DNA from: Ewingella americana ATCC 33852
GTDB lineage: Bacteria > Pseudomonadota > Gammaproteobacteria > Enterobacterales > Enterobacteriaceae
NCBI RefSeq assembly: GCF_000735345.1
Contig: NZ_JMPJ01000026.1
Location: 1 to 64,000 of the forward strand
Direction: 5' to 3'
Length of the DNA: 64,000 bases
Shown: positions 1 to 64,000 of the stretch, in pieces
Layout of the letters: each line of letters begins with the position of its first letter
How positions within the stretch are numbered: position 1 is the stretch's first letter
Position numbers and translations under genes: made by a program
Notes under the pieces: model-generated
Told to the model about the DNA's origin: nothing
Seen by the model: the letters and a program-made list of their open reading frames with translations, nothing else
The model's database searches: none

Positions 1-10
1 CGGTTTTGAT

Positions 11-157
11 GCATTTCGACCGTGCCGTTTCAGTTGGGTTTGTTTTGCTCCCTCCCCTATTTAGGGGAGGGTTGGGGTGGGGTATTTCTTACATAAGCCA
101 CTGAGTTTTCTGCAATACCCCCTCCCAGTCTTCCCTGAAACGGCACGGTGTAAATGC
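11..157. repeat. MITE-like palindromic repeat with 23-bp terminal inverted repeats
   Basis: Bases 11-33 and 135-157 are inverted repeats matching at 21 of 23 positions; the inner 15 bases (19-33 and 135-149) match perfectly. Inside are a short hairpin, cctcccc/ggggagg around 51-70, and a G-rich stretch answered by a C-rich one near 117-127. There is no room for a transposase, so a non-autonomous, MITE-like or structured intergenic repeat is the simplest reading. Genome copy number cannot be judged from this window. Confidence 0.6.
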
Positions 158-434
158 CGGTAGGTCGCGTTCAGAAGTGACGCCGAGGGAGTGGTTCGAG
201 ACCTATGGCTCGAAGCCCGAACTGAGGGAACCGCCTAAGCGGCGGCACTTCGCGACGATCACTGTGGCTGCTGAAACACGTCCATTCCGACCCTGCGCAG
301 CCTCGATCTTCCAACAGAAAAAACGCAGGGTTCCAAGGGAGGCGCGTTTACGCCTCCCTTGGTCGGTGTGGGCCGACGCCCACGGTTTTGAATTTGAATT
401 TGAATTTAAAGATTTAGGCCGCCCGCCCAGGGCA
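158..434. other. Non-coding stretch with hairpins and a hexamer repeat
   Basis: No convincing gene. A perfect 12-bp stem with a 6-nt loop lies at 333-362 (ccaagggaggcg / cgcctcccttgg), followed by a 6-bp stem at 368-383 (gtgggc / gcccac) and three tandem copies of gaattt at 390-407. The first hairpin could act as a terminator or a dispersed repeat, but no T-run follows it directly. An open frame on the plus strand from 177 runs through the hairpin and into the antisense of the next gene, so it is not called. Confidence 0.45.
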
Positions 435-920
435 TCATTTCTTCAAGAAATGAAAAAGATAATAATCCCCTTTTGGACTCTCACCCTCGGCGACAACCTC
501 CCATCCTTTGGCGTGATAAAACGCGACGGAGTTTTTACTCTTGATTAAACACTTCAGTGAACCAGTGCCGGTGAACATGGCTTCGCTGGCGTGGAGCAGG
601 GCGCTGCCGACGCCGGTGCCTTTGTGGGCGGGGTCTACGAACAGGTTATGCAGGAAATTCTCTTGCGTGAAGATGGAAGCGAAACCTAGCAGTTTCCCTT
701 GATGTTCGGCGACGATCACCGTCTCTCCGATGATGGCGCGGTCGAAATCTTCGAGCTGAAAATCACGGGTATCCATCCAAGTCCACGTATCCTTGCGTGA
801 CGCGAGGTACAGCGTGCGTAAAAAGGGGCGATCGGCTTCTTCATAAGGGCGTATCTGCAAGACATCTTCTCCATTGTTACCCGCTTCGACGATTCTAGGT
901 TGATATTCCAGACGTGCCAA
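435..920 (-). CDS. GNAT-family N-acetyltransferase
   Basis: A 161-residue protein with a single GNAT fold. The acetyl-CoA loop reads HKGTGVGSALLH, following the beta-4 segment FLHNLFVDPA, and the C-terminus has the usual SVAFYHAKGWEVV element. Substrate unknown; the family acetylates small-molecule amines or protein N-termini. The reading frame opens with TTG at 918-920 and has no strong ribosome-binding site. Another TTG about 21 codons in could be the real start, because GNAT homology begins near LQIRPYEEAD. It is divergent from the thiM riboswitch, so the two share an upstream region of only a few bases. Domain is clear; function and start are open. Confidence 0.8.
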   Translation of the reverse strand: MARLEYQPRIVEAGNNGEDVLQIRPYEEADRPFLRTLYLASRKDTWTWMDTRDFQLEDFDRAIIGETVIVAEHQGKLLGFASIFTQENFLHNLFVDPAHKGTGVGSALLHASEAMFTGTGSLKCLIKSKNSVAFYHAKGWEVVAEGESPKGDYYLFHFLKK

Positions 921-935
921 CCAATAATGGCTTTC

Positions 936-1066
936 GTTGACTCGGGGTGTCCTTCTTGTGAAAGAAAGGGCTGAGACCTTACCCGTATTACCTGATCTGG
1001 ATTATGCCAGCGTAGGGAAGTCAGGTATCTCTCCCGATACCGCCTTCTTTAGCGCCGGTTGGGAGA
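936..1066 (+). promoter_or_regulatory. TPP (THI-box) riboswitch with RBS-sequestering hairpin
   Basis: The conserved THI-box blocks are all present: ctcggggtg at 941, ggctgaga near 969, acccgt at 981, and acctgatctgg followed by tgccagcgtagggaag up to 1020. This matches the E. coli thiM aptamer closely. Downstream, tctccc (1030-1035) can pair with gggaga (1061-1066), which overlaps the thiM ribosome-binding site. Ligand binding would therefore be expected to block translation of thiM and, by coupling, thiD. Aptamer assignment is near certain; the switching mechanism is inferred. Confidence 0.95.
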
Positions 1067-1069
1067 AAT

Positions 1070-1880
1070 ATGAACACTCGACCTTCCGTTTTTTCCGGCA
1101 ACTCTGCTGCCGCTGCCCTCGAAAACCTGCGTCATGCTAAGCCGCTGGTTCACTGTTTGACTAATGATGTGGTGCAATCCTTCACGGCCAATGTGCTGCT
1201 GGCGTTGAATGCCTCCCCCGCGATGGTGGTGGACCCAACGGAAGCCGCGCAGTTCAGCGCCATTGCTGATGCGGTGCTGATCAACGTTGGGACGCTGACT
1301 CAGCCCCACTGCCGACGCTATGCTGGCCGCAGTTCACTCGGCTAATCAAGCTGGGAAGCCTTGGGTGCTGGACCCGGTCGCCGTCGGCGGGCTGGGGCTG
1401 CGCACTGAGTTTTGCCGCCAGTTAATCAAACTTCATCCTGCTGCAATTCGCGGCAATGCGTCTGAGATCCGTGCGCTAAGTGGCTTAACCTCCACCGGGC
1501 GCGGCGTGGATAGCGGCGACGATTCGCTCTCCGCGCTGCCCGCTGCCGAAGCCTTAGCCCGCGAAACTGGGGCTATCGTGGCGGTGACGGGGGAAGTTGA
1601 CTATGTCACTGACGGCGCGCGTAGCCTTGCTGTAACAGGCGGCGACGCGCTGATGACCCGCATTGTTGGGACCGGCTGCGCGCTGTCGGCGGTGGTGGCG
1701 GCTTTTGTCTCCCTGCCCGGCGACCGGCTGGATAACGTCGCGGCGGCTTGCCGGGTGATGTCCTGCGCGGGGGAAAGAGCGTGCAGCGAAGCGCGCGGGC
1801 CGGGCAGCTTTACCCCGGCTTTCCTCGACAACCTTTGGCTGCTGAATGGCGAGATGCTGACGTCTGGGGAAGCAGTATGA
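1070..1880 (+). pseudogene. thiM: Hydroxyethylthiazole kinase ThiM, interrupted by a +1 frameshift
   Basis: ThiM phosphorylates 4-methyl-5-hydroxyethylthiazole in thiamine salvage. Residues from [10 protein letters not shown] through [10 protein letters not shown] are read in one frame (1070-1309), and the rest, MLAAVHSAN to the stop at 1880, in another. E. coli ThiM continues [10 protein letters not shown] into RAQAMRAAV without a break. Removing one C from the CCCC run at 1304-1307, or the T at 1310, restores a continuous product of about 269 residues, close to the family's usual 262. Conserved GTGCALSAV and RGNASEI motifs remain downstream. The stop overlaps the thiD ATG (ATGA), so loss of translation here could also reduce thiD. 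It may be a real mutation or a homopolymer sequencing error. Confidence 0.9.
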
Positions 1881-2677
1881 AGCGTATCAATGCTTTAACT
1901 ATTGCCGGGACTGACCCGAGCGGCGGCGCGGGGATTCAGGCTGACCTGAAAACCTTCTCGGCGCTGGCGGCTTACGGCACCAGCGTTATCACCGCGCTGG
2001 TGGCGCAAAACACCCGTGGCGTGCAGTCGGTTTACAACATCGACCCTGCCTTTGTGGCGGCGCAGTTGGACTCGGTACTCGGCGACGTGCGCATTGATAC
2101 CGCCAAAATCGGCATGCTGGCTAACAGCGATATTGTCGAAGCCGTGGCCGAGCGCCTTCGGCACTACCAGCCGCCGTTCGTAGTGCTGGACACCGTAATG
2201 CTGGCTAAAAGCGGTGACCCGCTGCTGTCGGCGGATTCGGTAGAGGCGCTGCGACGCCTGCTGCTGCCGCAGGTAGCGATTATCACGCCGAACCTGCCGG
2301 AGGCCGCGGCACTGCTGGAGTGCGACATGGCGCAGAATGAGCAAGAGATGCGTGAGCAGGGGGAAGCATTGCTGGCGATGGGCTGTGACGCGGTGCTGAT
2401 GAAGGGCGGGCATTTAACGGATAGTGAAAGCCCGGACTGGCTGTTTATGCGCGGATCCCGCGAGCGCTTTACCGCGCCGCGGGTTGAGACTCGCCACACG
2501 CATGGCACGGGCTGCACGCTGTCGGCGGCGTTGGCGGCTCTGCGCCCGCGCCACGATAACTGGCCGGACACGGTTCGCGCCGCAAAAGCTTATCTGCAAC
2601 AGGCGCTGATGCAAGCCGACTCGCTGGAAGTGGGGCACGGCATCGGGCCGGTTCACCATTTCCACCAGTGGTGGTAA
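1877..2677 (+). CDS. thiD: Hydroxymethylpyrimidine/phosphomethylpyrimidine kinase
   Basis: ThiD phosphorylates HMP and HMP-phosphate to give HMP-PP, the pyrimidine half of thiamine. The 266-residue product has the N-terminal [16 protein letters not shown] substrate motif, the MLAKSG segment, and the C-terminal anion-hole motif [13 protein letters not shown] with the family cysteine. ATG 1877 is chosen because it overlaps the thiM stop as ATGA and begins exactly where ThiD homology starts; the frame stays open upstream only by chance. Its translation should be coupled to thiM and so controlled by the TPP riboswitch. Confidence 0.95.
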
Positions 2678-2694
2678 CGGGGCGAACTCCGCCG

Positions 2695-3558
2695 TCAGGC
2701 CCTGATTTTGTTATGGCATAACTCAGGTTCTACCTGTTTGAACATCGACAGCGCCTGCTGCAAATGCTCGGCGTCGAACGGATTCAACGGGTAGAACTTG
2801 TCCTCTTTGCGCGGGCGCAGCGACAGCCGAATCTGGGTGGCGGTCACCCGCTCATACAGGTAGCTGGCGATGTCGTCGTTTTCCTCATCGCGCCATGAAA
2901 TCATCAGCGCCGCGTGCTCGCCGGTGCGGCGACCCAGAAAACGATTCTTGGTCCACATCCCTTCGAAATCGCCATCTTTTTGCAGTTTCTTGCCGCTGAA
3001 CAGGTCGCTATCCGCCAAGTACCACAGGGCCTGCGGCGAGATTTCCCGCTGCACGCTGCGCCACATTGGTTGATTGTTCTCCATCTGCCAGCAGGCCATG
3101 CCGAGGTAGTCATTAAGCTCGCGCCAGTCGTTTTCCAACTGCTGTTTCAGGCTTTTATCGGCCAGCGTGTGGAACTGCTGCAAGCCGGTGGCCTGTGCGC
3201 CAAGGCGGGTATAGCCGACCACCGACATGGTGCGTGGCCTGCGGCGCAGCGTCATCCACAGTAGGAATTTTGGAATGCGGAACTTGATGGCCTGCACGCT
3301 GAGCTTGTAGCGCTGGCCGCGTGACATCACCAAGCCGTTAGACGCGCCGCGTTTGTCTTGATAATTGCGTACCAGCACCACGCTGTTTTGCCCCATCCAG
3401 CCGGTGACGTAATGTTCTTTGTCGCTGGCTGAAATATCCAAATCACGGGCGATCTGCTCGATTTTCTCCACGTCCAACTGGCCGAGGGAGAGGCTTTGAT
3501 CCGCGCTGTAATAGCTCTTCTTTAAAACGGAGGAGGTCGGGGGAGTGGCTAACGACAT
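2695..3558 (-). CDS. Uncharacterised conserved-looking protein
   Basis: A 287-residue basic protein I do not recognise. It has no signal peptide and no clear membrane segment, though FRIPKFLLWMTL near residue 93 is hydrophobic. It is rich in Trp and Arg, with a central RRRPRTMSVVGYTRLG stretch and a C-terminal acidic-basic mixed region. Codon use resembles its neighbours and the frame is intact. It converges on thiD (17-bp gap) and lies beside the flagellar scar, transcribed in the same direction as lfhA. A link with the lost Flag-2 locus is possible but nothing in the sequence proves it. Confidence 0.6.
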   Translation of the reverse strand: MSLATPPTSSVLKKSYYSADQSLSLGQLDVEKIEQIARDLDISASDKEHYVTGWMGQNSVVLVRNYQDKRGASNGLVMSRGQRYKLSVQAIKFRIPKFLLWMTLRRRPRTMSVVGYTRLGAQATGLQQFHTLADKSLKQQLENDWRELNDYLGMACWQMENNQPMWRSVQREISPQALWYLADSDLFSGKKLQKDGDFEGMWTKNRFLGRRTGEHAALMISWRDEENDDIASYLYERVTATQIRLSLRPRKEDKFYPLNPFDAEHLQQALSMFKQVEPELCHNKIRA

Positions 3559-3648
3559 AACCGGGCTTCCAGCAAAATGACATTACTTATAGCGTAGCCT
3601 AAGTTGTCGGACATATTTATGTCAGTGCTAGCAAAAACCACAATTTTA

Positions 3649-3679
3649 ATATCCCGCGCCCAGAACAGGCGCGGGGAAA
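3649..3679 (-). terminator. Weak hairpin terminator after lfhA remnant
   Basis: On the minus strand, ccgcgcc and ggcgcgg form a 7-bp GC stem directly after the lfhA stop, followed by gatattaaaatt, which is only moderately U-rich. Either a weak intrinsic terminator or a simple hairpin. Confidence 0.4.
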
Positions 3680-3685
3680 AGGGTA

Positions 3686-5389
3686 TTACGTCAGGCTACC
3701 TTCAATCCGCAGTTCGTGTTCATCGGGGATTTCATTGAAGGAGAGCACGTGCAGCCCCGGCGCGAATAAACGGGCGTAGCGCGACAGCAGCGGGCGCAGC
3801 TGCGGCGGCACCAGCAGCACCGGCTCTTTGCCAATGGCTTTCATCTGCTCTTTGACTTTTGGCAGCGTATTTTGGAACTGTGTCAGCAGGTTAGGGTCCA
3901 GCGGAATGCTGTCGAGCGGCGTCTTCCCGGCGGTTTGCGTCTGGTTGAAAGCGGCCATCAGCAGCGTTTCCAGCTCGTGATGCAGGGTGTAAACCGACAG
4001 CGCGCTGCCCTGAACCATGCCCGCCGTGATGCTGCGGCGCAGGGCGTAACGCACGTCGGCCGCCAGCAGGAAGGCGTCTTTGGTGGTGGCGGCGCTTTCA
4101 AGCAGCGTGGTGCCAATCACCACGATATCGCGCAGCGACACCCCTTCTTGCAGCAGCATGCGATAGATGCGCAACAGCTGGCTGTAGTTCAGCGCGCCGT
4201 TGAGATCTTCCGCCAGCTTGGGCGACATCGACGCCAGCCGGTTGTGCAGCAGGGTGATGTCGTCATAGTTGAACAGGTCGGGAATATGCTGACGCAGCAC
4301 CTTGTTGACGTGCGTCGCCACCACGCTGGCGCAGTCCACCACTTGATAGCCTAGATTGAGCGCGTGCGGCTTCTGGTCCGGCGTTATCCAGGTCACCGGC
4401 ATGCCATAGGCCGGGTCATTATCGAGCTGACCGTCCACCTCGCCGTAGGTTTCACTGGAGGGCAGTGCCATCAGCTTGTCGGCGGGCAGGGTGCCGCTGG
4501 CCTGCTTGATGCCGTTAACGGTAATAATGTACTGGGTCGGCTTAAGGCGGAAGTTCTCCCGAATACGCACCTCGGGCAGCAGCACGCCGTAGGTTTCCGA
4601 CACCACCTGCCGCACGCCGCGTATTCGCTGAGTGAGGGGGCTGCCTTTGGACTTATCGACCAGCGTCACTAGCTTATAGCCGAGGCTGATCGCCACCGGC
4701 TCAATCAGCGGAATGCTTTCCCAACTGACGGTTTGCTCGATATCTTCGCTGATATTTTTCGAGATTTCTGCCAGTTGCTCGGCTTCGTTAACAGCCGCCT
4801 TAGGCTGGCGACTGGTGCGCCACGCGGCGTAAGCCAGCATCGCGGTGAAAGAGAGGAACGGCAGGTGCGGCATGCCCGGCACCACCGCCAGCACGAACAT
4901 CACGCCCGCCGCCGTGTAGAGGGTCATCGGCGAAGCCAGCAGCTGGCGCTTCATTTCGGTGGCCATATCACCGCTGTCATTGACGCGGGTAACGATAATT
5001 GCCGCAGCGGTTGAGAGCAGCAGGGACGGGATCTGCGCCACTAAACCATCACCGATAGTCAGCAACACGTACTGCTGGAAGGCGGCGCTGGCGGTCAGAT
5101 CATATTTGAAGATACCGATACAGATACCGCCGATCAGGTTGATCATTAAGATCATCATCCCGGCGATGGCGTCCCCGCGCACAAACTTCGACGCACCGTC
5201 CATCGCGCCGTAGAAATCCGCCTCACTGGCGATCTCTTTACGGCGGGTTCGCGCCTGCTCTTGGTTGATAAGCCCGGCGTTCAGGTCGGCGTCGATAGCC
5301 ATCTGTTTGCCCGGCATCGCGTCGAGGGTGAATCGCGCGGAGACCTCGGAAATACGCTCGGCCCCCTTGGTCACTACCACGAAGTTAAT
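3686..5389 (-). pseudogene. lfhA: LfhA (Flag-2 flagellar FlhA homologue), 5'-truncated
   Basis: FlhA-family export-gate protein of the lateral (Flag-2) flagellar type III apparatus. From INFVVVTKGAERISEV onward it follows FlhA: ARFTLDAMPGKQMAIDADLNAG, the FYGAMDGASKFVRGDA segment, later membrane helices, then the cytosolic domain to the C-terminus (about 567 residues). Family members are near 690, so roughly the first 125 residues with the first membrane helices are missing. The frame stays open beyond 5389 only as antisense of lafU; an annotator would report a chimeric 604-residue protein starting at 5500. The break coincides with the start of lafU' on the other strand, as in the fhiA-mbhA deletion of E. 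coli K-12. The LfhA rather than FlhA assignment rests on the neighbour and remembered similarity. Confidence 0.85.
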
Positions 5390-6248
5390 CCTAAGCTCGG
5401 TCAACCAAAAGGAGCGCGAAGAGATCGTTGCCGCGCTGCATGACCAGTCGATTTTCAAAGGCAATGTCTTCGCTCCGCTGAACTCAATTGGCAAAACCAA
5501 TTCGGTTATCCCCCAGCAGGTTCCCGTGACCTACAAAGAGCCGCAAAAAACGCGGCAGGTGGAGAAACCCAAACCGACCAAGGTAAAACCCGAGGAGAAA
5601 CCGCCGGTGAATGTGCGTCAGCAGGAAGTTGACGCTGCCGAGAAGATGGACGCGCTGAGCAGTAAAAAATCGGCGCGTGAGCTGAGTGAGCTGGCCACCA
5701 ATATCAATTCCATCGCCAAGAAAAACCATATGGAAGCCAATCTGGAGATTGAAGTGATCCCGCAGGGCTTGCGGGTATTGATTCAGGACGGCCATGACCG
5801 CGACATGTTCCAGCGCGGCAGTGCCAGCCTGACACCGTTCTTCCGTACCTTGCTGACCGAACTGGCACCGACCTTCAACAATATTGATAACAAAATCATT
5901 ATCAGCGGCCATACCGATGCGGTGATGTACAAAAATCAGGCGAAGTATAACAACTGGAATCTGTCCGGTGACCGCGCGCTGGTAGCGCGTCGCGTGCTCG
6001 AACAGGCCGGACTTGCCAAGGGCAAAGTGCTTCAGGTGAATGCCATGTCTGATCAGATGCTGCTGGACCCGAATAGCCCGGAAAGCGCCCGCAACCGCCG
6101 AATAGAAATCATGGTGCTGACCAAAACGGCATCGGACTCCTTGTATGAATTCTTTGGCGATCGCGGCGATAAAGTGGTCGAGCCGCTGACGGAAAAAATT
6201 GAGAAACAGGAGGGGCTGGCGGCACCGACTACCGCGCCAGCAGAGTGA
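5388..6248 (+). pseudogene. lafU: LafU (Flag-2 MotB-type stator protein), 5'-truncated
   Basis: About 286 residues of a MotB/LafU flagellar stator subunit. Homology starts at ILSSVNQKEREEIV, just after the family's membrane helix, and runs through a Pro/Lys-rich linker into an OmpA-like peptidoglycan-binding domain (FQRGSASLTPFF, IIISGHTDAVMY, NRRIEIMV). The N-terminal cytosolic tail, the single membrane helix and the proton-channel aspartate are absent. The only in-frame ATG upstream (5265) lies in antisense lfhA sequence, so it is not a genuine start. A stator without its helix cannot conduct ions; any product would be inert. It is joined head to head with lfhA'. Confidence 0.85.
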
Positions 6249-6253
6249 TTGTC

Positions 6254-7378
6254 ATGACGATACTTAACCTGATTGGCGAATCTTCGGCCCTGTTGCCCAC
6301 CCTACACGGGTCGGGCAACTCGGTGGCGCGCCGCTTGCTGACTGCTTTTGTCATGAGCTGCTGCCTGTTGCTGACATTGACGCCACTGCGCGCGGTGGCC
6401 GTGCCGACGACGCGTAGCCAAGTGGTTAAGAAAAAGGTGCATAAGGTCAGTAGCAAGCCAAAGGCAGCCAGCAAGCCCAAAGCCAGCAGCAAATCTAAGG
6501 CGAGCAGTAAGCCCAAGGCCAACAGCAAACCTAAGGCGACCAGTAAACCCAAAGCCAGCAGCAAACCTAAGGCGACCAGTAAACCCAAGGCCAGCAGCAA
6601 ACCTAAAGCGGCCAGCAAGCCCAAAGCCAGCAGCAAACCTAAAGCGACCAGTAAACCCAAGGCCACCAGCAAGTCCAAAGTTAGCAGCAAAAAGAAACCC
6701 GCAGCACCGGCGGTGAAGCTGAGCTTCGCCGCCCAGCAGCGGGCCAAAAACCGTGAGCTACTAAAGCACCATCCCGTTAAGGTGGTGGCGACCAGCTACG
6801 GCGATAAGCCGCGGAAAACCGCCAGTTCCTCAAACCTGCACAGCTCGGCGGCCGAGCGGCGTGCTAATCGCAAGCTGATAGCACAACATCCTGACTGGTT
6901 TAGCCATCGGCAGACGGTGGCACCCGACGCGCTGGGCAGTGACAGCATCGCGCTGGCGTATCGTGACCATTTGCATCAGACCACGCAAAAAGCCATGTCT
7001 ACCCTGATGAAGCAGCTGGGGAAACCTTATGTTTGGGGCGGAACTTCACCGAAAATTGGCTTTGATTGCAGTGGATTAGTCTACTTTGCTTACCACGGCT
7101 TGTTGACAGAGGGGATCCCGAGAACCGCCAACGGCATGTATCGATGGGCCAGAGGTAAGAAGGTCGCGCAAAACCAACTGAAGCGCGGAGACCTGATTTT
7201 CTTCCGCATTCATTCGCGCAGTAACGCCGACCACGTTGGGGTGTATCTCGGCAATGGCAAATTTATCGAATCACCGAGAACGGGCAAGGATATCCGCATC
7301 AGCACCCTGAGTGATTCCTTCTGGCAGAATCATTATCTCGGCGCCAAGCGAGTGCTGACGCCGGAAACCATTATCTAA
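6254..7378 (+). CDS. NlpC/P60 endopeptidase with Ser-Lys-Pro-Lys-Ala repeat linker
   Basis: A 374-residue predicted peptidoglycan hydrolase. A hydrophobic segment near residues 35-50 (VMSCCLLLTLTPLRAVA) looks like a signal peptide or anchor preceded by a long N-region. Next comes a basic linker of thirteen xSKPKA units, then a linker with a duplicated RxNRxLxxxHP element (KNRELLKHHP, ANRKLIAQHP). The C-terminal NlpC/P60 domain has the catalytic Cys in GFDCSGLVYFAY and His in NADHVGVYLGNG. Such enzymes cut gamma-D-Glu-DAP bonds in murein. ATG 6254 is preferred; GTG 6245, overlapping the lafU stop, is an alternative. Its natural promoter is not visible and may lie within the lafU remnant. Confidence 0.8.
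   Translation: MTILNLIGESSALLPTLHGSGNSVARRLLTAFVMSCCLLLTLTPLRAVAVPTTRSQVVKKKVHKVSSKPKAASKPKASSKSKASSKPKANSKPKATSKPKASSKPKATSKPKASSKPKAASKPKASSKPKATSKPKATSKSKVSSKKKPAAPAVKLSFAAQQRAKNRELLKHHPVKVVATSYGDKPRKTASSSNLHSSAAERRANRKLIAQHPDWFSHRQTVAPDALGSDSIALAYRDHLHQTTQKAMSTLMKQLGKPYVWGGTSPKIGFDCSGLVYFAYHGLLTEGIPRTANGMYRWARGKKVAQNQLKRGDLIFFRIHSRSNADHVGVYLGNGKFIESPRTGKDIRISTLSDSFWQNHYLGAKRVLTPETII
6449..6700 (+). repeat. 18-bp in-frame tandem repeat, about 14 units
   Basis: Codons from 6449 form units of six residues, x-S-K-P-K-A with x = S, A, T or N. Thirteen units fill 6449-6682 and a degenerate fourteenth (SSKKKP) ends at 6700. Many units are nearly identical in DNA (agcagcaaacctaaggcg, accagtaaacccaaggcc), so copy number could change by slippage or recombination without breaking the frame. 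Confidence 0.9.
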
Positions 7379-7386
7379 ACTTTAGT

Positions 7387-8073
7387 TTACTCCGCATCAA
7401 ACCAATCGTGGTTTTGCTCGGCAATCGGCGTAATGGTGGAAATCATCTCTTGCAGATGAATGCGCATTGCGCGCTCGGCGGCGTCAGGGTCATGCGCTTT
7501 CAGCGCGCTAAGAATGTTGTCGTGCTGCTCAATCAGGCTCTCCGGCGGCGAGACTTTGCTCAGCGTCAGGAAACGCACGCGGTCCATGGTCGCCTTAATA
7601 TGCTCCACGGTTTCCCATGCCAGACGGCAATCAATGATTTGCGCTATCGAGCGATGAAACTCATCATCTAACAGCAAGAACTCCTGCGTCTGCTGGCTTT
7701 TGGCGGCCAGCCGCTGGCGTTGCAGGTTGTGTTCAAGTACCAGCAAATCATTGTCAGTGGCGACGCTCGCCGCGCGGCGCACCACGGCGGTCTCTACGGC
7801 TTCGCGAATAAAACGGCCATCGGCGACGCGCTTGGCTGAAATCTTCATCACGAAAGTCCCGCGCTGCGGCAACACCTGCACTAATCCTGCTTCCGCCAGC
7901 TTAATAAAAGCTTCGCGCACTGGCTGGCGCGACACGTTGAACCGCGACGAAATATCTTTCTCCGACAACAGCGCACCGGGCGGGATCGCGCAGGTGACGA
8001 TGTCCTGACGCAGGGTGCGGTAGATCTGCTGGTTAACCGGCACATTATTGAGAAATTCGTAAGTTTCAGTCAT
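7387..8073 (-). CDS. rspR: GntR/FadR-family transcriptional regulator, RspR-like
   Basis: A 228-residue regulator with an N-terminal winged helix-turn-helix (QIYRTLRQDIV, FNVSRQPVREAFIKLAEAGLVQ) and a C-terminal FCD ligand domain that keeps the metal-binding histidines (DDEFHRSI, IEQHDNIL, RIHLQEM). It aligns well along its length with E. coli RspR (YdfH), a repressor of the rspAB sugar-acid dehydrogenase genes. No rspAB genes are present here, so its target is unknown. ATG 8073 is chosen because homology starts at MTETYEF; the frame stays open upstream through a terminator. It converges on the NlpC gene with an 8-bp gap. Confidence 0.8.
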   Translation of the reverse strand: MTETYEFLNNVPVNQQIYRTLRQDIVTCAIPPGALLSEKDISSRFNVSRQPVREAFIKLAEAGLVQVLPQRGTFVMKISAKRVADGRFIREAVETAVVRRAASVATDNDLLVLEHNLQRQRLAAKSQQTQEFLLLDDEFHRSIAQIIDCRLAWETVEHIKATMDRVRFLTLSKVSPPESLIEQHDNILSALKAHDPDAAERAMRIHLQEMISTITPIAEQNHDWFDAE

Positions 8074-8181
8074 GGGCACATTGATATTTGAGCGGCTGGA
8101 ATAGGCCGAATAGTACCATGACTTTTCACAGGATTTTGCGAATGCGTCCAAAGGGCGTGAACCATTGGGCAAACAATAGAT

Positions 8182-8210
8182 AAAAAAATCCCGCTCAAGG
8201 TGGGCGGGAT
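8182..8210 (-). terminator. Strong intrinsic terminator on the minus strand
   Basis: On the minus strand a 7-bp stem atcccgc/gcgggat (8204-8210 with 8188-8194) is followed by seven T residues (8188-8182). It lies upstream of rspR and points towards it, so it must end some other transcript, here proposed to be a small RNA. Confidence 0.85.
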
Positions 8211-8276
8211 GTCGTAATGCTTTACGAGGGGATAGTCCAATGAGATGCAACGTCTTATAGGGGAATAAGTGCTTGC
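8182..8276 (-). ncRNA. Candidate small RNA of about 95 nt
   Basis: A strong minus-strand terminator (8182-8210) has no protein gene before it. Counting back, a good sigma-70 promoter predicts transcription starting near 8276, giving an RNA of about 95 nt. The predicted RNA has two unpaired-looking C-rich segments (attcccct near 8260, tatcccct near 8230), which could pair with ribosome-binding sites, and it ends in a hairpin plus U7 of the type Hfq binds. I do not recognise it as any of the enterobacterial sRNAs I can recall (RyhB, RybB, CyaR, FnrS, OmrA, RprA and others). No convincing ORF lies inside. Inferred from sequence signals only. Confidence 0.5.
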
Positions 8277-8282
8277 AGACTC

Positions 8283-8310
8283 ATAATAACCCTCGGTACT
8301 AGCGCTTCAA
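8283..8310 (-). promoter_or_regulatory. Predicted sigma-70 promoter of the candidate sRNA
   Basis: On the minus strand, TTGAAG (8310-8305) and TATTAT (8288-8283) are separated by 16 bp, each near consensus. The predicted start is about 7 nt further on, near 8276. Confidence 0.5.
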
Positions 8311-8474
8311 GGTCAATCTGGTGAATTTAGCTTAAGTATCTTCATTCAAGATTTATCCTAGCGCGGCTCCCGCTTCCAACTCCTCAGACTTCCCAATTTT
8401 CTCCTGATAAATTAAAACTATAGACCGTACAACACTTATAACCATTTCACTTTTCGTTTTCAGGGTAGGGAAGA

Positions 8475-9503
8475 ATGAACAAAATTTTGCACGGAGTAAT
8501 AGGGCTGACGCTGGCCTGTGGCGCTTTCACCACTTTGCCGGTAGCGGCGGCGGTTAAGAACTGCATTGAGAACCGCGCGGGTATCGACATGGGTTCCGGC
8601 AGCACCAAGATACAGGTGACGCAGGTGGACGTGTGCCAGCATCGGCTGGGCAAGGTGCTGTATGAAGACCAGCGTCCGGTGGGCTTTAACGCCGATTTGG
8701 CGAAGTCGAACAATAACCAGCTGAGCGAGGCTATCCAGCAGCAGGGCGTCGCGGCGCTGTCTGAGATGGTGAAGAAAGCGCAAAGCTTCAAGCCAACTCG
8801 CGTGACCGGCGTGGCGACGGCGGTGTTCCGCACGGCGTCCAACGGCCAGCAGGTGATTGACCGTTTCAACCAGCAGGCGCACGTGAATCTGAAAATTATC
8901 TCTCAACAGCAAGAAGCCGAGCTGGGCTTTCAGTCTGCCAAGGCCGCGCTGAATGAGAAAAATGTTAAAGATGAAGACCTGCTGGTGTGGGATATCGGCG
9001 GCGGGTCGATGCAGATGACCTCTTACCGTGACCAAGCGGGCAAGCCTGCCGTCGAGGTTTATCAGGGCAAGTTGGCGTCAGTGACGCTGAAAGACTTCAT
9101 CACCAATGTGCTGCAAAACAAAGATTTAGCGGCTGATAGCACGCCAAACCCGATTGGCTCGCTGCGTAATACCGTGCTGCGTTATGTCAACTTCTATGCC
9201 CGCACCCACGTCAGCCCGGAGATGAAAAAGGACGCGCAGACCAAGCGAGTGATTGGCATTGGCGGCGTTCACGGCTTCTCGATCAAGAGTCAGGTGCATC
9301 TGCACAACAACAGCTATGGCATTGCTGACCTCGAGCAGGCGTCAAAAAATAACGTCTGGAAAGGGGATTCCGAGCTGAAGGGCGACTACCGCGCGACCGA
9401 CGTCAGCAACCTGTTGCTGGTGGAAGGTTACATGCAGGCCCTGAAAATCCCTCAAGTTACCGTGGTGAAAGCCAGCCTGATACAGGGTATTTTGTTGCAA
9501 TAA
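8475..9503 (+). CDS. Exported Ppx/GppA-phosphatase-family protein
   Basis: A 342-residue protein with a signal peptide (about residues 1-26, ending LPVAAA) followed by an actin-like ASKHA ATPase/phosphatase fold of the exopolyphosphatase/GppA family. The phosphate-1 loop reads AGIDMGSGSTKIQV and the phosphate-2 loop LLVWDIGGGSMQMT; VATAVFRTASNG and VIGIGGVHG are further family motifs. Cytosolic Ppx and GppA hydrolyse polyphosphate and pppGpp, but export to the periplasm makes the true substrate uncertain. A good ribosome-binding site (agggaag) precedes ATG 8475. It stands alone, 64 bp before the peptidase gene. Confidence 0.8.
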   Translation: MNKILHGVIGLTLACGAFTTLPVAAAVKNCIENRAGIDMGSGSTKIQVTQVDVCQHRLGKVLYEDQRPVGFNADLAKSNNNQLSEAIQQQGVAALSEMVKKAQSFKPTRVTGVATAVFRTASNGQQVIDRFNQQAHVNLKIISQQQEAELGFQSAKAALNEKNVKDEDLLVWDIGGGSMQMTSYRDQAGKPAVEVYQGKLASVTLKDFITNVLQNKDLAADSTPNPIGSLRNTVLRYVNFYARTHVSPEMKKDAQTKRVIGIGGVHGFSIKSQVHLHNNSYGIADLEQASKNNVWKGDSELKGDYRATDVSNLLLVEGYMQALKIPQVTVVKASLIQGILLQ

Positions 9504-9567
9504 GCCATTTTGTTGTTACTAGCAGCAGGCTGGATTCTTTACTTTTCATTTTGCAGGAGCACCGATA

Positions 9568-11640
9568 ATGACATTAGAAAAGAACGCGTTACCTCATGGT
9601 CAGGAGCAGGATGACTTTATCTGGCTGGAGGGTATTCGCGATCAGTCTGCACTGGAATGGGCACAGCAGCAAAACCCAAAAACTACCGAGCAGTTCGCCA
9701 CCAGCGAGGATTTCGAGCATATTCGCCAGCAGGTGCTTACCGGCCTCAACTCTCCGGCGCAGATCCCCGGCATCTATAAGTGTGGCGAGCATTGGTACAA
9801 CTTCTGGCAGGATGAGAACAACCCGCGCGGTCTGGTGCGCCGCACCAGCCTTGAAGAGTACCGCAAGGCCGAACCGGCGTGGGAAACCGTGCTGGACATT
9901 GACGCGTTGGGTGCGGCCGAAGGGCAGGACTGGGTGTACCACGGCCTGCTGCACCTTAAACCCGACTATCGCCGCGCGCTGCTAGTGCTCTCCCCCGACG
10001 GCGGCGACGCCTCGGCGGTGCGCGAGTTCGACCTGCATTCCTTAAGCTTCGTCACCGACGGCTTTAACCTGCCGGTGGCGAAAAGCCGTATTTCGTGGAT
10101 TGACCACGACCACCTGTTTGTCGCCACCGATTTTGGCGAAGACTCAATGACCACCTCGGGCTACCCGCGCACGGTGAAAATCTGGCAGCGCGGCACCCCG
10201 TTGAGTGCCGCCGTCACCCAGTTTAGCGCCCAGAAGAGCGACATGATGGCGGTGGGCTACCACGCCAACAGCACCGGCTTCGAGCATGACTTTATTATCC
10301 GCGTGATTGACTTCTATCGCCGCGAAGCCTTTTTGATTGATGGCGAGCAGGGGCTGGTGGCGGTCGACTTACCCGCCGACGCCAAATTCAGCCTGTGGCG
10401 CGAGTGGCTGATTGTTGAGCCGTCGAGCCAATGGCAGGTGGGGGGCGAAAGCTATCCGTCCGGCTCGCTGCTGGCGATTGATTTCGCCGCTTTCATGGCC
10501 GGAAATCGCCAGATGACAACGCTGTTCGTGCCGGGAGCAACCACGGCGCTCAGCGGCTACTCTTCCACCCGTGACCATTTCATCATCAGCGTGACCCAAG
10601 ACGTGGTGAACCAGCTGGAAGTGCTGACCCCGCGCCAAGGCGAATGGTTGCGCGAAAGCATCGGCGATGCGCCGGAGCTGAGTAAAATTCAAATTTACGG
10701 CGTTGATGAAGAGACTAACGACTACTTCATGACGGTCAGCGGCTTCTTGCAGCCGACCACGCTGTATATCGGCACGCTGGACGACCGCCAGTCGCCTCCT
10801 GAGGTGCTGAAGCAGGACCCGGCGCACTTCGACGCCTCTGGCTATCAGGTGAGCCAGCACTTCGCCCAGTCCGATGATGGCACCCGCGTGCCGTACTTCG
10901 TGGTGTCGAGCAAAGAGGTGGTGTACGACGGCAAGAACCCGACGCTGCTGTATGGCTACGGCGGTTTTGAAGTGTCGCTCGAGCCTTATTATCTCGGCAC
11001 CAGCGGCCTGTCGTGGCTGGATCGCGGCGGCGTCTTCGTGCTGGCCAATATTCGCGGCGGGGGTGAATATGGTCCGCGCTGGCATCAGGCGGCGCTCAAA
11101 GAGAAACGCCTGCGCGCCTATGAGGATTTCGCCTCCGTCGCCAAAGCATTGATCGCCAGCAACATCACCTCGGCCAAGCATCTGGCGGCGCAGGGCGGCA
11201 GCAACGGCGGCCTGCTGGTGGGCAATATGCTGACGCTTTACCCTGAACTTTTTGGCGCGATTGTCTGCGAAGTGGCCCTGCTCGACATGCAGCGCTACAC
11301 GCAAATCTCCGCCGGGGCATCGTGGATTGCCGAATACGGCGACCCTGCAATTGCCGAAGAGTGGGCGTTTATTCGCGCGTTTTCGCCTTACCACAACCTC
11401 GACGCGGGCAAAAAATATCCTCCAATCCTGATTACTACCGCGACCAGCGACGACCGCGTCGGTCCCGGCCATGCGCGTAAAATGGCCGCTAAGATGCAGC
11501 AGTTGGGCATTCCTGACGTCTGGTTCTTTGAAAATACCGAGGGCGGTCACAGCGCGGCGGCAGACAAAGCCCAGTCCGCCTTCAAACGCGCCATGGTCAG
11601 TGAGTTCTTACTGCGCTATATCGGCCGCGACGCGCATTAA
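9568..11640 (+). CDS. Prolyl oligopeptidase-family serine peptidase (S9)
   Basis: A 690-residue S9-family peptidase: an N-terminal seven-bladed beta-propeller region (about residues 60-400) that filters substrates, then an alpha/beta-hydrolase domain. The nucleophile serine lies in AAQGGSNGGLLVGN, the aspartate in TATSDDRVGPGHARK and the histidine in TEGGHSAAADKAQ, the full triad in the right order. No signal peptide, so cytosolic; such enzymes cut short peptides after proline or basic residues. Ribosome-binding site gcaggag precedes ATG 9568. It is intact and of family length; the exact specificity cannot be told from sequence. Confidence 0.85.
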   Translation: MTLEKNALPHGQEQDDFIWLEGIRDQSALEWAQQQNPKTTEQFATSEDFEHIRQQVLTGLNSPAQIPGIYKCGEHWYNFWQDENNPRGLVRRTSLEEYRKAEPAWETVLDIDALGAAEGQDWVYHGLLHLKPDYRRALLVLSPDGGDASAVREFDLHSLSFVTDGFNLPVAKSRISWIDHDHLFVATDFGEDSMTTSGYPRTVKIWQRGTPLSAAVTQFSAQKSDMMAVGYHANSTGFEHDFIIRVIDFYRREAFLIDGEQGLVAVDLPADAKFSLWREWLIVEPSSQWQVGGESYPSGSLLAIDFAAFMAGNRQMTTLFVPGATTALSGYSSTRDHFIISVTQDVVNQLEVLTPRQGEWLRESIGDAPELSKIQIYGVDEETNDYFMTVSGFLQPTTLYIGTLDDRQSPPEVLKQDPAHFDASGYQVSQHFAQSDDGTRVPYFVVSSKEVVYDGKNPTLLYGYGGFEVSLEPYYLGTSGLSWLDRGGVFVLANIRGGGEYGPRWHQAALKEKRLRAYEDFASVAKALIASNITSAKHLAAQGGSNGGLLVGNMLTLYPELFGAIVCEVALLDMQRYTQISAGASWIAEYGDPAIAEEWAFIRAFSPYHNLDAGKKYPPILITTATSDDRVGPGHARKMAAKMQQLGIPDVWFFENTEGGHSAAADKAQSAFKRAMVSEFLLRYIGRDAH

Positions 11641-11659
11641 TCCCGCTTAATCGCTGCTT

Positions 11660-11688
11660 TCTCGCCCGGCACTTCTCGTCGGGCGAGA
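11660..11688 (+). terminator. Hairpin terminator after the peptidase gene
   Basis: A 9-bp stem, tctcgcccg with cgggcgaga, followed by tattttctg. Placed 20 bp after the stop codon; the T-run is imperfect, so termination may be partial. Confidence 0.65.
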
Positions 11689-11808
11689 TATTTTCTGCTC
11701 TCTCCCTCAGATCCCCGCTTTTTACATTTCGACATGTTTTATCAACCAGTTGGCTACAAAAAACGTTTCCCTGCTAATTAGTGATTGTTTATGATTCCGG
11801 CATTATTT

Positions 11809-11827
11809 GATAATGGTTCTCAAAATC
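11809..11827 (+). promoter_or_regulatory. Fur-box-like operator
   Basis: The 19 bases from gataatg to aaaatc match 14 of 19 positions of the Fur consensus GATAATGATAATCATTATC. It lies 57 bp before the binding-protein start, a normal position for iron-dependent repression. Prediction from pattern only. Confidence 0.55.
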
Positions 11828-11883
11828 AATTTTATTCCATTCTCATTTCAGGTTCGTCTCAGGCTCATTTCAAAGGAACACAC

Positions 11884-13014
11884 ATGCTCAAGAATACCGT
11901 CCGCACGCTTTCTGTTGCAGGCTTGCTCGCTACCTCCTTTGCCAGTTTTGCTACCACTTATCCATTGAATGTGACTGACCTTGATGGTCAAAAACTGACG
12001 TTTGATAAAGCCCCGCAACGAATTATTTTGCAGGATGGTCGCGATATTCTCTCTCTGGCGGTGCTGGAAAAATCCAACCCGTTCCAGCATGTGGTGGCGT
12101 GGAATAACTTGCTGAAGAAAACCGATATCGGCACGTGGGACATGCTGAAAAGCAAATGGCCGAGCGCGGACAAGATTCTGGACATGGGCTTTAGCGACAA
12201 AGGGCAGGTGGATCTCGAGACGGTGATTGCTCAGAAGCCTGACCTAATGATTGCCCAAGTGCGTGCCAAAGCTTCGCTGCAACAGGCGGGGGTGCTGGAT
12301 AAGCTCAAATCGCTGAACGTCCCGGTGCTGTTTGTTGATTATGAGCTGGACCCGGCGAAAGACACTGCGCCAAGCATCGACCTGCTGGGTAAAGTGCTGA
12401 ACCAAGAGAAAAACGCCAAGGCTTACAGCGATTTCTACACCAAGCACTACCAGCATATTCAGCAGGTGGTGGCGGCGGTGAACCCAAAACCTAAGGTCTT
12501 TGTCGAAGCTATCGCGGGCCGCTCCGACTCTTGCTGCTTCACCCACGGCGACGCGGGCTGGGGCAAATTGGTGAAAGCGGTGGGCGCGACCAATATCGGC
12601 ACCGAACTGCTGCCGGGCGCGTCTGGCGATGTGTCGCTGGAGAAGGTGATCAGCATGAAGCCTGACGCCTACATCATGACCGGCTCATCACGCCCAAGTA
12701 ACGGCAGCGTGTCGCACATCCTGCCGCTGGGTTACAGCGCGGAGCAGGCGAGCGTAGACCGAGAGGCCAAGGCGCTGCTGGCGCGCAACGGCATTTCGCA
12801 GATTTCAGCCGTGACCGACAACCGCGCGTATGGCATCTATCACCAGTTCTACAACCACCCGTACAACATCGTCGGGATGGAGTATCTGGCGAAATTTATC
12901 TATCCGCAGCAGTTTAAAGATCTCGACCCGGCGAAGACCTACCACGAGCTGGTGCGCAACTACACTGACCTGCCGGACACTTCTTTCATCTTTGGCTGGT
13001 CACAGGCTAAGTAA
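11884..13014 (+). CDS. Periplasmic iron/siderophore-type binding protein (ABC)
   Basis: A 376-residue exported solute-binding protein of the helical-backbone metal/siderophore/cobalamin class (FhuD/BtuF/FepB-like). Signal peptide about residues 1-22 (ending FASFA). The N-lobe starts LNVTDLDGQKLTFDKAPQRIIL and has the typical DLETVIAQKPDLMIAQ element; the C-lobe has VSLEKVISMKPDAYIMTG. An adjacent SCC pair (GRSDSCCFTHGDAGWG) near residue 218 is unusual. ATG 11884 follows aaaggaac and begins the signal peptide; an in-frame ATG at 11785 is less likely. No permease or ATPase gene is adjacent, so it must partner elsewhere. A Fur-box-like site upstream suggests iron control. Confidence 0.85.
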   Translation: MLKNTVRTLSVAGLLATSFASFATTYPLNVTDLDGQKLTFDKAPQRIILQDGRDILSLAVLEKSNPFQHVVAWNNLLKKTDIGTWDMLKSKWPSADKILDMGFSDKGQVDLETVIAQKPDLMIAQVRAKASLQQAGVLDKLKSLNVPVLFVDYELDPAKDTAPSIDLLGKVLNQEKNAKAYSDFYTKHYQHIQQVVAAVNPKPKVFVEAIAGRSDSCCFTHGDAGWGKLVKAVGATNIGTELLPGASGDVSLEKVISMKPDAYIMTGSSRPSNGSVSHILPLGYSAEQASVDREAKALLARNGISQISAVTDNRAYGIYHQFYNHPYNIVGMEYLAKFIYPQQFKDLDPAKTYHELVRNYTDLPDTSFIFGWSQAK

Positions 13015-13041
13015 GCATTTCACTTCGCATCAAACCCTCTC

Positions 13042-13067
13042 AAGCCGGCAACCTTGCCGGCTTTTTT
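13042..13067 (+). terminator. Intrinsic terminator of the binding-protein gene
   Basis: Perfect 9-bp stem aagccggca / tgccggctt with an acct loop, followed by a T-run, 28 bp after the stop. Confidence 0.92.
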
Positions 13068-13242
13068 ACGCCAGTAGGCCAGACACTGTGGCTATCTTTA
13101 CGTGGATCACATTTGTTGACACTCGGTTAATTCATCCCTGAAACTAATTGTATTAGTGTGACTGATAGACTCCCGCTATTGGTGAACGTTTTGCCATCGC
13201 AAAGCTCAAGGGCGGAGTAATACCTAATGAGAAGGTGAATTT

Positions 13243-14031
13243 ATGCAATCTGAAGAACAGCGTTTAATCGAAGGGCTTTTTAGTCGTCTGCAACAGGCTG
13301 AGTCCGCAACGGCACCGCGTGATGCCGAGGCAGAGCGCGTGATTCAGGCTTGCGTCAGCAAGCAGCCCGCAGCGCCTTACTACATGGCGCAGGCGATGAT
13401 TATTCAAGAAGCGGCGTTGACTAAGCTGAATCAGCAGATTCAGGCTCAACAGCAGCAGATAGCTCAACTGCAAGAGCAGGCGAAGAACGCCCGCCCACAG
13501 AGCACCGGTTTCTTGGCCGGGCTGTTTGGCGGCGGCGCGGCGTCTCAGGCGCAGCCTCAGGCCGCTCCACAGAGCAACTCCGGCAGCCAGCCTATTCCGG
13601 GCACCAGCGGCTGGGACAATCGCCCGCAGCAGCAGGGCTACCAGCAGCAACAGCCTTACCAGCAGGCGGCTCCACAGCAGGCCGCGCCTCAGCAGCCGGG
13701 CTTTTTAGGCAGCGCGCTGCGGACCGCAGCAGGCGTGGCGGGTGGCGTGGTGTTAGCTGAGATGCTAACCGGCATGTTCCATCAGAGCCAGCCACAAGAG
13801 ATTGTGAATATTATCGAAGAGCCGCCGGTGCAGAATCTGGACGACACCGACAACAGCTTCCTCGGCAATAATGATTTCCAGCAGTCTGATTTCCAGCAGC
13901 AGGATTTCAACAGCGGGCAGCCGTCATGGCAGGACGCTTCCCTGCGTGACGACAACTCAGACTTAGGATTTGGCTCGGACAGCTTTGACTCTTCCGACTA
14001 CAGCAATGACGATGACGACTCCTTCTTCTGA
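13243..14031 (+). CDS. DUF2076-family protein, Gln-rich
   Basis: A 262-residue protein of the DUF2076 type. The first 70 residues (QSEEQRLIEGLFSRLQQAE, YYMAQAMIIQEAAL, then a QQQQIAQLQEQ coiled coil) are the conserved part. A Gln/Pro/Ala-rich linker follows, then a glycine-flanked hydrophobic segment (GFLGSALRTAAGVAGGVVLAEML, about 155-177) and an acidic, Asp/Ser-rich tail. The family is common in proteobacteria and has no settled role; suggestions include envelope or sensor functions. No classical signal peptide is visible. It stands alone with ribosome-binding site gagaagg before ATG 13243. Confidence 0.75.
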   Translation: MQSEEQRLIEGLFSRLQQAESATAPRDAEAERVIQACVSKQPAAPYYMAQAMIIQEAALTKLNQQIQAQQQQIAQLQEQAKNARPQSTGFLAGLFGGGAASQAQPQAAPQSNSGSQPIPGTSGWDNRPQQQGYQQQQPYQQAAPQQAAPQQPGFLGSALRTAAGVAGGVVLAEMLTGMFHQSQPQEIVNIIEEPPVQNLDDTDNSFLGNNDFQQSDFQQQDFNSGQPSWQDASLRDDNSDLGFGSDSFDSSDYSNDDDDSFF

Positions 14032-14073
14032 AGGTTTTGCATCTAAGAGTGCAGTTTGCCAGTAGGAATTGTC

Positions 14074-14174
14074 GTGCAAAGTCTAAGAGTGAGAGGTTTA
14101 TCGCTTATTGCTTTGCACATTCTGGACAAAACCTGAATCTGCTGCTGTACTCTAACTGACACACATTTTGTGTC
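14074..14174 (+). promoter_or_regulatory. Structured leader region upstream of cspE
   Basis: Between the DUF2076 gene and cspE there is an 8-bp inverted repeat gtgcaaag (14074-14081) / ctttgcac (14111-14118), and ctaagagtg is repeated at 14043 and 14083. A second hairpin gacaca/tgtgtc lies at 14158-14174, just before the ribosome-binding site. Csp genes commonly have regulatory leaders; whether these hairpins work as a thermosensor is inference. Confidence 0.35.
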
Positions 14175-14199
14175 GTACATTCACGTAAAGGTAAGTTTG

Positions 14200-14409
14200 A
14201 TGTCAAAGATTAAAGGTAGCGTTAAGTGGTTCAATGAATCTAAAGGTTTTGGTTTCATTACCCCTGAAGATGGCAGCAAAGATGTTTTCGTGCACTTCTC
14301 TGCTATTGCCAGCAACGGTTTCAAAACCCTCGCTGAAGGCCAACGTGTAGAGTTCGAAATCACTAATGGCGCTAAAGGCCCATCAGCTGCTAACGTAACA
14401 GCTATCTAA
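14200..14409 (+). CDS. cspE: Cold-shock family RNA chaperone CspE
   Basis: A 69-residue single cold-shock domain. RNP1 (KGFGFITP) and RNP2 (VFVHFSAI) are both present, and the sequence is nearly identical to E. coli CspE, from MSKIKG to ANVTAI. CspE binds single-stranded RNA and DNA, melts secondary structure and acts as a transcription antiterminator. ATG 14200 is chosen because homology begins there, although the frame is open to 14170; the spacer has gtaag as a weak ribosome-binding site. In E. coli cspE is next to crcB; here three genes separate them. Confidence 0.95.
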
Positions 14410-14427
14410 CTCTAGCCAAATTCTGAA

Positions 14428-14452
14428 AAACCCGCTGATGCGGGTTTTTTTT
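14428..14452 (+). terminator. Bidirectional terminator between cspE and the Bcr-type pump
   Basis: Stem aaacccgc / gcgggttt with a tgat loop and a run of eight T; A residues on the left give a T-run on the minus strand too, so it can serve both converging genes. Confidence 0.92.
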
Positions 14453-14477
14453 GGTCTTTATTTGTCGAATCAGCAGG

Positions 14478-15671
14478 TTACGCCGCGCGAGGTTTACGCA
14501 CCAGTGTGGTAAACAGCAGGATGGCAATGGCGAAGCAGCCCAGAATAGTGAAGCCCATCGACAGCGCCGAGGTGCCACCCAGACCACTGATCGGCACGCT
14601 AATTGAACCCAGTGCGAACATACACACCCCAATCAGCGCCGACGCGCTACCGGCGTTTTTCCCCTGAGTCTGCATCGCCAGCGACGAGGCGTTCGGGCCG
14701 ACAATACCAATGGTTATCACTGAGAAGAACAGCGGCACCAGCAGCGTTACCAGCGGTGCGTGCAGGCTGGCGGCGATAACCAGTGAAATCGAGCCAAGCG
14801 CCGCAATGGTCAGCCCGGCTTTGACCAGCGCCAGTTCGCCAAACTTGCCGCTCAGGCGAGTAGAAATCTGCGCCGCCAGCACCAATCCCACGCCGTTAAT
14901 TGCAAAGCACAGGCTGAACATCTGCGGGCTGAGGCCGTAAATCTGCTGTAAGACGAAAGGCGACGCGCCGATGTAGGCAAACATCCCCGCCATGGTGAAG
15001 CCTTGTGCCAGACACAGCCCCATAAACTGGCGGTCTTTAAGCAGCCCGCCGATGGCGCGCACCATCGCCATTACGCCGCCCTGCGAGCGCCTTTCGGCAG
15101 GCAGGGTTTCATGCAGTTTTAGCAGCGACGAGGTGAACAGCAGCACCGAAATCACTCCTAGCGCGCCAAATATCCCGCGCCAGTTCATAAAGTTCAGCAG
15201 CCCGCCGCCGAGCACCGGCGCGACTATCGGCGCCAGCCCGTTGACCAGCATCAGCAGTGCGAAGAACTTGGTCAGCTCGTGGCCGTTATACATATCGCGG
15301 GCCACGGCGCGCGAAAGCACCGCGCCGCCTGCTCCGGCAATGCCCTGCAACAAGCGAGCGACAATCAACTGTTCAATACTCGGCGCCACGGCGCACCAGA
15401 CGGAGGCGGCAAACAGCAGCGCCAGCGACCAGAGAAGCGGACGCATGCGGCCATATTTGTCACTCAACGGGCCGAAGTTCAGCTGGCCTAAACCCAGCCC
15501 CAGCAGGCCGGTGGTCAGACTAAGCTGGCTGGTGGCGGTATTGGTATTTAACTCATGGGCCATTTGCGGCAAGGCGGGGAGATATAAGTCAGTGCATAGC
15601 GGGCCAAGTGCGGCAAGTGACCCCAAGACCAAGATATAGCCCAAGCGTTTTTCTGTCAGGTGAGCGCTCAT
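14478..15671 (-). CDS. Bcr/CflA-family drug efflux MFS transporter
   Basis: A 397-residue inner-membrane transporter with twelve predicted helices and no signal peptide. The Bcr/CflA signature is seen at the start (LGSLAALGPLCTDLYLPALPQMA), MFS motif A is GPLSDKYGRMRP between helices 2 and 3, and motif C-like GNGLAPIVAPVLGG occurs as NGLAPIVAPVLGG in helix 5. The family uses the proton gradient to export chloramphenicol, bicyclomycin and related compounds. It follows a TetR regulator in the same direction with a 52-bp gap, a typical pump-plus-repressor pair. Substrate cannot be predicted. Confidence 0.88.
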   Translation of the reverse strand: MSAHLTEKRLGYILVLGSLAALGPLCTDLYLPALPQMAHELNTNTATSQLSLTTGLLGLGLGQLNFGPLSDKYGRMRPLLWSLALLFAASVWCAVAPSIEQLIVARLLQGIAGAGGAVLSRAVARDMYNGHELTKFFALLMLVNGLAPIVAPVLGGGLLNFMNWRGIFGALGVISVLLFTSSLLKLHETLPAERRSQGGVMAMVRAIGGLLKDRQFMGLCLAQGFTMAGMFAYIGASPFVLQQIYGLSPQMFSLCFAINGVGLVLAAQISTRLSGKFGELALVKAGLTIAALGSISLVIAASLHAPLVTLLVPLFFSVITIGIVGPNASSLAMQTQGKNAGSASALIGVCMFALGSISVPISGLGGTSALSMGFTILGCFAIAILLFTTLVRKPRAA

Positions 15672-15723
15672 TAATTTTCCGTTTCCCGGTTATTTTGTGG
15701 TGGTTAATACGATGTGTGTGAAA

Positions 15724-16374
15724 TTAGGATTCACCCGGCGATGGCGGGTTAAATAGCTGACCGAACAGCTGTTTATAGAGCTTCTCCAACTCTTGCGGAT
15801 TAGCGTGGCGGGTGGTGAGGTGGCGAAAGGCGGTGCCTTCGCAGATGACCGCCACCACTTCGACGCGGTTATTCAGCTCTTCGTCGCTCCAGTGCGGGTA
15901 GGCTTTCGCCATGGTGGCTTTGGCCTGATTGAATAAGTCGCACTCGGAGTCGCGCCAGATCTTCTCTACCAGCGGATTGCGCGTGGCTTCGGCGGCGACT
16001 TCCATCATCAGGGCGTGGTCGATTTCAGTCTGCTCATCTGGGCTTTCTTGCTCGCCGGGGCGCGGCTCGGTGAGATGAAACTCGCCGATGCGGCGATTGG
16101 CGAGGTTCTCCGCCATTTGCAGCAGGTTGTGCGCATTGCCAGTGATCAGCTCAATCTTCTTCGCCACCATGCGGCGCACTATCTCTTCGATAATGGCTTC
16201 TTTATTGGCGAAATAGCGATAAATCTGCCCCACGCTAAGCTGCGATAACTTGGCGATTTCCGCCATCCCCGCGCCGTGAAAACCGTGTTTGCGAAAGCAG
16301 ATCCGCGCGGCGGCTATTATCTGATCGCGACGGGCGCAGATGCGTTTTTCTTTGGTGTCCTGTGGAGGCAGCAT
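15724..16374 (-). CDS. TetR-family transcriptional regulator
   Basis: A 216-residue TetR/AcrR regulator: an N-terminal helix-turn-helix (RDQIIAAARICFRKHGFHGAGMAEIAKLSQLSVGQ split over three helices, with IYRYFANKEAIIEEI following) and a divergent all-helical ligand domain. It is the first gene of a presumed two-gene unit with the Bcr-type exporter. A near-perfect 20-bp palindrome lies about 37 bp upstream of its ATG, so it probably represses itself and the pump. The inducer is unknown. Confidence 0.88.
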   Translation of the reverse strand: MLPPQDTKEKRICARRDQIIAAARICFRKHGFHGAGMAEIAKLSQLSVGQIYRYFANKEAIIEEIVRRMVAKKIELITGNAHNLLQMAENLANRRIGEFHLTEPRPGEQESPDEQTEIDHALMMEVAAEATRNPLVEKIWRDSECDLFNQAKATMAKAYPHWSDEELNNRVEVVAVICEGTAFRHLTTRHANPQELEKLYKQLFGQLFNPPSPGES

Positions 16375-16410
16375 AGAAGTCCTGATGACAAGGCTGGCAA
16401 AATAAAAAAT

Positions 16411-16430
16411 GAGTATGAACGTTCATTCTC
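16411..16430. promoter_or_regulatory. Palindromic operator upstream of the TetR gene
   Basis: The central 12 bases atgaacgttcat are a perfect palindrome and 18 of 20 bases across the interval are symmetric. Size and position suit TetR-family binding; contact with this regulator is inferred. Confidence 0.65.
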
Positions 16431-16470
16431 AATTATAAGCAGACAGGGCTATCAGGTAAATATCAAAACA

Positions 16471-16501
16471 AACGGCGCAGCGTTTTAAGCGCTGCGCCGT
16501 T
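16471..16501 (-). terminator. Strong terminator of the 31-codon gene
   Basis: Perfect 12-bp stem (aacggcgcagcg with cgctgcgccgtt) and a 7-nt loop; minus-strand continuation is tgttttg. It lies 24 bp after the small gene's stop. It may also insulate the TetR promoter. Confidence 0.8.
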
Positions 16502-16525
16502 GGCGAAATGGGGTAAGGGCGGGAC

Positions 16526-16621
16526 TTAGGCGACGAAATAAGCCTGCAAGAAGGCGGCTACGATCAGCACGCACAGTGAAGTCACCAGAATTTCAGATAA
16601 AGTTTTAGGGGTTGAAAACAT
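16526..16621 (-). CDS. Small 31-residue single-span membrane peptide
   Basis: Reading the minus strand from ATG 16621 gives 31 residues: a polar start MFSTPKTLSE, a hydrophobic span ILVTSLCVLIVAAFLQAY (about residues 11-28) and a short FVA end. A clear ribosome-binding site TGGAG sits 6 nt before the ATG, and a strong intrinsic terminator follows, so the gene looks like a self-contained unit. It matches no small membrane protein I can recall (MgtS, YohP, YnhF, AcrZ, Blr). It is too short for usual gene callers. A PmrA-box-like repeat lies about 60-75 bp upstream. No function is proposed beyond an inner-membrane peptide. Confidence 0.6.
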   Translation of the reverse strand: MFSTPKTLSEILVTSLCVLIVAAFLQAYFVA

Positions 16622-16679
16622 AATCACTCCAGATGGCATCATTAAAATGAATCAATGGAGACGATTGTGCAGATTTAAG

Positions 16680-16696
16680 ATGAAGGAAACATTAAG
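16680..16696 (-). promoter_or_regulatory. PmrA-box-like direct repeat
   Basis: On the minus strand the sequence is CTTAAT-N5-CTTCAT, one mismatch from the PmrA (BasR) consensus YTTAAK-N5-YTTAAK. It lies upstream of the 31-codon gene. Suggestive only; such short motifs also arise by chance. Confidence 0.3.
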
Positions 16697-16768
16697 ACGC
16701 GCTTAAAAGCCGAAATAATAGGCAGCGGCGGTGAGAGGCAGATCGCAGTTGATTGAAAAGAGGAAAGT

Positions 16769-16800
16769 AACGATGCCTTTGTCATAAAAAAGGCATCGTT
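16769..16800. terminator. Hairpin directly after crcB
   Basis: Perfect 12-bp stem aacgatgccttt / aaaggcatcgtt with an 8-nt loop, 11 bp past the crcB stop. No clear T-run follows on the minus strand, so it may stabilise the 3' end or terminate weakly. Confidence 0.5.
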
Positions 16801-16811
16801 GAAAGATAGGA

Positions 16812-17195
16812 TCAGTGCGCGTTGTACCAGCTGACGACCATAAAGCCCAGCAGGGTGAGGGCGAGGGAGCCAAACAGGTTCAAGGAGATGTTGAGTATCG
16901 CGTCGCCGAAACGCCCGGCTTGCAGCATGTACACCACTTCCAGCGAGAAGGTGGAGAAGGTGGTAAAACCGCCGCAGAAACCGGTGGTGATCACTGCTTT
17001 AAGCACCGGGTCTACGTTGCTCATCCGGCCAAAAATCGCGATGGCGAAGCCAATCACAAAGGCACCAATCAGGTTGACGGCCAGCGTGCCGAGGGGAATG
17101 GTCGGCGAAATGCTGTTCATCTTCAACCCGAGATACCAGCGCGCCGCGCTGCCGACACCGCCTGCGATGAGGACTGCAAGGAAAGTACTAAACAT
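16812..17195 (-). CDS. crcB: Fluoride ion channel CrcB/Fluc
   Basis: A 127-residue inner-membrane protein with four helices. It forms a dual-topology dimer that lets fluoride out of the cell. Conserved features are GGVGSAARWYLG in helix 1, GTLAVNLIGAFVIG in helix 2, and the GFCGGFTTFSTFSLE segment in helix 3 that carries the pore phenylalanines and the central Na+-binding turn. Length is typical. The leader contains a fluoride riboswitch, which confirms the assignment and predicts expression when fluoride accumulates. Confidence 0.96.
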   Translation of the reverse strand: MFSTFLAVLIAGGVGSAARWYLGLKMNSISPTIPLGTLAVNLIGAFVIGFAIAIFGRMSNVDPVLKAVITTGFCGGFTTFSTFSLEVVYMLQAGRFGDAILNISLNLFGSLALTLLGFMVVSWYNAH

Positions 17196-17264
17196 GGAAA
17201 ACCTTTATAAACAGGTGGAATTCAGAAAGGTCCGGGCACGACGCTACGAACCTCTCGCGAGATT

Positions 17265-17318
17265 GCGTAGACATCATTAGCCCGTAAAGGCGGTTTCGGA
17301 GGAATGTCATCTCCATCG
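17265..17318 (-). promoter_or_regulatory. Fluoride riboswitch (crcB motif)
   Basis: On the minus strand the aptamer reads GATGGAGATGACATTCCTCC, then GAAACCGCC, then GGGCTAATGATGTCTACG: the expected P1/loop, pseudoknot and P3 blocks of the crcB RNA. It lies in the leader of crcB about 70 nt before its ATG. Fluoride binding should turn crcB on. Confidence 0.92.
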
Positions 17319-17397
17319 TTTGCCGCACAATTTTACACCGCAGACCAAAATTTTGTAGCGCTTTGTTGAAAGACGCTGAGAACAATAAGGAAACACA

Positions 17398-17832
17398 ATG
17401 TTAATACGTGATGCACTTGCCGCCGATGCCCCGATTGTTACCCAACTGCTGGCTGACTTGGATTATCCCAATGATCCCCAAGACGTGGCGACCCGAATCG
17501 TCAGCATGGCGAACAATCCGGACAGCCGCCTGCTGCTGGCGGAAGAGCAGGGCACGGTGGTCGGCTTCATCTCGCTGCACTTTATCCCGCAGATTGCGCT
17601 GGCCGGGGAGTTTTGCCGCATCAGCTACCTGTGTGTCAGTGACGCAAGCCGCGGTGGCGGCATTGGTCAGAAGCTGGTGGATGAGGCCGAACGCCTGTCT
17701 ATCGAGCGCGGCTGTGACCGGATGGAAGTGCATAGCCACAACCGCCGCATTCGCGCGCATCAGTTTTATGCCCGCGCTGAATATGAAGAATCGCCGAAGT
17801 ATCTGATCAAAAAATTCCCAACCCGCGCTTAA
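17398..17832 (+). CDS. GNAT-family N-acetyltransferase
   Basis: A 144-residue single-domain acetyltransferase. Beta-4/beta-5 and the acetyl-CoA loop are seen as RISYLCVSDASRGGGIGQKLVDEAE, and the C-terminal part as MEVHSHNRRIRAHQFYARAEYEESPKYLIKKF, typical of small-molecule GNATs. Substrate unknown. Ribosome-binding site aagga precedes ATG 17398. The gene diverges from crcB and its 3' end overlaps the convergent MocR gene by 4 bp. Confidence 0.85.
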   Translation: MLIRDALAADAPIVTQLLADLDYPNDPQDVATRIVSMANNPDSRLLLAEEQGTVVGFISLHFIPQIALAGEFCRISYLCVSDASRGGGIGQKLVDEAERLSIERGCDRMEVHSHNRRIRAHQFYARAEYEESPKYLIKKFPTRA

Positions 17833-19172
17833 CCCAGCGCCAGCAGGATGGCGTCGGCAATGATATCCACCTGCTCTGGTTTTAGCTGAGAAGTGCTGAT
17901 GCGGATAAACTGCCCCGGCCCGATGCGGCTGCGCTCGCCGGGCAGCACCGCAATCCCCCGCGCCGCCAGTGTGACCAGAGCAAACTGCTCCGAAGGAACC
18001 GGGATCCACATCGCCAGCCCGTCGCGGTGTGGAATATGCACGCCGCGCAGTTGCAGCGCGTCCGACATGGCTTTGCGCCGCTGGGCATAAACCGCTTTGG
18101 CGTGCGCAATCCCCTGCTGGGTCTTCTCATCCTTAATCAGATATGCCAGAGCCTGCTGCAAAATGCGGCTCGACCAGCCCGCGCCGAAATTACGGAATGA
18201 AATCACCTGTTTGATCAGCTCACGTGAGCCGGAAAGCACCGCCAGACGCAGGTCTGGCCCGTAGGCTTTGGAGTAGGAACGCACGTGCACCGTTCGCTTT
18301 GGCAGCACGCTGCCCATGCTCAGAGGCGCGGCGTGAGAAAGCTGGCCGATGCCGTCATCTTCCACAATCAGCGCATTACTCTCGGCCAATAGCGCCGCCA
18401 GTTCGGAGAAACGCTCGGCGTTCATCACGTGGCCGCAGTGCGAATGGGTGCTTGGCTGATAGATAAAGGCTGACGGATTTTTGGCGAGCGCCGCCTGAAG
18501 TGACTCGGGGATTGGCCCGAACTCATCACATTTTACCGGCAGAACCTGCGCATTAAGGTTATCGAGCATATCCAGCAGACGGCTGGCGGTCGGGTCTTCA
18601 ATGGCCACCACCGAGCCTTGCATCAGCAGGGTTTGCAGCGTCAGGTTCATGGCGTCAAAGCCGCCGTCGGTCGCCATAAAGGCTTCGGCGGCATAGGGCC
18701 AGTCGGATTGAACCGCCGCCAGCAGGGCCGGGGAGATGGCTTCGCGGTGATAACTATTGAGATTTTCCGCCGCCATGCCCGACAGTAGGGCTTCGCGCAG
18801 GTCGGGCAGTAATTGCGGGTCTGGCGCTGACAGCGTCAGGTCGGCGCTGATGTGCTCGCCAAAGTTGCCGATTTTTTCAAAACGCGCCGGGCGAGGGGAG
18901 AGGGTGTCACCACAGACCCAGACGCCGTTGCGTCCGCGCCCGGCGATCACTTTCTGCCGACGCAGCTGGCCCCACGCGGCGGAAACCGTCGCCGGGCTAA
19001 CCCCTAATGACTGCGCCAGCTCGCGAACTGCGGGCAAATGGGTGCCGATTTCAATCACGCCGGAACGAATCATCGCCGCCGTCTCCAGCGCAATGCCGCG
19101 CATCGACCTGTCCTGCAAATGCCCTGCGAACCACTCTGCATCCAGCGCTTTTACCAACGGATTATCAGCCAT
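17829..19172 (-). CDS. MocR-type regulator (GntR HTH fused to aminotransferase domain)
   Basis: A 447-residue PLP-dependent regulator. Residues 20-85 are a GntR winged helix (MIRSGVIEIGTHLPAVRELAQ, LGVSPATVSAAWGQLRR); the rest is a fold-type I aminotransferase-like domain with the PLP lysine in HVRSYSKAYGPDLR and the aspartate in NALIVEDDGIGQL. MocR proteins sense PLP or amino-acid-like ligands and usually control a divergent gene. ATG 19172 is preferred over an in-frame TTG at 19196 because it follows aaaagg. The divergent neighbour, a Pht5-like gene 170 bp away, is the likeliest target. Ligand unknown. Confidence 0.88.
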   Translation of the reverse strand: MADNPLVKALDAEWFAGHLQDRSMRGIALETAAMIRSGVIEIGTHLPAVRELAQSLGVSPATVSAAWGQLRRQKVIAGRGRNGVWVCGDTLSPRPARFEKIGNFGEHISADLTLSAPDPQLLPDLREALLSGMAAENLNSYHREAISPALLAAVQSDWPYAAEAFMATDGGFDAMNLTLQTLLMQGSVVAIEDPTASRLLDMLDNLNAQVLPVKCDEFGPIPESLQAALAKNPSAFIYQPSTHSHCGHVMNAERFSELAALLAESNALIVEDDGIGQLSHAAPLSMGSVLPKRTVHVRSYSKAYGPDLRLAVLSGSRELIKQVISFRNFGAGWSSRILQQALAYLIKDEKTQQGIAHAKAVYAQRRKAMSDALQLRGVHIPHRDGLAMWIPVPSEQFALVTLAARGIAVLPGERSRIGPGQFIRISTSQLKPEQVDIIADAILLALG

Positions 19173-19342
19173 TTTTTGCCTTTTGTTCAGTAACAAAGAT
19201 TCTATTGTACATATTTATTTATGCTATTAGTATCAAACTTAGCCAGTTGAGGCGATAAAAACAGCACTTTGTTGGCAATCTGTTCGCCATTGGTCAAAAG
19301 AACTTAGCAAACCGAATTTTGCACACCTAGAAGGGGAATCTC
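19173..19342. promoter_or_regulatory. Divergent promoter region of the MocR gene and the Pht5-like gene
   Basis: An AT-rich spacer between divergent genes. A ttgtac/tatt-rich stretch near 19205-19235 could hold overlapping promoters and the MocR operator, but no clear direct repeat could be assigned. Confidence 0.3.
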
Positions 19343-20299
19343 GTGGCGTTGACCATCAGACTGGCTGTTCGTGACTGGGATTATTTTACGCCGCTGGCCT
19401 TGGGCGATATCAAACCAGAAGGTTTTAACCTAGAAATTGACCGCGTGGGCACGCTGGTGGATGACCTAGCCACCAGCCCCGACTACGAGGCCGGAGAAGT
19501 CTCCTTTAGCCGTTATGCCCAAGGGCGCGCGCGCGGCGAGCAGGATCTGCTGGGCATTCCACACTTCCTTATGCGCGGATTCCGCCAGCGCTGCATTATT
19601 ACGCGTCAAGACAGCCCGCTGACCGAACTCTCCCAGTTAAAGGGCAAGCGCATCGGCCTGACGGGTTGGCAAGATTCAGGGAATACTTGGACGCGCACGG
19701 TTTTGGCGCTGGAAGGGGTGCAGATTGAGGATGCGCGCTGGTACGTGGGCCGCCTGACCGAGCAGCACCCGATTGTTGACCGTCTGGCAGGCTTTGGCCA
19801 GCCGGGGCGGATTGAAGCCGTCCCCGAAGAGCGCCCGATGATGGAGCTGCTGCAAGAGGGTTGGCTCGACGCGGTGTTTACGCCATTTATGCCTGAAGGC
19901 TTCTTCAAACCGGATTCCGGCTTCCGCCAGTTCCAGCCTGATTTCCGTCAGGCCGAGTTGGATTATTTTAATCAAGTGGGTTACGTGCCGGGCATTCATC
20001 TGCTGGCGATTAAACCGGCGCTGGCCGCCGAGCACCCTTGGCTACCGCAGGCGTTGAGCGACATTATTGAACGTTCTTACCACATTTGGATGGAGAAGCG
20101 CGCCAAATATGCCGATACCACACCGTGGCTGCTGGATGACCTGCGCCGCACGGTGGTGGACCTGCCCGCTGACTGGAATGCCAACGGTTACGCCGCCAAT
20201 GAGCAGATGATTAATGATTTTGGCGCAGAGCTGCACCGGCAAAATTTGACCGCGCAGCGCCTGACCGCCGCCGATCTTTTCCCGCATTTTGCCGGTTAA
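19343..20299 (+). CDS. Cytosolic Pht5 / 4,5-dihydroxyphthalate decarboxylase-like protein
   Basis: A 318-residue protein with a periplasmic-binding-protein-like fold but no signal peptide, as in the 4,5-dihydroxyphthalate decarboxylase (Pht5) and NMT1-like families. Family-like segments are the start LAVRDWDYFTPLALGDIKPEG, the EVSFSRYAQGRARGE segment and LKGKRIGLTGWQDSGNTW. Whether it is an enzyme or a ligand-binding protein is not known. Start GTG 19343 follows a strong ribosome-binding site, aagggga. It is divergent from a MocR regulator and 19 bp before ybeM, so the two are probably one transcript. The similarity judgement is from memory, not a search. Confidence 0.65.
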   Translation: MALTIRLAVRDWDYFTPLALGDIKPEGFNLEIDRVGTLVDDLATSPDYEAGEVSFSRYAQGRARGEQDLLGIPHFLMRGFRQRCIITRQDSPLTELSQLKGKRIGLTGWQDSGNTWTRTVLALEGVQIEDARWYVGRLTEQHPIVDRLAGFGQPGRIEAVPEERPMMELLQEGWLDAVFTPFMPEGFFKPDSGFRQFQPDFRQAELDYFNQVGYVPGIHLLAIKPALAAEHPWLPQALSDIIERSYHIWMEKRAKYADTTPWLLDDLRRTVVDLPADWNANGYAANEQMINDFGAELHRQNLTAQRLTAADLFPHFAG

Positions 20300-20318
20300 T
20301 CAAGATTAAGGAGTGATG

Positions 20319-21119
20319 ATGAAAGTTGCATTAGGCCAGTTCGCCGTCGCCAAAGAGTGGCAGACCAACGTTGAAACCTGTCTGTCACTGATGAAGAAGT
20401 CAGAGCAGGCCGGTGTGGATCTGCTGGTGCTGCCAGAAGGCATTCTGGCCCGCGACATCACTGACCCCGATTTAGTGCTGAAGGCCGCGCAGCCGCTGGA
20501 CGGGCCATTTGTTAGCCAGCTGCTGGCCGCCAGTGTCGGTAGCCAAATGACCACCATGATGAGCGTGCACACCCCTACGCCAGATGGCCGGGCGTGGAAC
20601 GTGCTCATCTCTCTTCGCGACGGCAAGATCATTTCTGAATACCGCAAGCTGCATCTGTATGACGCCTTTTCCACTCAGGAATCGAAGAACGTCACGCCGG
20701 GCAAAGATATTCCGCCACTGGTGGAAGTCGCGGGCTTTAAAGTTGGCCTGATGACCTGCTACGACGTGCGTTTCCCTGAACTCGCCCGTCGTTTGGTGCT
20801 CGACGGCGCGGACGCGCTGGTTCTGCCCGCCGCGTGGGTGAAAGGGCCACTGAAGGAGATGCATTGGGAAGTGTTGGTCACCGCCCGCGCGCTGGAAAAC
20901 ACCACTTACGTGGTGGCGGTGGGCGAGTGCGGCGAGCGTAACATCGGCAACAGCATGGTGGTTGACCCGCTTGGCGTGGCCATTGCCCGCGCCGCTGAAG
21001 CCCCGGCGCTGGTGTTTGCCGAGCTGGATAAAGCCCGTTTAGAGCACGCCCGTAAAGTGCTGCCGGTACTGGATAACCGCCGTTTTGATATTCCCCAGTT
21101 ACGCAGCGACAAGTTTTAA
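20319..21119 (+). CDS. ybeM: Nitrilase-superfamily amidase YbeM (deaminated glutathione amidase type)
   Basis: A 266-residue carbon-nitrogen hydrolase with the full Glu-Lys-Cys triad: Glu in VLPEGILA, Lys in YRKLHLYDAF and Cys in LMTCYDVRFPE. YbeM and eukaryotic Nit1 hydrolyse deaminated glutathione, a side product of transaminases, so this is a metabolite-repair enzyme. In E. coli K-12 the gene is frameshifted; here it is intact. ATG 20319 is chosen because aaggag sits 5 nt upstream; GTG 20313 and ATG 20316 are too close to it. It sits between the Pht5-like gene and an amino-acid ABC transporter. Confidence 0.88.
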   Translation: MKVALGQFAVAKEWQTNVETCLSLMKKSEQAGVDLLVLPEGILARDITDPDLVLKAAQPLDGPFVSQLLAASVGSQMTTMMSVHTPTPDGRAWNVLISLRDGKIISEYRKLHLYDAFSTQESKNVTPGKDIPPLVEVAGFKVGLMTCYDVRFPELARRLVLDGADALVLPAAWVKGPLKEMHWEVLVTARALENTTYVVAVGECGERNIGNSMVVDPLGVAIARAAEAPALVFAELDKARLEHARKVLPVLDNRRFDIPQLRSDKF

Positions 21120-21331
21120 ACCTGTTATTTAAGTGATCAGCAGTCCCCCTCGCGGCAGCCACGGTCCTCAACGTGCGCCGCAGGGTCAACAAGCGCGAAC
21201 CACACCAGGGAGCGCCGCATTACCCTTACTCGGTCAGCGCCTGACCCAGTGAGAAATAAAAAAATATCCTTACGGCGTTATCGACACCAGGGAAGGTGTT
21301 AACAATAAATCACTGATTTTGAAATTAATTG

Positions 21332-21349
21332 CACAACATTCACCACAAC
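21332..21349 (+). promoter_or_regulatory. GcvB-type sRNA target motif in the ABC transporter leader
   Basis: CACAACAT at 21332-21339 is an exact match to CACAACAY, the motif paired by the R1 seed of GcvB; a second C/A-rich run, CACCACAAC, follows. It lies about 30 nt before the start codon, where GcvB commonly represses amino-acid transporter mRNAs. GcvB itself is not in this window. Confidence 0.5.
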
Positions 21350-21370
21350 TTTTCGACAGAGGGCATTGCA

Positions 21371-22276
21371 ATGATGGCAAGAAAATTACGTCCGGCTACC
21401 GCACTGACGGCTGCACTACTTTCAATACTTTCGACCTCCGCTTTTGCTGCTGACAGCGTCGCTATTCCCGCGCAAACGGTTGATGCCGCGCTGCACGCCA
21501 AACTGCCAGCGGACATTCAAAAATCCGGGGTGATGACGTCGGTTAACAACGGCTCTTTCCCTCCTTATGAAATTGTGACTGGCAACAATACCCTCGACGG
21601 CGCGAGTTCCGACTTGGCCGACGCGCTGGCTGGCGTGCTGGGGGTGAAAATTGAACACGCCTCGGTCAGCGGCATGTCTGGCATTCTGAGCGGCATGGCC
21701 GCCGGGCGCTACCAGTTGGCGATGGGGCCGATTGGTGATTACCCGGACCGTCAGGCCAAAAACGATTTCATCGATTTCGTCAAAGAATACGTGGTGTTTG
21801 CGGTGCATAAAGGCAACCCGCAAAACATTAACTCGCTGGACGATACCTGTGGCAAACGCATTGCCGTGATGGCGGGCGGCTCGGCGGAGCAGGTGATCCG
21901 CAAGCAGTCTGACGTCTGCGTGAAAGCCGGTAAACCGGCGGTGACTATCCAGTCGTTTAGCGACCAGCCGACCTCGATTCTGGCCGTGCGCTCCAACCGT
22001 TCTGACGCCTTCTTCTCTTCGCAGGCGCCGTTGACCTATTTCGTCGACAAAGCCAGCGGCCAGTTGGAATTGGCAGGCAAAGGCAAATCTAACGGCTTTG
22101 GCGACATCTATCAGGGCACCTTGGTGCCGAAAGATTCGGCCATTCGTGACGTGATTTTGGCGGGCTACCAGAAGCTGTTCGACAACGGCACTTATGCCAT
22201 CATCATGAAAAAATGGGGTCTGCAAGACAACATGGTTGCAGCGCCGGGGATCAATCTGGCTAAGGCGCAACCTTAA
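21371..22276 (+). CDS. Polar amino-acid ABC transporter, periplasmic binding protein
   Basis: A 301-residue exported SBP_bac_3-type binding protein. Signal peptide residues 1-26 end at TSAFA-AD. The N-lobe shows VMTSVNNGSFPPYEIV, close to the ligand-contact region of ArtJ/HisJ/GlnH proteins, and the hinge regions MAMGPIGDYPDR-like and SILAVRSNRSDAFF follow. Two cysteines (DDTCGKR and SDVCVKAG) could form a disulfide. ATG 21371 is chosen for the signal peptide and the gaggg ribosome-binding site. The stop overlaps the permease ATG by one base. Ligand cannot be told from sequence; glutamine-, histidine- or opine-like compounds fit. Confidence 0.87.
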   Translation: MMARKLRPATALTAALLSILSTSAFAADSVAIPAQTVDAALHAKLPADIQKSGVMTSVNNGSFPPYEIVTGNNTLDGASSDLADALAGVLGVKIEHASVSGMSGILSGMAAGRYQLAMGPIGDYPDRQAKNDFIDFVKEYVVFAVHKGNPQNINSLDDTCGKRIAVMAGGSAEQVIRKQSDVCVKAGKPAVTIQSFSDQPTSILAVRSNRSDAFFSSQAPLTYFVDKASGQLELAGKGKSNGFGDIYQGTLVPKDSAIRDVILAGYQKLFDNGTYAIIMKKWGLQDNMVAAPGINLAKAQP

Positions 22277-23256
22277 TGACGGAAAAACCCTTTCGAGTTA
22301 AACCGCCGGATAGCCATGAAGCCAACAACCCGCGCCGCAACGTGGAGTTTGCTCATGCGCCGCGCAACTATGGCCGCTGGATCTCGTGGATTATCGTCAC
22401 GCTTATCGCCATTGACGTGGTGTGGAACGTGGCGCGCAATCCGAATTTCGAATGGCACGTGGTGGGGCAGTGGTTTACTGAAGGTACGGTAGTGAAGGGG
22501 CTGGGCGTGACGCTCGGCCTTACCGTGGTTTCAATGCTGCTTGGCGTGTTTATTGGCCTGATGCTGGCGATTGCTCGCCTGTCGCAAAGCCAGCTGCTGC
22601 GCCGTCTGTCCGGGCTGTACATCTGGTTTTTCCGCGGTACGCCGCTGCTGGTGCAACTGCTGTTCTGGTACAACATGTCGACGCTGTTCCCTCGGGTGGT
22701 GCTCGGCATTCCGTTTGGCCCAGAGTACATGAGTTGGAATACCAATGACTTGATCACCCCGCTGACCGCGGCGATCGCCGGTTTGGCGCTGAACGAAGCG
22801 GCCTATATGGCGGAGATTATTCGCGCTGGGTTGCTGTCGGTGGACAACGGTCAGGGGGAAACGGCACAGGCTTTTGGCATGAGCCGTGGTCGCGCGCTGC
22901 GCCGCATTATTATTCCGCAGGCGATGCGTTCGATTATCCCGCCAACCGGTAACCAGCTGATAAGCATGATTAAAGCCACTTCGCTGGTCAGCGTGATTGC
23001 CATGGGCGACCTGCTGTACTCGGTTCAAACCATTTATAACCGCACCTTTGAAGTGGTGCCGATGCTGATGGTAGCGGTGATTTGGTACTTGCTGATCACC
23101 TCAATACTCAACGTCGGTCAGTCGGCCATTGAGCGCTATTACGCGCGCGGCACCAGCCGTTCCGGCTCGGCCACCAAGCGGCGTCAGGTGTCTGGCGAAG
23201 AGAAAACCATTCCTATCGTCAATGCACCAAGCCAGACCCACAAGGAGGAGCGATGA
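22276..23256 (+). CDS. Polar amino-acid ABC transporter, permease
   Basis: A 326-residue inner-membrane permease of the HisMQ type. A soluble N-terminal tail of about 35 residues and one extra helix precede the conserved TM core, which starts VKGLGVTLGLTVVSML. The EAA loop that docks the ATPase reads RAGLLSVDNGQGETAQAFGMSRGRALRRIIIPQA. Only one permease gene is present, so it probably forms a homodimer. Start overlaps the preceding stop (TAATG), and the end overlaps the ATPase start (ATGA). Confidence 0.9.
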   Translation: MTEKPFRVKPPDSHEANNPRRNVEFAHAPRNYGRWISWIIVTLIAIDVVWNVARNPNFEWHVVGQWFTEGTVVKGLGVTLGLTVVSMLLGVFIGLMLAIARLSQSQLLRRLSGLYIWFFRGTPLLVQLLFWYNMSTLFPRVVLGIPFGPEYMSWNTNDLITPLTAAIAGLALNEAAYMAEIIRAGLLSVDNGQGETAQAFGMSRGRALRRIIIPQAMRSIIPPTGNQLISMIKATSLVSVIAMGDLLYSVQTIYNRTFEVVPMLMVAVIWYLLITSILNVGQSAIERYYARGTSRSGSATKRRQVSGEEKTIPIVNAPSQTHKEER

Positions 23257-24038
23257 GTCAGCAAACTTTAGAGAGCCAATCGCCACTGGTTGTCGCGCGA
23301 AACGTGCATAAAAGCTATGGCGATAACGAAGTGCTGAAAGGCATTGATCTGGATGTGAAACCGAGCGAAGTGGTGGTGATCCTTGGCCCGTCCGGCTCGG
23401 GGAAATCCACTTTCCTACGCTGCATCAACCATTTGGAAGATATCGATCGCGGTTCGATTATGGTCGGCGGCGAGCAGATTGGCTATGAGCTGCGCGGCGA
23501 GAAGCTGCACAAGCTGCCGGAAAAGGCCATTGCGCGCCAGCGTCGCGATATCGGCATGGTGTTCCAGCAGTTCAACCTCTACCCGCACATGACGGTTTTG
23601 CAGAATATTGTTGAAGCGCCAATCGGTGTGCATAAAGAGAGCCGACAGGACGCCGAGAAGTACGCCCGCGAGCTGCTGCAAAAGGTGGGGCTGAGTGACA
23701 AAGCCGATGCTTATCCGCGACACCTCTCCGGCGGGCAGCAGCAGCGTGTGGCGATTGCTCGCGCCTTGGCGGTGAAACCCAAGCTGATGCTGTTCGACGA
23801 GCCGACCTCGGCGCTGGACCCGGAGCTGGTGGGAGAAGTGCTCTCTACCATGCGCGACTTGGCCCAGCAGGGATTAACCATGATTGTGGTGACGCACGAA
23901 ATTGGCTTTGCCAAAGAGGCGGCGGATCGGGTGGTGTTTATGGATCGCGGCTACGTGGTGGAGCAGGGGTCTGCGCAGGAGGTGCTGGTCAATCCACAGC
24001 ATCCGCGCACTCAGGCTTTCCTCAGCCGGTTTATCTAG
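23253..24038 (+). CDS. Polar amino-acid ABC transporter, ATPase
   Basis: A 261-residue ABC ATPase of the GlnQ/HisP class. Walker A is [12 protein letters not shown], the Q-loop is MVFQQFNLYPHMTV, the signature is [15 protein letters not shown], Walker B is [14 protein letters not shown] and the H-loop is VVTHEIGFA, all intact. It completes the binding protein-permease-ATPase operon with overlapping start and stop codons, so the three are translationally coupled. Confidence 0.95.
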   Translation: MSQQTLESQSPLVVARNVHKSYGDNEVLKGIDLDVKPSEVVVILGPSGSGKSTFLRCINHLEDIDRGSIMVGGEQIGYELRGEKLHKLPEKAIARQRRDIGMVFQQFNLYPHMTVLQNIVEAPIGVHKESRQDAEKYARELLQKVGLSDKADAYPRHLSGGQQQRVAIARALAVKPKLMLFDEPTSALDPELVGEVLSTMRDLAQQGLTMIVVTHEIGFAKEAADRVVFMDRGYVVEQGSAQEVLVNPQHPRTQAFLSRFI

Positions 24039-24224
24039 TCAGCCCTTTGCTCAGCAAGCACAGCATGTGGATTTCTGTCTGAGCATTTCTGTTACATTTT
24101 TAGGTTGTATTTACACCCAGATTATTCGTAAATAACCTTAAATTGTTTGGGCTGTTCTGTCAGTTAAAAGCGCAACTAAACAGTTCAGATAAACAGTTTC
24201 GCAAACCGTGAAAAGAAGGTGTGT

Positions 24225-24422
24225 ATGGAAGGTTTAAGCATTACTAAATTGTTAGTTGTGGGTGTTCTGATCGTTCTGCTGTTCGGTACCAGCAAACTGC
24301 GCTCTTTGGGCGGAGATCTGGGCGCTGCGCTGCGTGGCTTCAAGAAAGCCATGAATGATGATCCAGCTCCTGCTGCCAAAACTGACGCACAGCCTGCTGA
24401 GCGCGTAGAACACAAAGACTGA
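24225..24422 (+). CDS. tatE: Twin-arginine translocase subunit TatE
   Basis: A 65-residue TatA paralogue with one N-terminal membrane helix ([20 protein letters not shown]), a hinge, then an amphipathic helix ([21 protein letters not shown]) and an acidic tail. It helps form the pore that exports folded proteins. Position next to lipA matches E. coli and separates it from the tatABC operon gene tatA. ATG 24225 is used since agaagg lies 5 nt before it; an in-frame GTG at 24219 overlaps that site. Confidence 0.93.
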
Positions 24423-24495
24423 TTTGTGTGCGGGTTAACGCCCGCCGTTCTGCTGTTGTAGCTAGACACTTCGCGGCGTTTTAGTCGCCGCAAAT

Positions 24496-24530
24496 AAAAA
24501 ACGGCTGCTCGTGTGAGCAACCGTTTTTTG
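24496..24530 (+). terminator. Terminator after tatE, also able to serve lipA side
   Basis: Stem aaaaacggctgctc / gagcaaccgttttt (one mismatch) with a gtgt loop and a T-run on both strands. It lies between the convergent genes tatE and lipA. Confidence 0.88.
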
Positions 24531-24629
24531 TCATTTCTGTCACCTGAAAAGTAACAAAGTGTGACATCCACTGCTTTCCAGATTTAAGCTTGCGGCGCGT
24601 TAACTCAGGTCGCGGCGCCGCAATAGGGT

Positions 24630-25595
24630 TTATTTTACTTCGATACCTTTGGCCTGAAGGTCCGCATGGTAAGACGAACGCACGAAAGGACCACAAGCCG
24701 CGTGGGTGAAGCCCATTTTCAGCGCTTCTTCTTTCATGTAATCGAACTCTTCCGGGCTGACATAACGCTGTACCGGCAAGTGGTGACGGCTTGGCTGCAA
24801 GTACTGGCCGAGGGTCAACATGGTCACGCCGTGACGACGCAGGTCGCGCATCACTTCAATGATCTCTTCATTGGTTTCGCCCAGACCGACCATCAAACCA
24901 GACTTGGTTGGGATATCAGGGTGAGCTTCTTTGAAGCGTTGCAGTAGGGTCAGTGACCACTCGTAGTTAGCACCAGGGCGCACCTGACGGTAAACGCGCG
25001 GCACGTTTTCCAGGTTGTGGTTGAACACGTCTGGCGGCGTGGCGTTGAGGATATCCAACGCGCGATCCATACGTCCACGGAAGTCCGGCACCAGCGTTTC
25101 AATCTTGATGGTTGGGTTCTTCTCGCGAATAGCGGCGATACAGTCGGCGAAGTGCTGAGCACCGCCGTCGCGCAGGTCATCGCGGTCAACCGAGGTGATA
25201 ACCACGTAGCGCAGACCCATATCGGCGATAGTCTGTGCCAGCTTCTGCGGCTCATTGGTATCTGGCGCCGTAGGGCGGCCGTGTGCAACGTCACAGAACG
25301 GGCAACGGCGGGTACAGATCGCGCCGAGGATCATAAAGGTGGCGGTGCCGTGGTTGAAGCATTCGGAGAGGTTAGGGCAAGCGGCTTCTTCACAAACGGA
25401 GTGTAAACCGTTCTTACGCAAGGCGGCTTTGATGCCCTGAATGCGGCTTGAGTCAGCCGGAAGTTTGATTTTCATCCAAGCCGGCTTACGTAACATTTCC
25501 TGCCGGTCAGTGGCCACGGTTTTCACCGGGATTAACGCCATCTTATCTGCATCGCGGTATTTAACGCCGCGTTCCATCTGAATCGGTTTACTCAT
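24630..25595 (-). CDS. lipA: Lipoyl synthase LipA
   Basis: Radical-SAM enzyme of 321 residues that inserts two sulfurs into octanoyl groups on E2 and GcvH proteins. The auxiliary cluster cysteines are in [12 protein letters not shown] (C-x4-C-x5-C) and the SAM cluster in CTRRCPFC (C-x3-C-x2-C). The C-terminal RSSYHAD carries the serine that ligates the auxiliary cluster. Length matches E. coli (321). It acts after LipB, whose gene lies upstream in the same direction with a gap of about 170 bp. Confidence 0.98.
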
Positions 25596-25768
25596 AAGCT
25601 TGCAGGTTCCAAGTTTGTCACTCGTTACTTGAGTTTTTTCAGGACATTCAATGAACTGGATGATTCATTAAAAAAAATGTGAATAATTGCAGAAATTATA
25701 TCACTTATGCCGCTCACTATTCAGCCCCAGAAGTGCTCATAAGCCACAAAGTCTACATTTTTTTAACA

Positions 25769-26452
25769 TTAATAGTCTTCGGCCTGCCACGGCAGGTAAT
25801 CCACTTGCTGGTAATTCAGTAAGTTATTGAAAGATTTCACCAGCACCGGCATGACGTCATCAACCGTCAACCCCGGCTTTTCACGACTGACCTGCGTCAT
25901 TTCCAACCCGGCATAGCCACAGGGATTGATTCGCAGGAATGGCTCGAGATCCATATCAATATTCAGCGCCAAACCGTGCAACGAACAGCCTTTGCGGATA
26001 CGCAGACCCAGCGAACAGATTTTTTTGCGATCGACATACACGCCGGGGGCGTCGGCACGCGGGTAGGCTTCAATGGAGAAGTGGGCGAGGGTGTCCACCA
26101 CGGTTTGCTCAATGGCGGTGACCAACTGGCGTACGCCTAGCTTTTTGCGCTTCAAATCCACCATCACGTACATCACCTGCTGGCCGGGGCCGTGATAGGT
26201 GACCTGACCGCCACGGTCGCTTTGAATTACGGGGATATCGCCTGGCAGCAGCACGTGCTCTGCCTTACCGGCCTGACCCTGAGTGAAAACCTTGTGGTGC
26301 TCGACCAGCCAGATTTCATCTTGGGTTTCAGGAGTACGGTTGTCAGTGAACAGATGCATCGCGCGGGACACTGGTTCGTAAGGCTGAAGACCCAGCTGAC
26401 GTAACACAATGCGTTGTTGCAGTTTATCTTGTTGCACAGCAGCTATCGCCAT
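25769..26452 (-). CDS. lipB: Octanoyl-ACP:protein N-octanoyltransferase LipB
   Basis: A 227-residue enzyme that moves octanoate from acyl carrier protein to lipoyl domains, the first step of lipoate synthesis. Active-site features are [16 protein letters not shown], the lysine in [10 protein letters not shown] and the cysteine in [13 protein letters not shown]. It is about 14 residues longer than the E. coli protein, mostly at the N-terminus, and the ribosome-binding site before ATG 26452 is weak, so the true start could be slightly internal. Confidence 0.96.
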
Positions 26453-26470
26453 TTAGAAAGAGGGGGTCAG

Positions 26471-26505
26471 AAAAAGCAATGCAGCACCGATTAGGGTGCT
26501 GCATT
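26471..26505 (-). terminator. Terminator of ybeD
   Basis: Perfect 11-bp stem aatgcagcacc / ggtgctgcatt, followed on the minus strand by gc and five T residues. It separates ybeD from lipB. Confidence 0.9.
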
Positions 26506-26525
26506 AGGCAATTCACAAGAAGGGA

Positions 26526-26789
26526 TCACAATACCATGCGGACAATTTCGAGATTACCCAGCTCGTCGTAAAGGGTTTCGACCTGATCGATATGCTGCGC
26601 GGTGATCGTAATTGATACGGAGTGGTAATTCCCTTTACTGCTCGGTTTTACCTGAGGATTGTAGTCGCCAGGCGCATGGCGTTGCACGACTTCCACAACC
26701 TGATCAACCAACTCGGGCTGTGCCAAACCCATTACTTTATAAGTAAATGGACATGGGAATTCGAGCAGTTCGTTAAGTTTGGTTTTCAT
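26526..26789 (-). CDS. ybeD: YbeD, DUF493 family protein
   Basis: An 87-residue small alpha/beta protein ([21 protein letters not shown]...LEIVRMVL) of the DUF493 family with an ACT-like ferredoxin fold in the solved E. coli structure. Function is not established; it is almost always found next to lipB and dacA, as here. ATG 26789 has GGAG 7 nt upstream; an in-frame GTG two codons earlier is less likely. Confidence 0.93.
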
Positions 26790-26833
26790 GTGCACTCCAG
26801 CGTGTTTACAGCAGACGGATTATTGTTATTAAA

Positions 26834-26863
26834 ATCACACTCCCGCCGAAGCGGGAGTGTGAT
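26834..26863 (-). terminator. Terminator of dacA
   Basis: A perfect 13-bp stem, atcacactcccgc / gcgggagtgtgat, with a cgaa loop and ttttaat following on the minus strand; 61 bp after the dacA stop. Confidence 0.85.
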
Positions 26864-26923
26864 CAATTTCACAATAGTAATAGTAACTATGTGGGGGGTA
26901 AAGGCGGCTTTTCAAGCCCGCGC

Positions 26924-28132
26924 TTAGCCGAACCAGTGGTGGAACATCAGTTTGATGTAATCCACGATGCGGCCGAAGAAGCCCCCTTCTTTGACTTCAT
27001 TCAGCACCACCAGAGGGCGCTCGTCAATGGTTTTACCATCAAGCTGGAAGTTGATAGAGCCAACTACCTGATTTTTCTGCAATGGTGCATGCAGCTCAGG
27101 ATTGGTCAACACGTAGCTGGCTTTCAAATCTTTCATGCGGCCGCGTGGAATGGTCAGGAAAGCGTCTTTATCAACGCCCAGCGCGACGCGGTCAGCATCG
27201 CCAAACCACACTGGTTCGGAGGCAAATTCTTTACCGGCTTTCAGTGGAGAAACGGTTTCGAAGAAGCGGAAGCCCCAGGTCAGCAGTTTCTTACTTTCAA
27301 CTTCACGGCCTTTATAGGTGTGACCGCCCATTACGGCGGAGATCAGACGCATCTGGCCTTCGGTTGCCGACGCCACCAAGTTGTAGCCAGCAGATTCAGT
27401 GTGGCCGGTTTTGATGCCGTCAACGTTCAGGCTGGTGTCCCACAACAGGCCATTGCGGTTGGTCTGGCGAATGTTGTTGAAGGTGAACTCTTTCTCTTTA
27501 TAGGTCGCGTACTCTTCCGGCACGTCACGGATAAGAGCCTGACCGATCAGCGCCATGTCGCGCGCCGAGCTGAACTGCCCTGCGGCGTCCAGACCGTGAA
27601 CCGTGCCGAAGTGGGTGTTTTTCAGACCCAGCGCGTTCACGTAGTTGTTCATCAGGCCAACAAAGGCGTCTTGGCTGCCTGCAACATAGTCGGCCATCGC
27701 CACGCAGGCGTCGTTACCGGACTGCAAAATGATGCCACGGTTCAGCTCAGAAACCGCAACGCGGTCGCCCGGCTTGAGGAACATCAGGGAGGAGCCTTTG
27801 AATACCGGGTTGCCGGTCGCCCACGCGTCCTGACCCACGGTAACCATATCGTTTGGCGTGATTTTGCCCGCTTTGATGGATTGACCGATAACATAACTGG
27901 TCATCATTTTGGTCAAGCTGGCTGGGTCACGGCGCGCGTCAGCGTTCATTTCTGCCAGCACTTTGCCTGAGTTGTAGTCAATCAGGATGTAGGCTTCAGC
28001 ATCAATCTGCGGGACGCCGGGGATCATCGTCTTTAAATTAACATCGTCGGCATAGGCGGACGCTGCACAAAGGCTCAGAGCTGTGCCAAAAGCCAAGCTT
28101 TTGACGAGAAGTGGGGTAGTTACAAGTTTCAT
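26924..28132 (-). CDS. dacA: D-alanyl-D-alanine carboxypeptidase PBP5
   Basis: A 402-residue low-mass penicillin-binding protein that trims the terminal D-Ala from murein pentapeptides. Signal peptide residues 1-28 (ends SAYA). Catalytic motifs: Ser72-x-x-Lys75 (ASLTKMM), SGN in [11 protein letters not shown], and KTG in [11 protein letters not shown]. The C-terminal domain ends in an amphipathic helix ([17 protein letters not shown]) that anchors PBP5 to the outer face of the inner membrane. It follows rlpA in the same direction, separated by a terminator. Confidence 0.97.
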
Positions 28133-28263
28133 GATAGGGACAGCAACATCCGTAGAAGTAAGTTAAAAACGTGCCACACTATAGCAGAAGCGACATATTC
28201 AGACATCTGCGATTACAGCGGCTTGAAAGTGTTTACCCTTTTTTACCAATTTCACATTGGTGG

Positions 28264-28287
28264 AAAAAACGGGGCCGTAGCCCCGTT
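28264..28287 (-). terminator. Terminator of rlpA
   Basis: An 8-bp stem aacggggc / gccccgtt with a 4-nt loop and a run of at least four T on the minus strand. Confidence 0.9.
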
Positions 28288-28323
28288 AAGGAAATGCATC
28301 TCGCCTCGCGATGATTTAGCGCA

Positions 28324-29460
28324 TCACAGGGCTGAGACAACAAACGACTGCTGCTGGGCTTCGCTAGCCAGACGTTGTTTAAGCTGTTCTGCCTGCTGGC
28401 GGCTCAACGGACCCAGCTGCACGCGGTACATGCTGCCATTCGGTTGAACCTTGCCCGGCACGGAGAATTTCTGGCTCAGGCTTTTCTGCCACAGCGCGGC
28501 GTTTTGTGGATTGCTCAGCGCACCGACCTGCACCATATAGCTGCCGCCCGCCGCGTGGCTTGACGATGCCGCGCGAGGAGCCGATGCCGCCGCTACAGCA
28601 GCCGGAGCGGCGACTGCGGCCATGGCCGGAGCCGGGCTTGGGGAGGCGATTGGCGCTGGATCATCATGCTCCAGAATCCCCTGTGGCACTGGCTTTGGCG
28701 CTTGCAGGAAACCGCCGCCGTTACCGCCACCATTGCCAACTGCGCTGGTAGTGGCCGCCGTGTCGGTGTCTTCTGAGTTGGTCAAAGTGCTGTTATCAAT
28801 CGGGCGAACCGCCGCCCCGGTGTCAGTCGGCGCGCTTTGCACCGGGGTACCGATACCGCTAGCACCCAATTCCGGACGCGCTGGCAGGGCATAAGACTGT
28901 TTGGCGACGGTTGTACCAATGGTGCCCGGACCAGACAGCGTGCCGTCCGGCGCAACGTTGATGAAGTCGATTCTGACCTTGGTGCTGTTGGTCAAGTTCA
29001 GGCGCTCAGCGGCGGCCTGAGATAAATCAATAATGCGGCCCGGCGTGTAAGGGCCACGGTCGTTCACGCGAACCACTAACATGCGGCCGTTGGCGACGTT
29101 GGTCACGCGGACATAGCTTGGAATAGGCAGAGTAGGGTGCGCGGCGGTCAGGGCGTTCGGGTCAAACTCTTCGCCGATGGCCGTGGTGTTGCTGCCGTTT
29201 TCTTGCCCATACCACGAGGCTAAGCCCACCTGAGAGAAGTTAGACGGGTCTTTGATGATTTTGTAGGTTTTGCCATTAACCGAATAATCCTGGCTGGTGC
29301 CTGGGTTATAAGGTTCGTAACGCGGGTCAGCGCCGCCGATTTCAACCACGGGACCGTTATAGGTCTGCGGTGGGGCAGGTTGTTGTTGCTGTGTGTCTTC
29401 GGTACTACAGGCGCTCAATAACAACCCGATAATGACGGCTCCAAGCCACTGCTTACGCAT
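28324..29460 (-). CDS. rlpA: Septal ring lytic transglycosylase lipoprotein RlpA
   Basis: A 378-residue outer-membrane lipoprotein. Lipobox LLSAC (cysteine near residue 19) follows a short signal; then a double-psi beta-barrel domain (QVGLASWYGQENGSNTTAIGEEFDP split around residue 80, VNDRGPYTPGRIIDLSQ), a long Ala/Pro/Ser-rich linker and a C-terminal SPOR domain (YMVQVGALSNPQNA) that binds denuded septal glycan. In some bacteria RlpA is a lytic transglycosylase; activity in enterobacteria is uncertain. ATG 29460 starts the lipoprotein signal; the frame is open further only into mrdB. It closes the mrdA-mrdB-rlpA unit, 10 bp after mrdB. Confidence 0.94.
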   Translation of the reverse strand: MRKQWLGAVIIGLLLSACSTEDTQQQQPAPPQTYNGPVVEIGGADPRYEPYNPGTSQDYSVNGKTYKIIKDPSNFSQVGLASWYGQENGSNTTAIGEEFDPNALTAAHPTLPIPSYVRVTNVANGRMLVVRVNDRGPYTPGRIIDLSQAAAERLNLTNSTKVRIDFINVAPDGTLSGPGTIGTTVAKQSYALPARPELGASGIGTPVQSAPTDTGAAVRPIDNSTLTNSEDTDTAATTSAVGNGGGNGGGFLQAPKPVPQGILEHDDPAPIASPSPAPAMAAVAAPAAVAAASAPRAASSSHAAGGSYMVQVGALSNPQNAALWQKSLSQKFSVPGKVQPNGSMYRVQLGPLSRQQAEQLKQRLASEAQQQSFVVSAL

Positions 29461-29470
29461 CGCCCACCTC

Positions 29471-30583
29471 TTATAAGTTTTTTGATAACATTTTTCGATG
29501 GGTATGTATCGACATGACGATACCAAACCCTGCCATCAGCACGATAAGCGCTGAGCCACCATAGCTGACCAGTGGCAAAGGTACCCCAACCACTGGGACA
29601 ATACCACTGACCATGCCGATGTTAACGAACACATAAACGAATAAAATTAACATCAGCCCACCGGACATAACCCGTCCAAATGTGGTTTGTGCCCGAGCCG
29701 CAATCACCAGCCCGCGCATAATCAAGCATAGATAGAGTGCGAGCAGCACCAAAACCCCCACCAGACCTAGCTCTTCGGCCAATACGGCAAAGATAAAGTC
29801 TGTATGGCGTTCGGGCAGAAATTCGAGCTGCGACTGGGTGCCGTGCAGCCACCCTTTGCCGGAAAGACCGCCAGAACCAATGGCGATTTTCGACTGAATG
29901 ATGTGGTAACCCGCGCCCAGTGGGTCGCTCTCAGGGTCGAGCAGCATCATCACGCGGTCGCGCTGGTAATCATGCATCAGGAAGAACCACAGAATCGGGA
30001 TGAAGGCGGCAACCAGCAGGGCGGCGACGGCGATAAGCTTCCAACTCATGCCCGATAAGAACAGGACAAACAGGCCTGAAGCGGCGATCAGGATTGAAGT
30101 TCCGAGGTCAGGCTGCGCGGCCACCAGCAGGGTAGGAATGAAAATCAGCGCCAGCGCAATGGCGGTATTCTTCAGCGAAGGCGGGCAGACGTCACGGTTG
30201 ATAAAGCGCGCGACCATCAGCGGCACGGCGATTTTCGCCAATTCCGAGGGCTGGAAGCGCACCACGCCGAGATCAAGCCAGCGCTGCGCCCCTTTACTGA
30301 TGGTGCCGAAGGCATCCACCAGCACCAGCAACAGCACGCAGACAATATAGAGATAGGGCGCCCAGCTTTCATAAACCCGTGGCGGGATCTGCGCCATCAC
30401 CAGCATGATGATAAGGCCCATCACGATCTGGCCAATTTTGCGCTCCATCATGCCGATATCCTGACCGCTGGCGCTCCACATTACGAAGGCGCTATAGGCC
30501 AGCAGGGCAAGCACAATCAGCAGCAGGGTGAGGTCGATATGCATTTTCGACCACAGCGACCCTTTTTGTTGGTTTTCAGTCAT
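29471..30583 (-). CDS. mrdB: Peptidoglycan polymerase RodA
   Basis: A 370-residue SEDS-family glycosyltransferase with ten membrane helices that polymerises lipid II for cell elongation with PBP2. SEDS features are [21 protein letters not shown] and [18 protein letters not shown], the loop with the catalytic aspartate nearby, and [17 protein letters not shown]. Length equals that of E. coli RodA. It lies 6 bp after mrdA, so the two are co-transcribed. Confidence 0.97.
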
Positions 30584-30589
30584 GTTCGG

Positions 30590-32494
30590 TTAATCACCTT
30601 CGATTCCGGGCGGAGCTGGCGCTTCAGCCGGTAATTGTGTCGTATTATCGCCCAACAAAATATGGTCGAGTATCTGGCGGGTAATGGTACCCACGGCCGG
30701 ACCGGCGCCACCATTTTCAAGGATCACCGCGACGGCTACCGTCGGGTCATTGAATGGCGCAAAGGCGGTCATTAATTTATGGTCGCGAAGATGTTCGGAT
30801 ATCTTATTCGCGTTATAGATTTCATTGGCTTTCAAACCGTAAACTTGTGCTGTACCGGATTTGGCTGCGGCTTTGTAAGGCGCGTCGGCGAAACTCTTAC
30901 GAGCGGTGCCGTTCGGGCGGTTTGCCACGCCGTACATCCCGTCTTTGGCGATTTCCCAATAACCTGAATGCACATCACCAATCTGGGTGGTTTCCTGCTG
31001 CTGGTAAGGCACCAGCTTGCCGTCAATTTTAGTGCTCAGCAGCAAGTGCGGAGTTTTCACCGTGCCGTCATTGATAAGCGTGGTCATGGCTTTCATGATC
31101 TGAATCGGCGTCGCCGTCCAGTAGCCTTGGCCGATGCCGACCGGAATGGTGTCACCCTGATACCAAGGCTTTTTGAAGCGTTTAAATTTCCAGTCGCGGC
31201 TCGGCATGTTGCCGTTGCGCTCTTCGGACAAGTCGATGCCGGAATACTGACCGTAGCCGAATTTGCCCATCCACTCCGACAGGCGGTCAATGCCCATGTC
31301 GTAAGCCACTTGGTAGAAGAAGGTATCCGCCGACTCTTCCAGTGATTTGGTGACGTTAAGGCGGCCGTGGCCCCAGTGTTTCCAGTCGCGGTAGCGTTTG
31401 TCAGAGCCCGGCAGCTGCCACCAGCCTGGGTCAAACAGCGAGGTCGCTTTGGTAATGACGCCGGCGGTCAGGGCCGAAACTGCAATATAAGGTTTTACCG
31501 TCGAGGCCGGTGGGTAAACCCCCTGCGTCGCACGGTTGATCAGCGGCTTGTTCGGGTCATTCAACAGGCCGCTGTAGTCCTTGCTCGAGATGCCGTCGAC
31601 AAACAGGTTAGGGTCATAGCTCGGGTTGGAAACCAGCGCGCGAATGCTGCCGTCGCGCGGGTCTGACACCACCACGGCGGAGCGGCTGCCGGTCAGCAAC
31701 TCTTCAATATAGGTTTGCAGGGCGAGATCTATGGTCAGGTAGATGTCTTTACCCGCCTGCGGCGGCTCTTCGTGCAACTGGCGAATCACCCGCCCGCGGT
31801 TGTTCACTTCGACTTCTTCATAGCCAGTTTTGCCGTGCAGCGTGTCTTCGTAATAGCGCTCGATGCCCAGCTTGCCGATGTCGTGCGTGGCGGCGTAGTT
31901 GGCCAATATACCGTCTTTGTCCAGACGCTCGACGTCACGGTCGTTGATTTTCGAGACGTAGCCAATCACGTGGGTGAGGGCTGAGCCATAAGGGTAATAG
32001 CGGCGCTGATAGCCTTTGACTTCAACGCCGGGGAAATTGAATTGGTTTACGGCAAAGCGCGCCACCTGAACTTCGGTCAGGGCGGTTTTTACTGGAATAG
32101 AGGTAAAGCGGCGCGAACGTTTGCGCTCTTTTTGAAAGTTTTCAATATCTTCGGGAGTTAAATCGACAATAGGCTTCAAACCTTCGAGGATGGCCGCGAG
32201 GTTGTCGACTTTTTCCGGTACCAGTTCGAGCTGGTAAATGGTGCGGTTCAGCGCCAGAGGCGTGCCGTTGCGGTCATAAATGATGCCACGGCTCGGCGCT
32301 ATTGGGACCAGTTTGATGCGGTTATCGTTGGAGCGGGTTTGGTAATCCTGAAAGCGGACAATCTGTAAGTTGTACAGATTGAATGCCAGCACACCGCTGA
32401 GTAGCAGAATACCTGTGAACGCCACCAGTGCACGGCGCACAAAGAGGGCTGATTCAGCCGTATAGTCGCGAAAAGGGTTACGATCTATTTTCAT
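30590..32494 (-). CDS. mrdA: Penicillin-binding protein 2
   Basis: A 634-residue class B transpeptidase needed for rod shape. One N-terminal membrane helix (about 22-42), a dimerisation domain, then the transpeptidase domain with PPASTVKPY (Ser-x-x-Lys), ESADTFFYQ (SxD) and KSGTAQVYG (KSG). It cross-links glycan made by RodA. Length matches E. coli (633). First gene of the mrdAB-rlpA unit and 39 bp after rlmH. Confidence 0.98.
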   Translation of the reverse strand: MKIDRNPFRDYTAESALFVRRALVAFTGILLLSGVLAFNLYNLQIVRFQDYQTRSNDNRIKLVPIAPSRGIIYDRNGTPLALNRTIYQLELVPEKVDNLAAILEGLKPIVDLTPEDIENFQKERKRSRRFTSIPVKTALTEVQVARFAVNQFNFPGVEVKGYQRRYYPYGSALTHVIGYVSKINDRDVERLDKDGILANYAATHDIGKLGIERYYEDTLHGKTGYEEVEVNNRGRVIRQLHEEPPQAGKDIYLTIDLALQTYIEELLTGSRSAVVVSDPRDGSIRALVSNPSYDPNLFVDGISSKDYSGLLNDPNKPLINRATQGVYPPASTVKPYIAVSALTAGVITKATSLFDPGWWQLPGSDKRYRDWKHWGHGRLNVTKSLEESADTFFYQVAYDMGIDRLSEWMGKFGYGQYSGIDLSEERNGNMPSRDWKFKRFKKPWYQGDTIPVGIGQGYWTATPIQIMKAMTTLINDGTVKTPHLLLSTKIDGKLVPYQQQETTQIGDVHSGYWEIAKDGMYGVANRPNGTARKSFADAPYKAAAKSGTAQVYGLKANEIYNANKISEHLRDHKLMTAFAPFNDPTVAVAVILENGGAGPAVGTITRQILDHILLGDNTTQLPAEAPAPPGIEGD

Positions 32495-32533
32495 CCCACT
32501 ACTTAATTCATGTTGCTGACATTCACCAACCGA

Positions 32534-33004
32534 TTATTCCCGGTGGTATGGATGATTTGTGGTGATACTCCATGCACGATAAAGGCTTTCCGCTACCAAC
32601 ACCCGAACTAACGGATGGGGCAGGGTCAGCGGAGAGAGCGACCAGCTCTGCTCGGCTGCGGCTTTACACGCAGGTGCTAGCCCTTCAGGGCCGCCAATCA
32701 ACAGGCTGACGTTGCGGCCATCCTGCTTCCAGCGCTCCAGTTGTTGGGCAAGCGTTGGGGTTTCCCAGGGCGTGCCCGGAATATCCAGCGTCACAATCCT
32801 GTTGCCTTTCCCGACCGCCGCCAGCATCTGCTCGCCTTCTTTTTCAAGAATGCGTTTGATGTCGGCATTTTTGCCCCTTTTGCCGGCCGGTACTTCGACC
32901 AGTTCAAAAGGCATGTCTTTAGGGAAACGGTTGAGATAATCGTTAAAACCGGTCTGAACCCAGTCGGGCATTTTGGTTCCGACAGCGACGAGTTGCAGTT
33001 TCAC
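32534..33004 (-). CDS. rlmH: 23S rRNA pseudouridine-1915 N3-methyltransferase RlmH
   Basis: A 156-residue SPOUT methyltransferase acting on pseudouridine 1915 of 70S ribosomes. The knotted SAM-binding part reads [17 protein letters not shown] and the C-terminal [18 protein letters not shown] is conserved. Length matches the family. It lies 3 bp after rsfS, a fixed pair across enterobacteria. Confidence 0.98.
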
Positions 33005-33007
33005 GAA

Positions 33008-33325
33008 TTAAGCCCAGAGTTTCTCAAGCTCATACAGCTGGCGGCTCTCTTCCTGCATGACGTGAACAATCACTTCACCCAGGTCGACAACAACCCAATC
33101 CGCTTCATTGATGCCTTTAACGCCCATGGCGTCTAAGCCAGCGGCTTTCACTTCTTCTACCAGATGCCCTGCAATAGACATCACGTGACGGCTGGAAGTG
33201 CCGGTACAGATGATCATGCAGTCAGTAATGCTGGATTTACCGATAACATCAATGGCAACGATGTCTTGTGCTTTCAGGTCATCGACTTTATCGATAACAA
33301 AATCTTGGAGCGCTTTACCTTGCAA
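33008..33325 (-). CDS. rsfS: Ribosomal silencing factor RsfS
   Basis: A 105-residue Iojap/RsfS protein that binds ribosomal protein uL14 (L14) and blocks joining of the subunits in starvation. Conserved parts are [27 protein letters not shown] and [17 protein letters not shown]. The next gene upstream in E. coli would be cobC; here 250 bp of non-coding DNA separates it from nadD. Confidence 0.97.
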
Positions 33326-33578
33326 AGGTTCCCCCTGGGGATGTTGAAACGGGTTAGCTTGATGAAAACCTTCTGCTGCATGAGCGCAAACGCTGCGTGC
33401 AGGAGAGGGCTTTCAAAAAAGAGTGTATGTCGAAATACGGAGTTAATGCCGAAAAAACACGATGAATCAATTGATTACGTTCGTTATCGCCACAGCTATA
33501 CCGCAAGCCGAAATTAAGCGGCGCAGTATACCACGCGTTACCCACGGGTGATATAAACCCACCTTACTGTGGCTCAAA
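33326..33578. other. Intergenic region where cobC stands in E. coli
   Basis: No gene is supported here. Short open frames on both strands lack ribosome-binding sites and family resemblance. E. coli has cobC (alpha-ribazole phosphatase) at this site. No trace of its RHG motif was seen, so it is absent rather than decayed. The segment probably carries the rsfS promoter. Confidence 0.5.
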
Positions 33579-34244
33579 TCATTTAGTGTAAAGACTATTT
33601 GACTCAATATAGCGCTCAACGGCGTCCGGCACTAAATCGGCGAAACTTTTCCCCTCGTGCCGACGCTGGCGAATTTCAGTCGCCGAAATATCCAGCAGCG
33701 GGGTATTCGCCTGATAAATGAATCCGTGCGGCCGCTGTTTGAGTTTCGCCGCATCCTCGACGTGGTGTTGGTCATACCAACGTTGTAACTCAGGCGTATC
33801 CAGACGTTCAGCGTAACCCGGTCTTGCCATCACCAGCAGGTGACAAACGCGCAGTAAATCTTCCCAGCGATGCCACTTGTGCAGGGTCAGCAAAGAATCT
33901 TGGCCGATGATAAACGCCAGCGGGCGGTCAGCGCCATACTCTTTACGTAACGTTTCAAGTGTCACGATGCTGTAGGAAGGTGTGTCTACTTTTAGCTCAC
34001 GATCGTCGACCGAAAACAGCGGATTTCCCTGCACCGCCAGCTCAACCATTTTCAGGCGCTGCTGGGCCGTGGCCTCTGGCTGTGGGCGATGCGGCGGGAC
34101 ATTATTAGGCAGTAGCACCACGCGGTCCAAATGGGCTTCTTTCGCCAATTGCTCAACCGGTTTGAGATGCCCGTAGTGAATAGGATCGAACGTGCCGCCA
34201 AACAGCGCCAACAGGGAGTCGCGAGACGAGGTGTCGTGGGTCAT
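33579..34244 (-). CDS. nadD: Nicotinate-nucleotide adenylyltransferase NadD
   Basis: A 221-residue enzyme joining NaMN and ATP to form deamido-NAD. The nucleotidyltransferase signature is [16 protein letters not shown] with the HxGH element, and the C-terminal [13 protein letters not shown] motif binds ATP phosphate. ATG 34244 is used: aggaagg lies 7 nt upstream, and homology begins a few residues later; the longer frame overlaps holA. It is the last gene of the leuS-lptE-holA-nadD unit. Confidence 0.97.
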
Positions 34245-34264
34245 CAAAATACCTTCCTGGTTGA

Positions 34265-35302
34265 TCACTGGCCGAGGTCGATAAAGCTCTCTGGCAACGG
34301 CTTGCCGCAAAGCAGCATCGACAGGCTTTCAAGCTCAGGCCAGATGGATTGACCGTAGTCCTGTTTCAGCGTGATTTCCATTTTTGTCAGCAAATGAACC
34401 GCCTGTTGCAGCTGGCGCAAAGAGAGTCTTTGCAGAGCCTGTGTCACCAAGGTTCGGCGGTTTTGCCACACTTTATATTGGTCGAACAGGGCGCGCAGCG
34501 GCGTGGTGTCCATCTTTCTTTTCAGCGTCAGCAGCATCAGCAGTTCGCGCTGCAAGGTGCGCAGCAGGATAACCGGCTCGCTATCTTCTTGCTGGAGCTG
34601 GCGCAGAATGTGCCACGCGCGTTTGCTTTTACCGGCCAACAGCGCGTCCAGCCAATGGAACGGCGTGAAGTGCGCGGCGTCGTAAACCGCTTCTTCTACT
34701 CGCAACAGGGTCAGTTTACCGTCGGGGTAGAGCAGGGAGAGGCGCTCGAGAGACTGGGCCAAGGCCAACAGATTCCCTTCGTAGCAATAGCAGAGCAGCT
34801 GGTTGGCTGGCTCATCAAGCTCGAGGGATAACTCTTTGGCGCGCTTTGCCACCCAGCGCGGCAGCTGTGCTTGTTCTGGCGTCTGGCAGCTGACAAATAC
34901 GCCGCGATCGCTCAGGGCTTTAAACCATGCGCTGTTTTCTTGGGCTTTGGTGAGCTTTGTTCCGCGCAGTACCAGCAGAATATCGTCGTGCAGCAGCTGG
35001 GTGAGTTTCACCAGTTGCTCACCCATCGGCGCGGGTGGACCATTCTCTGGCAGGATAAGTAACAGGGTTTGGCGCGAAGCGAACAGACTCAATGCCTGGC
35101 AGATGCTGAAGATAGCATCCCACTCGGTATGGGCATCAAGGGTAAAGGTGTAGTGTTCTTCGAAAGCCGCCGCTTGGGCTGCTTTGCGAATGCTGTCCTG
35201 ACTTTCCTGGAGCAGCAGCGGATCGTTTCCACATAATAAATAACAAGTGCGCAGCCCCTCTCGGAGCTGCGCGGCAAGTTGTTCAGGATAGAGTCGAATC
35301 AT
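34265..35302 (-). CDS. holA: DNA polymerase III delta subunit HolA
   Basis: A 345-residue clamp-loader subunit that opens the beta clamp. The N-terminal [33 protein letters not shown] region has the beta-binding element, followed by an AAA+-like domain without an ATPase site and a helical collar domain. Length is near E. coli (343). Its ATG overlaps the lptE stop (ATGA), indicating coupling. Confidence 0.97.
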
Positions 35303-35946
35303 GGAGCCGTAGAACTGACCGGCTTAGGCGCGAACATGTCGCGGCCTGCTGCATTTTCCGCATCCTGCTTTTTCATCTCTTCTGCCGCAGATTGGGTTGT
35401 GATAACCACCGGCGTTGCATCTTTCACTGTCTCGGCCTGCTTCTCTTTTTCAGAAGCGTGGACGGTCAACAGTTTACGGATCAGCTGCTGAGAAGCCTGC
35501 GTACGCATTTCGCTGATAATGATGTCTTGCTCGTTATCCTTCGCCAGCGCCGTCAACGGGTTGTCGAAGAATGCACGGAATACGGTCACGCGGATAGGAT
35601 AGATATCCTTTCCTGGCAACAGCACCTGCGCATTAACAGTCATCTGCATTTGGTACTCAGCGGTACGGCCATCCTGGAAGATGGAGGCAGTTGCCTGATA
35701 GATTTGTTCCCCCAGTAAGCGCAGAGATGGGATATCCTGACGTTTTGAATCTTCCACAATGGTGACATTGTTCAGACGCAATTGCGTACGGACATCACGC
35801 GCCAGCGGCCCATACGGGTCACCACTGTCGAGCGTGATGGTTTTCATCTCTTCCGGCACGTCAGTGGTACCGCGTAGGTGGAAACCACAACCCGACGTCA
35901 CCAGAACTACAGCACCCAATAACAGCATCAGTATACGATGTCGCAC
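35299..35946 (-). CDS. lptE: LPS-assembly lipoprotein LptE
   Basis: A 215-residue outer-membrane lipoprotein that plugs the LptD barrel. The signal runs to LVTSGC (lipobox) and the mature part shows [28 protein letters not shown] and [24 protein letters not shown] 35946 is chosen as start: a strong site, aaggagg, lies 5 nt before it, overlapping the end of leuS, and a start here aligns with E. coli LptE. An in-frame ATG six codons earlier has that same site inside the coding region. Confidence 0.94.
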
Positions 35947-35960
35947 AACCCCTCCTTGAC

Positions 35961-38543
35961 TCAACCTACAACCAGGTTAAGCAGTTTGCCTGGAACGTAG
36001 ATGACTTTACGCACAGTCACGCCATCCAGATATTTAGCGACCAGATGTTCTTGTGCAGCACGCTCGCGTACTTGCTCTTCGGTAGCATCCGCAGCAACGG
36101 TAATTTTGCCACGCACTTTGCCGTTAACTTGCACAACCACCAGTTTAGAGTCTTCAACCATAGCTTGCTCATCAGCTTGTGGCCAAGGCGCAGTATCAAC
36201 ATCACCTTCACCGCCCAATGTCTGCCAAAGGCTGAAGCACACGTGTGGGGTGAATGGATAGAGCATACGCACCACGGCCAGCAGCGCTTCTTGCAGCAGC
36301 GCGCGGTCTTGCTCGCTCTCTTGCGGCGCACGCCCCAGCTTGTTCATCAACTCCATCACGGCAGCAATCGCGGTGTTGAAGGTCTGGCGGCGGCCGATAT
36401 CATCGGTCACTTTGGCGATGGTTTTGTGCAGGTCGCGGCGCAAATCTTTCTGCGCTTCAGTCAGTGAAGCAGCGTCCAGAGCCACGGTCGCGCCTTTTTG
36501 CGTGTGTTCGAAGGCCAGTTTCCAGACACGTTTCAGGAAGCGGTTTGCCCCTTCAACGCCGGATTCTTGCCATTCCAGCGTCATTTCTGCTGGAGAAGCA
36601 AACATCATGAACAGACGAACGGTGTCCGCGCCGTACTTCTCAACCATCACCTGAGGGTCGATGCCGTTGTTTTTAGACTTGGACATCTTGCTCATGCCAG
36701 CGTAAACCAGCTCGCGACCTTGTGGATCAGTGGCTTTAACAATGCGGCCTTTCTCGTCGCGCTCAACGGTAGCATCTACCGGAGAAACCCAAACGCGCTC
36801 GCCGCCATTGCCGGTGTAGTAGAAGGCATCAGCCAGCACCATGCCTTGGCACAGCAGGCGTTTAGCCGGTTCGTCAGAGTTGACCAGACCGGCGTCGCGC
36901 ATCAGTTTGTGGAAGAAGCGGAAGTACATCAGGTGCATGATGGCGTGTTCGATGCCGCCCACATATTGGTCCACTGGCAGCCAGTAGTTAGCCGCAGCCG
37001 GGTCCAGCATGCCTTGGTCATACTGCGGGCAGGTGTAGCGCGCGTAGTACCAAGAGGACTCCATAAAGGTATCAAAGGTGTCGGTTTCGCGCAGGCCCGG
37101 CACGCCGTTGACCGTGGTTTTTGCCCACTCTGGGTCAGCTTTGATTGGGCTGGTGATGCCGTCCATGACCACGTCTTCCGGCAGAATAACCGGCAGTTGG
37201 TCTTCTGGCGTTGGGATCACAGTACCATCTTCCAGCGTGATCATTGGGATTGGTGCACCCCAATAGCGCTGGCGTGAAACACCCCAGTCACGCAGGCGAT
37301 AGTTCACCTTGCGCTCGCCCACGCCTAAAGCAACCAGCTTATCGGCGATGGCATTGAAGCCTGCTTCGTGGCTCAGACCGTCAAACTCACCTGAGTTATA
37401 CAAGGTGCCTTTTTCAGTCAGCGCTTCGGCAGTGACGTTTGGCTCTGTGCCGTCGGCGTTAAGGATAACGGGCACGATTGGCAGGTTGTATTTGGTTGCG
37501 AACTCCCAGTCACGCTGGTCGTGGCCCGGAACCGCCATCACGGCGCCAGTGCCGTATTCCATCAAGACGAAGTTAGCGACCCAGATGGCCACTTTCTTGC
37601 CAGTCAGCGGGTGAATAGCAAACAGGCCGGTGTCCATGCCGCGTTTTTCCATGGTCGCCATTTCTGCTTCGGCAACTTTGGTATTGCGGCATTCGTCGAT
37701 GAAATCAGCCAAGGCAGGGTTAGTTGCCGCAGCTTGTAAAGAGAGTGGGTGACCTGCTGCAACCGCAACGTAGGTCGCGCCCAGGAAGGTGTCAGGACGC
37801 GTGGTGTACACGGTGGCTTTCTCTTCACTGTTTTCGACGTCGAAGGTGATCTCAACGCCTTCAGAGCGGCCAATCCAGTTACGCTGCATGGTTTTGACCT
37901 GCTCAGGCCAGCTTTCCAGCGTATCCAAATCGTTAAGCAGTTGGTCGGCATAGGCCGTGATTTTAATGAACCACTGTGGAATTTCTTTGCGTTCCACCTT
38001 GGTATCACAACGCCAGCAGCAGCCGTCGATAACCTGTTCGTTAGCCAAAACGGTTAGGTCGTGCGGGCACCAGTTAACGGCAGAAGTCTTCTTATAGACC
38101 AAACCTTTTTCGTACAGCTTGGTGAAGAACCACTGTTCCCAACGGTAGTAGTCAGGCTGGCAGGTCGCCAGTTCGCGATCCCAGTCATAGCCGAAGCCCA
38201 GCAGTTTTAGCTGGTTCTTCATGTATTCGATGTTTTCGTAGGTCCACGGAGCCGGTGCAGTATTGTTTTTTACCGCAGCGCCTTCCGCCGGTAGCCCAAA
38301 TGCGTCCCAACCAATTGGTTGTAGAACGTTTTTACCCAGCATACGCTGGTAGCGGGAGATCACGTCACCGATGGTGTAGTTACGCACGTGGCCCATATGT
38401 AGGCGGCCGGACGGGTATGGCAACATGGAGAGACAGTAGTACTTCTCTTTGCCAGGCTGCTCGGTAACTTTAAAGGTCTGCTTCTCTTGCCAGTGAAGCT
38501 GAACGTGTGACTCTATTTCTTCTGGGCGGTATTGCTCTTGCAT
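35961..38543 (-). CDS. leuS: Leucyl-tRNA synthetase
   Basis: An 860-residue class I synthetase, equal to E. coli LeuS. HIGH-type motif in [22 protein letters not shown] in [15 protein letters not shown], and the CP1 editing domain between with the [16 protein letters not shown] threonine-rich site and the DQRDWEFA aspartate. It charges tRNA-Leu and edits norvaline. First gene of the leuS-lptE-holA-nadD unit; divergent from ybeL. Confidence 0.99.
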
Positions 38544-38813
38544 GGCGGCCGGTGGTCCTGTGAGTGAAAACAGCTACGCCTGTAGCTCAAATAGTTTTAA
38601 TCAAAAGATCCGCATAGCATAGCTGATAAGCGCCTGAGGCAACAACACCAAGCGCGTCGTCAGTGGGGATTTCTGCATGTTGCAGGGTGAATATTCTCAA
38701 AGTGCGAGGCATCTCGGGATATTGTCCGTACCGGATCAGTGATTTACGACTAAAATAAGTGACATGGCTCATGACTGAATGTTCGTTCACGTCGCTTTGA
38801 CTTAGGGGAAATT

Positions 38814-39314
38814 ATGAACAATGTCGCACAGTATTATCGCCAGTTAGTCAGCTCGTTAACCGAGCGTTTGCAAAATGGCGAAAGGGATGTGGATGCTTTG
38901 GTTCAGGATGCTCGCGAAACGTTGCAAAGAGAAGGCAAGCTGACCGATTTGCAAATTGAGCAATTAACCTACTCTGTTCGTCGCGATTTGCGCGAATTTG
39001 CCCGCAGCTACACGGAAAACCGGCAGGTCGCCGCAGTCGAAGACACCGAGGAAGACAGCGTCTTCATGCGCATCATTAAAGAGAGCCTGTGGAAAGAGCT
39101 GGCGGACATGACCGACAAAACCCAGCTTGAATGGAAAGAGGTGTTCAAGGACGTCAATCACCACGGGGTGTATCACAGTGGTGAAGTGGTCGGGCTGGGC
39201 AATCTGGTTTGTGAAAACTGCCACTTTACGCTGGCGGTTTATACCCCAGAAGTACTGAGCAAGTGCCCGAAATGCAATGGCACCGAGTTCACCCGCAAGG
39301 CGTTTGAGCCTTAA
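38814..39314 (+). CDS. ybeL: YbeL, zinc-ribbon protein (DUF1451)
   Basis: A 166-residue protein: a helical, charged N-terminal part (NNVAQYYRQLVSSLTERL, VRRDLREFARSY) and a C-terminal zinc ribbon with C-x2-C (LVCENCHF) and C-x2-C (SKCPKCNG). Function is not established. The place between leuS and the glt operon is the same as in E. coli. ATG 38814 follows ttaggggaa. Confidence 0.93.
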   Translation: MNNVAQYYRQLVSSLTERLQNGERDVDALVQDARETLQREGKLTDLQIEQLTYSVRRDLREFARSYTENRQVAAVEDTEEDSVFMRIIKESLWKELADMTDKTQLEWKEVFKDVNHHGVYHSGEVVGLGNLVCENCHFTLAVYTPEVLSKCPKCNGTEFTRKAFEP

Positions 39315-39344
39315 TCTCTCATCTGCATAAAGCTACATAAACAA

Positions 39345-39371
39345 AAACCGCCAGCATGGGGCTGGCGGTTT
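39345..39371. terminator. Bidirectional terminator between ybeL and gltL
   Basis: A perfect 11-bp stem, aaaccgccagc / gctggcggttt, with A and T runs on both sides, between convergent genes. Confidence 0.88.
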
Positions 39372-39395
39372 GTTAAAAGCGAAAAGCAGATCTGA

Positions 39396-40121
39396 TTAGT
39401 GGAGGATCTTCGCTAAGAAGTCGCGCGCACGGTCAGATTCTGGATTGTTGAAGAAATCGTCTTTATTGCGATCTTCAACGATTTTGCCTTCATCCATGAA
39501 AATTACGCGGTTTGCCACTTTGCGGGCAAAGCCCATTTCATGGGTCACCACCATCATGGTCATGCCTTCGTTCGCCAGTTCAACCATCACGTCCAGCACT
39601 TCGTTGATCATCTCTGGGTCAAGGGCTGAGGTTGGCTCATCAAACAGCATGGCAATCGGGTCCATACACAGTGCACGGGCGATAGCCACGCGCTGCTGCT
39701 GGCCGCCAGAAAGCTGGCCGGGGAATTTATTGGCGTGAGCCGATAACCCGACGCGATCCAGCAGTTTCAGGCCTTTGTCTTTCGCCGCGGCTTTGTCACG
39801 CTTCAAGACTTTGACCTGCGCCAGAGTCAGGTTGTCGATGATAGACAGATGCGGGAACAGCTCGAAATGCTGGAACACCATGCCGACTTTGGCACGCAGC
39901 TGCGCGAGATTGGTTTTCTTGTCATTGACCGGCGTACCGTTGACCAGAATGTCACCTTTCTGCACGGGCTCAAGCCCGTTCACGGTTTTGATAAGCGTTG
40001 ACTTACCTGAACCTGAAGGACCGCACACCACCACAACTTCACCTTTTTTAACGTCGGTGCTGCAATCGGTCAGCACCTGGAAGTGACCATACCATTTAGA
40101 AACATTCTTCAGTGAAATCAT
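39396..40121 (-). CDS. gltL: Glutamate/aspartate ABC transporter ATPase GltL
   Basis: A 241-residue ATPase with Walker [13 protein letters not shown], signature [15 protein letters not shown], Walker [15 protein letters not shown] and H-loop VVTHEMGFA. It powers GltJK. Length matches E. coli. Last gene of gltIJKL; start overlaps the gltK stop by 4 bp. Confidence 0.97.
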
Positions 40122-40795
40122 GAAACTGTCCTTTTCTTCAAATAACGCACCAGCAAGGAAGCGGAAAGGCTGATAACAAAATAGATAGCGCCGGCGAACA
40201 GCACCATTTCGACTAAGGTACCGTCGCGGTCGCCGATGTTAGAGGCGCTGCGGAAGAAGTCCGCCAGACCGAGCACGTACACCAGCGAAGTATCTTGGAA
40301 CAATACAATCGCCTGAGTCAGCAACAGTGGCACCATCGCGCGGAATGCCTGCGGCAGAATAACCAGCTTCATGGCTTGCCATTGGGTCATCCCCAAGGCC
40401 AGCGCGGCGGAGGATTGGCCGCGAGCGATACTGATTATCCCTGCACGAATAATTTCAGAGTAATAGGCCGCTTCGAACAGGGCGAAAGCCACCATCGCTG
40501 AAATCAAACGAATGTCGGTTTTAGGTGACAGGCCCAGCACCTTTTGCAGGAAGCTTGGCACAATCAGGTAGAACCACAACAGCACCATCACCAATGGAAT
40601 GGCGCGGAAAATGTTCACGTAGGCGGTGGCGAACCAGCTGATCGGTTTGAACGATGATAGGCGCATTACCGCCAGCAGCGTGCCCCACAGAATACCCACC
40701 ACGATAGCAATGGCGGTGATTTCCAGCGTGACCAGCATGCCTTGCCATAAGTAAGGCAGGCCGGGGCCGATAGAACTCCAGTCGAATTCATGCAT
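40118..40795 (-). CDS. gltK: Glutamate/aspartate ABC transporter permease GltK
   Basis: A 225-residue HisM-type permease, five predicted helices, with the EAA loop [34 protein letters not shown] that contacts GltL. Pairs with GltJ, 2 bp upstream. Length matches E. coli (224). Confidence 0.96.
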
Positions 40796-40797
40796 GA

Positions 40798-41538
40798 TTA
40801 TTTACCTCCCATGTTGCCCGGCAGGCGGACTTTGCGTTCTACAAAATGCATCAGCAGCATGATCACTGCATTGATGAGCACGTAGGCAACAGTAATGGCA
40901 GTAAATGACTCATAAGCGTGCGCGGAGTAATCCAGCAGTTTCCCAGCTTGTGCCGCCATATCCACCAAACCAATGGTGGAAGCGATTGCGGAGTTCTTCA
41001 CCAAGTTGACCATCTCAGAGGTCATTGGCGGAACAATCACGCGATAAGCATTCGGCAGCAGCACATAACGATAGGTTTGCGGCAGGGTCAGGCCCATGGC
41101 CAAACCGGCGTTGCGCTGGCCGCGAGGCAGAGACTGAATTGCAGCACGAACCTGCTCACAGACACGCGCTGCGGTGAACAACCCGAGGCAGATAACGGAT
41201 GAGGAGAAGAATTGCACGTTCGGCGGAAGTTCTGATTTAAACCATGTGCCAATGCTTTCCGGCAGCAGTTCTGGCACCACCAGATACCACGTAAAGAATT
41301 GGACAATCAGCGGTACGTTACGGAACAGCTCAACGTAGCAGGTGCCGATACCCGAGAGAAAACGGTTGGGGACGGTACGCAAGATACCGAACAGAGAGCC
41401 GACAAAGAAAGCGATAATCCAGGCGCACACTGACAGTGCGACGGTGACCTGAAATCCATTCCAAATCCAGCCAAGATAAGTGGTATTCCCGAAGGGGGCT
41501 TGTTGCAGAAAAATGCCCCAGTTCCAATCTATAGACAT
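40798..41538 (-). CDS. gltJ: Glutamate/aspartate ABC transporter permease GltJ
   Basis: A 246-residue HisM-type permease (E. coli 246) starting [24 protein letters not shown]. The EAA loop is [34 protein letters not shown]. It forms a heterodimer with GltK. Separated from gltI by 229 bp that hold a partial terminator. Confidence 0.96.
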
Positions 41539-41608
41539 AAAAACTCCATAATGCGCGTGAACGCAACCCTACTGAGTGATGACGAACCAATCCCATGCTG
41601 ATTGACGC

Positions 41609-41767
41609 AAAAATGCGAGGTGGGGAACGACCACCCCGCATTCCGGTCTTGCTGCCTTTGCAGGCTGTCATCACAAGGCTGGTGGGCCAGCCCTTTATTT
41701 CCCCTCGGCAATTGCACTGCAATCACGTTGGGGTCTTCCCGTCTGTCTTATTATCTGACTACGAAAC
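41609..41767 (-). ncRNA. sroC: SroC-like 3' RNA of the gltI transcript (candidate)
   Basis: In E. coli the gltI-gltJ spacer yields SroC, an RNA that sponges GcvB. The spacer here, 229 bp without a gene, has an intrinsic terminator on the minus strand: ATGCGGGGTGG pairs with CCACCTCGCAT (one G-U pair) and a T5 run ends at 41609. That would split the gltI mRNA from gltJKL and leave an RNA of similar size to SroC. Sequence similarity to E. coli SroC was not checked; the call rests on place and terminator. The 5' end is arbitrary. Confidence 0.5.
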
Positions 41768-42664
41768 TTACAGCGCTTTGTCGTTAGGCGCTTTGAACAG
41801 AGCTTGCATGTCGTCTGACAGTTCGAAGTTCATGTTCAGGTTTTTCGGAGGAATAGGCTGCTTGAACCACTTATCAAACCATTTGGCAGCTTCGCCAGAA
41901 GTTTGGGTTTGCGCGATGGTGTCATCGACCAGCGTTTTAAAGCCAGCGTCGTCTTTACGCAGCATACAGCCGTAAGCTTCTTTGGATTGAGGCGTGCCTA
42001 CGATGACCCAGTCATCAGGCTTTTTAGCTTTAGCACGTTCGCCAGCCAGCAGGGCGTCATCCATCATGAAGGCGACAGCACGGCCCGTTTCCAGCGTACG
42101 GAAGGAGTCACCGTGGTCTTTCGCACTGATAATGCGCAGGCCCAGTTTCTTCTCTTCATTCAGCTTGTTCAGCAGGATTTCAGAGGTTGTCCCTGAAGTC
42201 ACTACGACGGTTTTGCCTTTCAGGTCATCGAAATCTTTAATTTCGGAGCCTTTTTTCACCAGCAGACGGGTGCCGATGATGAAGATGGTGTCAGAGAAAG
42301 CCGCTTGTTGCTGGCGCTCTGCGTTGTTGGTGGTTGAGCCACACTCAAAATCGTAAGTGCCGTTTTGCAGCAGTGGAATACGGTTTTGCGAAGTGATAGG
42401 CATCAGTTTGACTTGCAGGTTAGGCAAGTTGAGTTTTTTCTTTACTGCTTCAACGATGGCGTTGGAGTAGTCCTGAGAGTAACCCACCACTTTTTGATTA
42501 TTATCGTAATAAGAAAATGGCACAGAAGACTCACGGTGACCGACGACGATAACGCCGTTATCTTTGATTTTCTTCAGGGTACCGTTCAGGTCTTCTGCAT
42601 GGGCTACGCTACTTGCTGCCAAGCCTGCCAGCAGTACCGATAACGCCAATTTGCGCATTTGCAT
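41768..42664 (-). CDS. gltI: Glutamate/aspartate periplasmic binding protein GltI
   Basis: A 298-residue exported binding protein; signal peptide residues 1-23 (ends SVAHA). Conserved parts are GVIVVGHRESSVPFSYYDN, SQNRIPLLQNGTYDFECGSTTN and the SAKDHGDSFRTLETGRAVAFMMDDALL hinge-lobe segment, nearly the E. coli sequence. It delivers glutamate and aspartate to GltJKL. ATG 42664 follows aaaggag. Confidence 0.97.
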   Translation of the reverse strand: MQMRKLALSVLLAGLAASSVAHAEDLNGTLKKIKDNGVIVVGHRESSVPFSYYDNNQKVVGYSQDYSNAIVEAVKKKLNLPNLQVKLMPITSQNRIPLLQNGTYDFECGSTTNNAERQQQAAFSDTIFIIGTRLLVKKGSEIKDFDDLKGKTVVVTSGTTSEILLNKLNEEKKLGLRIISAKDHGDSFRTLETGRAVAFMMDDALLAGERAKAKKPDDWVIVGTPQSKEAYGCMLRKDDAGFKTLVDDTIAQTQTSGEAAKWFDKWFKQPIPPKNLNMNFELSDDMQALFKAPNDKAL

Positions 42665-43039
42665 TGTCCAACTCCTTTGCTGTCGTTAAAGATCCACACC
42701 GAGGGATCAGGAAGCACTTATGAATCGTAAAGCTCATAGCCAATTCGAACTTACTCAGCTTCGAAAATAGCTGAATGTGAAGATAATGAAACCACAATGT
42801 TTCTTTTTTGAGACGAGACACGCACCAAATTAATGCAATAAAACATTCATGCACCGCGTATGAGTATGTTTTTTAAACGTTTGGTTCCACTATGGTGCAC
42901 TGCCTCAGCAAAAATAAGTAAAAGGATAGCTTTCATAGAGATAAAGCAATAAACGTGCCAGTGAATGGATTGTTTAGGGGAATTAGCGGCAAAAAAAACG
43001 GGCGCCGTTTGGCACCCGTAGAGGAGATATTGCGAAGGG
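42665..43039. other. Intergenic region before gltI, with the lnt terminator
   Basis: A 375-bp AT-rich spacer. It holds the gltI promoter and leader and, at its far end, the lnt terminator. No exact CACAACAY GcvB motif is seen in the near leader. No supported gene. Confidence 0.5.
42991..43019 (-). terminator. Terminator of lnt
   Basis: A 9-bp stem acgggtgcc / ggcgcccgt (one G-U pair) followed by eight T residues on the minus strand, 20 bp after lnt. Confidence 0.92.
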
Positions 43040-44575
43040 TTATTGGCGCTTATGCCGCTGATTCAGGAACAGCGAGACGCCCGCCAGCAGCAGCGTGAGG
43101 ATCCACGTCGGCCACCAGCCAAAGCGCGCATAAGGCGTAATGCCGGTGGTTGGCGTCACTTCAACATTCAGCACCTGACGCGTAAATTGCGGCAATTCAG
43201 CAATCATATCGCCATTGGCGTCAACCGCCGCGGTCACACCATTGTTGGTGCTACGCAGCAGAGGGCGGCCCAATTCCAAGGCGCGCATGCGGGCCATCTG
43301 GAAGTGCTGCCACGGGCCGATTGAGTGACCGAACCACGCATCGTTAGAGATAGTCAGCAGGAAATCAGTGTCAGGCTGGAAGTTATCCCGAACCTGCTCG
43401 CCAAAGACGATTTCATAGCAGATGGCAGTGGTCAGATTCATGCCGCTCACCATCAATGGCTTCTGCACATAGTCGCCGCTGCTCAGACCCGACATTGGCA
43501 AGTCAAAGAAGGGGGCTAATGGGCGCAAAATGGCCTCCAGCGGAACAAATTCGCCGAAAGGCACCAGATGGTGTTTATCAAAACGGTTGCTGTCCGGGTA
43601 GCGGTAAGGCTTATCGCCGCCGAGCACAATGGCACTGTTATACACGTGCATATCCTGACTGGTGCGGCGTGCATCAATGATGCCGGTCACCAGCTGGGAG
43701 CCTTGCGAACGGTAGAGGTCATCCATCATGGTCAGGAACTGCTGCTGGTCTGATTCAATGTCCGAAATCGCTGATTCCGGCCAGATAATCATCTTCGCTT
43801 TCCCTAAATAAGGCCGACTAAGGTCCATATAGGTTTGCAGCGCGCTGACTAAGGCTTTCGGATCCCACTTCATGGACTGCGGGATGTTGCCCTGCACCAG
43901 CGCCACGTCGACTTTCTTCTGCTCTTGTGGCTGATACCAATGCACGCCGCGCAGTGACAGAGGCAGCAGCAGTAAGGCTAAAGCTACCACCGCCGCAATA
44001 ACCTTGCGCTGATAGACCGCGTAAACCAGCAAGCCGCTGATGGAGGTCAGCAGCAGGGTGATGCTGTCGACACCGGCAATAGGCGCTAAACCTTTCAGCG
44101 GGCCATCAATCTGGCTGTAGCCAAATTGCAGCCATGGGAAGCCGGTAAGCACCCAGCCACGCAGGAACTCGGTGATTTGCCACAGGGCAGGGGCGGCCAG
44201 AGCCAGCTTCCACCACGTGGTTTTAGGCCACAGCCGCGCCAGCAAACCGGCGAACAGCATGGTGTAAAGCGACAGATAACAGGCCAGCAGCACCACTAAA
44301 AATAGGTTGATGGCTTCCGGCATGCCGCCAAAGGTGGCGATGCTGACATACACCCAGTTTACGCCGCTGCCAAACAGACCCATCCCCCAGAAGAAGCCTA
44401 TCCACGCGGCCTGTGCCGGACGGCGATCAAGCGTTAGAGCGAATAAACCAAACAGGGAGACCAGTGCCGCAGGCCAGTGATCGTAAGGGGAGAAGGCAAG
44501 GGTGCCACAGGCACCGAATAAGAGCGCCAGCAGGATGCGAACCCGCTGGCGTTGGTATAAAGAGGCAATTGCCAT
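43040..44575 (-). CDS. lnt: Apolipoprotein N-acyltransferase Lnt
   Basis: A 511-residue inner-membrane enzyme that adds the third acyl chain to lipoproteins. About eight helices surround a periplasmic nitrilase-like domain with the triad Glu ([10 protein letters not shown]), Lys ([13 protein letters not shown]) and Cys ([14 protein letters not shown]). Length is that of E. coli Lnt (512). It follows ybeX by 7 bp in the ybeZ-ybeY-ybeX-lnt unit. Confidence 0.97.
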
Positions 44576-44582
44576 GGAGTAA

Positions 44583-45461
44583 TTATTCTTCCAATATCGG
44601 TTGCGGCGCGTCGTCCGGTATTTTTACGTGAACCTGAATAATACGTCGGCTGTCGGCCATGGCAACTTTGAACAGGTAACCGTCAATTTCAATGGTTTCG
44701 CCACGAGCGGGCAAATGACCAAAGGACTGCATTACCAAGCCACCAATGGTATCGACTTCATCGTCGCTGTAGCTGGTCTGGAAGACTTCGTTGAAGTCCT
44801 CGATAGGAGCCAGCGCGCGGACGGTATAGGTGTGGCGGCTGAGTTGGCGAATATCCAAATCTTCCGCTTCGTCATACTCGTCATCGATTTCACCCACGAT
44901 AAGCTCAAGGATGTCTTCGATGGTCACCAAGCCAGATACGCCGCCGAACTCGTCGACCACGATAGCCATATGGTAACGCTGTGAGCGGAACTCCTTCAGC
45001 ATGCGGTCAACGCGCTTGCTTTCCGGCACCACCACGGCGGTTCTCAATACTTTATCAATGCTGAAGGGTTCGGATTCTGTGCGCATAAACGGCAACAGGT
45101 CCTTGGCCATCAGGATGCCTTCAATGTGGTCCTTATCTTCGCTGATCACTGGGAAGCGTGAATGCGCTGACTCAATAATGACGTCAAGACACTCTTCCAG
45201 CGGTTGGTTGCGTTTAAGCGTGATCATTTGCGAACGTGGGATCATGATGTCACGAACGCGCTGCTCGGCGATATCCATCACGCCTTCCAGCATGTCACGG
45301 GTATCGGGATCGATCAGGTCGTTTTGTTCGGAATCACGGATCAGCTCGACCAGATCGCCACGGTTTTTGGGTTCGCCGTGAAATAACTGGTTGAGAATAA
45401 GGGAAAAGAAGCCCTTCTTGGGACTGGGGCTATCACTATTTTGTGAATGGTCATCGCTCAT
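44583..45461 (-). CDS. ybeX: CBS/transporter-associated domain protein YbeX (CorC)
   Basis: A 292-residue cytosolic protein with a CBS pair ([56 protein letters not shown]) and a C-terminal CorC_HlyC domain ([15 protein letters not shown]). Linked to Mg2+/Co2+ efflux and, more recently, to ribosome metabolism together with YbeY. E. coli length 292. Third gene of the unit. Confidence 0.96.
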
Positions 45462-45554
45462 GGCGTTTGGTTAAATTTACTCTTATAAAGGGAAATAATG
45501 ACTAGCAAAAACGGAGGTCCCCCAAGGTTTATGGCGATGGGGGAGGCGTTAGCG

Positions 45555-46046
45555 CTAGTCTCGAATGTCGTCTTTGGCGTCATCTTCAATGAAAATATAC
45601 GGGTCCGGATAACCCAGACTTTGCATAATTTCTATCTCGATGGACTCCATTTCTTCGGCTTCTTCATCGACGATGTGGTCATACCCTAGCAGATGCAGAC
45701 TGCCGTGAACAACCATATGCGCCCAATGCGCCAGCAGTTCTTTTTGCTGCTCCTGCGCTTCTTTTTCAACCACCTGACGGCAGATGACCAGATCACCCAG
45801 CAGAGGCAATTCCATACCCGGCGGAGCTTCGAACGGGAAGGATAACACGTTGGTCGATTTGTCTTTACCACGATAAGTCATATTCAGCTCGTGACTTTCC
45901 GCTTCATCTACCAGACGGATAGTCACTTCTGACTCTTCCTGAAACTGTGGCAGGACGACGTCCAGCCATTTTTGGAAATCACTTTCCGTGGGTAAACCCT
46001 CGCTGTTTTCACACGCGATTTGCAAATCGAGAATAACCTGAGTCAT
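45555..46046 (-). CDS. ybeY: Endoribonuclease YbeY
   Basis: A 163-residue metal-dependent RNase that matures the 3' end of 16S rRNA and takes part in ribosome quality control. The zinc site is the H-x3-H-x5-H motif in [14 protein letters not shown], and the conserved arginine lies in [17 protein letters not shown]. Its ATG overlaps the ybeZ stop (ATGA). A 93-bp gap separates it from ybeX. Confidence 0.97.
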
Positions 46047-47101
46047 TGATTAACCTGTTGTGACGACGGCTGATGAGATTCCTGACGACGTTGTTCAGCA
46101 ATGGCATCGCGACGTTTTTGATCTTCTTCTTCCCAAGCCTCATAGGCTACCACGATACGGGCTACCACGGGATGACGAACCACGTCTTCGCTATGGAAGA
46201 AATTGAAACTTAGTTCATCAACCGACGAAAGCACTTCGATAGCATGGCGCAGGCCAGACTTCTGGTGACGCGGCAGGTCAATCTGCGTGACGTCTCCGGT
46301 GATCACGGCTTTGGAGTTAAAACCAATACGCGTCAGGAACATTTTCATCTGTTCAATCGAGGTGTTTTGGCTTTCATCCAAAATGATAAAGGCGTCGTTG
46401 AGTGTGCGACCGCGCATGTAAGCCAGCGGGGCGACTTCAATCACGTTGCGCTCAATCAGCTTTTCGACTTTCTCAAAGCCGAGCATTTCGAACAGCGCGT
46501 CATACAGCGGGCGCAGATAAGGGTCAACTTTCTGGCTGAGGTCACCCGGCAGGAAGCCCAGTTTCTCACCGGCTTCAACAGCAGGGCGGGTCAGCAGAAT
46601 GCGGCGCACGTCTTGACGCTCAAGAGCATCGACGGCTGCTGCCACGGCGAGATAGGTTTTACCCGTACCCGCAGGCCCGATACCAAAGGTGATATCGTGG
46701 TCGAGAATGTTGGCAATGTACTGCGCCTGATTTGGCGTGCGTGGCTTCACCATGCCGCGCTTGGTCTTGATGATCACCGCTTTACCGTAGTCAGGAACGC
46801 TCTCGGCGGTCTGCTCCAGCACGCGGCTCTCTTTGATGGCCAGATGGATTTGCTCAGGATCGATATCCTGAATCTCTCCCCGTAACGGCGCGGTATCGAC
46901 GTATAAATCACGCAGAATATTGACCGCGGCGGTCACAGGCAGACTTTTTCCTACCAGTTTAAAGGCGTTATCACGACGGTTGATTTCAACGCCCAACCGA
47001 CGCTCCAGTTGCTTGATGTTGTCATCAAACGGCCCGCACAGGCTCAGCAAACGCTGATTGTCTTCAGGCTCTAGCAAAATCTCTTGTGTTACAACGTTCA
47101 A
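46043..47101 (-). CDS. ybeZ: PhoH-like ATPase YbeZ (PhoL), TTG start
   Basis: A 352-residue PhoH-family P-loop ATPase. Walker [20 protein letters not shown], Walker [11 protein letters not shown] and [10 protein letters not shown] are present. It binds YbeY and probably acts as an RNA helicase in ribosome biogenesis. TTG 47101 is chosen: GAGGA lies about 6 nt upstream, and [12 protein letters not shown] then aligns with the start of E. coli YbeZ (MNIDTREITLEP). The GTG at 47119 has no ribosome-binding site. A TTG start may keep expression low. Confidence 0.93.
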
Positions 47102-47339
47102 ACTTTTCCTCTGGGCCACGAAGGACCTGTTGATGTGTCTGACTTTTGTCGTCTTAGCTGGCGCTTTTCACACCAATAAAACTCACAATACCTTGGTTAA
47201 TAATACATGCCCTTGGCAAAATATGCCTTGTTAGCCACGGGATGGCGTACACCTTAGTGACAATATGCGGCCTGTCTCGAAAAATTAAACCTTATCGCTG
47301 TTGTGAAAGGGGAATTTTCGACTAAAAACTGTAAAAACA

Positions 47340-47363
47340 AACAGGACGCCGAAGCGTCCTGTT
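47340..47363 (-). terminator. Terminator of miaB
   Basis: A perfect 10-bp stem aacaggacgc / gcgtcctgtt with a 4-nt loop, then tgttttt on the minus strand. Confidence 0.9.
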
Positions 47364-47393
47364 GCGGGATCTAAGCCTTTACGGGCTGCCAGA

Positions 47394-48818
47394 TTATGGC
47401 TGGTATAGACCCACACCAATCTCATTCTCTTTGCGAGTACGGGCAATGACCGACTGCGGCGATTCGTGCAGACGCAGCGCCATCTGGTCTTCCGTACGCA
47501 CCACCACGCCGCGCAGCGAGTTGGCATAAACATCAACGATTTCAACGTCAACGAACTTGCCAATCATGTCCGGCGTGCCTTCGAAGTTCACCACGCGGTT
47601 GCATTCGGTGCGCCCGGTCAGTTCCATAATGCTCTTGCGCGAAGTCCCTTCGACCAGAATACGCTGCACCGTGCCCAGCGTTGCGCGGCTAAAGCGCACC
47701 ACCTGCTGAGTAATGCGGTCTTGCAGGATTTGCAGGCGCTGTTTCTTCTCTTCGAGGCTGACGTCATCCACCATATCCGCCGCTGGCGTACCGGGGCGAG
47801 GGGAGTAGATGAAGCTGAAACTGACGTCGTAATTCACTTCGGCAATCAGCTTCATGGTCTTCTCGAAATCGTCGTTGGTTTCGCCGGGGAAGCCAATGAT
47901 GAAGTCGGAACTCATATGAATATCAGGGCGCACCGCGCGCAGTTTGCGGATGATAGCCTTGTACTCCAGCACGGTGTGCGGGCGCTTCATCATGGTCAGA
48001 ATGCGGTCGGAGCCACTCTGGATCGGCAAATGCAGGAAGCTCACCAGCTCAGGGGTGTCTTTGTACACTTCGATGATATCGTCGGTGAACTCGACCGGAT
48101 GGCTGGTGGTGAAGCGGATGCGGTCAATGCCGTCGATTGCCGCCACCAAGCGCAGTAACTCTGCGAAGCTGCAAACGCCGCCGTCATAGGTCGCGCCGCG
48201 ATAGGCGTTGACGTTCTGCCCAAGCAGATTGACTTCGCGCACGCCCTGAGCGGCTAACTGGGCGATTTCGAACAGCACGTCGTCACTTGGGCGACTAACT
48301 TCTTCACCACGGGTGTAAGGCACCACGCAGAAGCTACAGTACTTGTTGCAGCCTTCCATAATAGAGACGAACGCCGTCGGGCCTTCGGCACGTGGCTCTG
48401 GCAGGCGGTCGAATTTTTCGATTTCTGGGAAGCTGATATCGACGATGGGGCTTTTGGTGCCGCGAACATGATTAATCATCTCCGGCAGGCGGTGCAGGGT
48501 CTGCGGGCCGAAGACCACGTCGACGCAAGGCGCGCGCTGGCGCAGCATTTCACCTTCTTGCGACGCCACGCAGCCACCCACGCCAATAATGACGTCAGGG
48601 TTCTTCTTCTTGAGTAATTTCCAGTGGCCCAGCAGGCTGAACACTTTTTCCTGAGCCTTTTCCCGAATAGAACAGGTGTTCAGCAACAGAATATCTGCTT
48701 CTTCAGCGACGTCGGTCAGCTGATAACCGTGTGTACTTTCGAGCAGGTCGGCCATTTTAGATGAATCGTATTCATTCATCTGGCAGCCCCAGGTCTTTAT
48801 GTGCAGTTTTTTAATCAT
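47394..48818 (-). CDS. miaB: tRNA methylthiotransferase MiaB
   Basis: A 474-residue radical-SAM enzyme that turns i6A37 into ms2i6A37 in tRNAs reading UNN codons. The auxiliary cluster cysteines are in [24 protein letters not shown] and VGGCVAS; the SAM cluster in [19 protein letters not shown] domain closes the protein. ATG 48818 gives exactly the E. coli length; an in-frame TTG six codons upstream is possible. It is divergent from ubiF. Confidence 0.97.
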
Positions 48819-49027
48819 CGACTTGTCATTACTCAATGCGGGTAGAAAAGCGTTATATCTGTGTCCGTCCTGAAGAGCAGAACCAAGGGCTCGGGCGACG
48901 GTGACGTTCAGGGGGCGTATTGTAAACCCTCGCTTCTGTGGTGACCAGTGCAGTTAAGCAGCTTAGGTTCTGATACCGACATAAAAATCCGGTATCATTC
49001 AGCTAATGAATTCCATTATCAAGCTGG

Positions 49028-50218
49028 ATGAAAATGAACCATTCTGAAAAATCCTTTGATGCAGTCGTAGTTGGCGGCGGCATGGTAGGGGCTGCGGCGG
49101 CGCTTGGGCTGGCTCAGCAGGGCCTTCGCGTGGCTTTGATTGAGAACCAACGCCCGGCAGAGTTCGACCCGCTTGCGGCGATAGATCTGCGCATTTCGGC
49201 CATTGGCTGCGCCTCGGTGCGTTTCCTGCAAAGCCTTGGCGCGTGGTCTGCTATCGAAAGCATGAGATTGACGCCGTATCGTCGTCTGGAAACTTGGGAA
49301 AACGATGGTTCCGAAGTGCGTTTCGACGCCTCCTCGCTCGGTTTGTCAGAGCTGGGCTTTATGGTTGAGAACCGCGTCTTGCAGCTCGGCCTGTGGCAGC
49401 AGTTTGATGCGTTGCCTAATCTGACTCTGTTTTGCCCATCCAAGCTTCGTCACCTGTTGCAGCACGATGATAAAAGCTGGTCATTGCAGCTGACGACGGG
49501 AGAAGTGCTGAAAACGCAGCTGGTGGTTGCCGCCGATGGCGCGAACTCGCTGGTGCGTCAGCTGGCGGGGATCGGCGTCGATGGCTGGCAGTATCGTCAG
49601 AACTGCATGCTAATTAATGTGGAAACGGCTTCAGCCGACCAAGACACCACTTGGCAGCAATTTTACCCTTCTGGCCCAAGAGCCTTCTTGCCGCTGTCTG
49701 GCCATAACGCCTCATTAGTGTGGTATGACAGCCCGCAGCGTATTCGCTATCTCCAGACGTTGAATATGAAACAGCTGACGGATGAGGTCAGCAAAGCCTT
49801 CCCGAGCCGCTTAGGCCCGGTGAAGGCGCTTTCTTCGGGTTCATTCCCACTGGTGCGCCGCCACGCGCAGAGTTACGTGCTGCCGGGGCTGGTATTGGTC
49901 GGTGACGCCGCGCACACCATCAATCCGCTGGCCGGGCAGGGCGTTAACTTGGGCTATCGCGACGTGGAGGCTCTGCTCGACGTGGTGAACAAGGCGCGAG
50001 AACGCGAAGAGAAATGGTTCGAAGAGCGCGTGTTGTTGAGATATCAACGCCAGCGCCGTCTGGATAACTTACTGATGCAGAGCGGCATGGACCTGTTCTA
50101 CACCGCCTTCAGTAATGACTTAGCGCCAGTCAAGATCTTGCGCAATCTGGCCCTGATGACCGCCCAACGCGCAGGCGCACTCAAAACCAAAGCGTTGAAA
50201 TACGCGTTAGGCATTTAG
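49028..50218 (+). CDS. ubiF: 3-demethoxyubiquinol 3-hydroxylase UbiF
   Basis: A 396-residue FAD monooxygenase adding the last hydroxyl of ubiquinone in aerobic cells. The dinucleotide fold is AVVVGGGMVGAAAALGLA, the FAD ribityl motif is LVLVGDAAHTINPLAGQGVNLG, and DG motif VVAADGANSLVR lies between. Length fits E. coli (391). ATG 49028 and the ATG two codons later are both possible. Confidence 0.96.
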   Translation: MKMNHSEKSFDAVVVGGGMVGAAAALGLAQQGLRVALIENQRPAEFDPLAAIDLRISAIGCASVRFLQSLGAWSAIESMRLTPYRRLETWENDGSEVRFDASSLGLSELGFMVENRVLQLGLWQQFDALPNLTLFCPSKLRHLLQHDDKSWSLQLTTGEVLKTQLVVAADGANSLVRQLAGIGVDGWQYRQNCMLINVETASADQDTTWQQFYPSGPRAFLPLSGHNASLVWYDSPQRIRYLQTLNMKQLTDEVSKAFPSRLGPVKALSSGSFPLVRRHAQSYVLPGLVLVGDAAHTINPLAGQGVNLGYRDVEALLDVVNKAREREEKWFEERVLLRYQRQRRLDNLLMQSGMDLFYTAFSNDLAPVKILRNLALMTAQRAGALKTKALKYALGI

Positions 50219-50247
50219 TCGAGCTAGAGTTTGTGTGGGGTGAGCTG

Positions 50248-50370
50248 TCCCCAAAATCATTCGAGTTGCAGAAAGACGGCGAGTGAGGGTATCCCGATGA
50301 GCTTACATCAGTAAGTGATTCGGGTACCCGAGCGCAGCCAACGCATCTGCAGCTCGAAGTATGAAGGGGA
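50248..50370. repeat. 123-bp palindromic intergenic repeat, copy 1
   Basis: Starts tccccaaaatcattcgagttgcag and ends agctcgaagtatgaagggga, which are near inverted repeats. The middle can fold into nested stems, including cttac/gtaag and gggtatcccgat/attcgggtaccc. A second copy in the opposite orientation lies at 56542-56663. No coding capacity. Confidence 0.8.
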
Positions 50371-50396
50371 AGTTGTTTTCAATAAGACATAAAAGC

Positions 50397-50421
50397 AAAA
50401 AGCCCGCCGAAGCGAGCTTTT
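50397..50421 (-). terminator. Terminator of the tRNA operon
   Basis: A 10-bp stem aaaagcccgc / gcgagctttt (one mismatch) with a cgaa loop; T-run on the minus strand, 8 bp after the last tRNA. Confidence 0.8.
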
Positions 50422-50428
50422 CTAAATA

Positions 50429-50503
50429 TGGCTGGGGTGCCAGGATTCGAACCTGGGTATGCTGGTATCAGAAACCAGAGCCTTACCGCTTGGCGACACC
50501 CCA
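50429..50503 (-). tRNA. glnV: tRNA-Gln (anticodon CUG)
   Basis: 75 nt including encoded CCA. Acceptor TGGGGTG pairs with CACCCCA, the T-arm reads GGTTCGAATCC, and the anticodon loop is TTCTGAT, so CUG reads CAG. Last gene of the operon; E. coli has a second copy (glnX) after it, absent here. Confidence 0.97.
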
Positions 50504-50543
50504 AAAGGACTGCTTTACTAAAACACTCATGCAGACAATAAAA

Positions 50544-50620
50544 TGGTGGCTACGACGGGATTTGAACCTGTGACCCCATCATTATGAGTGATGTGCTCTA
50601 ACCAGCTGAGCTACGTAGCC
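50544..50620 (-). tRNA. metU: tRNA-Met (elongator, CAU)
   Basis: 77 nt including CCA. Starts GGCTACGTAGCTCAG and has the anticodon arm CATCACTCATAATGATG, like E. coli metT/metU rather than the initiator. It differs from the other copy by C for T in the D-arm and A for G in the T-arm. Confidence 0.97.
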
Positions 50621-50704
50621 AAATTTTACTGACTTAACTCTAAAACTCAAGCGCTGATTTGATTAACTTAATAATAAATTTCAATCGCTTGCCAATAAGA
50701 AGTA

Positions 50705-50779
50705 TGGCTGGGGTACCTGGATTCGAACCAGGGTATGCTGGTATCAAAAACCAGTGCCTTACCGCTTGGCGATACCCCA
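50705..50779 (-). tRNA. glnW: tRNA-Gln (anticodon UUG)
   Basis: 75 nt including CCA. Anticodon arm CTGGTTTTTGATACCAG gives UUG. The T-stem (CCTGG/CCAGG) is the mirror of that in its neighbour (CCAGG/CCTGG), a set of compensatory base-pair changes. Confidence 0.97.
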
Positions 50780-50836
50780 ATAAAACTACTTCAAATTGTA
50801 TTTTTTCATGCAATATCAAAGATAAAACAAGAAAAA

Positions 50837-50911
50837 TGGCTGGGGTACCAGGATTCGAACCTGGGAATGCTGGTATCAAAAACCAGTGCCTTACCGCTTG
50901 GCGATACCCCA
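50837..50911 (-). tRNA. glnU: tRNA-Gln (anticodon UUG)
   Basis: 75 nt including CCA; same anticodon arm as the previous gene. The variable loop has CATTCCC where the neighbour has CATACCC. Confidence 0.97.
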
Positions 50912-50935
50912 ACTGTGCTTACCGATATCAGGAAA

Positions 50936-51020
50936 TGGTGCGGGAGGCGAGACTTGAACTCGCACACCTTGCGGCGCTAGAACCTAAATCTAGTGCGTCT
51001 ACCAATTTCGCCACTCCCGC
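50936..51020 (-). tRNA. leuW: tRNA-Leu (anticodon UAG)
   Basis: 85 nt including CCA, with the long variable arm of class II tRNAs. Starts GCGGGAGTGGCG; the anticodon arm CTAGATTTAGGTTCTAG gives UAG, reading CUN. Confidence 0.97.
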
Positions 51021-51032
51021 ATGAAAAAAGTT

Positions 51033-51109
51033 TGGTGGCTACGACGGGATTCGAACCTGTGACCCCATCATTATGAGTGATGTGCTCTAACCAACTGAGC
51101 TACGTAGCC
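51033..51109 (-). tRNA. metT: tRNA-Met (elongator, CAU)
   Basis: 77 nt including CCA; first gene of the six-gene tRNA operon metT-leuW-glnU-glnW-metU-glnV, the same order as E. coli except for missing glnX. Confidence 0.97.
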
Positions 51110-51282
51110 ATCTTTTTTCTTGCAACCTTCATCGGCGTTGCGGGGCGCATTATGCGTAGTTGGCCGTTTTGCGTCAACCACTTTTTTGACGAAAAATGTC
51201 TTAGAGCAATCATTTGTCTGGCTTATGACCAGTGTGGCGATAAATTCAGCAAAACACGTTATTTTTATTGGCTTTTGTGACG

Positions 51283-51308
51283 AAAAAACGGGCCATAGTA
51301 GGCCCGTT
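51283..51308 (-). terminator. Terminator of asnB
   Basis: An 8-bp stem aacgggcc / ggcccgtt with a 6-nt loop and a T-run on the minus strand. Confidence 0.92.
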
Positions 51309-51340
51309 AATCGAAAATAAAACCCGGTTATTTCTGCAAA

Positions 51341-53002
51341 TTAGTAGGCGGATTGGTGAACGCCTACAGCACGACCGGACGGATCGTTCATGTTTTTGAA
51401 GGATTCATCCCACTCAATCGCCTTCGCAGAAGAACAGGCTACCGACGGGCCACCCGGAACGCACTCTGCTGCACTTGGTACTGGGAACAGCTCTTCAAAA
51501 ATGGTGCGGTACAGATAAGCTTCTTTCGAACCCGGCGTGTTATACGGGAAGCGGAAATGTGCAGTTTCGAGCTGTTGGTCAGTAATTTGCTGTCCAGCGA
51601 CCTCTTTTAAGGTGTCAATCCAGCTATAACCTACGCCGTCGGAGAACTGTTCTTTCTGACGCCATGCCACGCTGTGTGGCAGGTAAGACTCAAAACACTC
51701 GCGCAGGATGTGTTTTTCCATCTTGCCGTTGCCGCACATCTTGTCTTTCGGGTTGATGCGCATCGCCACGTCGAGGAACTTCTTGTCAAGGAACGGCACG
51801 CGCGCTTCAACGCCCCATGCTGACATCGCTTTGTTGGCGCGAGCACAGTCATACATGTGCAGGGCCAGCAGCTTGCGCACGGTCTCTTCGTGGAACTCTT
51901 TGGCGTTCGGCGCTTTGTGGAAATAGAGGTAGCCGCCCAACACTTCGTCAGCACCTTCGCCGGACAACACCATTTTGATACCCATCGCTTTGATTTTACG
52001 CGACATCAGGTACATCGGGGTGGAAGCACGGATGGTGGTCACGTCGTAGGTTTCGATGTGATAAATCACGTCACGAATGGCGTCCAGACCTTCCTGCACG
52101 GTGAAGTGAATTTCATGGTGCACGGTGCCCAAATGGTTAGCCACGGCCTGTGCAGCGCGCAGGTCAGGAGAACCTTCAAGGCCGACGGCGAAGGAGTGCA
52201 GCTGTGGCCACCAAGCTTCGCTTTGGTCTTTATCTTCGATACGGCGACCGGCGAATTTCTTAGTAATGGCAGAAATTACCGAGGAATCCAAACCGCCTGA
52301 CAGCAACACGCCATAAGGCACGTCGGACATCAGATGGCTCTTCACTGACTCTTCCAGCGCGTCGCGCAGCGCGGCGGCGTCGGTTGGGTTATCTTTAACG
52401 TTGTCGTAATCGAACCAGTCGCGACGGTAGTATTCGCGGATTTGCCCCTCTTTGCTCCACAGGAAGCTGCCCGCCGGGAATTCCTGAATGGTGCGGCACA
52501 CCGGCACCAGCGATTTCATCTCAGAAGCGACGAACAGGTTGCCGTGCTCATCATGACCATAATAAAGAGGGATGATGCCCAAATGGTCGCGGCCAATCAG
52601 GTAGGCGTCTTTTTCTGTGTCATACAGAATGAAGGCGAACATGCCTTGCAGTTCGTCGAGGAACTCTGGACCTTTTTCCTGATAAAGCGCGAGGATCACT
52701 TCACAGTCAGATTCGGTCTGGAACTCATAACGGTGGCCTAACTCAGCGCGCAGTGCCTGATGGTTGTAAATCTCACCGTTAACGGCCAATACGTGGGTGT
52801 GCGCGGCGTTGTACAGCGGCTGTGCGCCGTTGTTGACGTCGACAATCGACAGACGCTCGTGGCAAAGAATGGCTTTATCGCTAGCGAAAACGCCAGACCA
52901 ATCCGGGCCGCGATGGCGCATCAGACGGGACAACTCCAACGCTTTCTTACGCAACTCAGCGGAGTCGGTCTTGATATCGAGCACACCGAAAATTGAACAC
53001 AT
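51341..53002 (-). CDS. asnB: Asparagine synthetase B (glutamine-hydrolysing)
   Basis: A 553-residue two-domain enzyme. The class II glutaminase begins at the catalytic Cys2 (MCSIFGVLD) with RHRGPDWSG and NGEIYNH; the synthetase domain carries the PP-loop GVLLSGGLDSSVISA. It makes asparagine from aspartate, ATP and glutamine. E. coli AsnB has 554 residues. It stands next to the nag operon as in E. coli. Confidence 0.98.
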   Translation of the reverse strand: MCSIFGVLDIKTDSAELRKKALELSRLMRHRGPDWSGVFASDKAILCHERLSIVDVNNGAQPLYNAAHTHVLAVNGEIYNHQALRAELGHRYEFQTESDCEVILALYQEKGPEFLDELQGMFAFILYDTEKDAYLIGRDHLGIIPLYYGHDEHGNLFVASEMKSLVPVCRTIQEFPAGSFLWSKEGQIREYYRRDWFDYDNVKDNPTDAAALRDALEESVKSHLMSDVPYGVLLSGGLDSSVISAITKKFAGRRIEDKDQSEAWWPQLHSFAVGLEGSPDLRAAQAVANHLGTVHHEIHFTVQEGLDAIRDVIYHIETYDVTTIRASTPMYLMSRKIKAMGIKMVLSGEGADEVLGGYLYFHKAPNAKEFHEETVRKLLALHMYDCARANKAMSAWGVEARVPFLDKKFLDVAMRINPKDKMCGNGKMEKHILRECFESYLPHSVAWRQKEQFSDGVGYSWIDTLKEVAGQQITDQQLETAHFRFPYNTPGSKEAYLYRTIFEELFPVPSAAECVPGGPSVACSSAKAIEWDESFKNMNDPSGRAVGVHQSAY

Positions 53003-53348
53003 ATCTGTTTCTCCTGACCACTTATAAACGATTATTTTGTTGTGTTTGCTTGGCGCTTTGCCGATTTCTCATTAAAGGTTCGGCTTTACTGCGCGGTTGA
53101 TTAAGAAAATGCGTCAAAACCCCTCATCTGTGCAAGTGGTTTAGCATTCTTCTGAAAAATAGTTGTTGAGGTAGGTCAGATCTTTGATGGATTTTCAGTT
53201 TAGGGCTATTTAAATTGCGGAATATGCAATTTTTCTCGCTGATTTGAGCTGTGGGCAAAAATGGGGAATGAAAAGAAAATAGCAACAAGTGGCAGAAGTC
53301 CGTCTGGCCGAATGACCAGACGTGAGAAAGCAGGGGAAGCGAGTGAAA
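53003..53348. other. Intergenic region between asnB and nagD
   Basis: A 346-bp spacer with the asnB promoter. A 7-bp stem cgtctgg/ccagacg at about 53298-53323 follows nagD but lacks a T-run on the minus strand, so it could be a weak nagD terminator. No supported gene. Confidence 0.4.
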
Positions 53349-54101
53349 CTAGATAATGTCGATATCAGCGACAGAAGGGTAGATCCACGTTGGGCGGAAT
53401 GGCATCTCTTCGACATCATTCAGGGTAGACACGCCTGACAGCACCAAAATGGTATCCAGACCTGCCTGGAAGCCCGCCAGAATGTCCGTGCGCAGGTTAT
53501 CGCCGACAATCACCGTTTCTTCCGAATGGCCCTGCATTTTGTTCAGCGCAGAGCGAATGATCCACGGGCTTGGCTTGCCGACATAGAAAGGTTTGCGGCC
53601 GGTGATTTTTTCAATCGGGGCGCACAACGCGCCACAGGCTGGCGAGAAGCCGTGACCGTGGCTATCCGGGTTAGTAGCAATAAAGCGTGCGCCGTTGGCG
53701 ACGAAGAAGGCGGCTTTATGGATCATATCCCAGTTATACGAGCGGGTTTCGCCGACGATAACAAAATCAGGATTGATATCAGTGATGGTAAAGCCTGCTT
53801 TATAAAGCTCGTGAATTAATGCGCCTTCGCCCACGACATAGGCTTTCTTGCCTTCCTGACGCTTCAAAAAGTCAGCTGTCGCCATGGCGGAGGTGTAAAA
53901 AGCACTTTCAGGGACGTCCAGACCGGCGGCGGTAAAGCGATTCGCTAAATCCTGCGCGGTCTGAGAAGGGTAGTTGGTCAGCACAACCAGCGGCATGCCC
54001 TGTTCCTGAATGCGTGCGAGGAACAGATCTGCACCTGGGACCGGCGTATTGTCATGAAGCAGCACGCCGTCGATATCACAAATTACGTTTTTTAAAGTCA
54101 T
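53349..54101 (-). CDS. nagD: UMP phosphatase NagD
   Basis: A 250-residue HAD hydrolase of the NagD type. Motif I is ICDIDGVLLHDN, motif II VVLTNYPSQT, motif III KPSPWI and motif IV IVGDNLRTDILAGFQAG, all complete. It dephosphorylates UMP and other nucleotides; its tie to GlcNAc use is by operon only. Last gene of nagBACD. Confidence 0.97.
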   Translation of the reverse strand: MTLKNVICDIDGVLLHDNTPVPGADLFLARIQEQGMPLVVLTNYPSQTAQDLANRFTAAGLDVPESAFYTSAMATADFLKRQEGKKAYVVGEGALIHELYKAGFTITDINPDFVIVGETRSYNWDMIHKAAFFVANGARFIATNPDSHGHGFSPACGALCAPIEKITGRKPFYVGKPSPWIIRSALNKMQGHSEETVIVGDNLRTDILAGFQAGLDTILVLSGVSTLNDVEEMPFRPTWIYPSVADIDII

Positions 54102-54148
54102 AGGTCCCTAATCCAATCCATTCTGGCAATCCCGAACTATAGCACGGC

Positions 54149-55369
54149 TTAATTTTCCATCAGACGTTGTAACAGCACGCCATTGAGCATAGCCCGTTTG
54201 ACCAGCGCGAAAGCGCCGATAGCGGACTGGTGGTTCAACTCTGATTTCACCACCGGCAAGTTGCGGCGGAAGTCTTTCAATACCTGAGTGTTAATGCAGC
54301 TTTGAATAGCTGGCAACAGGACTTTTTCTGCCTCGGTAATCTCCCCGGCAATCACCACTTTCTGTGGGTTGAACAGGTTAATCGCAATAGCAACGCTTTT
54401 GCCCAACTGGCGTCCGACGTGCTCAATCACTTCACAGGCCAAGCCGTCGCTGCGGTTCGCCGCTTTGCAAATCGCGGTTATCGAGCAGTCTTCGAGACTT
54501 AATTTGCTCGGATAACCTTGGGTGAGCAGGGCGCGCACACGGTTCTCAATGGCTGAGTTGGCGGCGACGGTTTCTAAGCAGCCGAAATTACCGCAGTGGC
54601 AGCGCTCGCCCAGCGGGTCTATCTGGATATGGCCGATTTCGCCCACGTTGCCGTTGCTGCCGAGGAAAATTTGCCCATTGACGATGATCCCTGCGCCCGT
54701 ACCGCGGTGTAAACGAACCAAAATGGAGTCCTGACAGTCGCGCGTTGCCCCAAAATAGTGCTCCGCCAAGGCTAAACTGCGGATATCGTGGCCGACAAAG
54801 CTGGTGACTTTGAACTTCTCTTCCAGCACATCGACCAGTTTCCAGTTGCCCACGCTGATATGCGGCATGTAGCGCACAATACCTTTATTAGGGTCAACCA
54901 GCCCCGGCAGGATAACCGAAATAGCAATCAGCTCGCGGATCTTGCGCTGGTGAAGCTCCATAAACTCGACAATGGCTTTAATCAGCGCATTCTCCAGCGT
55001 CTCTTGGGTGCGTTCCGGCAGGGCGTAGTGGTGTTCGGCGATAGACTTCGCGCTGAGATCATACAGCGTGATAGTGGCGTCATTGCGCCCAAGGCGGACG
55101 GCAATAGTATGGAAGGGACGGGTTTCGGTGATAATCGAAATAGCGCGGCGGCCCCCGGTGGAAGCCTGTTGATCCACTTCTTTGATCAACCCGCGCTCTA
55201 AAAGCTGGCGAGTAATTTTGGTGACGCTGGCGGGTGCCAACTGGCTTTGATCTGCAATTTGAATGCGAGATATCGGCCCGTGCTGATCAATCAGGCGGTA
55301 AACCGCCGCGCCGTTTAACTGCTTTACCAGATCAACGTTGCCGATTTGTGCCTGTCCGTCAGTCGTCAT
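54149..55369 (-). CDS. nagC: GlcNAc repressor NagC
   Basis: A 406-residue ROK-family repressor. An N-terminal winged helix (ISRIQIADQSQLAPASVTKITRQLLERGL) binds operators; the ROK domain senses GlcNAc-6-P and shows VRLHRGTGAGIIVNGQIFLG, NVGEIGHIQ and the zinc site GERCHCGNFGCLETV. It represses nag and chitin-uptake genes and interacts with operators predicted here at the nagB/nagE and chiP promoters. ATG 55369 is used, as in E. coli; a TTG precedes it. Confidence 0.97.
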   Translation of the reverse strand: MTTDGQAQIGNVDLVKQLNGAAVYRLIDQHGPISRIQIADQSQLAPASVTKITRQLLERGLIKEVDQQASTGGRRAISIITETRPFHTIAVRLGRNDATITLYDLSAKSIAEHHYALPERTQETLENALIKAIVEFMELHQRKIRELIAISVILPGLVDPNKGIVRYMPHISVGNWKLVDVLEEKFKVTSFVGHDIRSLALAEHYFGATRDCQDSILVRLHRGTGAGIIVNGQIFLGSNGNVGEIGHIQIDPLGERCHCGNFGCLETVAANSAIENRVRALLTQGYPSKLSLEDCSITAICKAANRSDGLACEVIEHVGRQLGKSVAIAINLFNPQKVVIAGEITEAEKVLLPAIQSCINTQVLKDFRRNLPVVKSELNHQSAIGAFALVKRAMLNGVLLQRLMEN

Positions 55370-55389
55370 CAATACTTTTATCCGCTCAA

Positions 55390-56529
55390 TTAAACTTCGT
55401 CACCATTAACGATAGTTTTCGTGATTTTGAAATCATGGGTGAAGGCCGTCAGGTTGGCGACTTTACCGGCTTCAATACTGCCCAGAAGCGAGTCCACACC
55501 AATCGCACGTGCGGCATACAGGGTTGCCATGCGCAGTGCTTCGTCCAGAGCTATACCAACATGCTCAACGCTGTTTTGTACAGCTTCGATCATGGTTAGC
55601 GCTGAACCGCTCAGTACCCCGTTCTCATCAACACAGAGTCCGTCACGATAGTATATTGTTTTGCCTGCGAAAATGAACTCTTGAATGTCGGCACCGGCTG
55701 GTGCAGTCGCGTCAGTCACCAGCACCAGTTTGTCACCTTTGAGTTTCTTCGCGTTACGCACATTCGCCCACGCGACGTGATGGCCGTCGACGATGATGCC
55801 GGTATAAACTTCTGGCGTATCAAAAATCGCGCTGACCAAGCCCGGCTGGCGGCCAGTAATGGCTGGCATGGCGTTGAACAGGTGCGTGGTGAAGGTGATA
55901 CCCGCCGCAAAGCCTTTGCGCGCTTCTTCATAAGTGGCGTTAGAATGGCCGCCAGAAACGATGATGCCCGCGTCGCGCAGTTGGCGAATATACTTATCTT
56001 CCGCCTGTTCAGGTGCCAGCGTCACTTTAGTGATCACATCCGCGTTGGCACACAGATAATCAATCATTGCGCTGTCAGGTTTGCGAATAAACGCCGGATT
56101 ATGGGTGCCTTTCTTCAGCGGGCTGAGGTACGGCCCTTCAAGGTGCAGGCCCAGCGCCTGATGCGGATACTTTTTCAAGTAATCGCGCATAACGTTGATC
56201 CCGTGCTTCATGTAGTCATCGCTACAGGTGATCAGCGTCGGTAAATAGCTAGTACAGCCGGACTTCTCGTTGGCTTTCTGCATGATCTCTAACGTTTTAA
56301 CTGAAATCGCTTCCAGAGAATCGTTAAATTGCACGCCGCCACAGCCGTTCAGCTGTAAATCGATAAATCCGGGGGCAAGGCTGGCGCCATCCAGATCGCG
56401 AGTTTCCATATTCGCCGGCAGTTCAGCTGCCAGACAGACACGTTCGATCTTGCCGTCGGCAATGACGACCGCGTGGTTATCCAGAACGTCGTGGCCAGTA
56501 TAAATGCGGCCATTTATCAGTGCGTACAT
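55390..56529 (-). CDS. nagA: N-acetylglucosamine-6-phosphate deacetylase NagA
   Basis: A 379-residue amidohydrolase removing acetate from GlcNAc-6-P. Metal and substrate residues lie in [42 protein letters not shown] and [13 protein letters not shown]. The usual first metal motif is [13 protein letters not shown]. It follows nagB by 147 bp, a gap filled by a palindromic repeat. Confidence 0.98.
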
Positions 56530-56541
56530 CCTACCCCCTAT

Positions 56542-56663
56542 TCCCCTTTATCCTTCAAGCCGTGGCTGCGTTGGCTGCCTTCAGCCACCCCAGTCACTTA
56601 CTTCAGTAAGCTCCTGGGGTGACTTCAGTTGCCGCCTTGCCACAACTCGAATGATTGTGGGGA
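56542..56663. repeat. 122-bp palindromic intergenic repeat, copy 2, inside the nag operon
   Basis: Inverted copy of the element at 50248-50370. Ends (tccccttta, ctcgaatgattgtgggga), the gcgttggctgc block and the cacttact...agtaagctc core are shared; the flanking stem differs but stays paired (cagccacccca / tggggtgac against tcgggtaccc / gggatacc). It lies between nagB and nagA, so it is transcribed and could form an mRNA hairpin there. Confidence 0.8.
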
Positions 56664-56676
56664 ATCAATTATTTAT

Positions 56677-57477
56677 TCAAAGATTCTTCATATTTTCCGC
56701 TTCTAACTCGCGGAAATATTTAACAGTTTTAACTTTAAGTTCCATGGTGGACGGTTCGTCGCATACCACTACGGATTTTGCGTGAAGCTGCAGGCAGCTG
56801 ATGGTCCACATGTGGTTGATGTTGCCTTCAACCGCAGCGGCCAGAGCCTGTGCTTTAGCGTGACCGGTAACCAGAATCATGACTTCTTCGGCATCAAGCA
56901 GGGTGCCCACGCCAACGGTCAGTGCGAATTTAGGCACTAAAGAGACGTCGTTGTTGAAGAAGCGTGAGTTGGCGATGCGGGTTTCGTGAGTCAGGGTCTT
57001 GATACGGGTGCGTGAAGCCAGAGAAGAAGCCGGTTCGTTGAACGCGATGTGACCGTCGTTGCCCACGCCGCCCATGAACAGGTTAATTTTGCCGTAGGAC
57101 TTAATTTTCTCTTCGTACTGACGGCACTCTTCGTTGACGTCAGGTGCATTGCCGTTCAGCAAGTTGATGTTTTCACGTGGAATATCAACATGGTCGAAGA
57201 AATTGCGGTACATGAATGTGTGGTAGCTTTCTGGGTGTTCCTGCGGCAGACCGACATATTCGTCCATATTGAAGGTAACCACGTTTTTGAAGCTTACTTG
57301 GCCCGCTTTATGCATAGCGATAAGATGTTTATAAGCTTCAAGAGGAGTACCACCGGTAGGCAGACCCAGTACGAACGGACGGTCAGCGGTAGGTTTGAAA
57401 GCGTTGATACGTTGGACGATATGACGAGCTGCCCACTTACCAACTTCAGTAGTGTCATTTAAAGGAATTAATCTCAT
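56677..57477 (-). CDS. nagB: Glucosamine-6-phosphate deaminase NagB
   Basis: A 266-residue enzyme converting GlcN-6-P to fructose-6-P and ammonia. [13 protein letters not shown] binds phosphate, FNMDEYVGL carries the catalytic Asp, and [17 protein letters not shown] the His/Glu pair. Length equals E. coli NagB. First gene of nagBACD and divergent from nagE. Confidence 0.98.
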
Positions 57478-57615
57478 TACACACCTCTTAGTTTTCAGAA
57501 CTTGAATATACTTGAATTGGATTTGAAAGCTGTGCTTAAAAGGCCGTCATTGTAAGCGTAACCCAACTATGACATACGGGAGAGGCACAATGCCGTCTAG
57601 ATTTTTTTAATGATA

Positions 57616-57633
57616 AAATAAGTTTTGCAAATT
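57616..57633. promoter_or_regulatory. Predicted NagC operator, nagB side
   Basis: Read on the minus strand, AATTTGCAAAACTTATTT shares the AATTTGC half with the better site at 57697. Centres are about 82 bp apart, near eight helical turns, as needed for a NagC loop. Confidence 0.45.
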
Positions 57634-57666
57634 GCCTAGGGTTGTGGCCTGTTAATAGTGTTTTTT

Positions 57667-57682
57667 GGTGATAATTATCACA
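57667..57682. promoter_or_regulatory. Predicted CRP site between nagB and nagE
   Basis: GGTGA-N6-TCACA, one mismatch from TGTGA-N6-TCACA, with A/T runs on both sides. It lies between the two operator candidates, as in E. coli, where CRP bound in the loop activates both directions. Confidence 0.8.
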
Positions 57683-57696
57683 AAAAGCGAGGTTTT

Positions 57697-57716
57697 AATT
57701 TGCGATACGAAATATT
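57697..57716. promoter_or_regulatory. Predicted NagC operator, nagE side
   Basis: AATTTGCGATACGAAATATT, a partly symmetric ROK-type operator. It shares AATT-Y-GCG-N3-CGAAA with the site before chiP at 62013. Confidence 0.6.
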
Positions 57717-57822
57717 TTTTTTACACTCCGCAGTGCAGTTGGTTGAATGAGATTTTAAAGGTAGTAACCATACTTATTAAACTACTTAGGTGATTCGCTC
57801 ACAGGGCGAATTAGGGGGAAAT

Positions 57823-59778
57823 GTGAATATTCTTGGATTCTTTCAACGGTTAGGCAGAGCGCTTCAGCTGCCAATCGCTGTGTTGCCAGTCGCGGCGCTT
57901 TTGCTGCGCTTTGGACAACCAGATCTGCTCAATATGCCGTTTATTGCGCAAGCTGGCGGGGGTATCTTTGATAACCTCGCGCTTATCTTTGCCATTGGTG
58001 TGGCATCAAGCTGGTCAAAAGACAACGCAGGTGCAGCTGCATTAGCAGGCGGTATCGGCTATTTCATTTTGACTAAAGCGATGATCACCATTAACCCAGC
58101 AGTAAACATGGGTGTATTGGCGGGTATCATCACCGGCCTGGTAGGCGGTATGGTTTACAACCGCTGGTCTGATATCAAACTTCCAGACTTCTTGAGCTTC
58201 TTCGGTGGGAAACGTTTCGTTCCTATCGCAACCGGCTTCTTCTGTCTGATCCTTGCTGCTCTGTTCGGTTACGTTTGGCCTCCTGTTCAGGATGCTATCC
58301 GCGCTGGCGGTGAGTGGATCGTGGGCGCTGGCGCATTCGGTGCGGGCATCTTCGGTTTCGTCAACCGTTTGCTGATCCCAACCGGTCTGCATCAGGTTCT
58401 GAACACCATCGCATGGTTCCAGATTGGTGACTTCACCAACGCAGCAGGTACCGTGTTCCACGGTGACATCAACCGCTTCTACGCGGGCGATACCACTGCG
58501 GGGATGTTCATGTCCGGCTTCTTCCCAATCATGATGTTCGGTCTGCCGGGTGCAGCCTTCGCCATGTACTTCGCCGCGCCAAAAGAACGTCGTCCATTAG
58601 TTGGCGGTATGTTGCTGTCTGTCGCAGTAACAGCATTCCTGACCGGTGTTACCGAGCCGCTGGAATTCCTGTTCATGTTCTTGGCTCCGCTACTGTACTT
58701 AATCCACGCGATTTTGACCGGTATCAGCCTGTACATCGCTACCGCGCTGGGTATCCACGCTGGCTTCTCCTTCTCTGCGGGCGCCATCGACTACGCGTTG
58801 ATGTACAACCTGCCAGCGGCCAGTAAGAACGTCTGGATGCTGTTGGTGATGGGCGTTATCTTCTTCATCATCTACTTCGTGCTGTTCAGCGTGATCATTC
58901 GCATGTTCAACCTGAAAACGCCGGGTCGTGAAGATCCAAGCGAAGCCGTGACTGAACCAGAAGCGAACAGCAACACAGAAGAAGGCTTGAACCAGCTGGC
59001 GCTGAGCTACATCGGTGCTCTGGGCGGTTCAGACAACTTCAAAGGCATTGATGCTTGTATCACGCGTCTGCGTCTGACAGTTAAAGATGCCGGTGTGGTG
59101 AATGATGCAGCCTGTAAACGTTTAGGCGCGTCAGGTATCGTTCGTCTGAACAAGCAAAGCATTCAGGTTATCGTTGGTGCTAAAGCCGAATCACTGGCTG
59201 ATGCGATGAAGAAACAGATTGCTCGCGGTCCAATCCCAGCGTCAGCAGCCACTGTAGCTCCGGCTGCGTCAGCAGCGGCACCTGTGGCTCAGGCTGTGCC
59301 AAACGCGCCGAAGAAAACCGTGGAAACACTGGTTTCTCCAGTAACCGGTGACATCGTGGCGTTGGAACAGGTTCCTGACGAAGCGTTCGCCAGCAAAGCG
59401 GTAGGTGACGGTGTGGCGATTCGCCCAACCGACAAAACCGTCGTTTCTCCGGCGAGTGGTACCGTGGTGAAAATCTTCAACACTAACCATGCATTCTGCT
59501 TAGAAACCGATACGGGTGCTGAGATCGTGGTCCACATGGGTATTGATACCGTGGCCCTCGAAGGCAAAGGATTTACTCGTCTGGTTGAAGAGGGCGCGAC
59601 AGTGACTGCTGGCCAGCCTGTGCTTGAACTGGATCTGGAATTCCTTAACGCCAACGCGCGCTCAATGATTAGCCCGGTTGTTGTCAGCAACATCGATGAC
59701 TACTCAGGCGTTGTTGCAGTCGCCAGCGGCTCAGTCGTAGCGGGTCAAACTAAACTGTTCGAGATTCAGTCCAAGTAA
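57823..59778 (+). CDS. nagE: PTS N-acetylglucosamine transporter EIICBA
   Basis: A 651-residue PTS permease with domains in order IIC (about 1-370, NILGFFQRLGRALQLPIAVLPVAAL start), IIB (phosphocysteine in DACITRLRLTV) and IIA (phosphohistidine in IVVHMGIDTV), joined by Ala/Pro-rich linkers. It imports GlcNAc as GlcNAc-6-P. GTG 57823 is chosen: agggggaa precedes it and E. coli NagE starts at the same residue; the frame is open a little upstream. Divergent from nagB and sharing its operators. Confidence 0.97.
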   Translation: MNILGFFQRLGRALQLPIAVLPVAALLLRFGQPDLLNMPFIAQAGGGIFDNLALIFAIGVASSWSKDNAGAAALAGGIGYFILTKAMITINPAVNMGVLAGIITGLVGGMVYNRWSDIKLPDFLSFFGGKRFVPIATGFFCLILAALFGYVWPPVQDAIRAGGEWIVGAGAFGAGIFGFVNRLLIPTGLHQVLNTIAWFQIGDFTNAAGTVFHGDINRFYAGDTTAGMFMSGFFPIMMFGLPGAAFAMYFAAPKERRPLVGGMLLSVAVTAFLTGVTEPLEFLFMFLAPLLYLIHAILTGISLYIATALGIHAGFSFSAGAIDYALMYNLPAASKNVWMLLVMGVIFFIIYFVLFSVIIRMFNLKTPGREDPSEAVTEPEANSNTEEGLNQLALSYIGALGGSDNFKGIDACITRLRLTVKDAGVVNDAACKRLGASGIVRLNKQSIQVIVGAKAESLADAMKKQIARGPIPASAATVAPAASAAAPVAQAVPNAPKKTVETLVSPVTGDIVALEQVPDEAFASKAVGDGVAIRPTDKTVVSPASGTVVKIFNTNHAFCLETDTGAEIVVHMGIDTVALEGKGFTRLVEEGATVTAGQPVLELDLEFLNANARSMISPVVVSNIDDYSGVVAVASGSVVAGQTKLFEIQSK

Positions 59779-59823
59779 TCCCCCCTGAACTCGCAGTTAT
59801 GCAGTAAATATGCAGAAAATAAG

Positions 59824-59855
59824 ACGGGAAGAGAGCAATCTCTTCCCGTTTTTTT
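59824..59855 (+). terminator. Terminator of nagE
   Basis: A perfect 11-bp stem acgggaagaga / tctcttcccgt with a gcaa loop and a run of T. Confidence 0.95.
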
Positions 59856-59969
59856 GTTTCAAACCCAGATAACCTCTATTTTATGTAACTAACGGTTGTT
59901 TCCCGACGTGGCTTGTTGGAACATATGCGGTTAGTCATTCGAGCCAATGTCGCGTAGAGGAATTGCACA

Positions 59970-61640
59970 ATGAGTGAGGCTGAAGCCCGCCCAACAAATT
60001 TTATCCGTCAGATTATTGATGAAGATCTGGCGTCCGGGAAACACAACACGGTTCACACCCGTTTCCCGCCTGAGCCTAATGGCTATTTGCATATCGGTCA
60101 TGCCAAATCAATTTGCCTGAACTTCGGTATTGCTCAAGATTACCAGGGCCAATGCAACCTGCGCTTTGACGATACCAACCCAGCGAAAGAAGATATCGAG
60201 TTCGTTGAGTCTATTAAGCACGACGTTCAGTGGCTGGGCTTCGAGTGGAGCGGGGAGATTCAATACTCTTCTAACTACTTCGACCAATTGCACGACTACG
60301 CCGTTGAGCTTATCAACAAAGGCTTGGCCTACGTTGACGAACTCACACCAGAGCAGATCCGCGAATACCGTGGAACCCTGACTGCGCCGGGTAAAAACAG
60401 CCCATTCCGCGATCGTTCGCCGGAAGAGAACCTCGCGCTGTTCGCGAAAATGCGCAACGGTGAGTTCGCCGAAGGCACAGCTTGCCTGCGTGCCAAAATC
60501 GACATGGCGTCGCCATTTATCGTGATGCGTGACCCGGTTATCTACCGTATCAAGTTCGCGCACCACCACCAGACTGCTGACAAATGGTGCATTTACCCGA
60601 TGTACGATTTCACCCACTGCATCTCCGATGCGCTGGAAGGGATCACCCATTCGCTCTGTACGCTGGAGTTCCAAGACAACCGTCGTCTGTACGACTGGGT
60701 GCTGGACAACATCACCATTCCTTGCCACCCGCGTCAGTATGAGTTCTCTCGTCTGAATCTCGAATACGCCATCATGTCTAAGCGTAAGCTGCAATTGCTG
60801 GTGTCTGAGAAGATTGTAGAAGGCTGGGATGATCCGCGTATGCCTACGGTGTCAGGCCTGCGTCGTCGTGGCTACACCGCGGCTTCTATCCGTGAATTCT
60901 GCCGTCGTATCGGCGTCACCAAGCAAGATAACAACGTTGAAATGATGGCGCTGGAATCCTGTATCCGTGATGACCTGAACGAAAACGCGCCGCGCGCGAT
61001 GGCGGTGATCAATCCGGTTAAAGTGGTGATTGAAAACTTCACCGGTGAAGATGTGCAGCTGGTGACCATGCCAAACCATCCGAACAAGCCAGAGATGGGC
61101 AGCCGCGAAGTGCCGTTTACTCGCGAGATTTACATCGATCAGGCTGACTTCCGCGAAGAAGCGAACAAGCAGTACAAGCGTCTGGTGCTGGGCAAAGAAG
61201 TGCGTCTGCGTAATGCTTACGTGATCAAAGCTGAGCGTATCGAGAAAGATGCCGAAGGCAATATCACTACCATCTTCTGTAGCTATGATGTTGATACCCT
61301 GAGCAAAGATCCTGCTGACGGCCGCAAAGTGAAAGGCGTGATTCACTGGGTTTCTGCGACAGAAGGCAAACCGGCTGAGTTCCGCCTGTATGACCGTCTG
61401 TTCAACGTGCCAAACCCGGCACAGGCTGAAGACTTCCTGACCACCATTAACCCTGAGTCACTGGTTATTGCGCAAGGTTTTGTCGAGCCAAGCTTGGGCA
61501 CCGCGCAGCCAGAAGTGAGCTTCCAGTTTGAGCGTGAAGGTTATTTCTGTGCCGACAGCCGCTACTCCAGTGCAGAACATTTAGTGTTCAACCGCACCGT
61601 TGGCTTGCGCGACACGTGGGAAAGCAAACCCGCTGTTTAA
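59970..61640 (+). CDS. glnS: Glutaminyl-tRNA synthetase
   Basis: A 556-residue class I synthetase (E. coli 554). HIGH-type motif [20 protein letters not shown]-type motif [10 protein letters not shown], then the two beta-barrel anticodon domains. It charges the three tRNA-Gln genes found 9 kb away. Position between nagE and chiP matches E. coli. Confidence 0.99.
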
Positions 61641-61663
61641 TCGAGTCGGTTATTAGCAATGTT

Positions 61664-61691
61664 AAAAACGCAGCCTTGGCTGCGTTTTTTT
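61664..61691 (+). terminator. Terminator of glnS
   Basis: Stem aaaaacgcagcc / ggctgcgttttt followed by T, 23 bp after the stop. Confidence 0.95.
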
Positions 61692-62012
61692 ATGTCAAAA
61701 ATTTCCCTTTCAGTCGCATTTATTCCCTCCTTTATTTTATTTATCCAAAACGTTCAGCATAAAGCCTGTCAAAATTTTATTTCTTAACACGAATTAATGC
61801 TTGGCGAAAAATATGTGATCGCGGATCTATTTTCATGAATTATTGATGCAAACGCAGGTTTGCAGAGCTTTGTTCTTATTTATGATTCTGATTTATATCA
61901 ATAAATTAAAATAATTCAATTTACTTCAATATTTTCATCGCTTTGTAACATAAATACATATTTATGTGCACTTTGTCATGTTTCTGATATTTGTATTTAA
62001 TTACTGATTGAT

Positions 62013-62028
62013 AATTCGCGCCGCGAAA
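62013..62028. promoter_or_regulatory. Predicted NagC operator of chiP
   Basis: AATTCGCGCCGCGAAA; the inner 13 bases ttcgcg-c-cgcgaa (62015-62027) are a perfect palindrome. Shares AATTYGCG-N3-CGAAA with the nagE-side site. Confidence 0.6.
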
Positions 62029-62110
62029 AATAGTCTAAACCTTGTTTACAGTGCTGGTTTCGCCATTAGCGACTGGCCTATTACCCGTTTGGGTTTGCGT
62101 TAACTTTCAA

Positions 62111-62128
62111 GTCAAAAAGAGGATTTCC
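62111..62128 (+). promoter_or_regulatory. ChiX sRNA target over the chiP ribosome-binding site
   Basis: GTCAAAAAGAGGATTTCC is close to the E. coli chiP target GTCAAAGAGGAATTTC, the complement of the ChiX seed. It covers the agagga ribosome-binding site. ChiX would silence chiP without chitin sugars; the two extra A bases could weaken pairing. Confidence 0.65.
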
Positions 62129-62129
62129 C

Positions 62130-63611
62130 ATGTTGAGTCAATTTAACAGGGGCAGGGCTGCGGCTGGCCTTAACCCAATAGCAAGAATGAAACCGATTTC
62201 TCTGGCGCTGGCTGGAACCTTGTTAGGCGGTGGCTTGATGAGTATGCCGGACGCCCAAGCGGCAGGCTTTATTGACGATTCATCGCTCACCGGCGGCATC
62301 TATTACTGGCAGCGTGAACGTGACCGTAAAGATCTGAATAAAACCAAAGAAGAAACCCGTCCTGACGGCAGCAAAGTGACGGTAAATAACCCCGATTATA
62401 ATAAATACGCCACCAACCTCTCTCACTCCACGGCCAACTTAAACCTCGATTTCTCCTCCGGTTATGCCTGGGACATGTTCGGTATTGATCTGGCGGCCTT
62501 CACCGCCGTTGAGCTCGCCGAAGCCAGTGACAGCGGCCACCCGAACGAAATCGCGTTCTCCTCCAGCAACCACGCTTATGACGAAGACTACTCCGGCGAC
62601 AAAGGCGGGGTCAGCCTGTACAAAGCAGCGGGTAAATTTAAATATGGCGGCTTCTGGGGCCACGCGGGTTACATCCAGCCAACTGGCCAGACGCTGATCG
62701 CACCGCACTGGAGCTTTATGCCGGGTACCTATCGCGGTGCCGAAGCGGGCTACAAACATGACTTTGGTGACCCGGGCGAACTGAGCTTCTCCTACATGTG
62801 GGCCGACGAGTACAAATCCCCGTGGCACCTTGAGATGGATGATTTCCGCCGTGCTGACCGCACCACCGGCGTCTCTTACATTCACTCACTGGGCGCCAAA
62901 TACGACTTCAAAAATGACTTCGTGCTGGAAGCCGCTTTTGGTCAAGCCGAGAACTATGTTGACCAATACTTTGGTAAGGCTTCTTACAAACTTGAGCTGG
63001 CGGGCAACCCATTAACTACCAGCTATCAGTTCTACGGTTCGAAAGACAAGATTGGCGACAGCAACGATCCAAACAGTCTGTACGACGGCATGGCTTGGTT
63101 GCAGGCGCTGACCTTCGGTTACACCACCGGGCAGTTTAACTGGCGTCTCGAAGGCACCATGGTGAAGGCGGATGGCAACCAAGGTTATTTCCTGCAACGC
63201 ATGACCCCTACGTATTCTTCTTCTAACGGCCGTCTTGACGTGTGGTGGGACAACCGTTCCGACTTCAACGCCAACGGCGAGAAAGCTGTGTATGCGGGCG
63301 TGCTGTATGACTTGGCGAAATGGGATCTTCCGGGCTTCGCGGTGGGCGGTTCTTACGTCTACGCGTGGGATGCAAAACCAAGCTCCAACCCGATTTATGA
63401 CCAGAGCCAGCGTTTGAAAGAGAGTGCGTGGAGCCTCGACGCGCTGTACACCGTGCAGGGCGGCCGCGCCAAAGGCACCTTGTTCAAGCTTCACTACACC
63501 CAATATGACAACCATTCCGACATCCCAAGCTGGGGCGGCGGCTACGGCAACATCTTCCAAGATGAGAAAGACGTGAAGTTCATTGTTATTGCACCATTCA
63601 CAATCTTCTAA
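62130..63611 (+). CDS. chiP: Chitoporin ChiP (OprD-family outer-membrane channel)
   Basis: A 493-residue outer-membrane porin of the OprD/ChiP type that lets chitin oligosaccharides through. A long signal peptide (residues about 1-45) ends at DAQAA-GF. The barrel begins [22 protein letters not shown], contains [36 protein letters not shown] and ends with the phenylalanine of APFTIF, the usual Bam signal. First gene of chiPQ; expected control by NagC and ChiX. Confidence 0.96.
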
Positions 63612-63633
63612 AACACCGTCGGGATGAAAAATT

Positions 63634-63987
63634 ATGAAAATGAAATCGATTAAAAACGTGTTGTTGGTGGTGGCTTCCGTGGCGTTACTCGGAGCCTGTT
63701 CGGACCCGAGCACCAGTAAGGCTGACCAGCTGCGTCACTCTTACACCAACTGTATCAATACCTCGAATGGCGAGGCGGATAAGCTGGCGACCTGCCAAAC
63801 TATTCTCGAATCGCTGAAGAAAGAAAAAGCGCACGAAGCCTTTGCTAATAAAGAAACCGTGCGAGTGATTGATTACCAGAAGTGCCTGACGGCGCGTAAA
63901 ACCGGCGACGGACAGAGCTATGCCGAAGATTGCGGCAAAATCTGGCAAGAGATCAAAGCCAACAATTCACCAAGCGCGATGAAATAA
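63634..63987 (+). CDS. chiQ: Lipoprotein ChiQ (YbfN)
   Basis: A 117-residue lipoprotein with lipobox LLGAC (cysteine near residue 22). The mature part is helical and charged, with four further cysteines (TNCINT, ATCQTI, QKCLTA, EDCGKI) that could form disulfides. Function is unknown; it is always co-transcribed with chiP. Starts 22 bp after chiP. Confidence 0.93.
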   Translation: MKMKSIKNVLLVVASVALLGACSDPSTSKADQLRHSYTNCINTSNGEADKLATCQTILESLKKEKAHEAFANKETVRVIDYQKCLTARKTGDGQSYAEDCGKIWQEIKANNSPSAMK

Positions 63988-64000
63988 AGTGAGTTTGAAG

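Follow-up and report, generated by a model that had tools for sequence, protein, structure and literature searches.

Probable recurrent loss of the Flag-2 lateral flagellar cluster at the same base of lfhA across genera

A deletion scar in Ewingella americana

We found that the breakpoint left in the gene lfhA by loss of the Flag-2 lateral flagellar cluster is the same base across genera, probably a recurrent loss at one base without matching homology. This is the new result; the class of deletion scars itself is already in print (De Maayer 2020; fhiA/mbhA of Escherichia coli K-12). The scar analyzed here lies in a stretch of 64,000 nt from Ewingella americana ATCC 33852 (contig NZ_JMPJ01000026.1), hereafter the window. 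There, an antisense lfhA remnant meets a lafU remnant devoid of its membrane helix at positions 5388–5390, which confirms a preliminary description of this DNA that had two divergent remnants meeting near 5387–5392. The locus is the leftover of one deletion of the whole Flag-2 cluster and represents a further case of the known scar class.

The lfhA remnant (lfhA', 3686–5389, minus strand) consists of the C-terminal 567 codons of the Flag-2 export gate gene with zero internal stops, the N-terminal 130 codons being gone. Using the full-length LfhA of the same-genus genome G001 as a tblastn query, we recovered residues 131–697 with 99.3% identity, ending at position 5389, the I of INFVVV. The full-length G001 LafU recovered residues 49–336 (90%) from position 5385; in intact LafU, the membrane helix (ALFMVLW) is found just ahead of the residues retained in the window. 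The lafU remnant (lafU', 5390–6248, plus strand; tblastn and alignment) represents a MotB-like stator gene without its cytoplasmic start and membrane helix. The joint connects lfhA codon I131 to lafU codon I49, and when compared with both ends of the G001 cluster it runs from lfhA ...AAGTTAAT to lafU (AT)CCTAAGCTCG...; the AT at 5388–5389 is compatible with both parents and the joint is therefore placed within 5388–5390. Other FlhA genes match the window at the DNA level, and many of these matches end at the same spot (5389–5390). One search had an LfhA query that by design ended at the joint; the breakpoint claim rests on the other comparisons.

Two open reading frames were confirmed, each spanning the joint: one of 604 aa (3686–5500, minus strand) with antisense lafU' codons followed by lfhA', and one of 327 aa (5265–6248, plus strand) with antisense lfhA' codons followed by lafU'. 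As regards the expectation that annotation would yield two complete-seeming chimeras, lafU' is annotated as an ordinary protein of 261 aa and the lfhA piece is flagged as incomplete (16/16 E. coli scar records).

G001 carries the whole Flag-2 cluster at this site, with flanks matching both sides of the window. The two sequences align over window positions 131–5389 (93%), and the alignment resumes 38.6 kb further on at 5394–6474 (84%) and continues into the right flank; in G001, 38,616 bp separate the two joined points. Immediately right of the joint, 6 of the first 30 bases differ from G001, a level that an older scar might show. Both genes are present in G001, while the remaining four of five other genomes in the genus (G002–G005) presented neither LafU nor LfhA at the thresholds used. 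For LafT, the single inner gene searched, the best match in the genome of the window was a protein with 37% identity, and lafT is absent. A single internal deletion between the outermost Flag-2 genes, as had been proposed, accounts for both truncations. The alignment that had been recommended, with an intact cluster, gave the breakpoint at 5388–5390. Neither of the observations that would have overturned the proposal was made: no close relative showed an intact lfhA starting at 5500 with the window's N-terminus, and a strain of the genus does carry Flag-2 genes at this site.

The same lfhA base in other genera

An E. coli scar and a scar of another genus (G025) are joined in the register of the window. 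The fhiA-mbhA scar of K-12 involves the same two genes in head-to-head orientation with the same codons and register at the joint, which bears out the suggestion that K-12 has the same type of scar. In and just past lfhA', the DNA of the window is about 74% identical to that of an E. coli scar, K-12 has AAGTTGAT where the window has AAGTTAAT, and the YafL-like gene lies on the lafU side in the window but on the lfhA side in E. coli.

We scanned named genomes with a LafU alignment and kept 80 of 184 relatives. The lfhA' remnant was found just upstream of lafU' in 17 of these 80 loci, and lfhA was broken at the same codon and base in all 17 scars. The lafU break was located at codon I49 (site 1) in 14 scars and near codon 15 (site 2) in the remaining three. 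Site 1 scars were found in Escherichia, Citrobacter, Kluyvera, Atlantibacter, Edaphovirga, Cedecea, Erwinia, Pantoea coffeiphila and Enterobacter Ag1, and the three site 2 scars belong to Pantoea. A second survey, overlapping in genomes with the first, covered 392 genomes of the family, 74 of them with LafU; flanks were fetched for all 74, in most cases extending from lafU by up to about 6 kb toward lfhA. The same lfhA base was observed in 15 of the 16 lfhA'-lafU' scars (13 fetched loci, the window and G025). The single exception (L204, genome G129) is a more decayed remnant with a different boundary. In L204, the recognizable parts are limited to LfhA residues 360–446 and LafU residues 110–324; this loss is apparently older and decayed.

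In Pantoea (the genus of genome G297), 14 of 61 genomes presented LfhA with at least 70% identity, corresponding to 10 scars and four intact genes. All 10 scars share the same lfhA base, with lafU site 2 in six and site 1 in four. In one site 2 scar (L256, G475), LafU was recognizable by tblastn only from residue 193, and lafU' may be decaying there. Of 5426 E. coli genomes, 4037 cover 80% or more of the 2501-bp scar region at a single location, 4051 match a 120-bp probe centered on the joint over at least 80% of its length, and 1314 match the inner cluster ends. Two scars of the genus g64 (L213 in G233 and L197 in G379) have the same lfhA base and lafU site 1, and another g64 genome (G098) has lfhA and lafU about 33 kb apart by coordinates; the g64 scars likely represent another independent loss.

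The fixed place in lfhA reads AAGTT[G/A]AT, followed by GATCATCA in nearly all the intact genes examined. The places in lafU are TGGAT^ or ACCAT^, and the only bases that both parents share at the joint are AT or GAT. The preliminary description had suggested repeated loss between the same two end genes; this holds and was understated, the lfhA break being at the same base and not merely in the same gene.

The excerpted text of De Maayer (2020; PMC6993521) counts 531 of 4028 Enterobacterales strains with lfhA/lafU remnants and 592 with flag-2 loci, and its en bloc deletions are the same class of event as that of the window. That excerpt mentions neither a breakpoint at the same base across genera nor a second lafU endpoint, and it is silent on same-haplotype pairs and on how little the remnants have decayed. 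In a section of PMC3032704, fhiA and mbhA of K-12 and B are described as terminal remnants, and the portion of PMC3203889 consulted holds nothing further on the joint. No report of the exact breakpoint across genera was found in these partial texts. The scar class has so far been read as gene loss by repeat recombination.

Probably independent events

We analyzed the distribution of scars in an lfhA' gene tree of 55 rows, 22 of them scars. The scars fall into 14 groups parted by intact copies, with a minimum of 14 state changes; an earlier tree of 52 rows gave a minimum of 13. These are gene trees, with which strain-to-strain exchange is compatible. The lfhA trees and lfhA dN/dS were computed without L045 (frameshift) and L163, both kept in the lafU comparison, and 30 of the 63 non-scar named loci were used for lfhA. 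The intact rows include three permuted clusters (L127, L136 and L137) as well as L038, in which a full-length lfhA lies about 3 kb from lafU. Scar and intact states are intermixed in Escherichia and its near kin (nine changes on a 28-row tree). The codons right at the joint match the scar's own lineage, with Met in Enterobacter Ag1 and Val in Escherichia.

Three scar/intact pairs, two of E. coli and one of Pantoea, present the same haplotype on both sides of the joint. Strain KY171 (scar) differs from CP66 (intact) at 2/2600 positions left and 0/3000 right of the joint, and KP63 (scar) differs from 4/1-1 (intact) at 1/2600 left and 0/3000 right; the five intact E. coli haplotypes show 41–109 differences over 1698 positions among themselves. 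In Pantoea, the site 2 scar of G470 and the intact locus of G471 show 18 differences over 1600 positions on the left and 10 over 800 on the right, with none in the first 100 right. Pantoea G497 (site 1) and G498 (site 2), each the nearest to the other of seven compared, have the lfhA base in common but not the lafU site.

K-12 is identical to the intact strain O18ac over 2600 bases left of the joint and carries a different haplotype on the right, and so recombination between strains also acts at the E. coli Flag-2 locus. Homologous recombination may have brought in some of the E. coli scars. When four E. coli scars were set against 15 others, the nearest difference on the right side of the joint was at least 49 bp away, and a very short imported tract around the joint is, strictly speaking, conceivable in these four. 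We fetched 15 of 45 E. coli scars and five of 14 intact loci from 60 listed rows, the last of which matched 164 bases only. Seven of these 15 scars have a counterpart among the five intact strains at no more than five differences per 1600 bp; the other eight are 32–68 differences per 1600 bp away from the nearest and are at most presumed to be young.

Little decay of the remnants

The dN/dS of lfhA' in scars was 0.038–0.064 for site 2 Pantoea, 0.019–0.034 for Atlantibacter, 0.039–0.048 for Erwinia and P. coffeiphila, 0.033 for G379 and G233, and 0.017–0.021 for Escherichia, and it was 0.011 between the window and the intact G001. The range for intact lfhA pairs was 0.010–0.109. Similarly, lafU' presented 0.034–0.155 in scars and 0.016–0.222 in intact pairs. 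Within E. coli, pN/pS was 0.033 for 16 scars and 0.028 for five intact copies, with zero stops in any. If these 16 scars were as old as their haplotypes, neutral simulation at 0.085 substitutions per site would give a mean of 3.5 stops per copy. The remnants did not behave as a neutral pseudogene pair with dN/dS near 1 and accumulating stops and frameshifts. Across genera, the lfhA' frame is unbroken in 22 of 24 scar copies, and the other two (L045 of E. albertii and L163 of G441) are frameshifted.

The starts and upstream operons are gone for both lfhA' and lafU', and for this reason youth explains the conservation of the remnants better than function. The remnants probably have no function of their own and would be well conserved because the scars are young.

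Sequence features at the joint

We ranked all ungapped similarities between lfhA and lafU in 31 intact genomes. The pair actually used at the joint was below threshold in 23 genomes and ranked 110–686 (of 1315–1691) in the other eight, and better-scoring pairs were numerous in all 31. The breakpoints are not in the best repeats of the two genes in these genomes. When the lfhA end is taken as an anchor, site 1 is one of three to six equal best six-base matches in lafU (5/6 bases, score 930, none better; four clusters). Homology as what picks the joint site was rejected from the ranking, site 1 being a good but non-unique 3'-anchored match.

A GATC starts immediately 3' of the lfhA break in all 31 intact genomes ranked, though not in Pantoea G469, and the break adjoins a palindrome of 12–14 bp. 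Neither feature singles out the site: each of four clusters contains 152–163 GATCs, and equal or longer palindromes occur elsewhere. The GATC directly 3' of the lfhA break is a lead only. Candidate agents include mismatch-repair nicking at GATC, gyrase cleavage and IS200/IS605-type targets (TTGAT); intact genes and scars with TTAAT speak against the last. A trough of synonymous variation is present in lfhA, but the lowest stretch was also close by in a control of 26 other flhA-family genes, a few of them lateral-type and with the exact motif position not located, and low variation at the site is not clearly special. Five phage records match part of the region and none crosses the joint. A plasmid search returned 37 records; among the 20 matches listed, most are Escherichia and some are chromosome-sized.

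Origin of the recurrent joint

Our best reading, which we hold to be probable, is a recurrent site-specific loss from lfhA to lafU by an agent that we leave unnamed. Such a loss would have recurred, recently in many lineages, through a process that targets one fixed position in lfhA and pairs it with either of two lafU positions, with AT or GAT in common. This behavior is like that of site-specific recombination or of site-specific breakage and joining, and the same crossover position is found in apparently independent events (one lfhA base and two lafU positions over 14 scar-only groups). The site-specific excision of genomic islands is likewise precise and recurrent, with fixed ends and a shared core of 2–3 bp. 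The Flag-2 scars differ from it in that their ends lie inside two genes of the lost cluster and in that no named integrase (three E. coli clusters) or circle joint (5426 genomes) was found. The 400-nt probe for the reciprocal, circle-type joint of site 1 was covered to 80% or more at a single location in none of the 5426 E. coli genomes; finished genomes would seldom hold a circle. No recombinase occurs among the product names of the functionally annotated genes inside three intact E. coli clusters, and a RAYT transposase gene (rayT) lies just outside lfhA in two of these three. The missing reciprocal joint and the lack of a recombinase among these product names speak against a self-excising island but not against an agent acting in trans.

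Ordinary illegitimate recombination between short direct repeats (GTTGAT in lfhA, GTGGAT in lafU, with imperfect similarity rightward) would recur simply because coding sequence conserves the repeats. Several Escherichia-type genes carry an imperfect repeat GTTGATGATCATCAG / GTGGATTGTCAACAG with 11/15 bases alike, site 1 is among the best 3'-anchored six-base lafU matches of four clusters, and direct repeats at the E. coli ends are cited from an earlier paper in the excerpted text of De Maayer (2020; PMC6993521). However, the 31 intact genomes all offer better lfhA-lafU pairs under ungapped scoring, the site 2 joint lies 3 bases off the register of the longer match on offer (ATCATCA), and the site 1 similarity drops to about 7/9 bases by eye in the Enterobacter and Pantoea types. 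We regard this explanation as rather unlikely. The earlier paper behind the E. coli repeats, reference 15 of De Maayer (2020), is probably Ren et al. 2005.

One ancient deletion seems less likely again, with scar and intact alleles coexisting across species and homologous recombination with intact alleles refreshing the flanks up to the edge of homology. It would fit the identity of the joint in very different genera, the little-decayed remnants, the mixed states in Escherichia and near kin, and the K-12 recombination at the locus. It is weakened, not dead: two lafU endpoints occur with the one lfhA endpoint and alternate among close Pantoea relatives, lineage-specific codons stand right at the joint, and three pairs have unbroken flank haplotypes. 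Finally, it is very improbable that the remnants are working truncated LfhA and LafU proteins whose selection maintains the fusion point. Their dN/dS lies within intact ranges (0.017–0.064 for lfhA' and as given above for lafU') and the lfhA' frame is mostly unbroken, but both genes have lost start and upstream operon, constraint on both is as expected if both were whole until recently, two copies are frameshifted, and several scars have intact near-twins, for which youth suffices.

A more specific form of site-specific loss, programmed or enzyme-driven excision, is put forward tentatively and is doubtful. A conserved factor would cut the one place in lfhA and join it to one of the two places in lafU, as a built-in switch for flagellar loss whose remnants could serve as homology arms for regaining the cluster. 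The switch would throw alike in E. coli, Citrobacter, Kluyvera, Erwinia, Pantoea, Edaphovirga and the genus of the window. If losses of 35–39 kb do recur independently at one base across an order without matching homology, an overlooked site-specific remover of a large gene cluster would be at work, of which the fhiA-mbhA scar of K-12, a standard laboratory strain, would be one product. It would also help explain the patchy presence of Flag-2 and the intact-looking state of these so-called pseudogenes. Flag-2-positive laboratory strains make the question directly testable; E. coli W and Crooks are named as such in PMC3032704, and ATCC 8739 is one of the records that match both inner cluster ends.

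Neighboring genes and permuted clusters

Next to lafU', the window encodes a C40 (NlpC/P60) peptidase related to E. coli YafL (6245–7378, plus strand; 52%, the best E-value obtained with E. coli YafL in the window's own genome). For 35 of the 80 named loci, the flanks retrieved (6 kb at most) include a YafL-like gene, and this relative is a frequent neighbor of Flag-2. The peptidase contains long low-complexity repeats of SKPKA type (window 6450–6700), and the G001 alignment breaks within this stretch, from 6474 to 6658, suggesting that its length may change rapidly.

In genomes G134 and G359 (L266–L273), Flag-2 is circularly permuted, with the order lafA...lafU, YafL-like peptidase, lfhA...lafZ: the two ends that normally lie outermost are brought together, and the cluster is instead opened between lafZ and lafA. 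L042, L065 and L109 present the same permuted order by coordinates. The permuted clusters and the side on which yafL is found (lafU in the window, lfhA in E. coli) look like one circular gene order opened at different points. The gene beside lfhA in E. coli varies between rayT and a hicAB toxin-antitoxin pair, with both intact and scarred Flag-2 (L033, L235–L239 and L245).
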